From IMG/VR virus record IMGVR_UViG_3300009011_000045, positions 1 through 31,276 of that record: a stretch of 31,276 nt of DNA, one strand, 5' to 3'. Positions 1 through 31,276 of the stretch are shown piece by piece. The position numbers were made by a program, and so were the translations under genes. This DNA is from a virus. Below the pieces are notes generated by a model. That model had not been told where the DNA came from. It saw nothing but the letters and a program-made list of their open reading frames with translations, and did no database searches. Numbering within the stretch: position 1 is the first letter of the stretch; every line of letters starts with the position of its first letter.

Positions 1-42
1 GAACATTGCGCTCGCAAAGATTGTCCCCTCAACTGATCGCCC

Positions 43-72
43 AAGAAAAAGCCGCGCATGTAGCGCGGCTTT
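43..72 (-). terminator. Host intrinsic terminator left of attL
   Basis: A perfect 7-bp stem GCCGCGC (51-57) / GCGCGGC (63-69) with a 5-nt loop is followed, on the minus strand, by a T-rich tail (complement of 43-50). It lies directly beyond the tRNA 3' remnant, so it was probably the original terminator of the host tRNA before the phage integrated. Confidence 0.7.
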
Positions 73-77
73 CAAAT

Positions 78-123
78 GTGGTGGGCCCACACGGACTTGA
101 ACCGTGGACCAAAGGATTATGAG
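78..123. repeat. attL: attL core: 46-bp direct repeat, tRNA 3' remnant
   Basis: These 46 bases are identical to 31154-31199. On the minus strand they hold the tRNA 3' part from the anticodon loop through the T arm, acceptor 3' strand and CCA. Beyond base 123 the similarity to the tRNA stops, so this copy lacks the 5' half and is not a functional tRNA. It is the left attachment site left by integrase-mediated recombination at the tRNA gene. Confidence 0.93.
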
Positions 124-218
124 CCCGAGTTAGATTGCCGTAATCATTGAGAAAAACACGCAGAATCAAGGGTTTTGGAATGGTTCTGTGCATATGTGCA
201 GCAATGAAATCTTGCTAA

Positions 219-239
219 ATTGGACGGATATTGGACGGA
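219..239 (+). repeat. Tandem putative integrase arm-type sites (left arm)
   Basis: The 10-mer ATTGGACGGA occurs twice in tandem (219-228 and 230-239), an 11-bp period or about one helical turn. The same core TTGGACGGA recurs near the other end of the prophage at 31039-31047 (inverted) and 31066-31074, with a near copy at 31054-31062. Short repeats on both arms close to a tyrosine-integrase att site fit arm-type binding sites for the integrase N-terminal domain. Assignment is by position and repetition only. Confidence 0.55.
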
Positions 240-359
240 CATGGATACCGGTCTGCTAGACGTAATTCACGGAAATTAGTAAACCTGCAATGGCAGGCAC
301 GATGCGCACGAATCGGCCACGCTGGCCTGCAACGTATCAGCCAATCTCTGGAGCATGAA

Positions 360-1004
360 ATGGATGTCCAACAGATCAGTTACCTTGCTGCAGCGTTCAT
401 CGTGGGGCTTTTCGCAAATTCGTTTTTGCCCGCCTACTTCAAACGCAAGGGTGAAAACCTTGCCACTAAAGATGACATCGCAGAAATCACCACAAAAATC
501 GAGAGTGTGAAATACGACTACGCGCATCAGTTAGAAAGCGTGAAAGCTGGCATGTCGGCGTTGCTGAGCGTGCATGGATATCGCTACGAAAAGGAGTATG
601 AGGTTCTCAGCCAACTGACCGAATCGCTGGTTGATCTCCGCGACAGGAGTCTCATGCTAAGGCCGGTTGCCGACTTCAGAGATCCGCTTAAATCTGAAGA
701 TGAGGTGAAGCAGGAGCGTTTGGCGCTTTTACACGCGGCCGGTAGGAAGGTGTACCAGGAGAGCGAAAAAAAACGGCCTTTCTTCCCCGCAGAGATTTAC
801 GACGCCATCAGGGAAACGCTCAAGATTTCCAACAGAGAATCCACAGAGTACCGATTCGAGCATCCGTTTGATGAAGGCAATTTTATGAACTATTGGGATA
901 ACGCCGACAAAAATCAGAAGGCCATCACTCAATCTGTTGAGACTGCTCTAGATCTCATTCGAAAGCGTGTCATCAAGTGGGAGGCACTGCATGATCCAGA
1001 ATGA
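360..1004 (+). CDS. Membrane-anchored coiled-coil protein, unknown function (moron)
   Basis: A 214-residue product read from ATG 360, chosen because GGAG (350-353) sits 6 nt upstream; the longer frame back to 231 runs into the integrase arm sites. Residues about 6-24 form one hydrophobic segment (SYLAAAFIVGLFANSFLPAYF), followed by basic residues and the stretch ENLATKDDIAEIT, then a charged helical region likely to form a coiled coil. An N-terminal anchor followed by an 'NLATKEDI-EIT' linker is a pattern I recognise from uncharacterised bacterial proteins, some encoded by mobile elements. The long soluble C-terminus (about residues 60-214) should be cytoplasmic. The gene stands alone beside attL, outside the phage structural operon, and ends just before a hairpin. 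Such placement is usual for lysogenic-conversion or superinfection-exclusion genes, but no function can be read from the sequence. Confidence 0.75.
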   Translation: MDVQQISYLAAAFIVGLFANSFLPAYFKRKGENLATKDDIAEITTKIESVKYDYAHQLESVKAGMSALLSVHGYRYEKEYEVLSQLTESLVDLRDRSLMLRPVADFRDPLKSEDEVKQERLALLHAAGRKVYQESEKKRPFFPAEIYDAIRETLKISNRESTEYRFEHPFDEGNFMNYWDNADKNQKAITQSVETALDLIRKRVIKWEALHDPE

Positions 1005-1034
1005 AATGATCAGCGGGGCTTGCATCGTTCGATA

Positions 1035-1058
1035 GACCCCGTATTACGGGGCCTTTCG
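1035..1058 (+). terminator. Probable terminator after the coiled-coil gene
   Basis: A CCCCG-TATTA-CGGGG hairpin (1037-1051), 32 nt after the stop codon, is followed by the weak T-run CCTTTCGTG. The position suits transcription ending for the preceding gene. The short T-tract limits confidence. Confidence 0.5.
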
Positions 1059-1480
1059 TGTGTCTGCCTTCATTGGAGTCTGGCGTCAGGATGCCAAGAT
1101 ATTTGCATGTGGCAATATCGGAAAATCGCTCAATTTTGATGTTTTTTCTGCTGTCCCCCCCGCAAATACGCACTCTGCCGAATGTCGCTGCCCCTGCGAA
1201 ACGTCGGCGCTGTCGAGCCACTTTCTTCATTTGGTTGCATAGTCTTTCAATTATTGAAACGCGCATGTGACTGGGGAGGCCCGCTAGGCGCGGGAGTTGG
1301 CTAGGTCATTTCACACCTAAACTGTTTGCAAAAAAAACACATACGAAGCCCGCCGGCGGGAGGGGGATAAGTGCTTTTTCAGCTGTTTTTTTTGTGTCAG
1401 CCGAATTTTCCCTGGGCAGCGTAGCGACCGCCGATCGCCGTCAGTCGCCCAGTTGGTGTTGGAGGATTCGCCCATCGTTA
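1059..1480. other. Non-coding stretch before the cargo pair
   Basis: About 420 bases with no convincing gene. Short open frames here lack ribosome-binding sites and recognisable composition. A perfect 12-bp palindrome CCCGCCGGCGGG and runs of A or T (near 1330 and 1385) are visible. The right end supplies TATACT (1479-1484), a good -10 candidate for the next gene, but no well-spaced -35 was found: TTGGTG at 1453-1458 is 20 nt away. Confidence 0.5.
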
Positions 1481-1500
1481 TACTGGTTGTATGTACAGTA
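1481..1500. promoter_or_regulatory. LexA-like (SOS) box / possible phage operator
   Basis: A 20-bp dyad has perfect outer arms TACTG and CAGTA around a 10-base centre. It therefore matches the CTG-N10-CAG layout of gamma-proteobacterial LexA boxes; the inner left position is G instead of T. It overlaps the -10-like TATACT (1479-1484) and lies 24 nt before the ATG at 1524, a normal repressor position. Its inner TGTATGTACA (1488-1497) also equals the first 10 bases of the operator in the C/cox switch, so a phage repressor may bind here instead or as well. Confidence 0.6.
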
Positions 1501-1523
1501 TTCTGAAAGGGTAGGCATGGCTG

Positions 1524-1775
1524 ATGAATAGAGGATCTGCGGGAACCGTAAACCCGGAGTCACCCGCGATAGCGCAGTGGCAAGTCATGCTGCGGGATGA
1601 AGTGGCGTTGCTGGCAATGCCCGGTGCCCATCACAAAGCATTACTCAGGCAAGCCCATGCGCTGCACCAGGGCCATGTGATTGATGCCGATCACCTCAGT
1701 GATTTGCTGGAGTTAGCGGACGCAGCGTTGGCCTATGCTTTCGAATCACTGCTCGACTTAAACGCAGACGAGTAG
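1524..1775 (+). CDS. Small acidic protein of unknown function, first of SOS-like pair
   Basis: An 83-residue product. The stretch AQWQVMLRDEVALLA and the following HH-rich and leucine-rich helices resemble small conserved hypothetical proteins I associate with Pseudomonas; I cannot name a family. No membrane segment or metal motif is visible. Composition is helical, ending in an acidic tail. The start is uncertain: ATG 1524 has a poor spacing to the purine-rich stretch at 1505-1514, while ATG 1517 has the better site but reaches a stop after four codons (MADE). The gene follows a LexA-like box and is joined to the next gene by an 8-nt gap in which its stop region doubles as that gene's ribosome-binding site, so the two should be co-transcribed, possibly on DNA damage. 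Confidence 0.7.
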   Translation: MNRGSAGTVNPESPAIAQWQVMLRDEVALLAMPGAHHKALLRQAHALHQGHVIDADHLSDLLELADAALAYAFESLLDLNADE

Positions 1776-1783
1776 GGGGCAGC

Positions 1784-2080
1784 ATGCACGTACTGGTCAC
1801 ACCTATGCGCTCACGCGGTATAGCGCTCGATCCGAAAGAGCGTCGGCGCTACCCAGCGATCCGGGGCAACGTGATGGTCAACTCTACGGTCTGCCATGAA
1901 CTTGGTCGCGCAGCTAATGTTGCCCGCGTCGAGGTGGGTATGCCGCTCGACCCAGACCCCTTGCCTCCGCTGCTCGATGCCACCCTCGCCGGGATGGCGG
2001 TCACAGGGTTTGTGCTGAGCGGCATTGAGTACGTCGAAGGCTGCGCCTACGCGCAGTCTTGGTGGTGTCGGCTTGAGTAA
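1784..2080 (+). CDS. Small protein of unknown function, second of SOS-like pair
   Basis: A 98-residue product starting at ATG 1784 behind a strong AGGGGGCAGC ribosome-binding region that overlaps the stop of the preceding gene. The N-terminus is basic (positions 8-25, several Arg); the middle is proline- and leucine-rich (MPLDPDPLPPLLDATLAG); the C-terminus is YAQSWWCRLE with two adjacent tryptophans. I do not recognise a domain. Tight coupling to the upstream gene suggests one functional unit. Homologues in Pseudomonas genomes are plausible from memory but were not searched. Being behind a LexA-like dyad suggests expression under DNA damage or prophage induction. Confidence 0.7.
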   Translation: MHVLVTPMRSRGIALDPKERRRYPAIRGNVMVNSTVCHELGRAANVARVEVGMPLDPDPLPPLLDATLAGMAVTGFVLSGIEYVEGCAYAQSWWCRLE

Positions 2081-2161
2081 GGAAATGTTTCAACTTTGAT
2101 ACAGCGATCCGATTCGAGGAGAATGCTTGCCGCGAAAATGCCACCAGGCCAAGGATCTAAT

Positions 2162-2980
2162 ATGGAAGTCACCCAAATCGCAGAGCTGATCGTCAACCGT
2201 CTTGACCAGCTCGGTACCGACATTCAACAGCAATGGAACAATCCTGAAGGTACACATACGCGCCATTTCGTTGTAGACGGCCTACTTACGGATGATATGG
2301 CTCAAGCGATTTATGACGCGTTTCCACGCAACGCGGATGGATTCTTTGACCGGCAGTCATTCCGGGAGAAGAAAAAAACGCTCACGGATCTTTCCGACTA
2401 CCCACAAATCCTTAGTGCCATCACCTACGCGATGCAGCACGAATCGGTTGTGGCCAAGGTTGCGCAACTGGTGGGGATGGACGATATCGTCCCGGATCCG
2501 AGCCTGTACGCTGGCGGTCTATCAATGATGTTCAAAGACGACTTTTTGAACCCGCATATCGACAACAGCCACGACGGCGCGCGCAACCTGTACCGTCGCC
2601 TGAATCTGCTCTACTACGTGTCGCCAAACTGGTCGCTTGAAAATGGCGGCAATTTTGAGCTGTGGGATCCGAAGGTAAAACAACAGAAAACGATCGTGTC
2701 CCAATGCAACCGCCTTGTGGTCATGGAAACGAATAAATACTCCTGGCATTCGGTCAGCGGCGTGTGCGCTGACGTGCCTCGTTGCTGCGTCTCCAACTAC
2801 TACTTTTCTTCGACATCGCCGGACGATCACGAATATTTTCACGTAACCTCCTTCAGCGGTCGTCCAGAGGAAACCGGCCGGCGCCTGCTCGGCGTTGTGG
2901 ATAACAATCTGCGTAACGTCGTCTCTAAGGTGTTGCGAGTCGGACGCGGTACGAAGCTGGTAAACAAGACGAAGGTATAG
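2162..2980 (+). CDS. 2-oxoglutarate/Fe(II)-dependent oxygenase
   Basis: A 272-residue product. ATG 2162 was chosen because AAGGA lies about 6 nt upstream; an earlier TTG at 2096 would add 22 unsupported residues. The double-stranded beta-helix iron site is visible: HxD in NPHIDNSHDG, the distal His in YSWHSVSG, and a following Arg in PRCCVSNYYF that may bind 2-oxoglutarate. GGNFELWDP between them is typical of the prolyl-hydroxylase-like 2OG-Fe(II) oxygenase superfamily. Such enzymes hydroxylate proteins, sugars or small molecules using O2 and 2-oxoglutarate; the substrate here is unknown. It sits in the moron block next to attL, outside the late operon, and ends at a strong terminator. Surface polysaccharide or host protein modification is a guess. 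Family assignment is firm, role is not. Confidence 0.88.
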   Translation: MEVTQIAELIVNRLDQLGTDIQQQWNNPEGTHTRHFVVDGLLTDDMAQAIYDAFPRNADGFFDRQSFREKKKTLTDLSDYPQILSAITYAMQHESVVAKVAQLVGMDDIVPDPSLYAGGLSMMFKDDFLNPHIDNSHDGARNLYRRLNLLYYVSPNWSLENGGNFELWDPKVKQQKTIVSQCNRLVVMETNKYSWHSVSGVCADVPRCCVSNYYFSSTSPDDHEYFHVTSFSGRPEETGRRLLGVVDNNLRNVVSKVLRVGRGTKLVNKTKV

Positions 2981-3003
2981 CCCTTCGCGCTGCAGAAAAG
3001 AGA

Positions 3004-3031
3004 GCGGGGGCCGAAAGGCCCCCGCTTTTTG
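3004..3031. terminator. Strong, probably bidirectional intrinsic terminator
   Basis: A perfect 9-bp stem GCGGGGGCC / GGCCCCCGC with a GAAA tetraloop (3013-3016) is followed by TTTTT on the plus strand. On the minus strand it is followed by CTCTTTTC. It ends the oxygenase transcript (stop at 2980) and, from the other side, the small minus-strand gene whose stop lies at 3032-3034. Confidence 0.9.
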
Positions 3032-3130
3032 TTACAGCTGCTGGAAGATCTTAAACAAACGAATTGACCAGTATGCAGTTTGCAGCAGACGGATCAGTTC
3101 ATCAGGGATAAAACGATAATTATTATTCAT
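3032..3130 (-). CDS. 32-residue microprotein, unknown function
   Basis: A short minus-strand frame from ATG (3130) to TAA (3032) encodes 32 residues, beginning MNNNYRFIPDELIRL and ending RLFKIFQQL. The C-terminal two thirds would form an amphipathic helix rich in Leu, Ile, Phe and Trp with Arg and Lys, as in small membrane-associated or regulatory peptides. AGAGGA lies 11 nt upstream, a rather long spacing. Its stop is immediately followed by the shared bidirectional terminator, which supports a real transcription unit converging on the oxygenase gene. A hairpin-forming leader (GGGCGTG...CACGCCC, about 3161-3184) and the dyad at 3255-3280 lie upstream. Too short for family recognition; it could also be an antisense RNA with fortuitous coding. 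Confidence 0.5.
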   Translation of the reverse strand: MNNNYRFIPDELIRLLQTAYWSIRLFKIFQQL

Positions 3131-3254
3131 CGTTTATTGATTCCTCTGAGGTTAAGGGAAGGGCGTGAAAAGAAACCACGCCCACCTCCCACCGTCGGCT
3201 GCTCAATAATGATTATTCGCAAATCAAGATCACCCTAGTTAATGCGAGTTTAAA

Positions 3255-3280
3255 CTTACGTAACTACTTACATACGTAAG
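3255..3280. promoter_or_regulatory. 8-bp inverted repeat, possible operator
   Basis: CTTACGTA (3255-3262) and TACGTAAG (3273-3280) form a perfect 8-bp inverted repeat with a 10-nt spacer in AT-rich DNA, about 125 nt upstream of the minus-strand microgene. The spacing, about 1.7 helical turns, suits a dimeric regulator. No factor can be named. Confidence 0.4.
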
Positions 3281-3413
3281 CAACCCAACCAGGTTGACTG
3301 AGAAGTCGCCAGACCATAACCTTCCTATTGCGAGTAAAAAAATGATGGGCTGTAACGGCGGTTGAGAGAATCATCAGGTTTTTTTGAGACCAGAGCAACC
3401 ACCAAATTCAGCG

Positions 3414-3444
3414 CGAGAAGCCCGGGCCCGCCCGGGCTTTCTCG
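3414..3444. terminator. Long GC-rich hairpin, candidate late-operon terminator
   Basis: AGCCCGGG / CCCGGGCT with a CCCG loop, extended by CGAGA / TCTCG with one bulge, makes a 13-bp hairpin. It is the first strong hairpin after the last gene of the leftward late operon (stop at 3717), 270 nt downstream, and can be read as a terminator in either direction. The T-tracts are weak (TTTCTCG). Confidence 0.5.
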
Positions 3445-3713
3445 TATCTGGCGCCCGGGCAAAAATGCCGAGTCGAGCCCGCCGCCTGAAACATAAGGGT
3501 TTCGTTGGGGCGTTGATCAAATTTGTTAACCGATATCGGTTTACTTCCGTCAACACAAGTAAACACTATGTCACGCAATCTTTCCGATAGACGGTCATCG
3601 GCAACTAATTGTATCAAACGGGGGGGGGTCGCCCCGTATTCCATACTTTACTGTGGAAACATGTACGAATACCGCATAACCATTTATGCCCGCACACTCT
3701 CAATAGTAAAACA
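3445..3713. other. Non-coding stretch after the late operon
   Basis: No convincing gene. It contains a perfect 14-bp palindrome AACCGATATCGGTT (3528-3541) and a G-run of eight or more bases near 3620 that pairs with CCCCG downstream. The palindrome could be an operator; nothing adjacent identifies its protein. Confidence 0.4.
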
Positions 3714-3716
3714 TGC

Positions 3717-4688
3717 CTACCGCGTAACGCCTTTTAATACCCCCGCGTGGGATGCAGCCCATGTACTGTTCGTGGAAAAAGCAGCGGCGTTGGAAGGAGC
3801 TGGACTCGGCCCGTGAACGTGTGAGGCGATCTGAGCGTTCATCTGCTCAAGCAAATTGAGCACATCGCACACTACCTGAAACAAATTCACAGTTTCCGAA
3901 CCGATCCAGTTTTTCGGCGCCTGCAGGTGCTGCCCTTTACCGGACACGCTTCGCCGCAACCCCTCTATCCGCTCCTGCATATCACCCCCCACCGTGGCGT
4001 TGTGTTTCTGCCCCACAACCACGTTCAGATCCCGGCCGGTCGCCTGGTGCAGATCATCCACCGCAACCAAGCTCGCGGATCCACCTGACAGCAGCTTGAG
4101 CGCGCCCAGCGCCTCGATCGTCTTCACGCCACCCACCGACTCGGTCGAGTGGTCGTCAATCGTCTGCGTGTGGCTCTGGAACTGTTCGCGGTTGTCCAGG
4201 GCTTCCACCTCGCGCTCGACCGCCAGATCCCGGATCTTGCCATCGGTCTGGCGAAGCCAGTTGCCGTCGGCATCGACGCGTTGCTGGGCAGCACCGCTGT
4301 GCTGCCATACCTGGTCGCCCTTGGGCACCTTTGGCATGCTCAGCCCGTGGGGCAGGATCGATTGAATGTAGGGCTTGTTCGGCAGGCCGTAGGCGAAACA
4401 CACCACCACGCGCGTTCCTTCCTCGGGAAAGGCATACATGCCCATTTCTTCGCCACCGGTGGGCAGCGGCAACGGAACGCCAGTGAGCGGCGGTATGGCC
4501 GGATCCGGCTCGTCGTCGGCGCCAAGTACCACAATGTCCACCGCGTAGCGCGGGCGGAAGTCGTCGCAGATTCCGGCATCCGCCGGCGCGTCGGCCACGG
4601 CTGTCACCCGGGCGAAGCGCGGCAAGTGATAGCCGCCGGTGAGTTCGGGAAATTGGCGCTCTACAGCGCGGCGGATTGCGTCTTCCAT
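3717..4688 (-). CDS. V: Baseplate central spike protein (gpV-like)
   Basis: A 323-residue product that should form the trimeric spike under the tail tube, which punctures the outer membrane. The N-terminal third (about 20-130) reads as an OB-fold-like domain with the stretch GTRVVVCFAYGLPNKPYIQS, typical of phage baseplate assembly protein V / gp5 N-terminal domains. Residues about 150-270 are rich in short beta-forming repeats (TVGGDMQERIEG, RDLNVVVGQKHNATVGG) typical of a beta-helical needle. HVHGPSP near residue 293 could bind metal, as the HxH motif does in the P2 spike tip, though here about 30 residues follow it. Larger than P2 gpV (211 aa). It is the last gene of the late operon and overlaps the hub gene by 28 nt. 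Confidence 0.8.
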   Translation of the reverse strand: MEDAIRRAVERQFPELTGGYHLPRFARVTAVADAPADAGICDDFRPRYAVDIVVLGADDEPDPAIPPLTGVPLPLPTGGEEMGMYAFPEEGTRVVVCFAYGLPNKPYIQSILPHGLSMPKVPKGDQVWQHSGAAQQRVDADGNWLRQTDGKIRDLAVEREVEALDNREQFQSHTQTIDDHSTESVGGVKTIEALGALKLLSGGSASLVAVDDLHQATGRDLNVVVGQKHNATVGGDMQERIEGLRRSVSGKGQHLQAPKNWIGSETVNLFQVVCDVLNLLEQMNAQIASHVHGPSPAPSNAAAFSTNSTWAASHAGVLKGVTR

Positions 4689-5365
4689 CGGATGGCCATC
4701 TGGTCATTGGCGAGCGTCACGCTGGTGATGCGCTCGCCGTTGTTGATCGTTGCACCTGGTCGCAACCCGGGAAGGGCCGCGACCATCGCACTTTGGTTGC
4801 CTTGGTAGCCGTCGAACAGCTCCGTGGGGATTTGCAGTGGCGCCCGGGCGCCAAAAAAACTGTCGGCCCAGCTGCCGGCGAACACTTCACCGTTGCCCAG
4901 TTGGTGCCAGGTGAAGTCGGGAATGCTGAATACCCGGGCGAGGCTGTCCATTGCCTGGTAACCGGCGGCGAGGCTATAGAAATACGGCGCCTTCACGCTG
5001 GCGTAAGGCTGTTCGGGAACCCGAAAGCGCAGGCCGGTTTGTTCGCTGACCTCGGCCAGCACGGCGCGCAGATCCACATGACGCAGGTTCAACGGCAGCG
5101 GGTTGGCCAGTACCGCGGCCAGCTCCCGACAGAACAGCACCTGTTCTACCGCGTTGGCGGCGGTACAGCGCTCGACGTAGCCGATGAAGTGGCGTTGCAG
5201 CGTGCCTTCGTTGTAGCCGATATCCAGCGTCACCAGCCCTTCCAGCGGCTCCGTCGATTGAACGGTGAAGTTCGCCCGGCCCGGGCTGGTGGAGTCCAGC
5301 CGGACGTCCTCCTTGATGAGAGCGATCGGCGCGCCGTTGATGGAAAGTTTCTTGTGCAGTTTCAC
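4661..5365 (-). CDS. D: Baseplate hub protein (gpD / gp27-like)
   Basis: A 234-residue product starting at GTG 5365, overlapping the previous stop (GTGA). The beta-rich N-terminus (LDSTSPGRANFTVQS), the central stretch LPLNLRHVDLRAVLAEVSEQTGLRF, and the position directly before the spike gene fit a late-control D/hub family protein, which forms the ring that holds the spike and joins it to the tube. It is shorter than P2 gpD (387 aa), so either the gene is a compact version or the hub function is shared with the two preceding unassigned proteins. Hub assignment is by context plus moderate resemblance. Confidence 0.6.
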   Translation of the reverse strand: MKLHKKLSINGAPIALIKEDVRLDSTSPGRANFTVQSTEPLEGLVTLDIGYNEGTLQRHFIGYVERCTAANAVEQVLFCRELAAVLANPLPLNLRHVDLRAVLAEVSEQTGLRFRVPEQPYASVKAPYFYSLAAGYQAMDSLARVFSIPDFTWHQLGNGEVFAGSWADSFFGARAPLQIPTELFDGYQGNQSAMVAALPGLRPGATINNGERITSVTLANDQMAIRWKTQSAAL

Positions 5366-5913
5366 GCCTGCTCACTCCCGCCCAGCCACTTATCCACACG
5401 CCCCAGCACTTTTTCAAAGCCGCTCAGGGCGGGGTTGTCGCTTGTTGACTCGCCGCCGGTACCGGCATCACCCACGGAGCTGCCCGGTGCGCCTTGGGCG
5501 TTGACCTTGTTGCCGGCGCGCCGGCCTTCGACTTTCTCCGGGTTCGATTCGCGCTCGCTCAGGGTGAACTGCACCAGCCAAGCTTTCAGGCTGTCGGCCT
5601 CCCGGGCGCTGACGCCCTCGGAAAACTCCACCTGACGCACACCGAACGCCTCGGCCGTGTCATTGACGACCCGGTACAGGTGCAACTGGCCACCGCTTGC
5701 CGTGGCTTCCGCCAGACGCATCAGGTCGGTCAACTGAGTCCGATCGACAAATGGGATCGTCAGCGAAACGGCCAGCGTCTTGGGCTTGAAGCCCTTGTGG
5801 GCTTTGTCGGTGTTGCTGGTCTGCCCCGACATGTCGCCGCTCTCGATACGCAAATTGGCGGTGACCTTCAGGTTCTTCCCTTGGACTTTCTGCCCATCAA
5901 GCAACAGCGTCAT
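5362..5913 (-). CDS. Baseplate complex protein, function unassigned
   Basis: A 183-residue product starting at ATG 5913, which overlaps the upstream stop as ATGA; the longer frame to 5988 only re-reads the neighbouring gene. The N-terminus (LLLDGQKVQGKNLKVTANLR) looks like a beta-sandwich domain. Residues about 60-130 continue in alternating polar/hydrophobic strands. The last 60 residues are low-complexity (Gly, Ser, Asn) with a short terminal helix. It lies between an unassigned 307-residue protein and the hub gene and is translationally coupled to both. I recall similar proteins named 'baseplate complex protein' in Pseudomonas prophages of the Vibrio K139-like branch, from memory only. A hub accessory or LysM-like tube-cap role is possible. 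Confidence 0.6.
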   Translation of the reverse strand: MTLLLDGQKVQGKNLKVTANLRIESGDMSGQTSNTDKAHKGFKPKTLAVSLTIPFVDRTQLTDLMRLAEATASGGQLHLYRVVNDTAEAFGVRQVEFSEGVSAREADSLKAWLVQFTLSERESNPEKVEGRRAGNKVNAQGAPGSSVGDAGTGGESTSDNPALSGFEKVLGRVDKWLGGSEQA

Positions 5914-6833
5914 AGGCCTACCAGCTCCTGTACGAAACTCAGCCCTTCTTTGCTGCCCACCAACAACAGGCCGGCGCACTGCACCCATTCATGCCCAGGC
6001 GCATCACCGCTCAGCAGGTCGCGGCTCAGCTCGCTGGGATTACCTGGGCCGATCAGCCGCGCGCGCATGCTGACGTCAGGACTCCCCCCGGTCAGCAAGG
6101 CTTTCAGGTCGGCCAGCTGTTGGTCGCGGCCTTGCTGCTGAGCGCTCTTGCGCGCTGCCAGCGCAGCCAGATCCCCCAACGGCGAACTGTCGGCGGCGTA
6201 GCCTTCCAGCACGGCCAGTTGGCCGGCCATGGATTGCTTGGCGGCTTTGACCACCGTGCAGCGCTCCAGCGGTAAGCCCTGCCAAAGCGGCAGCGTGCCG
6301 GCGCCAGGAATCTCCCACTTTTCGCTTTCCAGTTTCATCAGGTGCTGTGCCCGGCGCTCAGTGCGTACCAGGTCGGGAATCGGCAGCAACGCATTGAACC
6401 GCGACAGTCCGCTGGCCAGCTGTTCCAGGCGTGTGCCCAAGAACAGGATCGACAGCGCGTATTGCGGCCCGGACGGCCGTCCCGTGTCGGTAACGTCCTC
6501 CAGTTTCTTGGCCAAGTGTTCCAGGACGTTCGGCGCCGACAGAAAGCGCTGGTAACCGGTGCCCTGGCCGATTCCGCTCTGAAACGGCGTCACCACCAGA
6601 CACGCCGGCACCTGACCCAACTGCTCGGCCAGCGCTGCACGCCCGGCCGCGATCGCGCCTTTTGCGGCATCGCCGACCGGCCCCGGGTTGGTGTTGGCCA
6701 GCCCCTTCAATCCGGCCAGGCGCTGGGCGGTGCTGGCCAGCTCGCCGCCGGCCAGATCCTTGGCGGCTGACAATTCGCCCATCCACTGCGTGGCTTGCTC
6801 CGGCCAGCGCATTGTCACCGGTGCCCAGGTCAT
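5910..6833 (-). CDS. Unassigned late protein between fibre chaperone and baseplate genes
   Basis: A 307-residue product whose ATG overlaps the preceding stop (ATGA) and whose stop overlaps the next start. The N-terminal 75 residues are Ala/Gly-rich helix (KDLAGGELASTAQRLAGLKG), followed by a hydrophobic/beta segment (ACLVVTPFQSGIGQGTGYQ) near residue 80 and further Leu/Ala-rich helices. The C-terminus ends in strands (WVQCAGLLLVGSKEGLSFV). No signal peptide or catalytic motif is visible. P2 has no counterpart between its G and hub genes. The coupled position in the operon says it is a virion or assembly protein, most likely of the baseplate, but no family can be named. Confidence 0.65.
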   Translation of the reverse strand: MTWAPVTMRWPEQATQWMGELSAAKDLAGGELASTAQRLAGLKGLANTNPGPVGDAAKGAIAAGRAALAEQLGQVPACLVVTPFQSGIGQGTGYQRFLSAPNVLEHLAKKLEDVTDTGRPSGPQYALSILFLGTRLEQLASGLSRFNALLPIPDLVRTERRAQHLMKLESEKWEIPGAGTLPLWQGLPLERCTVVKAAKQSMAGQLAVLEGYAADSSPLGDLAALAARKSAQQQGRDQQLADLKALLTGGSPDVSMRARLIGPGNPSELSRDLLSGDAPGHEWVQCAGLLLVGSKEGLSFVQELVGL

Positions 6834-7537
6834 GCCGGCGGCGTCCAGGTGATGGCCTTCATCGCCTTCAGATCTTTGTCTTTCAGGGCGCTCGCCACCG
6901 CTTGGCGCAGGATCTCGGCTTGTTGCTGCGCCGCCTGGCGGAACCGCACCAGGTCAAGACTGACCTTCTGCAGCTGCGCGATAGTGTGCGGCCGGAAAGC
7001 CAGCACCTGGTCGGCGTCGTAACACGGGTAGGTGTCGTCCATCCCCAGCAGCACCTGGCCATTCAAGTTCACCTGGTCGTCGATCGCGCTGCTGTAGCGG
7101 TACACCTTGCCCAGGGCGCTGGAGTTGAATCCGCCGGCGATGTACGCCGCGCAATCGGCGCCGATCGCCTGAAGCTTTTTGTCCTGGAGCGCGGCCAGCA
7201 CTGCGTCGATGTCATCGACCCATTGCCCGTCCTTCCAGATCTGGTTCGGCCCGGGCTTTTTCATGGTGAAGCCTGCCGGCACTGGCTCAAAGCCTTCGAG
7301 CGTGCGCGGCTCGCCGGTGTCGGTGCTGTACACCACCGCACCGCCGAAGTAATCCACCAACTGCCAGGCGTTGCCGTTCCACCAGGCAGCTTTGTGTTCC
7401 GGGATTGCCGGCGGAGCTGTCTCCACGCATCCGCCGGGGATCATGTACACGCCCGGTTCCAGCGGCGATTCGTCGGCGGTCACCGTACCCACCAGGATGC
7501 CCAAGTGGTTGGTCTGATAAACGATTTTCTCGGTCAT
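6830..7537 (-). CDS. Tail fibre assembly / DUF4376-like protein
   Basis: A 235-residue product starting at ATG 7537; the 60 extra residues of the longer frame are Arg-rich shadow sequence of the fibre gene. The N-terminal part has the tryptophan-containing repeats seen in small phage tail proteins (EHKAAWWNGNAWQLV and NQIWKDGQWVDD). The C-terminal half (about 150-230) with YDADQVLAFRPHTIAQLQ and a helical end matches what I know as the DUF4376 domain. It follows the tail-fibre gene by 8 nt, the usual place for a fibre chaperone that helps trimerise or attach the fibre. P2 gpG is the positional equivalent, without clear sequence likeness. Confidence 0.7.
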   Translation of the reverse strand: MTEKIVYQTNHLGILVGTVTADESPLEPGVYMIPGGCVETAPPAIPEHKAAWWNGNAWQLVDYFGGAVVYSTDTGEPRTLEGFEPVPAGFTMKKPGPNQIWKDGQWVDDIDAVLAALQDKKLQAIGADCAAYIAGGFNSSALGKVYRYSSAIDDQVNLNGQVLLGMDDTYPCYDADQVLAFRPHTIAQLQKVSLDLVRFRQAAQQQAEILRQAVASALKDKDLKAMKAITWTPPA

Positions 7538-7545
7538 GCTCGATC

Positions 7546-9204
7546 TCAATACTTGATGCAGAAAAGGAGGGCCAAGTTCTTCGGCCGGGTTTCGGTACCG
7601 CCAGCGGCGGCTACGGTCACGCCGTGGGTGTGCGCACCACCGCCACCTACACCCACGTTGTGCGCGTGGTGACCAGCAGCGTCCATGCCGACGTTGTGCG
7701 CGTGATTTCCTGCCCATGAGGTTTCATGAGCGCCGCCAGACTGCTGGATAGTGTTTGGCCCACCGGCCCCCTGGCCAATGCCTGGCGCACTCGGCGCGCT
7801 GTGGGAGTGGTTACCTTGCGCATCCGTCCAGGTACGGTGGACGTGGTTGCCCTGGGCATCCGTCCAGGCAGCGTGCAAGTGATCGCCCACTGCTGCGGCC
7901 GAGGCCGTGTGTGCGTGGGAATGAATCATCATGTCCTGAAAAGTACCGAACGCTCGGCTTGGATCTACACCGCGACCGTCGTCCCAACCTCTTGGGAACA
8001 AACCGCGCATGTCGGGCAAGTTGAAGGTCGTCAAACCATCGCCGGCGCCGTAATGAGCACCCAGCATTGCAAAGAGACGCGCATAGGTTGTGCGTGAAAC
8101 CGCCGCGCCGTTGCACCTCAACCAACCTTCTGGTGGCCAACTCATGGAAAACCCGGCCACCATCCCGGTCATCGAGTCGCTGACCTGTTTTTGCAACTTG
8201 TTCAACGCGGCTGTCGTGGCGAGGATGTCACTGCTGTTCGTGTTCGGATCATCGCTTTTGGCGTTGGGCAGGTTTCCCAGATCCACGTCTTCTTTGGTCG
8301 TGCCCCTTGCGCGTAGAGCTTCGTAATCGCCATCACGCGCCGCGAAATGCTGCATGAGCGCGCCGGCGATCGACTCCGCTGGACGCAGGTCATAGATTTC
8401 TGTCGCAGAGGCGTAATTGGCGATCTGCACGCAGTAGTGGCGAACGCCAGCCGCGTCGGTGTAATCGCCCTTTTCTCCATAGACGACCTTCCACGTCGCC
8501 ACCCGATCGTTCAGCTGCCGTTCCAGGCACACGTCGAGGGTGATTGTTCCAAAGGGAATGACACCGGTGAATGGCCAGGGCTTTGACATGAACACCCGAA
8601 TGCCTTCGATGTAGGCCGTACCGGCATTCAGCTGGAACCCGTTTTCGCTCTTTGCGAATGCCAGCGAATTGCCGAAGAAACAGGCGCGGCCGTACATCTC
8701 GCGATTGCTTAGACGCTCGCGCTCATCAATCCCTGCAAGGCGTACGGTAAAGTCATGCTGCCAAGTGCTGGCGTCGATCTTCACGCCCGTCAGTTGCATG
8801 GCACCGTCAAAGGCCACCAGAAAGTTGCGGGTGACGTTGTTGCCGATCTGCTGCGGCGGGATGTTCTTGCGCTTCTGTTGGAGCGGCACATAGGACACGG
8901 CGAACAGCACGCCTTCAGCGTCCTCAAGGCCGACCCAGTTAAAGTCCCAGTCGCCGATGTCCGACCCCAGTTGGCAGCTGTACACCACCTGGTTGGGGTT
9001 CACGAAGCCGGCGTTTTGCTCCGGGATGTCATAGACCTGAACGATCTGGCCTGCAGATGGCTTGCCGGCGGCGCGGTCTACTGGCGTTTCCGGGTTCAGC
9101 CCGGGCACGTTGGCAAAAATGAACCGCGTGACGAGCAGCGGCTTTTTCTGGCTTTGCTTCAGGGCAATCTGGCTTTCGCCGGCCAAGGTAATACTGGCGC
9201 TCAC
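7546..9204 (-). CDS. H: Tail fibre / tail-collar fibre protein, receptor binding
   Basis: A 552-residue product starting at GTG 9204 with AGGAG just upstream. The N-terminal ~160 residues (LVTRFIFANVPGL; GDWDFNWVGLED) fit the phage tail-collar fibre family that plugs into the baseplate. Around residues 355-435 is a tail-collar domain (GFSMSWPPEGWLRCNGAAVS; NLPDMRGLFPRGWDDG). The tip holds a His-rich tandem region (WTDAQGNHxH twice, then HHAHNVGV and GGAHTHGV), probably a metal-stabilised trimeric fibre, and ends with KNLALLFCIKY, the usual collar-fibre terminus. This protein should determine host range. The repeats at nucleotide positions about 7640-7930 are a likely hot spot for length changes. 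Confidence 0.88.
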   Translation of the reverse strand: MSASITLAGESQIALKQSQKKPLLVTRFIFANVPGLNPETPVDRAAGKPSAGQIVQVYDIPEQNAGFVNPNQVVYSCQLGSDIGDWDFNWVGLEDAEGVLFAVSYVPLQQKRKNIPPQQIGNNVTRNFLVAFDGAMQLTGVKIDASTWQHDFTVRLAGIDERERLSNREMYGRACFFGNSLAFAKSENGFQLNAGTAYIEGIRVFMSKPWPFTGVIPFGTITLDVCLERQLNDRVATWKVVYGEKGDYTDAAGVRHYCVQIANYASATEIYDLRPAESIAGALMQHFAARDGDYEALRARGTTKEDVDLGNLPNAKSDDPNTNSSDILATTAALNKLQKQVSDSMTGMVAGFSMSWPPEGWLRCNGAAVSRTTYARLFAMLGAHYGAGDGLTTFNLPDMRGLFPRGWDDGRGVDPSRAFGTFQDMMIHSHAHTASAAAVGDHLHAAWTDAQGNHVHRTWTDAQGNHSHSAPSAPGIGQGAGGPNTIQQSGGAHETSWAGNHAHNVGMDAAGHHAHNVGVGGGGAHTHGVTVAAAGGTETRPKNLALLFCIKY

Positions 9205-9213
9205 GGTGCGCTC

Positions 9214-9738
9214 CTACAGGCTGGCGACCAGCGTTTGCTGGTCGTCGTTGAAGTCGATCAGGGCGATTTGCAGCCCCACGGGGGTGATGGTCACGAAGTC
9301 GTAGCGCCGGCAGGTGCGGCCGTATTGCTGGATCAGCACGCGCAGCAACTCGGGATTCAGCGACAGCTGGGCGTTGCTGAATTTGAGCAACACCACGTCC
9401 CAGTCCCGGTCGGGCTGGCGCTCCTCGATCTCGACGTAACCCACGCCCAAACGCTCGAAAATACGCTTCAGGCCGGCGGTGCTGCCGGCGTCCACAGAGT
9501 TGACGAAGGCGTGTTTTACTCGCAGCCGGAACAGCGACTCCGGCTCGCCCTGAAAGCGCGTGACGTCACGCTGCCAGGCCCACAGCTCAAGAATGCTCAT
9601 GTGGCAGGTGTCGGGATCGATCTGCGAGTAGGGCCAGCGCAGCCAGCCGGTGACGGTTTCCCACCACGCTTGTGCAGCGGCAACGAGCTTCGAAAGTTCG
9701 GTACCGCCCAGCCAGAAAGGCAATTTGAGCTTGGTCAT
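9214..9738 (-). CDS. I: Baseplate protein gpI family (tail protein I)
   Basis: A 174-residue product whose ATG overlaps the stop of J (ATGA). Features of the P2 tail protein I family are the early WWETVTGWLRWPYS, an Asp-rich stretch, and CHMSILELWAWQRDVTRF, which matches the conserved 'LP-LAW' type segment of gpI. It assembles into the baseplate wedge with J and links to the fibres. P2 gpI is 176 residues, the same size. Order J-I-fibre-chaperone is exactly that of P2 (J, I, H, G). Confidence 0.85.
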   Translation of the reverse strand: MTKLKLPFWLGGTELSKLVAAAQAWWETVTGWLRWPYSQIDPDTCHMSILELWAWQRDVTRFQGEPESLFRLRVKHAFVNSVDAGSTAGLKRIFERLGVGYVEIEERQPDRDWDVVLLKFSNAQLSLNPELLRVLIQQYGRTCRRYDFVTITPVGLQIALIDFNDDQQTLVASL

Positions 9739-10910
9739 TGCGCCGTCACCTGCAACTGGCCCAGGCGCGGAATGTTCAGCCCGCTGATGATGTCCTGACC
9801 AGGCAAGAACCGCAGGGATGCGATGTCCTCGAACTGCTGGTGGAGTTCTTCACTCAGGCGGCTATAACTGAATCTCGACTGTGGATAAGTCAGCGTCGGC
9901 TGATAATCGGTCGCAGTGCTTTCGCGAAACGCCGCCCGCACGAACAGCTCGACCTCTTTCACCAGGGCGCTGATTCGCTCGGCGCTCAAGTTTGGCTTGG
10001 GCCACAGCCACGGCGTCACGGTCACCGCGACTTCGGGCATAACCATAGCCAGCAAATCGTCGCCATGGCCATGGTTGCCCTGGTCGCGGATGTGCGCGTT
10101 GATTTGCTCCAGGTACGTCGCCGCCGGCACGCCCGCATCAAACAGGACATAGGCGTTGGCACTGCCCGGCCCACGTGGTGCGCCATGCTCAAAGTAAACG
10201 CCGTCCGGACGCACGCCGGGGAATGCGGAAATCATGGCGCGATACACCGCGTCGGTGTGCCACTGGTTGACCGCCGAGAACTGGTTGCGCACGCGCAGAC
10301 GCAGTTGTTCGTTTGGTTCAGGATCCGCGCCTGGTGATTCCAGCCAGCCGTCTTTGTTCACCACCTGGACGATGCCGGGGATCGGCACCGGCAGGATTGC
10401 GTAGTAACCCGGGGCGAGGTTGAAGCCGCTGCCGGCCTCGATCGCTTCCACCGGAACGTCTCGCTGGAGCTGGCCGGGCTGGAACGTCGCCGGCGCCGTC
10501 GTAACCAGTTTGTAGACGTTGCCATTGATCGCGGCAGACTGCACCACGATCCCCTTTTCCAACTCCAGCACGCCGTCCGGAATGGCCCGGGTGAACATCA
10601 ATTTGCCTTTTGCCTTGGTCGCGCCTTTGCGCTCGACATTGACCGCCCACGCGAGCATGTCCAGCCAGGCGTCCACCGCCGTTTTCACAAAGAAGTTCGG
10701 CAGCACGGTCAGACATAGAAAGTCCAACAGCCACAACACCGGTTTGGTCACCAACGTGGTCATCACCCGCCAGAACGGCGAATAGCTGCTGGTGTTGGCC
10801 ACCTTGGCGCCCTGGGCTTCCACTTCCTTTTCCCACGCGGCCTTCAGCCCTGCTTCGGTGGTCGGAATGCCGGCGTCAGCGATCACCTTTTTAAAATCGA
10901 CCTGACTCAC
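9735..10910 (-). CDS. J: Baseplate wedge protein gpJ
   Basis: A 391-residue product starting at GTG 10910, coupled as GTGA to the stop of the preceding gene. It belongs to the baseplate J / gp47-like family: the N-terminal helical part carries hydrophobic segments (WLLDFLCLTVLPNFF), then the beta-rich core (VEAIEAGSGFNLAPGYYA), then the typical ESPGADPEPNEQLRLRVRNQF followed by YRAMISAFPGVRPDGVYF. P2 gpJ is 302 residues; this one is longer at the N-terminus. It forms the wedge ring that changes shape on contraction. Confidence 0.9.
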   Translation of the reverse strand: MSQVDFKKVIADAGIPTTEAGLKAAWEKEVEAQGAKVANTSSYSPFWRVMTTLVTKPVLWLLDFLCLTVLPNFFVKTAVDAWLDMLAWAVNVERKGATKAKGKLMFTRAIPDGVLELEKGIVVQSAAINGNVYKLVTTAPATFQPGQLQRDVPVEAIEAGSGFNLAPGYYAILPVPIPGIVQVVNKDGWLESPGADPEPNEQLRLRVRNQFSAVNQWHTDAVYRAMISAFPGVRPDGVYFEHGAPRGPGSANAYVLFDAGVPAATYLEQINAHIRDQGNHGHGDDLLAMVMPEVAVTVTPWLWPKPNLSAERISALVKEVELFVRAAFRESTATDYQPTLTYPQSRFSYSRLSEELHQQFEDIASLRFLPGQDIISGLNIPRLGQLQVTAQ

Positions 10911-11224
10911 AGACTTACCTCAATCGATCCGAATTTGATGGTTTTGGCAGTCACCAGGTAAACGCCTGGTTCCTGTTGAGTGATGCGCGCTGTCCCCGGT
11001 ACCAGGCGTTCGTCGTTCTCCACCAACAGTTCCAGCTGCTGGATACAGTCGCGTTGCCGCAGGCGGTCGCGCTCGGCCACCAGCACGACCAGCAGCCCGC
11101 TGTCGCGGATCATGTGGGCGATGTCCTGGGCGATGCAGGCGCGGTCATCGATCAGCAGCGGCTGGTGCGACGGATCCAGCACCAGGTCGTTGCCCTGGAT
11201 CAGCAAATCGACGTACTCGCTCAT
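10907..11224 (-). CDS. Baseplate protein, DUF2590-like (gp25/W position)
   Basis: A 105-residue product starting at ATG 11224, overlapping the stop of the tape measure gene. It reads as the DUF2590 family as I remember it (SEYVDLLIQGNDLVLDP; the central RDCIQQLELLVENDERL). Its size and place just before J correspond to P2 W, a gp25-like wedge/sheath-initiator protein, although the sequence is not obviously W. Role at the sheath-baseplate junction is inferred from that position. Confidence 0.7.
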   Translation of the reverse strand: MSEYVDLLIQGNDLVLDPSHQPLLIDDRACIAQDIAHMIRDSGLLVVLVAERDRLRQRDCIQQLELLVENDERLVPGTARITQQEPGVYLVTAKTIKFGSIEVSL

Positions 11225-13206
11225 CCGCCCACCGCCATGGCGACCATGTTTTCCATCTCCAGCGGCGTCATTGCCTTACCGGTGTGAATGTTCACGTTTT
11301 CCACATGAGTGCCCTTGTTCTGGCTGCTGTTGTTGTTCTGGATGCTGGTCAGCAAGCCACCGGGCGGCACCGCTGAAGGGCGCGCGGGCGTAAGACTGGG
11401 GATTGCCGCGTTGATGGTCTGCTGGGCTTTCTGCGCGGCGTTGGCGGTGTCGGCGGCGTTGGTCGCGGCATCAACGCCGGGCACTTCGGGCATACCGCCG
11501 AAACGCGCCTCGATGTTCACGCCCGGGATGCTGTTCAGCAGCTCGATCACGCCGTTAACGGCCTTGGTGAAAATGCCGACGATGCTGTCCCAAGCGGCCT
11601 TGGCCATGCCCGACCAGCCACCCATGGAGTTAAACCAGTCGGACAGTTTCTGGAGCTTGTCGGCGACGAACTGGAACGCGGCGGTGTTCATCAGCGCCGT
11701 CGTCCATTCGTCCCAGTAGTAGACGGCCGCGACAATGACCGCCACCAGGGCGACAATCCCGACCACGATCCACACCACCGGGTTGGCCAACAGCGCCGCG
11801 TTGACCAGCCAGATCGCACCCTGCCACAGCAACATTGCGCCGCGAATGAGTGCCAGGCCGGCGCTCAGGGTGTAGATCACGGCGACGTAAGCCAGGATTG
11901 CCAGCTTCTGCAGGATGAACACGGCGACCGTGCGCAGGCTGAACAACTGAACGACTTTCCAGACGGTCAGCATGCCCAGCCAGGTCATGCGGGCAATGCC
12001 CACCACCATGGTCAGCGCCGACATCGCGGCGACGATGCCCATGATGGCCAACGCGGTGATGCCAATCACGCGAGTGATGTTCGGGAACAGCTGAGTCCAG
12101 CGCACCAGGGTTTTGCCGATGTCCACCATCTTGGTCATGAACGGCGACAGCACCGGGATCAGCACTTGGCCGAACACCGTTCGCATGACCTCGACCAGGG
12201 ACGCCCACTGCTGCCAGGGATCGACCATGGCCCGGGCCATCTGCTCGGCGTTCTCCAGGCCGCGCACCTTGCCCAACTGCTCGATGCCATTGCGCAACCG
12301 ATCGGTGTCCTTGGCCAGCGCGCCGATCACTTGGGCACCTTCACCGCCGAAAGCCTCCATCAGCTTGGCCCCGGCCGAGGCGCTGGTCAGGTCGCCGAAC
12401 TTGCCCTGGAGCTTGTCCAGGATGGCCATCATCGGCAGCACCTTGCCCTGCTGGTCGGTGAACTTCATGCCGAGCTTTTCCGAGGCGGCGCCGATGTTCT
12501 CGAAAAACGCCTTGTAGCGTCCGCCGGCGTCGCCGCCTTCCATGGTGCTGCTCAGTGTGCCGATCACCGCCATTTGCTCCGCCAGATCGACGCCGGAGGT
12601 CGTAGCGATCGCGCCGGCCTCCTTGAACGCGTCTTTCATGGCCGCGCCGCTGGTACGGAACAACTGCACCGCCAGCGCCGTCTGACCGCCGAGTTTTTCC
12701 ACCCACGCGCCTTTGCCCATGGCATCGGCTTGGGACTTCTGCAGGTTGTAGAGGGTACCGACGTATTCGCCCATGGTTTCGGCGTCGGTCTTGGTGGCCT
12801 TGGCCAGCAGGTTGCTGGTGTTGGTGAACACGGCGAGCTGGTTGCCGGCAAGGCCCTTGATGGCGCCCTCGATCAGATACGCCGAGGCCACAAAGTCCTT
12901 GGCGTTCTCACCGTAATTCACCGCGAACTCCAGCGACTTGCTGTTCAGCGCAGACAGAGCATCCTCGGCCACGCCCAGCGATCGGACATCGCCCAGGGCG
13001 CGGTTGACCTCCAGTGCCGGTTCCATGGATTGCTGAATCGCAACCACACCCGCCGTCAGCCCGGCAAAGCCCAAGCCGATCGTCTTGATGTGCTTTTCGC
13101 TCTGATCGGCAAGCTCGGAAAAACCCATTTTCACCTTGCCCAAGGGCGCGGTGACCTTGTCCTGCAAGCTGAGAATGAAAGCCAGGCTGGCGCTACGGTC
13201 TGCCAA
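11221..13206 (-). CDS. T: Tail tape measure protein
   Basis: A 661-residue product read from TTG 13206, 5 nt after the E' stop; its N-terminus LADRSASLAFILSLQDKVTA is normal for TP901-type tape measures. Residues about 60-330 contain the TP901 core (ALGDVRSLGVAEDALSA; LLAKATKTDAETMGEYVGTL). Residues about 370-500 carry several strongly hydrophobic segments (IGITALAIMGIVAAMSALTM; VVWIVVGIVALVAVIVAAVY) that may insert into the host inner membrane during DNA ejection. The C-terminus is Asn/Ser-rich. Its length sets tail length: 661 residues is shorter than P2 T (815), so a somewhat shorter tail is expected. Confidence 0.93.
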   Translation of the reverse strand: MADRSASLAFILSLQDKVTAPLGKVKMGFSELADQSEKHIKTIGLGFAGLTAGVVAIQQSMEPALEVNRALGDVRSLGVAEDALSALNSKSLEFAVNYGENAKDFVASAYLIEGAIKGLAGNQLAVFTNTSNLLAKATKTDAETMGEYVGTLYNLQKSQADAMGKGAWVEKLGGQTALAVQLFRTSGAAMKDAFKEAGAIATTSGVDLAEQMAVIGTLSSTMEGGDAGGRYKAFFENIGAASEKLGMKFTDQQGKVLPMMAILDKLQGKFGDLTSASAGAKLMEAFGGEGAQVIGALAKDTDRLRNGIEQLGKVRGLENAEQMARAMVDPWQQWASLVEVMRTVFGQVLIPVLSPFMTKMVDIGKTLVRWTQLFPNITRVIGITALAIMGIVAAMSALTMVVGIARMTWLGMLTVWKVVQLFSLRTVAVFILQKLAILAYVAVIYTLSAGLALIRGAMLLWQGAIWLVNAALLANPVVWIVVGIVALVAVIVAAVYYWDEWTTALMNTAAFQFVADKLQKLSDWFNSMGGWSGMAKAAWDSIVGIFTKAVNGVIELLNSIPGVNIEARFGGMPEVPGVDAATNAADTANAAQKAQQTINAAIPSLTPARPSAVPPGGLLTSIQNNNSSQNKGTHVENVNIHTGKAMTPLEMENMVAMAVGG

Positions 13207-13211
13207 TGTCG

Positions 13212-13666
13212 TTACCCGTTCAGCGCAAGGGCGATGCCGTTAGCCACGGCAAATTCCATGCGTCTCCAGTATTCGTCTTCAAGCCACCTGGCTGTCCCCA
13301 TCGCCTCGGGCGTGGGTTCGGCACCAGGTAGCCAGCGGTGCGTCAGGGCCATCAACTGGCTCAGGCCGTTTTCGCTCAGGCGCTCAGCGTGCTCGAGCGC
13401 TTTTTTACGGTCACCTCAACGTTCGGCGCGTACTCCTCCAGCAGCGCGCCGGCGATCTGCATCACCATCACCGGGTTGGCCAGGATCGGTTTCAGCGTGG
13501 CTTTTTCTTCCTGCTTGACGGTGTTCATCAGCAGGTTGTTGCCCGGGGCGACCTTGTTGGTTTGGGTCAGGGCGTTGAAATACTTGGTCACGTCCGCCGG
13601 CGTCAGGTTGAAGGTGAATTCGTTTTCGCCGACTTCCAGGGTGATTTCTTTGTTCTGTTCGTTCAT
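13212..13666 (-). CDS. E': Tail assembly chaperone E-E' fusion by -1 frameshift
   Basis: The zero frame begins at ATG 13666. At A AAA AAG (13406 to 13400 on the minus strand), reading in register GTA AAA AAG, a -1 slip joins it to an overlapping frame that has no ATG near its start. The new frame (GCG CTC GAG ...) runs from 13400 to TAA at 13212-13214, adding 62 residues that include LSQLMALTHRWLPG and WLEDEYWRRMEFA. The fusion would be 151 residues. P2 E/E' and lambda G/GT make tail chaperones in this way just before the tape measure gene, which is the position here. The longer product recruits the tape measure and tube proteins and is absent from the virion. Confidence 0.8.
13376..13666 (-). 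CDS. E: Tail assembly chaperone E
   Basis: A 96-residue product from ATG 13666, chosen over an upstream in-frame ATG because the latter overlaps Rz sequence; GAGTC/ATCC context before it is weak. The sequence (ITLEVGENEFTFNLTPADVT; KATLKPILANPVMVMQIAGALLEEY) fits the small phage tail assembly chaperone family formerly DUF2765. Its last residues VKKRSSTLSA span the slippery heptamer, so most ribosomes finish here and a minority make the fusion with E'. Confidence 0.85.
   Translation of the reverse strand: MNEQNKEITLEVGENEFTFNLTPADVTKYFNALTQTNKVAPGNNLLMNTVKQEEKATLKPILANPVMVMQIAGALLEEYAPNVEVTVKKRSSTLSA
13400..13406 (-). promoter_or_regulatory. Programmed -1 ribosomal frameshift site A AAA AAG
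   Basis: Six A residues and a G on the minus strand, in the correct zero-frame phase (gtA AAA AAG), ten codons before the E stop codon. A AAA AAG is the most efficient -1 slippery heptamer known in bacteria, as in E. coli dnaX. The downstream GC-rich sequence (GCGCTCGAGCACGCTGAGCGCC) can fold and could act as stimulator. Confidence 0.8.
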
Positions 13667-13674
13667 TGGATGAC

Positions 13675-14178
13675 TCACTTGTTGAGGTTGGGTAAAGGGT
13701 TGGTCGAGAGCGCCGGCGATCGACGGCAAACGTCCAGGGCGTACTGCTGCAGTCCGACGATCATTTGCCGGCTTTGGGCGAGTTGATCTCGGAGGGTGAA
13801 ATAATCCTGTCGAGCGTCTGCTGCGAGTTCGGCGCGTCCTGCATCAGCCACGCGGGCGGTGCCGGCGGTGGCGGACACAGATCCGGAAGCGGGACAGGTA
13901 GCGCTGACGTACAGCCGGCCAGTGCCATCGCCAACAGCGCGGCGCAGGCGTTCGTTTTCAGTGCGTACATCGGTTAATTCCTTGGTGTTTCGCTGGTCGA
14001 TCGCATCCCGCTCGGCGAGTATTTCGCCGCTGATGCGTGCCGCTTCCCGCAGGCCGCTGGCTTCCCACTTCGCGCTGTCGCGCTCGCGCCTGGCTTCGTC
14101 GCGCTGGCCTTCGAGCGCGTCGAAACTGATCCAGGCAACAAGGCACAGCACGACCAGAAACAAGGCTTCGCGCAGCAT
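13675..14178 (-). CDS. Rz: i-spanin Rz
   Basis: A 167-residue product from ATG 14178, overlapping the lysozyme stop as TGATG; the longer frame upstream is shadow sequence. An N-terminal membrane anchor (ALFLVVLCLVAWISF, residues 5-19) is followed by a charged coiled coil (RDEARRERDSAKWEASGLRE...TKELTDVRTENERLRRAV). This is the inner-membrane subunit of the two-component spanin, which with Rz1 fuses inner and outer membranes at the last step of lysis. Its C-terminal third overlaps the nested Rz1 frame. Confidence 0.9.
   Translation of the reverse strand: MLREALFLVVLCLVAWISFDALEGQRDEARRERDSAKWEASGLREAARISGEILAERDAIDQRNTKELTDVRTENERLRRAVGDGTGRLYVSATCPASGSVSATAGTARVADAGRAELAADARQDYFTLRDQLAQSRQMIVGLQQYALDVCRRSPALSTNPLPNLNK
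13761..13970 (-). CDS. Rz1: o-spanin Rz1 lipoprotein, nested in Rz
   Basis: A 69-residue product in a different frame wholly inside Rz. It has a short signal peptide with lipobox LAGC (Cys about residue 20), then a proline-rich segment (LPVPLPDLCPPPPAPPAW), both hallmarks of Rz1. After cleavage and acylation it would sit in the outer membrane inner leaflet and bind Rz across the periplasm. The +1 nested arrangement equals that in lambda and P2 (LysC in LysB). Confidence 0.9.
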   Translation of the reverse strand: MYALKTNACAALLAMALAGCTSALPVPLPDLCPPPPAPPAWLMQDAPNSQQTLDRIISPSEINSPKAGK

Positions 14179-14711
14179 CAAAAGCCCTCTGCACACAGCC
14201 GGGATTCGGCCAGCCGGCGGTTGTGCAGACCCGGCACAAAGCGCTTCTGGCCCTTGGCATCCGTCACAAAGGCCCACACCGGCGTTTTGCCGTCCGGTGC
14301 CCATGCCAGGGCTTTGCAGCCCTCGGCGATGCGACCGGCGTTGATAAGCGCGACCGCTCGACTGGCGCAGGTGCTGGTCACGCCGAAGTTGTGACCGTGA
14401 CTGGTCAGGGCGTCGAACGTGTTCTGGCCCACGTTTGGGTTGGTGATGCACTTGGCCAGCTCCAGCTGCGTTTTGCGGATCACCAACTGCTCCACCTCGG
14501 CGCACTTGGCGGGCGACCAGTAGTCGCCGACCACGACCGGGTACGGGCTGGTAAACCGGGTGATGCCTTTGCAAACTGTAGGCAGACCACCGGCGAGCTT
14601 GTCCGCGTAAACGGTGTTCTGGCCGTTGCCTTCCCAGGTGCCCAGAAAGACCACCAGCGGAGCGCTGGCCAGCGCGATCAAGCCGGCCTGAATACGGCCG
14701 CGCAGGCTCAT
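14178..14711 (-). CDS. Endolysin, GH24-type lysozyme with SAR-like N-terminus
   Basis: A 177-residue product. ATG 14711 is preferred because it overlaps the upstream stop as ATGA; ATG 14720 would add three residues. Residues 7-24 are weakly hydrophobic and rich in Ala, Gly and Ser (IQAGLIALASAPLVVFLG), like a signal-anchor-release segment. The catalytic part follows at once: E27 in TWEG, D37 in YADK, T45 in PTVCKGIT, as in P21/P1-type lysozymes, though spacing E-x9-D-x7-T is longer than usual. Several cysteines could regulate activation. It would be secreted by the Sec system, held in the inner membrane, then released to cut peptidoglycan glycan strands. Confidence 0.85.
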   Translation of the reverse strand: MSLRGRIQAGLIALASAPLVVFLGTWEGNGQNTVYADKLAGGLPTVCKGITRFTSPYPVVVGDYWSPAKCAEVEQLVIRKTQLELAKCITNPNVGQNTFDALTSHGHNFGVTSTCASRAVALINAGRIAEGCKALAWAPDGKTPVWAFVTDAKGQKRFVPGLHNRRLAESRLCAEGF

Positions 14712-15004
14712 GGGAACCACACACGCAGCAGTGCCGGCACAACCATCTGCAGCACGGCGCCAACCAGCGTCAGGATGGTCAGCAAGCGGCCAACTTTGGC
14801 GCCGATGTCGTTCACCGCGACCGTCAGCGTCTGCTGGCCGGCGTTGAGTTCCGACAGCTGGCCAGCCATGTGTTCGAAACCCTGCTCCAGCTTGGTGACG
14901 CGGGTCGGGACGGTTTCGTGGCGGTCTTCCAGCTCGCCCAGCCGGTGTTCGAAGACAGCGAACTTCTGTTCCAGCACTCCGAGGCGCACGGCGTCAGTGG
15001 TCAT
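14708..15004 (-). CDS. Holin-like protein with coiled coil and C-terminal membrane segment
   Basis: A 98-residue product. Residues 1-70 form a heptad-like coiled coil (VLEQKFAVFEHRLGELEDR; LEQGFEHMAGQLSELN), and residues 75-93 make one membrane segment (LLTILTLVGAVLQMVVPALL) close to the C-terminus. This layout resembles XhlA-type haemolysin/holin-associated proteins. It lies directly ahead of, and is coupled by ATGA to, the endolysin, which favours a holin or pinholin partner for the SAR endolysin. No second candidate holin was seen in the operon. Called from topology and context. Confidence 0.65.
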   Translation of the reverse strand: MTTDAVRLGVLEQKFAVFEHRLGELEDRHETVPTRVTKLEQGFEHMAGQLSELNAGQQTLTVAVNDIGAKVGRLLTILTLVGAVLQMVVPALLRVWFP

Positions 15005-15213
15005 CAGCGTTTACTCTTCTCAAAGTCCGTCTGGCACGGGACGCACCGCGTCTTGCCGCCCAGCGCCTGGCGCGCCGGCGGGATCTCTTTGTCGCAGTCC
15101 AGGCAATGGGTCAGGCTTGGCCCGACCGGCACAGGCTTGAGCAACTGGGCCTCAATCGCCTGGTCACGTTGGCGCTGCTCCAGCTCCTGGGCGCGGTCGA
15201 ACCAGTCCACCAT
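15004..15213 (-). CDS. TraR/DksA-type C4 zinc-finger protein
   Basis: A 69-residue product with CLDCDKEI ... CVPCQTDF, a CxxC-x17-CxxC zinc finger typical of phage-encoded TraR/DksA family members. The N-terminal helix is charged and lacks the long DksA coiled coil. TraR-like proteins enter the RNA polymerase secondary channel and mimic DksA with ppGpp. It is coupled by TGATG to the tail tube gene and by overlap to the holin-like gene, so it is made late and may reshape host transcription or late-gene expression. Confidence 0.88.
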   Translation of the reverse strand: MVDWFDRAQELEQRQRDQAIEAQLLKPVPVGPSLTHCLDCDKEIPPARQALGGKTRCVPCQTDFEKSKR

Positions 15214-15665
15214 CAGCGAATCCCTTCAATCTCAGCGGCGGCGAGGTACGGCACACCGTTGATGTGGATGAAATCCGGACTGGTGACGTCGAACGGTACT
15301 TTGTGCTTGGTCTTTTCGCCGCCCTTGGGGTCGATCGCCAGCAGGCTGGAAACCTTCACCTTGCAGCCGAAGGCCTCCACACGCAGTTCCTCGTCGCCGC
15401 CTGCTTTGGCGAAGAACACCGCGTCAAACGGCTTGAGTTCGCGAAAGCTGCCGGCCGAGCGTGCCGCGTCGATCAGCAGCTGAAAGTTGGTGGTATCCAG
15501 CTCCAGTTCGCCGGCGGCGGCGACGTCGCCGTCCACATAGCCGTCCGGCACGCCACGGGTTTGGGCCACGGCCGAGTTGTCAGTGATGTCCAGGGTGCAG
15601 TTCTCGACGTGTAGCGCGATATCGCCCAGGCTCACGTCGAAGTTCTTGCCGCCAATTTTTGCCAT
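15213..15665 (-). CDS. FII: Tail tube protein (DUF2597-like)
   Basis: A 150-residue product lying 6 nt after the sheath gene. Sequence (KIGGKNFDVSLGDIALHVEN; YVDGDVAAAGELELDTTNFQ) fits the small beta-barrel tube family I know as DUF2597. It should polymerise into the inner tube through which DNA passes. The sheath-then-tube order equals P2 FI-FII, and the absence of another tube candidate supports the call. Confidence 0.78.
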   Translation of the reverse strand: MAKIGGKNFDVSLGDIALHVENCTLDITDNSAVAQTRGVPDGYVDGDVAAAGELELDTTNFQLLIDAARSAGSFRELKPFDAVFFAKAGGDEELRVEAFGCKVKVSSLLAIDPKGGEKTKHKVPFDVTSPDFIHINGVPYLAAAEIEGIR

Positions 15666-15671
15666 GGGGCG

Positions 15672-16787
15672 TTACTCCGCTTTGTCGATGGAAAGATCCA
15701 GGGCGATGTTCGCCGTCAGGTCTTTCGGGCAGTTGAGGGGCTTGAGCTTGAAGTAGGCGACCACCTTGGTTTTGCTCAGCCAGGTCAGCACTAGGTCGCC
15801 GTCCTTCGGCGGCTCGATGTCGCCGGGGAATACCTGGCCAGCGAACGTGACGGACTTGGCCATGGCGCGCAGGGGCGCCATCAATTGGTTGGTGTTCACC
15901 GCCATGCTGTTGGGCGTGTTGTTCAAGCGGCGATCTGCCACGCGGCGAATCAGCAGCGCCCGGATCTGGCGAGCGGCCTTGTCGGTGATGCGCAGGTACT
16001 CCACGACCTGAAAGTCACTGCCGGGGGCGTCCAGCATGTTGCCGTCACCCCAGTACACGCCCGGGTAATCTGGATAGGTCTGCGAAACCGAGTAGCGTGC
16101 TCGATCCAGTTCGGAACGCACGGCCGAGGGCAGCGGGATCTTGTCGCCATCCACCGGCACCGGGCCAAGACCTTGCACGGCACCGGTGGCCACACGCATC
16201 GGGCTGTCGGCAATGCTCACGGAGGCGTTCGCCAAGCGACCGGCGAGTACGCCCAAGTCGTTGCCGTGCAGTTGTGGAACGACCAGGACACGCGGCGCCG
16301 CCAGGTTGGCCAGCAGCGTTTTACGCTCACTCACGTACTGCGCCCAGGTCTGGTCGGCGGTTACTCCGGCAGCTGAGGCCATGACGAATACACGGCGTCC
16401 GTAGGTGTTGTTGAGCGCAACGGCGGCGTCATCCATGGCCGATATTTCGGCAGCAGTGGTCACCGGTTTGGTAATCACCACGGATTCCACGGAATAACCT
16501 TGCTGCTGGGCTTTTTCCAGCGCGCTGAGCCAGTCGGCCTCGGCGGCGATCGGAGCCGCCACGCACGCCCAGCGCTGACCGCCATTGAGACGGGCAGCGG
16601 TGATTTGGGTTTTCAGGTCGCTGGCTGGAACGCCCAGGGCGGCGTCCAGATCGCTGTCAGTGTTCAGGGGGATGAACTGGCCGACGTTCTTGCCGGCCGG
16701 GCCGATGAAAAGAAAGTAACGCTCAATCTCAGTCACCGGCCCCTGGCCCAGATTGAGATTGTCGACGGTGACTTGACCGAGTGCCAT
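15672..16787 (-). CDS. FI: Contractile tail sheath protein (DUF2586-like)
   Basis: A 371-residue product of the size and layout of a contractile sheath: N-terminal strands (QVTVDNLNLGQGPVTEIERY), a central alpha/beta part (WACVAAPIAAEADWLSAL; RVLVVPQLHGNDLGVLAG), and the C-terminal domain (YLRITDKAARQIRALLIRRV; GDLVLTWLSKTKVVAYF) that interlocks neighbouring subunits. I associate it with the DUF2586 family, found in the K139-like branch of P2-type phages and different from P2 FI (396 aa). It drives tail contraction during infection and tells us that the phage is a myovirus. Confidence 0.82.
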   Translation of the reverse strand: MALGQVTVDNLNLGQGPVTEIERYFLFIGPAGKNVGQFIPLNTDSDLDAALGVPASDLKTQITAARLNGGQRWACVAAPIAAEADWLSALEKAQQQGYSVESVVITKPVTTAAEISAMDDAAVALNNTYGRRVFVMASAAGVTADQTWAQYVSERKTLLANLAAPRVLVVPQLHGNDLGVLAGRLANASVSIADSPMRVATGAVQGLGPVPVDGDKIPLPSAVRSELDRARYSVSQTYPDYPGVYWGDGNMLDAPGSDFQVVEYLRITDKAARQIRALLIRRVADRRLNNTPNSMAVNTNQLMAPLRAMAKSVTFAGQVFPGDIEPPKDGDLVLTWLSKTKVVAYFKLKPLNCPKDLTANIALDLSIDKAE

Positions 16788-16798
16788 TCAGTGCCTCG

Positions 16799-17482
16799 TT
16801 AGCGGGTTGAAGTTAGGATTTGTTCCAACACCTGGTTAATCAGGAGGTTGGTGTCGCGTTCAGTTTCGGCGCCGATGAACTGGCGTTTCGGCAGGGTGAT
16901 TTCCCAGCTTTGCGCGCCGGTGTTTTCCTTGCGCTGGTCGTCCAGGACGCGGATCAGCAGCCCGGCTTGGGCGTAGTTCACGTGTTCCTGAATCCACGTC
17001 ACAGACGGCCGGGTCAGTGTCTTTTTCCCCGCCTGGCGCACACGGAAGCCCAACCGCCGCAGACGCTTTGCCTGTTTGTCGGTCGCAGACAGGCCCGGCG
17101 GGGTCTTGTTCCAGCGGCGCATCTGCGCGGCCGTGCGGCGTTCGCTGGCACCGTTGTGTTGCTGGGCAGCGACCCATCGGGTCAGGGCGTTTTTCCAACC
17201 CAGTTCCGCTTCGTCAGGGGTTACGCGGGTGACCACCATTAACTTGGCCAGGCCGGCTTCCATCTTCTTTTTGCCTTTGCCGTCGCCCTTGCGCGGGGCG
17301 AACGGCGAGCCGTCCAGGTTCCGCTGTTCGCGCACACGCTTGCGGCTCATCGTCCGCACGCGCTTGGTGACCTGGTTCAAGAGCCGGCGGCGCAGCTGCG
17401 CCGGTAGACTCAACAACGCCAGTTGCTCCCGCACGCCGAGGCGACCGCGCACGTCGAGTTCGAAAGTGCTACGACCGGCCAT
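16799..17482 (-). CDS. S: Tail completion protein S (virion morphogenesis)
   Basis: A 227-residue product starting at ATG 17482; the five extra residues of the longer frame overlap R. The very basic N-terminal half (RRRLLNQVTKRVRTMSRKRV; SPFAPRKGDGKGKKK) and the motif LDGSPFAPRK are characteristic of the P2 gpS / phage virion morphogenesis family. It completes the tail by capping the tube/sheath end. P2 S is 150 residues; the middle (ERRTAAQMRRWNKTPPGLSA) is an insertion-like region seen in longer homologues. It overlaps R by 14 nt. Confidence 0.85.
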   Translation of the reverse strand: MAGRSTFELDVRGRLGVREQLALLSLPAQLRRRLLNQVTKRVRTMSRKRVREQRNLDGSPFAPRKGDGKGKKKMEAGLAKLMVVTRVTPDEAELGWKNALTRWVAAQQHNGASERRTAAQMRRWNKTPPGLSATDKQAKRLRRLGFRVRQAGKKTLTRPSVTWIQEHVNYAQAGLLIRVLDDQRKENTGAQSWEITLPKRQFIGAETERDTNLLINQVLEQILTSTR

Positions 17483-17921
17483 CGGTGGCCACCTCACCGC
17501 GCTCGGCTATCCACAGATCAAAGGGGACAAACGCCCAGGTCTTGCCGAAGGCCTCGATCTCGCCTGCAGGATCTTCCGACAGGTACTGCGGCTCGACGAA
17601 TTCCAGCGTGACTTCCACGTCGAACAGGTCGTTGTCCAACGGCTCCACGGTGAATTCCGGCGCCGGCAGTTCGTGGCGATCGCGATCGCCATCGTGGTTT
17701 TCCAGCCAGCTGCCTATCAGGGCCATCAGACGTGCCGGATGGTCGGCGAAGCGCTCCAGCACAATCGCTGCGCGATAGTGCATATCGGCGAAGTGCATGC
17801 CGCCGACGTCGGGTTTCCAGATCAGCGAAAGCTTTACCTGCTCGGTGAAGCTGTCGAGCTGTTCAGGCGCAACCAGGCGGCGTTCCAAAAGGTATGTGGT
17901 CAGTCCTTGCAGCTTGGTCAT
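17469..17921 (-). CDS. R: Tail completion protein R
   Basis: A 150-residue product from ATG 17921, coupled to the stop of L. The sequence TKLQGLTTYLLERRLVAPEQ with an acidic second half (LDNDLFDVEVTLEFVEPQYL) fits P2 gpR, which is 155 residues. With S it terminates the tail and prepares it for head joining. Here R and S follow L directly, without the P2 lysis genes between; those lie after the tube gene instead. Confidence 0.85.
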   Translation of the reverse strand: MTKLQGLTTYLLERRLVAPEQLDSFTEQVKLSLIWKPDVGGMHFADMHYRAAIVLERFADHPARLMALIGSWLENHDGDRDRHELPAPEFTVEPLDNDLFDVEVTLEFVEPQYLSEDPAGEIEAFGKTWAFVPFDLWIAERGEVATDGRS

Positions 17922-18379
17922 AGCAGCGCCGCCGTTATGCGGCCACGGCCTTGTAGAACCCGGATGGCTTGCTGGCTGAATTCCAGAAAAGTTTCGCCGC
18001 GCTCGGGCAATTCCTTGCCGATGTTTTCGGCACTTTCGCGACGGTTTACGGTGGCGAATTGGGTCAGCAGGCTGGCTTTAGCACGGCAGTAAACGGCGCG
18101 CTTGTACGTCTCACCGTGAAATGTGCGTTCAGGCAGCACCATCGGGTCGGCCGTTTCCACGTTGGTGACACCCACGTTCTGCCAGTCGCTCTTGCGCTTG
18201 GTCAGATCGCGGTTGACCTCGATCATCGCGGTCGTTAAGTCGGTGACCAGCATGTCTACCAGGTACTCCGCCGGCAGGCGGTAACCCTTCTGAAACTCAG
18301 CCACGGAGAGGTTCGGCCAAAAACCGTCGTTCTCGATGGCCTGTTCCACAAAGGTCGTGGGTTTCCCGGAAAAACTCAT
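17918..18379 (-). CDS. L: Head completion/stabilisation protein L
   Basis: A 153-residue product from ATG 18379, chosen because the following residues MSFSGKPTTFVEQAIENDGF fit the gpL family start, while the longer frame runs through the stem-loop region. WPNLSVAEFQKGYRLPAEY and YKRAVYCRAKASLLTQFATV are characteristic. gpL binds the portal connector and closes the DNA-filled head. P2 L is 169 residues. Confidence 0.85.
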   Translation of the reverse strand: MSFSGKPTTFVEQAIENDGFWPNLSVAEFQKGYRLPAEYLVDMLVTDLTTAMIEVNRDLTKRKSDWQNVGVTNVETADPMVLPERTFHGETYKRAVYCRAKASLLTQFATVNRRESAENIGKELPERGETFLEFSQQAIRVLQGRGRITAALL

Positions 18380-18398
18380 TACTGGACACTCAAATAGG

Positions 18399-18461
18399 GC
18401 GGGGAAACTGTTTCTCATGGGGTGGGCCATAAATGGCCAACTCACGTCCACAGTTCCCCGC
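18399..18461. promoter_or_regulatory. Nested stem-loop between M and L
   Basis: GCGGGGAA-CTGT (18399-18411, one bulged A) pairs with ACAGTTCCCCGC (18450-18461). Inside it GGCCAT (18425-18430) pairs with ATGGCC (18433-18438). This is the only gap of about 100 nt inside the late operon. The structure would form in the late mRNA downstream of M. It may be an attenuator, an RNA-processing or stability element. Confidence 0.5.
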
Positions 18462-18477
18462 AGGGGGGGTAGTCGGG

Positions 18478-19182
18478 TTATTCGGAGGCGTTTTCAGCCA
18501 GTTGTTTTTCCAGTGCCTTGCGAGCGCCTTTCAGGCGCGTTCCCACGCCAATTTCGGAATGCAGTTCTTGGGCACGTTCAAAGTGGCGGACGGCGGTTTC
18601 CCATTCCTTGGTGTCGATAGCGCGGATGCCGAGCAACTTGTGATAGCGCGCCGGGATTTGTGCCGGCAGATCCCATTCACCGTCCACGAACGGCATCATG
18701 TCGCTCAGGTATGGCTCGGGGCAGCGCCCGCACTTTTGCTCGTTCTCGGCCCAGTCAATCACCGCGTCACCCACGAACGTCGGCACGTCACGCTTGAAAC
18801 CGTCGGGCATCGCTTGGCCTTGCTGGATAGCGAACATGGCGACCTGCAAACCCAACTCGAACTGCTCGGTATCGAAGAGCCAGACCAGGACATGCACCAA
18901 CACCGGGTTCGGGTGATTCAGTCCTGAGTCGCGGTAGCGCTCGACGTATTCCATGTACTTGGGCAGCAACTCGTCGCGCTTAATCAAACGGCGGGTTTCG
19001 TGGTTGTTGATGTTGCTGATCCGCTCCAGATCAACGGCCAGCGCGCTTTCCATCAGCTTGAGGTGCTTCTGCGCATTGGCTGGGCTGGCCAGAGCCGTGC
19101 TGGAGCTGTACGGCTCCGCACGGGTCACGGTGCCCGGGCCTTCTGCGAGAACGCGTCGCTTGTGAGCAAGGGCGATACTCAC
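18478..19182 (-). CDS. M: Terminase small subunit M
   Basis: A 234-residue product starting at GTG 19182, which overlaps the capsid stop (GTGA); the 56 extra residues of the longer frame are capsid shadow. An N-terminal basic segment (LAHKRRVLA) and internal helices such as LIKRDELLPKYMEYVERYRD and NPVLVHVLVWLFDTEQFELG match the P2 gpM family (247 residues). M recognises the cos DNA and delivers it to the large subunit P. Its gene sits right after the capsid gene, as in P2. Confidence 0.9.
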   Translation of the reverse strand: MSIALAHKRRVLAEGPGTVTRAEPYSSSTALASPANAQKHLKLMESALAVDLERISNINNHETRRLIKRDELLPKYMEYVERYRDSGLNHPNPVLVHVLVWLFDTEQFELGLQVAMFAIQQGQAMPDGFKRDVPTFVGDAVIDWAENEQKCGRCPEPYLSDMMPFVDGEWDLPAQIPARYHKLLGIRAIDTKEWETAVRHFERAQELHSEIGVGTRLKGARKALEKQLAENASE

Positions 19183-20204
19183 GGCAGCAGCTCCAGATTG
19201 CTGGCTTCGATCGCCGCGAACTTTTCCAGCTGCTCGATCACATAGCCCTCGTTGCGGCCGTTGTAATCCTCGACACGGGAGCGCTTTGGGTTCTCGATCA
19301 GGTGGCGGCGCCAGCTGCTGTCCTGGAAGTAGATCGACAGGTTGTCCCAACTGGTGACGACAACGCCGGTGGATGGAAAGTGAGGGATCACGAAGGACGG
19401 CAAACCGCCATAGGTGTCGATCACCTGAGCGTTCTCGATACGCTCTTTTTCGGTCGGCGTGTCGCCTTGCTTGGCGTACAGCTTGCCCTTGTCATTGGCC
19501 AGCAGATCGCTGCCGATGATTGCGATCAGGTCGCCGGCATCCCGGAAAACAGGATCAATCATCTGTTTGACGTCATGTACCAGGGCGTCAAGGTTGGCGT
19601 AGTCGCCACCGGCGCCGAGGGTGATTTTGCCGGCGTTCTTGCCTTCCTTCAGTACCTGGGCAGGGATCTGCTCGCGTGCCAATTGCAGCCAGCCCTTGTT
19701 GACGTCTTGCAGCATCGGATGCGCCGTGAGGTCGGTCTGTGCCGCCGCTTCGACGCCATGCCAGCCGATCATGATGCGATCCAGCGCGATCTGGCGTTGC
19801 ACCGCCGCGCTATAGCGCTCTGCAAAGTCCGGGAACTTGGCCCAGCTGTCGATTTTCGCGAACGGGAGGCCCACGTCGGACTCAGTATGGAACAGCTCGT
19901 AATCCAGGCCCGATACATCGCTGAAGTCCTTGGCTTCGCGGTCTTTGGTTTTGGTGTTGGTGCGGCTGGACACCGGGCCGGTCACGCCGAGCATGACCTT
20001 TTGCCCTTTGATTTCGCTGACGGGAACCACGTTGATGCGACTGAGAAAGTCGGATTTTTCGGTGATTTTGTCGTTCAGCTCTTGGGCAATGCTCGGTTCA
20101 ACGGCGAACTGGCGAGACACGTCATGGACGTTGTACGACTCGGCCATGTCGTCCTGCAAAAGCGCGAACTGTTCCTGGGCGTGACTGCTGAGAGAGGCGC
20201 CCAT
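19179..20204 (-). CDS. N: Major capsid protein N
   Basis: A 341-residue product from ATG 20204, immediately after the scaffold stop. Typical P2-family features are the N-terminal helix, EKSDFLSRINVVPVSEIKGQ, FHTESDVGLPFAKIDSWAKF and IMIGWHGVEAAAQTD. HK97-fold shell protein; P2 gpN has 357 residues and is cleaved at its N-terminus after residue 31 by gpO. The corresponding site here should lie within the first ~35 residues. T=7 head is expected by analogy. Confidence 0.94.
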   Translation of the reverse strand: MGASLSSHAQEQFALLQDDMAESYNVHDVSRQFAVEPSIAQELNDKITEKSDFLSRINVVPVSEIKGQKVMLGVTGPVSSRTNTKTKDREAKDFSDVSGLDYELFHTESDVGLPFAKIDSWAKFPDFAERYSAAVQRQIALDRIMIGWHGVEAAAQTDLTAHPMLQDVNKGWLQLAREQIPAQVLKEGKNAGKITLGAGGDYANLDALVHDVKQMIDPVFRDAGDLIAIIGSDLLANDKGKLYAKQGDTPTEKERIENAQVIDTYGGLPSFVIPHFPSTGVVVTSWDNLSIYFQDSSWRRHLIENPKRSRVEDYNGRNEGYVIEQLEKFAAIEASNLELLP

Positions 20205-21137
20205 TTACAAGGTTCTCCGCTTCTGGCTCTGCGACGCGCCGGTGGTGCGCGGGACGCTGCGTCCCTTCGGCGTATCCAGTAGAGCGGTGAATTTCTTGTC
20301 CAGGTTGGCGACGGCCTTGGCCAACGCCTGGTTACTGGTCACACCTTTACGGCGACGGGAGTACTCGCGCTCTTCTTCGGCTGTGTCGAGGATGTCCTGC
20401 ACGGAGGTGCCGACCGCGTCGATTTGATCCTGGTCTGCTTCGACTTCGGCCGTGTCAGGCTCGATCAAGGTTTGAATGCCGGCAGCGACGAGCAACAACT
20501 GTTCGACCAGTGCGGCCAGCGCTTTGGCTTGGGCTTCATCCATTGGGGTTTGGCTCTCTGATTGGGGGTTCGGGGTTGCTGAGGGTTCTTCGATGCCGAA
20601 GCGCTTGAACAGGCCGGAGAACATCGAAAGGAGTTTTTGCAGCTCGCCCTTGGGTTCGGCTTCAGTGAACGTGAACGAACCCAGCGGAAGGGAGGCGCTG
20701 TAATAAACGGTTGGGGAGACCTTTTTGCGGGAGAAATACAGCTCTTGAGTGCCAGTGCTGGCTGGGGAGTCAGTCACTGCCAGACCGGTCAAATAGGCTT
20801 TGCCCTTGCCACGGAAATTAGGGGTGATTTCGATGCTGGTGAACAGCTTCTGGCCTTGGTCGTTCAGCCACAGCAATTGATCGTTAGGCTTGAGCTGTGC
20901 CTCAAGTGCGACCTGGCCGGGTTCCAGATCCTCGTCATCCTCCACCAGGCGCACGGCGTAAACCGTCCCGTGGGATCCATAGCCACGCTCGTGCTCACAC
21001 CAGATCACTGCCGTGTAGAAAGACGGCTTGTAGGTCTCGGCGATGTCGCACAGTTCCTGGGGCAGAATCTCGCGGTTATCAGCGGTGGTGCCGCTGGTGG
21101 CGACACGTTTCCAGAAAGAAACAAGGGAACGGGGCAT
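20205..21137 (-). CDS. O: Capsid scaffold and maturation protease O
   Basis: A 310-residue product. ATG 21137 gives MPRSLVSFWKRVATSG, a normal family start; TTG 21155 would add six residues. Serine protease residues align with P2 gpO: D20 (TADNR), H49 (WCEHERG) and S127 (TDSPASTG), equivalent to Asp19, His48 and Ser107. The C-terminal half is the scaffold helix (acidic, Gln-rich, about 200-310). It guides capsid assembly, cleaves N, Q and itself, and is then removed. Upstream lies the divergent O/P control region. Confidence 0.92.
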   Translation of the reverse strand: MPRSLVSFWKRVATSGTTADNREILPQELCDIAETYKPSFYTAVIWCEHERGYGSHGTVYAVRLVEDDEDLEPGQVALEAQLKPNDQLLWLNDQGQKLFTSIEITPNFRGKGKAYLTGLAVTDSPASTGTQELYFSRKKVSPTVYYSASLPLGSFTFTEAEPKGELQKLLSMFSGLFKRFGIEEPSATPNPQSESQTPMDEAQAKALAALVEQLLLVAAGIQTLIEPDTAEVEADQDQIDAVGTSVQDILDTAEEEREYSRRRKGVTSNQALAKAVANLDKKFTALLDTPKGRSVPRTTGASQSQKRRTL

Positions 21138-21220
21138 TGGCGTTTCTGCGCTCAATCGGTGGTTTGAGTCGCCACGATAGGGAGCCAGGCACCACCAAAC
21201 AAACGCTTTGCTTTCGCCTT

Positions 21221-21276
21221 TCTCCTATTTTCACGATCTAGGAGATTCGCGGAATTTAACACCGCGTTTTCGGTGT
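21221..21276. promoter_or_regulatory. Two dyads in the divergent O/P late control region
   Basis: TCTCCTA (21221-21227) / TAGGAGA (21239-21245) with an 11-nt spacer, and ACACCG (21259-21264) / CGGTGT (21271-21276) with a 6-nt spacer. This 162-nt gap is the only divergent late region, where P2 has Ogr-activated promoters PO and PP. The second dyad spans 18 bp like the Ogr site TGT-N12-ACA but with half-sites reversed; a canonical TGT-N12-ACA was not found. Confidence 0.45.
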
Positions 21277-21299
21277 TTTCGCCGCATAGACTGCGGCCC

Positions 21300-23333
21300 A
21301 TGCTCTATTCAATCGAAGTTAAAGAAGCCGCAAAACGTCTCTATTTGCGTCGGTGTAAGCCGAAAGAGATTCAGGCTCAGCTCAAGCTGCCGAACATCCG
21401 AATTGTCTATTACTGGATCGCCAAGGGCGGCTGGGACGAGATGCTGTCGGATGAAGAACCGCTGACAGCGGTCAGCCGGCGTCTGACCCTTATTCTTGAG
21501 AAACAGACCACGCTCACCAAAGGCGAACTGGACGAACTCGACCGATTGACCACCGTCCGCGATCGGCTGCTGAAACAGTCGAATAAGCCTGCCCAGGTTG
21601 CGGCAGGTGACGCGCCGTCGCACGATCAAGGCGAGCGCCAGGACAAGCGCCGGGAGCGGGGCGAACGGGGCGGCAAGAAGCGTGAAAAGAAGGTCAAGAA
21701 TGACGTTTCGGGGCTTACCGAAGTCGACTTTCTGGATAAGTTCATCAGCAAGATGTATGGCTATCAGAAGGAATTGTTTGAAGCCAAGCAGAACCCCCTG
21801 ACGCGCCGGATCCGCAACATCCTGAAAAGTCGGCAGGTGGGTTTGACCTACTACTTCGCCGGCGAAGCGTTCATGGATGCGGTGCTGACCGGGGACAATC
21901 AAATGTTCCTATCCGCCAGCCGATCGCAATCGGAGATTTTCCGTAGCTACATCATCCAGTTCGCCCAGCAGTGGTTTGGATTGGAACTGACCGGCAACCC
22001 TATTGTGCTGAGCAACGGCGCCGAACTGAGGTTCCTCAGTACCAACAGCAGCACTGCCCAGGGGCACCACGGTCACGTCTACATCGACGAATATTTCTGG
22101 ATTCGCGACTTCGAAAAGCTCAGCACTGTGGCCAGTGCTATGGGCACCCACAAGAAGTGGCGCAAGACGTATTTCTCTACTCCGAGCGCGGTAACGCATC
22201 AGGCCTATCCGTTCTGGACTGGTGAGACCTTCCGCAACAGCAAGCGCAAGGCAGCGAAGAATCCTTGGCCAAGTGAAAAGGAAATTGCTGCGGGCGCGCT
22301 GTGCCCCGATGGCCAGTGGCGCAAGATCATCACCATCGAGGACGCTATTGCCGGCGGCTGCGATCTGTTCGATCTGGAGCAGTTGCAACTCGAGTACGAC
22401 GCGGACAAATTCCAGCAACTGTTTTACTGCAAATTCATCGACAGCACCCAAGGGGTGTTCGCACTGGCCGACTTGGAACGGTGCTACTCCGATCTGTCGT
22501 TGTGGACGGACTTCGAACCCGAGGACGATCGACCCTACGGAAACAGTCCGGTATGGATCGGCTACGACCCGAGTCGAACGCGAGACGACGCAACCTGTGT
22601 TGTCCTGGCTCCACCATTAGAGCCGGGCGCCAAGTTCCGGATACTGGAAAAGCACAGTTGGCGTGGGCATTCGTTCACCTTCCAGGCAGCGCAAATCAAA
22701 AAGCTCACGGAGCGTTTCAACGTCCAGCACATCGGCATCGACACCACCGGTATCGGCTACGGGGTGTTTGACCTGGTGCGCGACTTCTACCCGCGTGCGA
22801 CCTCAATTCACTACAGCCTTGAAACCAAAAACAGCCTGGTACTGAAAGCCCAGGACACGATCCAAGGCAGTCGAATCGAATGGGACGCCGGTTGGAACGA
22901 CATCGCACAGGCCTTCTTGACCATCAAACGCGGTGCAACCAGCAGCGGCCAGATCACCTACAGCGCCTCTCGCACCGACGCGACAGGTCACGCAGACATT
23001 GCCTGGGCAATCATGCACGCGCTGGCTCACGAACCTCTCAACACCAATAAGCAGCGGCGTAGCTCCTACACACTCAGCGGAACAGGTACACATGGGCAAG
23101 CGAAGAAACCAGCAAACCGTCAATCCACCACGCGAGCGAGCGCGGGCGTTTTCGTTCGGCGCTCCCGAGCAGGTGCTGACCGAAAACATCGGGCAATACC
23201 TGGGCACGTTTGCCAGCCACGACGGCCGTATTTACACGCCGCCAGTGTCGCGCCAGGGGCTGGCGAAGTTGTTGCGCGCCAACGCACACCACGGCGCCAT
23301 TCCCGGGTTCAAGCGCAACCTGCTGCTGCGTGA
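21300..23333 (+). CDS. P: Terminase large subunit P (with 3' extension over portal gene)
   Basis: From ATG 21300 the frame has 677 codons. An N-terminal helix-turn-helix (AKRLYLRRCKPKEIQAQLKL), a charged linker (about 100-135), an ATPase with Walker A-like SRQVGLTYY (178-186) and Walker B VYIDEYFW (260-267), and a nuclease with acidic residues in IGYDPS, IGIDTTG and HADIAWAI give P2 gpP, which packages DNA and cuts cos. P2 gpP has 590 residues, and family likeness ends near residue 590 (about 23070). The last ~80 residues are Arg/Ala/Pro-rich text read from inside the portal gene in another frame, so the natural stop may have been lost. Confidence 0.9.
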   Translation: MLYSIEVKEAAKRLYLRRCKPKEIQAQLKLPNIRIVYYWIAKGGWDEMLSDEEPLTAVSRRLTLILEKQTTLTKGELDELDRLTTVRDRLLKQSNKPAQVAAGDAPSHDQGERQDKRRERGERGGKKREKKVKNDVSGLTEVDFLDKFISKMYGYQKELFEAKQNPLTRRIRNILKSRQVGLTYYFAGEAFMDAVLTGDNQMFLSASRSQSEIFRSYIIQFAQQWFGLELTGNPIVLSNGAELRFLSTNSSTAQGHHGHVYIDEYFWIRDFEKLSTVASAMGTHKKWRKTYFSTPSAVTHQAYPFWTGETFRNSKRKAAKNPWPSEKEIAAGALCPDGQWRKIITIEDAIAGGCDLFDLEQLQLEYDADKFQQLFYCKFIDSTQGVFALADLERCYSDLSLWTDFEPEDDRPYGNSPVWIGYDPSRTRDDATCVVLAPPLEPGAKFRILEKHSWRGHSFTFQAAQIKKLTERFNVQHIGIDTTGIGYGVFDLVRDFYPRATSIHYSLETKNSLVLKAQDTIQGSRIEWDAGWNDIAQAFLTIKRGATSSGQITYSASRTDATGHADIAWAIMHALAHEPLNTNKQRRSSYTLSGTGTHGQAKKPANRQSTTRASAGVFVRRSRAGADRKHRAIPGHVCQPRRPYLHAASVAPGAGEVVARQRTPRRHSRVQAQPAAA

Positions 23334-24111
23334 GTTCATCGCCTCGCCCGGGTGCAGCATTCAAACCATGAGTCGCGCAGGGCTGGATTTCATGGTGTTC
23401 GGAGAGGCTTACTTCCTTCGAAACTGCAATGTGTTCGGCGAGGTGCTGGAAATGGATCACCTGCCGGCGATCAACATGCGGGTGAAAGTGGAAGGTGGTT
23501 TCGTGATGCTCTTGCCGGACGGCAAGGAGGTGGAGTTTGACCAGGATGAGGTCGAGCATGTCCTGAACTACGACGTAGAACAGAACGTCTATGGGGTACC
23601 CGATTACCTTGGCGGTATGCAGGCACTGTTGCTCAACGAGGCGGCGACACTGTTTCGCCGGCGCTATTACAGCAACGGTGCCCACGCGGGCTACATCTTC
23701 TACACCAACGACCCGAATCTGACCGAGGATGACGAAAATGAGCTGCGCGCGCAGATCAGCGCGAGCAAGGGGGTGGGTAACTTCAGGTCGATGTTCGTGA
23801 ACATCCCAGGCGGTACCGAAAAGGCGATACAAATCATCCCCGTGGGTGACTTCCAGGCGAAAGATGAGCTGGAAAAGGTGAAGAACATCACCCGTAATGA
23901 CGTGATTGCTGCCTGGCGTATGAACCCGGCTTTGGCAGGCATCATTCCGGAGAATAGCGGAGGGTTTGGTGACATCGAAAAGATCGACCGGGTGTACACC
24001 AACAATGAGATTCGTCCGATCTGCCAGTTGTTCGATCAGTTGAACGATTCACTGCGGGCTGATCGACGCATCGGATGGCGTGACCTAGTCGAGTCAGCAC
24101 CTGCGGTTTGA
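23092..24111 (+). CDS. Q: Portal protein Q
   Basis: A 339-residue product from ATG 23092 with AGG 5 nt upstream; P2 gpQ has 344. The stretch FSFGAPEQVLTENIGQYLG at residues 20-38, LDFMVFGEAYFLRNCNVFGE and YGVPDYLGGMQALLLNEAAT are typical of the PBSX/P2 portal family. It makes the 12-subunit ring at the head vertex through which DNA enters. It is read from within the 3' end of the large terminase frame (242-nt overlap), so translation probably depends on coupling. Confidence 0.93.
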   Translation: MGKRRNQQTVNPPRERARAFSFGAPEQVLTENIGQYLGTFASHDGRIYTPPVSRQGLAKLLRANAHHGAIPGFKRNLLLREFIASPGCSIQTMSRAGLDFMVFGEAYFLRNCNVFGEVLEMDHLPAINMRVKVEGGFVMLLPDGKEVEFDQDEVEHVLNYDVEQNVYGVPDYLGGMQALLLNEAATLFRRRYYSNGAHAGYIFYTNDPNLTEDDENELRAQISASKGVGNFRSMFVNIPGGTEKAIQIIPVGDFQAKDELEKVKNITRNDVIAAWRMNPALAGIIPENSGGFGDIEKIDRVYTNNEIRPICQLFDQLNDSLRADRRIGWRDLVESAPAV

Positions 24112-24131
24112 AGTTGCTTCACGTAGAATAG

Positions 24132-24145
24132 TGTATGTACGTACA
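24132..24145. promoter_or_regulatory. Operator-like palindrome upstream of ogr
   Basis: TGTATGTACGTACA matches the C/cox spacer operator TGTATGTACATACA (29674-29687) at 13 of 14 positions and contains the perfect palindrome TGTACGTACA. It lies 19 nt before the ogr start codon and just after the -10-like TAGAAT (24124-24129). The phage repressor may therefore silence ogr directly in the lysogen. Confidence 0.6.
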
Positions 24146-24163
24146 CCATTGGGAAGGGGCGCA

Positions 24164-24421
24164 ATGCGGATCATTTGTAGAGACTGTGGGGGTAAGGCTC
24201 GGATTGGCTCGCGGGAGAATATGAATCTGGAATATTCGAAGCTTTATTGCCAATGTCTCAACCCGCGTTGCGGGCATACGTTTGTGATGAGCCTTACCTA
24301 TTCACACCCTTTGCGCCCTTCTGCTCAGTCGGTCGACCAGTTGATTTTCGACCGACTTCGGACAATGCCTATTGCTCAGCAGCAACAGTTATTCGATCAA
24401 CTTAGTTCATTACCTGCCTGA
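24164..24421 (+). CDS. ogr: Late-gene transcription activator Ogr/Delta
   Basis: An 85-residue product from ATG 24164 behind GAAGGGGC. C5 and C8 (CRDC), C31 (QC) and C36 (PRC) give exactly the C-x2-C-x22-C-x4-C zinc motif of P2 Ogr and P4 Delta. These proteins bind around -55 of late promoters and contact the alpha subunit of RNA polymerase. Here it should switch on the two divergent late operons. Its gene follows the portal gene, whereas in P2 ogr follows D. The last 25 nt overlap a convergent small gene. Confidence 0.92.
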   Translation: MRIICRDCGGKARIGSRENMNLEYSKLYCQCLNPRCGHTFVMSLTYSHPLRPSAQSVDQLIFDRLRTMPIAQQQQLFDQLSSLPA

Positions 24422-24609
24422 TTAAACAACTCCCCCAGTTCTTTAGAACACTCCAGTAATCGGCCGTGACTCCAAGTCATGGTCGCTACTACACCGCCGC
24501 TTTCCTCCTCGTTCAGTGGTCGCGCACCAACTGACACGCTTAACGACATTATTACTTTTGCGACCTCTTCTAATACGTCTCTTGTGTTGATGATTACGCG
24601 CTCGTCCAT
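24397..24609 (-). CDS. Small protein of unknown function, convergent with ogr
   Basis: A 70-residue product from ATG 24609 with GGAG 8 nt upstream and its own promoter-like element (24647-24676). The protein is helical and acidic: RDVLEEVAKVIMSLSVSV, EEESGGVVATMTW, LLECSKELGELFNQA. No membrane span or metal site. The promoter and terminal overlap with ogr suggest it could be expressed in the lysogen and reduce ogr by converging transcription; that is inference. Family unknown. Confidence 0.6.
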   Translation of the reverse strand: MDERVIINTRDVLEEVAKVIMSLSVSVGARPLNEEESGGVVATMTWSHGRLLECSKELGELFNQAGNELS

Positions 24610-24646
24610 TACTTCGGCTCCATGCTGGGCGGATCAATTGCGGCGC

Positions 24647-24676
24647 ACTTTACGAATTTAAAAATTAGGTTGTCAA
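24647..24676 (-). promoter_or_regulatory. Sigma-70-type promoter for the 70-residue gene
   Basis: On the minus strand, a consensus -35 TTGACA (24676-24671), an 18-nt AT-rich spacer, and -10 TAAAGT (24652-24647) lie 38 nt before the start codon at 24609. The perfect -35 makes it one of the better promoter candidates in the window. Confidence 0.6.
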
Positions 24677-24843
24677 ATAGTATTTTGGAAGCTTTTTGAA
24701 CTATGCATCTAGCCGAAAAGCTCGCGCCATGCCGTTCTCAGTTGCCGTTTGGCCCAGCAGAACCGGGGATTTTGTGACATTGCAAAATGCCATTAGTTCA
24801 AGTCGCCATGCATGATTTTATAAATTCATGTATGCGGGACTAC

Positions 24844-24864
24844 AACAGGGCGGCTGTTTTTTTT
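24844..24864 (+). terminator. Weak hairpin with T-run
   Basis: AACAG-GGCGG-CTGTT followed by six T residues. It could end plus-strand transcription from ogr. The stem has only 5 bp. Confidence 0.35.
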
Positions 24865-25053
24865 CGCTTCTCAGCCAATATTTCTTAGTTGATGCTCGCC
24901 GCTGTGGGTTTTTGTTTAGCTAAACTCTTGCCGAGTTTTTATGTAATTTGATTTTCTGTGCTGTTGGATGGCACTCGCTGGATCTGCATGAAAGTGTGTT
25001 TTCATGTATGTCAAGATATAATGTTGGCAGAGTCCTGTGCTGGTTTTAGAGGC

Positions 25054-25079
25054 GAAGAAAAGGGCGCCGTAGCGCCCTT
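25054..25079 (-). terminator. Early-operon terminator
   Basis: On the minus strand AAGGGCGC-TACG-GCGCCCTT followed by TTC and more pyrimidines. It lies 40 nt after the last small gene of the leftward early operon (stop at 25119), the expected place for its terminator. Confidence 0.85.
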
Positions 25080-25118
25080 ATGAATCAGTAAGACAGTTTG
25101 GCTTTAGCCGCTAAATTA

Positions 25119-25361
25119 TTACGGTTTATTTCGGCGCATTGGCAGGGTTACAACTCCGTAGCGGCGATTTCCTTGTGGATCTTCGAAGGCGGCAACTACA
25201 AGACCTTCTGGCAAGCGGATCTCAGCGATACCGTTTCCCGTGTTGTGATGGAGTAGGGCGGTGGCTTCCACCAGGTGAAAGTCGGTGGGTAACTCTGCCT
25301 GTTTTCGAGCGTCGTCATACGCTGTCTCGCTGACTGCAACAAACTGGCCGTCGATCAGCAT
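25119..25361 (-). CDS. Early-operon small protein, unknown function
   Basis: An 80-residue product from ATG 25361 with AAAGGAG upstream, overlapping the preceding gene by 7 nt. The sequence is soluble and mixed alpha/beta: LIDGQFVAVSETAYDDARKQ, ALLHHNTGNGIAEIRLPEGL, RRYGVVTLPMRR. No known motif. It is the last gene before the early terminator, so it should be made with cox and primase soon after induction. Confidence 0.7.
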   Translation of the reverse strand: MLIDGQFVAVSETAYDDARKQAELPTDFHLVEATALLHHNTGNGIAEIRLPEGLVVAAFEDPQGNRRYGVVTLPMRRNKP

Positions 25362-25639
25362 GCTGTAACTCCTTTCTGTTGTGGTGCTATTGGTTTGGCG
25401 AGCAACTGCGTTACAACGTCCGCGTCACTGTCGGACAGTTCGCCAAGCTGTTGTGCCATTGCGGCGAGGCTTTCGAGACGCTGCCGGGCATCCGGGGTTT
25501 TGTGAACCAGGTAGCCGATCAAGGCGGCGCCGATCATTGCCGTTGCCAGTAAAGGGCGAGGGGGCTTGAAGGTGCTGCCGCCTTGTTCCGTCGGTGTGAT
25601 AGCCTTGTTCCCGCTGCTGCTTGGGTGCTGTGCTTGCAT
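25355..25639 (-). CDS. Early-operon small membrane protein
   Basis: A 94-residue product from ATG 25639, preceded by AGGAGCAACACC. Residues about 30-47 (PLLATAMIGAALIGYLVH) form one membrane span after a polar, Gln/Ser/Thr-rich N-terminus. The second half is helical (ARQRLESLAAMAQQLGELSD), then AKPIAPQQ. Unknown family. An early-made single-span peptide could act in superinfection exclusion or envelope interaction. Its translation start is a copy of that of the P-loop gene two genes upstream (19 identical bases). Confidence 0.65.
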   Translation of the reverse strand: MQAQHPSSSGNKAITPTEQGGSTFKPPRPLLATAMIGAALIGYLVHKTPDARQRLESLAAMAQQLGELSDSDADVVTQLLAKPIAPQQKGVTAC

Positions 25640-25701
25640 GGTGTTGCTCCTCTTGTGGTGGTTGGTGTCGGGGAGGTGCGAACTCCTCGACACCGTCTTT
25701 C

Positions 25702-25953
25702 TCACGCCTGCCGCAATTGGCTGGCCGTGAATACCGGGCGCTGTTCACAGCGCACGTCAAACAATCCCAGGTCATGCCCATCTACGTCGCGCATATGCAC
25801 GACCGTGACGAACGTCGGCGTGTCCTCCGGGTGATCCCTCCAATGAGCGGCCGCTGCCAGCTCGGCCAATTCTTCCGGGGTGCGTTGATCGACGTAGCTG
25901 GTCGGTAACGGCAGCTCGCCCGGCAGGTTGTTGGCCACGTAGCGAATAATCAC
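25702..25953 (-). CDS. Early-operon small protein, unknown function
   Basis: An 83-residue product from GTG 25953, chosen because AAGGAGGA lies 8 nt before it; an ATG at 25995 would begin inside the upstream gene. The sequence includes TPEELAELAAAAHWRDHPED and VTVVHMRDVDGHDLGLFDVR. It looks like a small globular alpha/beta protein with an acidic surface, a type common among phage host-takeover or anti-defence proteins, but nothing specific can be claimed. Confidence 0.65.
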   Translation of the reverse strand: MIIRYVANNLPGELPLPTSYVDQRTPEELAELAAAAHWRDHPEDTPTFVTVVHMRDVDGHDLGLFDVRCEQRPVFTASQLRQA

Positions 25954-25966
25954 GGCTGTCTCCTCC

Positions 25967-26260
25967 TTAAGCCTGGCGCACCAGGTGAACAACAAAGTCA
26001 GATGGGATCCCCGAGTGGATTCCCTGCGCTTTTAGATCCATCGCGGCTTTGATTTGAAACTGCGTGCAGTCGTCAGCCAGGAATTGCTTGTCGCCGGCCA
26101 TGGCTCTGGCCGCGATTTGATTCACGAAGTACGGCGTTGTGCACTGTTCGCCAACGAGGATTGGCGCCTCGATCCCTTGTTGTTTCAGTTCGGCTTGAAT
26201 GGCGCGAAGGCGGGTTGTTTTGCCCGAGGCCTGCGCGCCGCTGATGACTTGTACTTGCAT
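25967..26260 (-). CDS. Small P-loop protein, probable nucleotide binding
   Basis: A 97-residue product from ATG 26260 with AAGGAG 8 nt upstream. It starts MQVQVISGAQASGKTTRL: a Walker A motif GAQASGKT at residues 8-15, then LRAIQAELKQQGIEAPILVG. The remainder has no second clear motif (Walker B absent). It is far too short for a full kinase or AAA+ ATPase, so it may be a stripped P-loop regulator. It lies downstream of the origin-like repeats, in the early operon, so a role in replication or nucleotide sensing is possible. Confidence 0.7.
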   Translation of the reverse strand: MQVQVISGAQASGKTTRLRAIQAELKQQGIEAPILVGEQCTTPYFVNQIAARAMAGDKQFLADDCTQFQIKAAMDLKAQGIHSGIPSDFVVHLVRQA

Positions 26261-26332
26261 GGTGTTGCTCCTTTTTTTCGCTGGTTGAGTCAGGCGGTGC
26301 CTGAAGAAATGTCGCGTGTGCCCCGAGGTACC

Positions 26333-26651
26333 CCGGAACATCCGGAACAATTAAAAGTTGCTGATCGCGAACCCACGGTTTTCGGGGCTTTCGGCTCGGA
26401 TCTGAGGTGGAACGGTTACCCGGAACATTGCGGAACAGCTTTTTCGCCAAAAGCGCTGTATCCCTTGCTGCACAAGGCTTTGCGGGTTGTTCCGGCAAAC
26501 GCCTATGGCGGAACACTTCTGGAACAGCGATTGGAAAGTTGTTCCGGTGTGTTCCGGTTTGTTCCGGTCGGTGATGCTGAGGTGATGCTGGTTATCTATC
26601 TGTTTTTTATAGATATTTTTCTTATAGATATTTATGTTCCAGATGTTCCGC
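26333..26651. repeat. ori: Iteron cluster plus AT-rich tract: candidate replication origin
   Basis: The 8-mer TGTTCCGG or its close forms recurs 12 times here. On the minus strand it lies at 26333, 26342, 26420, 26430, 26508 and 26519; on the plus strand at 26488, 26540, 26550, 26560, 26635 and 26644. A further copy is at 26749 inside the primase gene. Three plus-strand copies have an exact 10-bp period. Between 26592 and 26634 lies an almost pure A/T segment with a perfect 12-bp direct repeat TTATAGATATTT (26607 and 26622). Iterons beside an AT-rich unwinding element, next to a primase-helicase gene, fit an origin. Confidence 0.65.
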
Positions 26652-26730
26652 CCAGTCAGTGGCCACACACGCATTTGTCCAAAACTAGGGGTCTCCCCCC
26701 ATGCACCAGGTTTTACCCCCACGACGTTTT

Positions 26731-29385
26731 TCACGGCTTGCTCCCCTTCCGGAACAGCCAGCAGTTCAGCGAGCGTTTCTCGATTACCGATCGGACTTTG
26801 CGGGTCTCAATGAAGGTGTGTGTGGTGCTCAGCGGCAAAGCTCTGTGCAGTTGGGTTGCGTGAATGACTTCTTGACCGGCCAAACGGCAAGCGTTGTGGA
26901 AGTGTTCGATGTTGATCGCGATCAGATCTTTGTCGGCGCTGTGATTGAGCGTTTCCTGCGTGACTTCGCGATCCCCATCCTTGTCGCTGATGAACATCGT
27001 CCGCTCGTTCAGATAGTGATAGATCTGCCAGAAGCGACCCGCAGTCGGGTTCTCGGTGCTGACACGTTGCTGGCGATCAAGGGCACGGCGTTCGATGTGC
27101 TTGATTAGTTGATCCAGGGTGTCGTCGCTCCACTCGGGAAACAGCGCTTGGGTAGCTTTGGCTGCTGCCATCATCTGCGCATGACACAGCACAATCCGCT
27201 GATGCTGGAGTGCCGCATTGGCTTGTAGGCGTTGTTCGTACTCCGCAAAGGCATCGAAGTAGCGCTGAAGCCATTCCGACTCTTGGCTGATGCAATGACC
27301 TAGGTAGCCCGCCAAGTGCTCTACCGGAAGACTATTCAGGCGTACGGCCAAAACCTTCAATGCTGGGGTGTGGTGTGCCCTGGTTGCGTGGTAGTGACTG
27401 ATACGGGTAAGGATCGGCTCCGAGCCTTCCACACTGGCGTTCTGTGCGATGCACAGCGCGGCGAGGAAGACCAGGCTATCGGTATCGTTGCTCGAAGATT
27501 TCACGCCTACCGTTCGCAACGTAGCGTTGTGGTCGAACAACTGTTTCCAGATTTCCCAGTTGTACTGACTGACCACCGTGCGGCCTTGAGCGTCCACGGA
27601 CTGACTGTCCGACTCGATCAACACCACCGGCAGATTGCTGACTTGGGACAGGGCGCGGGTCAAACCGATCGCACTGGCGCCGGTACTGTTGGGCTTGATG
27701 CCCTCAAAATTGGAACGGCCAAACAGGCGCCACAGAAACCTGAGCAAGCTGGATTTACCGGCACCAGCGTCACCGGTCAGCTCCAGAAAAGGCCATGACT
27801 CTTGCTTGCTGCGGATCTGCTGCACAAACAGCGTTGCTGTCCACCACGATAGCGCCGCTAGACCATTCAAATGGTGCACGGCAAGAAAGTCGGAAAACCA
27901 GCTCGGGTCGAACGGATTACCGCGCACGATCACCAGGCTGTTCAGTGAGGTTTTCAGGCCTGTCTTACCGACCTCCAGATAACCGTGATCGTTGGCCAGG
28001 TATTCGCGGCCTTTGTGGTAGCCGAATTTCTGATAGCAGTAGGTCTTGCTCGCCGCGTCATAACCAACGAACGGCAACGATCGGACGGTAAGTGCGTTGT
28101 CCAGCCACTTACTGCGGAGCATGGCCAACACCTTTTCACCGCCTTCGAAGTTGCCGCCCGGTGTGCGTTCCAAAAGAGATTTGGCAAAGCTGCGAGGGTC
28201 GCCAATGGAGTTCGGCGCTAGCGGCTCCTTGCAGTTCTGGGCAGCGTTAGGGAAGTTGAATTGAAAAAAGAACTGCTGGTCACCGGTGATTGCATCTCGC
28301 TGGATGTACTCAAAATGCGGAACGCAGTTCGCCACCTGCTTCATGTCGCAATGCTTTTCGAACTTCGGCCAGTGGCCGTTCACGTTATCGCCGTCCAGAT
28401 CCTTGTTCAGTTCGTCGGTGTTGATCTTGGCGGAGTAGAGACGATTCTGAAATTCGACCAGGAAGAAGCTACGCGGCCGCTTGAGGTAAAGAAGAAACGC
28501 TTTTTTGGCGGCGCTGACCGCCACGAACAAGCGGCCCTGGTAGCAGGCTTCCCGCATGAAGTCGTCATTCAGTTGGCCATCGCGGTAAACGTCGTCCCAA
28601 TCGCGATCCGCGCCGGCGAGCGCTACCCATGCCTTTTCGTCTTTGGCGTGCAGCTGACTGCGGTATTTCGGGATGACTGAGTGACCGGCTGCGTCATCGT
28701 CCAAGGCAATGACCCAGCGGACTTTCTTACCCTTGTGTTCCTCGACGAGATTCCACGGGAAGTTATTGGCTGATATCGAGGCGACGGCCTTGTAGCCGGC
28801 AAGGAATAAGGCGATCGCGTGGAAAATGCCTTCAACGATATATACGGTATCGCTTGGCTCGATGGTCATTCCTGGCGGCGCCCAGCATCCGCCCTTGTAG
28901 TCCATCCCCTTTTTGATCCCTGCCTTGTCTCCCCCGTTTGCCTTGACCATGGTGACGTCAATGATGCGTTCCCAGTGACCATTGCAAAGCGGAAACCGGA
29001 CAGTGTCAGCCCATTGGCCGTCCTTCATCGGACGGCGGCCTTGTTCGTACCAGCCTTTCATCTTGCTGATATCAAAGCCGCGATTACGCTGTAGATAGGC
29101 GTCGGCCGTCGCGTTTGGATTCAGCTCGGAACGAGGGAACCGCTCACTGAGGTTTTCGAACAGGTGGCTGTAGCGTTCCCGGGTTTTTTCCTCGAACTGG
29201 CATTGGTTCAAGCGGTTGCACTTCAGCTGATATGGCTGCTTTCGAGCGATGTACAGGGTGCGTTCCCCGCACCCTGGACAAACACCTTTCTGAAAGTAGG
29301 TGGTGCCGATGTCTTTGAAGTCCAGGTCATTGTCATGCTCCAGGGCTTCGACCACTTCCAAGCGGTAGATATCTTCGAATTGCAT
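26731..29385 (-). CDS. Primase-helicase (P4 alpha / toprim type)
   Basis: An 884-residue product from ATG 29385. A zinc ribbon (C36, C39, C56, C62) is followed by a toprim-like primase domain with E185 in YIVEGIFHA and D229-D231 in VIALDDDAAG. From about residue 500 comes a superfamily 3-like helicase: Walker A GDAGAGKS (538-545) and Walker B-like VVLIESD (587-593). The C-terminal 200 residues are helical and may bind DNA. It would open the origin, unwind, and prime. P2 itself uses the rolling-circle protein A, which was not seen here. It lies 11 nt after cox and is the main early protein. Confidence 0.9.
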   Translation of the reverse strand: MQFEDIYRLEVVEALEHDNDLDFKDIGTTYFQKGVCPGCGERTLYIARKQPYQLKCNRLNQCQFEEKTRERYSHLFENLSERFPRSELNPNATADAYLQRNRGFDISKMKGWYEQGRRPMKDGQWADTVRFPLCNGHWERIIDVTMVKANGGDKAGIKKGMDYKGGCWAPPGMTIEPSDTVYIVEGIFHAIALFLAGYKAVASISANNFPWNLVEEHKGKKVRWVIALDDDAAGHSVIPKYRSQLHAKDEKAWVALAGADRDWDDVYRDGQLNDDFMREACYQGRLFVAVSAAKKAFLLYLKRPRSFFLVEFQNRLYSAKINTDELNKDLDGDNVNGHWPKFEKHCDMKQVANCVPHFEYIQRDAITGDQQFFFQFNFPNAAQNCKEPLAPNSIGDPRSFAKSLLERTPGGNFEGGEKVLAMLRSKWLDNALTVRSLPFVGYDAASKTYCYQKFGYHKGREYLANDHGYLEVGKTGLKTSLNSLVIVRGNPFDPSWFSDFLAVHHLNGLAALSWWTATLFVQQIRSKQESWPFLELTGDAGAGKSSLLRFLWRLFGRSNFEGIKPNSTGASAIGLTRALSQVSNLPVVLIESDSQSVDAQGRTVVSQYNWEIWKQLFDHNATLRTVGVKSSSNDTDSLVFLAALCIAQNASVEGSEPILTRISHYHATRAHHTPALKVLAVRLNSLPVEHLAGYLGHCISQESEWLQRYFDAFAEYEQRLQANAALQHQRIVLCHAQMMAAAKATQALFPEWSDDTLDQLIKHIERRALDRQQRVSTENPTAGRFWQIYHYLNERTMFISDKDGDREVTQETLNHSADKDLIAINIEHFHNACRLAGQEVIHATQLHRALPLSTTHTFIETRKVRSVIEKRSLNCWLFRKGSKP

Positions 29386-29396
29386 TCCCCAGCCCC

Positions 29397-29618
29397 TCAG
29401 CGCTTGGCCGATGCGGACATGACGCGCTCGGCCTGCTGAGCCGCTTCAATAGCCAAGGCGAGCATGTTGATCAGCACCGCTTCTTTCGAACCTTCGGCCT
29501 TTTCACGAATGAGGATCCGGCCGCGCTCGATGTCGTTTCGGATTGCTCGTTCCGACTGGCCGGAGCGCCGGGCCAGCTCCCTGACAGTGGTGTAGGGCGT
29601 GTCGATAGTGATCTGCAT
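29397..29618 (-). CDS. cox: Cox-like lytic switch regulator / excisionase
   Basis: A 73-residue product from ATG 29618 with GGAG 8 nt upstream; the longer frame upstream re-reads the operator region. PYTTVRELARRSGQSERAIR is a winged-helix/HTH segment and NDIERGRILIREKA is the wing region, as in P2-family Cox proteins. Cox represses the C promoter and directs excision by bending attachment DNA. It is the first gene of the early operon, divergent from the repressor gene. Confidence 0.8.
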   Translation of the reverse strand: MQITIDTPYTTVRELARRSGQSERAIRNDIERGRILIREKAEGSKEAVLINMLALAIEAAQQAERVMSASAKR

Positions 29619-29645
29619 TTGATAAGCTCCGTGGGTATATATGCA

Positions 29646-29696
29646 GCAGATATGTATCTGCATCCACAGAATATGTATGTACATACACAAAATCAA
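29646..29696 (-). promoter_or_regulatory. C/cox switch: early promoter with two operators
   Basis: On the minus strand, -35 TTGATT (29696-29691), a 17-nt spacer, and -10 TATTCT (29673-29668) make the early promoter. The spacer contains the perfect 14-bp palindrome TGTATGTACATACA (29674-29687), the predicted repressor operator, where binding would block RNA polymerase. A second inverted repeat, GCAGATA-TG-TATCTGC (29646-29661), lies just downstream of the -10, perhaps the Cox site or second operator. The repressor promoter must also lie here; no good consensus was found for it. Confidence 0.75.
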
Positions 29697-29705
29697 GGGG
29701 TCATC

Positions 29706-29954
29706 ATGGATTTAGGAAGCAAGCTCAAGGAAGTGCGGCTGACGGAGCGACTGACACAGTCCGAAATCTGTGAATTGACTGGCGTAAAAATCGAGACGTG
29801 GAAGGGTTACGAATACGGGCGCAGCAAGTCTGTCAGCTCGATTGAGCTGCTGAAGGTCACCATGCACCCCCGGTTCAAGAAATACGCGCTCTGGTTGGTG
29901 ACTGATGAGGTCGCGCCTGAAGCGGGCCAGATAAGTCCCGTGATCGGCCAGTGA
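29706..29954 (+). CDS. C: Lysogeny repressor C (HTH, Cro/CI type)
   Basis: An 82-residue product from ATG 29706 with AAGGGG upstream; the longer frame begins in the operators. [20 protein letters not shown] followed by [17 protein letters not shown] is a clear XRE-type helix-turn-helix; the rest ([20 protein letters not shown]) is a small dimerisation part. P2 C (99 residues) is similarly short and has no LexA-like cleavage domain. It should bind the palindromes at 29674 and perhaps 24132. It lies 16 nt ahead of integrase on one transcript, as C-int in P2. Confidence 0.88.
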
Positions 29955-29970
29955 TGGCAGGTGCAAGAAC

Positions 29971-31035
29971 ATGCCGATAAAAAAGCTTGCTGACGGCCGC
30001 TATGAAGTGGACTGCCGCCCCGACGGCAGCTACGGCTATCGAACCCGGAGAATTTTCCCTACCAAAAATGAAGCGACTCACTATCACAACAGAGTGATGG
30101 GGGAGGCAGCTGCTGGGCGGGTGACGAAGCCCGCGAAGCACGACGGTAGAAGCATGCTAGATCTGGTCAATCGTTGGTATGTCGTCCACGGACAAAACCT
30201 GAAGACAGGCAAACAGCGCTTGGCGCTGTTGATCAGCATGGTCAATCGGATGGGGAACCCGAAAGCGCACAAGTTCACGTCAGCCCACTTTGCGCAGTAC
30301 CGCGCGGAGCGTGCCGAGGGGAAACATTCCAGAACGACGCCAGGCACTGGCTACTCCAAGGACGGCGGGGATCCGAAGCCCATCAGCGCGAACATGCTGA
30401 ATCATGAGCTGACGTACCTACGTGCCGTATTCAACGAGTTGGCCAGGCTGGGGGAGTGGGACGCCGACAACCCACTGGGCAAAGTGCGCAAACTCAAGTT
30501 CGACGAAACAGAGATGGCCTACCTGCTGAGCGAGCAAATTCAGCAGTTGTTGGGCGACCTGGCTACGCGGGATTCAGACGCCGGGTTGATCGCTGAAGTG
30601 TGTCTGGCCACCGGTGCCAGGTGGGGCGAAGCGGAGAAGCTACAACCGCGCCAGGTGCGTAATCAGATGGTGCATTACAGTCGTACCAAATCCAGCAAGA
30701 ACCGGTCTGTGCCCATCTCGAAACGGCTGGAGGAGCGTTTGAAAGCTGCTCTGCCTTTCAGGCCTTGCGCCATCACCTTTCGGCGTAGTGTGGAAGCGAT
30801 CGGATTAGAGCTGCCTGATGGTCAGATGACGCACGTCCTGCGACACACCTTCGCATCCCATTACATGATGAATGGCGGGGATATTCTGACGCTTCAAAAA
30901 GTGCTGGGGCATGCGACGTTGGCCATGACTCAAAAGTACGCTCACTTCAGTCCTGGACACTTGGCCGAGGTCGTCAATCTGAATCCGCTGGCCAGCCTCA
31001 TAGAAGCGAAACCGGTGGTTGCCGAAGTGGCGTAA
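29971..31035 (+). CDS. int: Tyrosine site-specific integrase
   Basis: A 354-residue product from ATG 29971. An N-terminal arm-binding domain (about 1-60) and a core-binding helical domain (about 60-170) precede the catalytic domain, which has all residues: R217 (TGARWGEA), K240 (SRTKSSK), H288 and R291 (HVLRH), H314 (LGHATL) and the nucleophile Y323 (QKYAHF). It recombines attP with the tRNA gene attB. It ends only about 120 nt from attR, beside the right arm sites, as expected for phage integrases. Excision needs Cox as well. Confidence 0.95.
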
Positions 31036-31038
31036 CCG

Positions 31039-31074
31039 TCCGTCCAAACCCGAATTGGACGAATCTTGGACGGA
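31039..31074. repeat. Putative integrase arm-type sites (right arm)
   Basis: TTGGACGGA appears inverted at 31039-31047 and direct at 31066-31074, with a one-mismatch copy ATTGGACGA at 31054-31062. They start 4 nt after the int stop codon and lie about 80 nt from the attR core, matching the left arm repeats at 219-239. Confidence 0.55.
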
Positions 31075-31125
31075 GCGCACTTTGTGCGTTCCAGCTGAGT
31101 CAAATTTTCAGATGCCAGAAACGAC

Positions 31126-31150
31126 GAAAGCCACGTAATACGTGGCTTTC
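31126..31150 (-). terminator. Terminator of the rebuilt tRNA gene
   Basis: GAAAGCCACG / CGTGGCTTTC with a 5-nt loop, 4 nt beyond the tRNA CCA end on the minus strand. It comes from the phage: the host's own terminator is now at 43-72 beyond attL. Both have the same 'GGCTTTC' top, so the phage carries a functional substitute. Confidence 0.75.
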
Positions 31151-31153
31151 AAA

Positions 31154-31199
31154 GTGGTGGGCCCACACGGACTTGAACCGTGGACCAAAGGATTATGAG
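31154..31199. repeat. attR: attR core: 46-bp direct repeat within tRNA gene
   Basis: Identical to 78-123. It spans the tRNA gene from the anticodon to one base past CCA. Crossing over within it keeps the tRNA sequence intact at this end. Confidence 0.93.
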
Positions 31200-31231
31200 T
31201 CCTCTGCTCTAACCAACTGAGCTATAGGCCC
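31155..31231 (-). tRNA. tRNA with CAU anticodon (Ile2- or Met-type)
   Basis: A complete 77-nt tRNA with encoded CCA. The acceptor stem GGGCCTA / TGGGCCC has one T-G pair, the D arm is GCTCAGTTGGTTAGAGC, the anticodon loop CTCATAA carries CAT, and the T loop is TTCAAGT. Annotation pipelines would call it Met. However, C4-G69 and C5-G68 pairs, which TilS uses to mark tRNA-Ile2, and the T-arm style (TTGGTCC...GGTTCAAGTCC) resemble tRNA-Ile2, whose C34 is changed to lysidine to read AUA. It is not the initiator: the G-C anticodon stem triplet is absent and it has a paired first acceptor base. Confidence 0.9.
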
Positions 31232-31276
31232 TCAGTAGGCCGCGGATTATAGCGACGGTTTGGCGGCTGTGCTATC

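Follow-up and report, generated by a model that had tools for sequence, protein, structure and literature searches.

A candidate iteron replication origin behind the primase-helicase gene of a P2-like prophage, and a single primase residue that tracks its repeat

Introduction

How does a P2-like phage begin replication when it carries no P2-type initiator? The question is raised by the window studied here, a 31 kb IMG/VR virus record (31,276 nucleotides) that holds a P2-like prophage with integrase, C repressor, Cox, Ogr and P2-type terminase genes, and in which P2 gpA (PF05840) was not found. A tRNA gene situated just beyond the integrase gene (31158–31231, minus strand) is likely the attachment site. 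A preliminary description of the window had put forward a block of short repeats as a candidate replication origin, and this block, the neighbouring primase-helicase and their relatives were studied computationally.

Results

The primase-helicase and its C-terminal domain

The repeat block had been placed beside a primase-helicase gene, and the array was indeed located directly 3′ of that gene (Table 1), beginning ~80 bases downstream of the stop codon. The predicted protein has a Cys-rich N terminus, a Toprim domain (residues 181–268), an AAA+ helicase domain (residues ~480–780) and a C-terminal winged-helix-like domain. An AlphaFold model of residues 710–884 (pLDDT 92) showed a helix (843–852) followed by a β hairpin (857–865 and 872–879). 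The first hairpin strand ends in R865, and the whole has a winged-helix layout. The winged-helix label is based on this order of secondary structure and not on a fold match, since a Foldseek search with the C-terminal model alone gave no significant match in the PDB. A model of the helicase together with the C terminus (pLDDT 81) was matched by Foldseek to SCCmec Cch, SaPI PriRep1 and SaPIbov1 Rep, with 5dgk, 7pds and 8tch as the top matches (E 3e-6 to 1e-3), in keeping with an AAA+ helicase fold. A sequence search of the PDB returned nothing useful.

The repeat array and the AT-rich element

Exactly 12 copies of TGTTCCGG at no more than one mismatch were recovered between 26333 and 26651, seven of them exact and five with one mismatch, in both orientations and in agreement with the number first described. 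When these 319 bp were shuffled 1000 times with the dinucleotide composition kept, the maximum was one exact and three near copies (means 0.02 and 0.33). No other 7-mer cluster in the window is as dense, with 10 copies in 450 bp here against five for the runner-up, and the period of 10 bp claimed for the copies at 26540, 26550 and 26560 is exact. A thirteenth exact copy (26749–26756) lies within the final codons of the primase gene (LFRK), is present mainly in the nearest relatives and probably reflects coding.

Table 1. Positions of the repeats and neighbouring features in the window
Feature	Position	Strand	Remarks
Iteron 12, outermost from primase	26333–26340	−	Exact; CCGGAACA on + strand; offset 396 kept in relatives
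Iteron 11	26342–26349	−	Exact; offset kept in relatives
Conserved dyad H2, between iteron pairs	26363–26391		AgCC..GGg pattern; conserved non-iteron block in 50-sequence alignment
Iteron 10	26420–26427	−	Exact; offset kept in relatives
Iteron 9	26430–26437	−	One mismatch, TGTTCCGC; offset kept in relatives
Conserved dyad H1	26454–26484		GCTGnAGCC-N-GGCnTnCAGC; conserved non-iteron block in 50-sequence alignment
Iteron 8	26488–26495	+	Exact; offset kept in relatives
Iteron 7	26508–26515	−	One mismatch; offset kept in relatives
Iteron 6	26519–26526	−	One mismatch; offset kept in relatives
Iterons 5, 4 and 3	26540–26567	+	Three exact copies (starts 26540, 26550, 26560), 10-bp period
AT-rich element, candidate DNA unwinding element	26592–26634		Lowest-GC 43-mer of the whole window, 86% A+T
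Iterons 2 and 1, closest to primase	26635–26651	+	TGTTCCAG, TGTTCCGC; 9 bp apart (starts 26635, 26644)
R865 codon	26791–26793	−	Single primase residue matching the iteron allele
Primase-helicase, 884 aa	26731–29385	−	phrog_1139 full-length profile match, E = 2.6e-221, residues 7–880
Cox-like gene, just upstream of primase	29397–29621	−	phrog_575, E = 2.3e-18

The segment next to the two innermost copies had been called ‘A/T-only-like’; it is the most AT-rich 43 bp of the window, but at 86% A+T that wording was slightly generous. The 12-bp direct repeat reported within it was found, with TTATAGATATTT present at both 26607 and 26622. The block shows the clustered 7–10-bp repeats adjoining an AT-rich stretch that are expected of an iteron origin. 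No switch in GC skew was seen at the array.

Two further conserved blocks situated between the iteron pairs, H1 and H2, are dyads. Their interpretation as structured hairpins was tried and dropped: the symmetry of H1 is kept, with 70% of cells pairing compared with 29–46% when the arms were slid, yet no covariation beyond composition was found, and a protein-binding dyad is for this reason just as likely as a hairpin. H1 and H2 may be binding sites for a second protein or single-stranded start sites. Both dyads are retained in relatives bearing every iteron allele, and one locus (L059) has perfect 12+12 inverted repeats among its copies. A DnaA-box-like TTATCCACA or TATCCACA was noted in or beside the arrays of two relatives (L073 and L141) and at positions 4281–4289 of P4.

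Conservation of the array among relatives

The array was compared in a close set of public and IMG/VR genomes with primases of 76–100% identity, each with a complete primase gene and downstream DNA, together with phi3 and phita81A/2 at 58%. The preliminary description had asked whether related phages might lack the repeats at this position; they were present in all close relatives, in the same orientations and at nearly identical offsets from the primase stop codon (85+, 94+, the AT-rich gap, 169+, 179+, 189+, 210−, 221−, 241+, 299−, 309−, 387− and 396−). The AT-rich gap follows the second site as a rule, and the spacing of the sites has been retained while the letters between them diverged. 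Similar spacing with different repeats was observed at ~40% primase identity. Of 145 representative primases surveyed, 71 lacked an above-threshold array in the 500 bp downstream, and in more distant relatives the next gene starts straight after the primase gene.

The relatives deposited as Pseudomonas phages are phi3, PaBSM-2607-JFK, phita81A/2 and BIBS67. The primases of phi3 and PaBSM-2607-JFK belong to the same family, and in neither genome is any other repeat cluster as dense as the array; neither record has an annotated origin. The same array is present behind the primase gene of phita81A/2. In phi3, the array (KT887559, 7328–7770) falls in an unannotated gap, while that of PaBSM-2607-JFK (OQ849765, 7078–7501) is covered by doubtful open reading frames annotated as hypothetical proteins. 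The phi3 genome also has a reverse transcriptase gene (KT887559, 1071–2756) adjoining the integrase gene.

Matched change of the repeat and residue 865

The array of PaBSM-2607-JFK has the same geometry and a different repeat, TGGAAGG. Such differences were studied in 96 nonredundant primases of 55–100% identity, in which the place, spacing and orientation of the array are kept. Four core alleles were present among these 96 loci, namely GGAACA, GGAAGG, GGAATG and GGTATG. The allele was called from the DNA alone, except that the automatic consensus for L073 and L141 had chosen a second motif, TGAACTA, and these two loci were set to GGAATG by reading the sites. This second motif occurs at some sites of one subclade with tyrosine at residue 865 (L072, L073, L141–L143, L145, L156 and L195), often 9–11 bp from TGGAATG.

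Within each class nearly all sites carry the allele of that class: there were 798 copies of GGAACA in the 69 loci with arginine at residue 865, 98 copies of GGAAGG in the 11 loci with histidine (against two of GGAACA), and 101 copies of GGAATG in the 15 loci with tyrosine (against four). Among ~900 alignment columns, residue 865 was the sole one to match the allele in all 96 primases (R 69/69, H 11/11, Y 15/15 and W 1/1), and the only one with zero conditional entropy in both directions; the next column, K870, gave values of 0.28 and 0.26. For the second base of the iteron (C or T), no residue was a clear winner and residue 879 was only suggestive.

A tree was then calculated from primase residues 1–700, with the C-terminal domain excluded. 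Five changes are needed on this tree for residue 865 and five for the repeat, the two agreeing throughout, and the Y/ATG and H/AGG combinations each appear in two separate groups. A tree-based sign test contained just three independent contrasts between R and non-R, which is too few.

Arrays of more distant relatives

The comparison was extended to primases of ~35–60% identity, with other genera and viral contigs added. Arrays of similar architecture with quite different repeats were found, and the last bases again track residue 865. Arginine was seen with ACA (TGGAACA, CGGGACA, GGGCACA, GTGACA, GGGAACA, GGCAACA and CCTAACA), lysine with ACC (CCTAACC, GGTAACC, CGAACC and GTGACC), histidine with AGG (L239), and asparagine and aspartate with AAT. 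Near-pairs include ACCTAACA in L258 (R) versus ACCTAACC in L294, L296 and L299 (K), and AGCGAACC in L281 (K) versus AGCGAAT in L280 (N). Exceptions were also present: L321 (D) gives CATTACTT in the orientation of its array, L314 (W) has GGTTAGA compared with GGTATG in L053 (W), and in Smp131 (N) AGGTAAC is commoner than AGGTAAT.

For a quantitative test, the orientation of 70 arrays was fixed without reference to the protein, and clustering at 60% identity reduced them to 18 groups. In 46 of the 70, the second site is followed by the AT peak. Of 843 columns, residue 865 shared the most mutual information with the trinucleotide class of the repeat (excess 0.75, against 0.36 for the next column; 0/20000 permutations). 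The order of the columns carries more weight than the rest of the test, because the names of the five classes were given with the data in view and automatic assignment put a few loci, L258 among them, in the wrong class.

Some arrays do not adjoin the primase gene. A genome-wide scan of phage Dobby (NC_048109) located an array at ~350–630 of the circular genome, beyond the integrase gene and ~6 kb from the primase gene; it has the spacing of the L258 array and the repeat AAGGTAATT, and residue 865 is aspartate, which fits the rule. Distant arrays that also fit were found in phage 4908 (N, AAAGGTAAT), ESSI2 (R, ACCATCACA) and Mae-JY29 (N, TGGAATAT); Smp131 (N), noted above as an exception, shows no clear fit. 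In the genomes of ZY1 and 2F_1 an array was not found or was not above shuffles, and the array of PfPro was weak. Two circular records listed as Pseudomonas aeruginosa ‘plasmids’ (NZ_CP077991, 47.5 kb, and CP075758, 36.7 kb) also encode a Dobby-type primase; they may be excised or plasmid-like phage genomes.

Discussion

Proposed function and alternatives

Four things were established by computation: the array is present, its geometry is conserved, it is linked to this primase family, and its repeat changes in step with residue 865. The suggestion that this block is a replication origin is strengthened by the conservation of the array, by the co-variation of the repeat with the primase C-terminal domain, by the AT-rich stretch and by the absence of gpA. 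Our interpretation of these data, to which we give a probability of about 0.8, is that 26333–26651 is an iteron origin served by the adjacent primase-helicase. The C-terminal winged-helix domain would bind the 8-bp repeats directly and the protein would load as a ring, or possibly, because the sites form two opposed groups, as a pair of rings. Melting would occur in the AT-rich stretch, which separates the first pair of sites from the triplet beyond it, and the same polypeptide would then unwind and prime, so that the origin fires.

Within this interpretation, residue 865 in the wing would read the last two bases of the repeat (R with CA, K with CC, H with GG, Y with TG, and N or D with AT). 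We lean slightly towards such a one-residue code, in which specificity would have switched repeatedly by joint change of residue 865 and nearly all of the approximately one dozen iterons, and which would keep related phages from sharing replication machinery.

It could be that the array is an origin bound by the C-terminal domain and that residue 865 is a passenger of a recombination block comprising the gene end and the array, with one or more other residues setting specificity. This we regard as unlikely. The primases of L053 and L051 have 11 aligned differences, of which eight are within the last 45 residues, as if exchanged along with the array, and variation in the first half of the repeat goes with other residues. 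Note, however, that residue 865 outranks all columns, including those of the C-terminal domain, and that relatives with R and K differ by the one base predicted. Since the rule also holds for arrays kilobases from the gene, simple hitch-hiking of gene end and array is less favoured.

An accessory role for the array, whether as a site resembling P4 crr or in partition or incompatibility, with the true origin elsewhere, appears improbable. No second iteron cluster was present in the window or in the phi3 and PaBSM-2607-JFK genomes, and the single array itself holds the AT-rich element, although it is true that in P4 the array adjoining the α gene is crr and ori is located ~4.5 kb away.

Another reading, that the repeats are operators bound by Cox, by the C repressor or by some small early protein to control transcription beyond the primase gene, is very improbable. 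Groups of short repeats are common targets of regulators of such a size, and a Cox gene was upstream of the primase gene in 87 of 92 loci examined. Cox, the other conserved small DNA-binding protein encoded next to the primase, was nevertheless rejected as the reader of the iterons: in a column-by-column comparison made for Cox, none of its positions predicted the allele, and the best of them, in the variable tail, reached a conditional entropy of 0.55. A scan for promoters and terminators found nothing within the block, and both the AT-rich stretch and the place behind the primase gene fit an origin. Finally, chance or coding-driven repetition can be dismissed, despite the one copy inside the primase gene, as the shuffles never came near the observed count and the spacing is kept in ~100 loci with different repeat letters, a conservation that already refutes it.

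Significance

Origins of the proposed type are known already; what appears to be new is the one-residue specificity code. A literature search, with most subscription journals outside its coverage, found no paper linking Peduoviridae with iterons. An origin at this site could explain the replication of a large set of P2-like phages that lack gpA. The co-varying repeat and residue look like a natural key-and-lock code, in which at least six natural repeat alleles are matched to one residue and near-pairs differ by one or two bases. With the allele series, the old question of how specificity can change jointly in an initiator and in a dozen dispersed sites becomes open to direct test. The code, if true, also predicts which prophages could cross-replicate and, for each satellite, the phages that it could hijack.

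Comparison with known systems

The window resembles P2 in virion type and in the layout of the early region (Cox, C, integrase and Ogr), but it has no gpA rolling-circle initiator, and an iteron array stands in place of the nick site. In the Vibrio PLE, the RepA initiator and the origin iterons diversify together (PMC8263062); unlike the repeats described here, the PLE iterons are semi-palindromic, ~30 bp long, and their diversity is linked to a counter-defence nuclease.

The analogy with P4 α drawn in the preliminary description stands at the level of mechanism and not at that of family membership. Like P4 α, the window protein has a Toprim primase, a helicase and a C-terminal DNA-binding end, the last being a prediction here. 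Both systems have 8-bp iterons in both orientations, the P4 iteron TGTTCACC sharing its first five bases, TGTTC, with the repeat of the window, and an array right behind the gene, which in P4 is crr. By sequence, however, the window primase is not a member of the P4 α family: the alignment is confined to the Toprim stretch (hhalign probability 62%), and Zn_Ribbon_Prim, D5_N, Pox_D5 and TIGR01613 were not found in the window protein, while the helicase and D5 profiles are present in P4 α. The Cys-rich CPGC..C..C stretch of the window protein did not match the Zn_Ribbon_Prim model. There is also one combined array in the window rather than a separate ori and crr.

It is established for SaPI Rep that the C-terminal domain binds iterons located directly downstream of its gene, and the same arrangement has been demonstrated in vitro for Cch2 (PMC7581432). 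The window primase gave no sequence-level match to the SaPI Rep and Cch families. It differs from them in that its helicase is part of one polypeptide with a Toprim (DnaG-type) primase and occurs in P2-like phages, mainly those of Pseudomonas, and in that its iterons form opposed groups with conserved spacing. What it has in common with SaPI Rep and PriRep and with SCCmec Cch and Cch2 is the fold of an AAA+ self-loading helicase and the position of the iterons directly 3′ of the gene.
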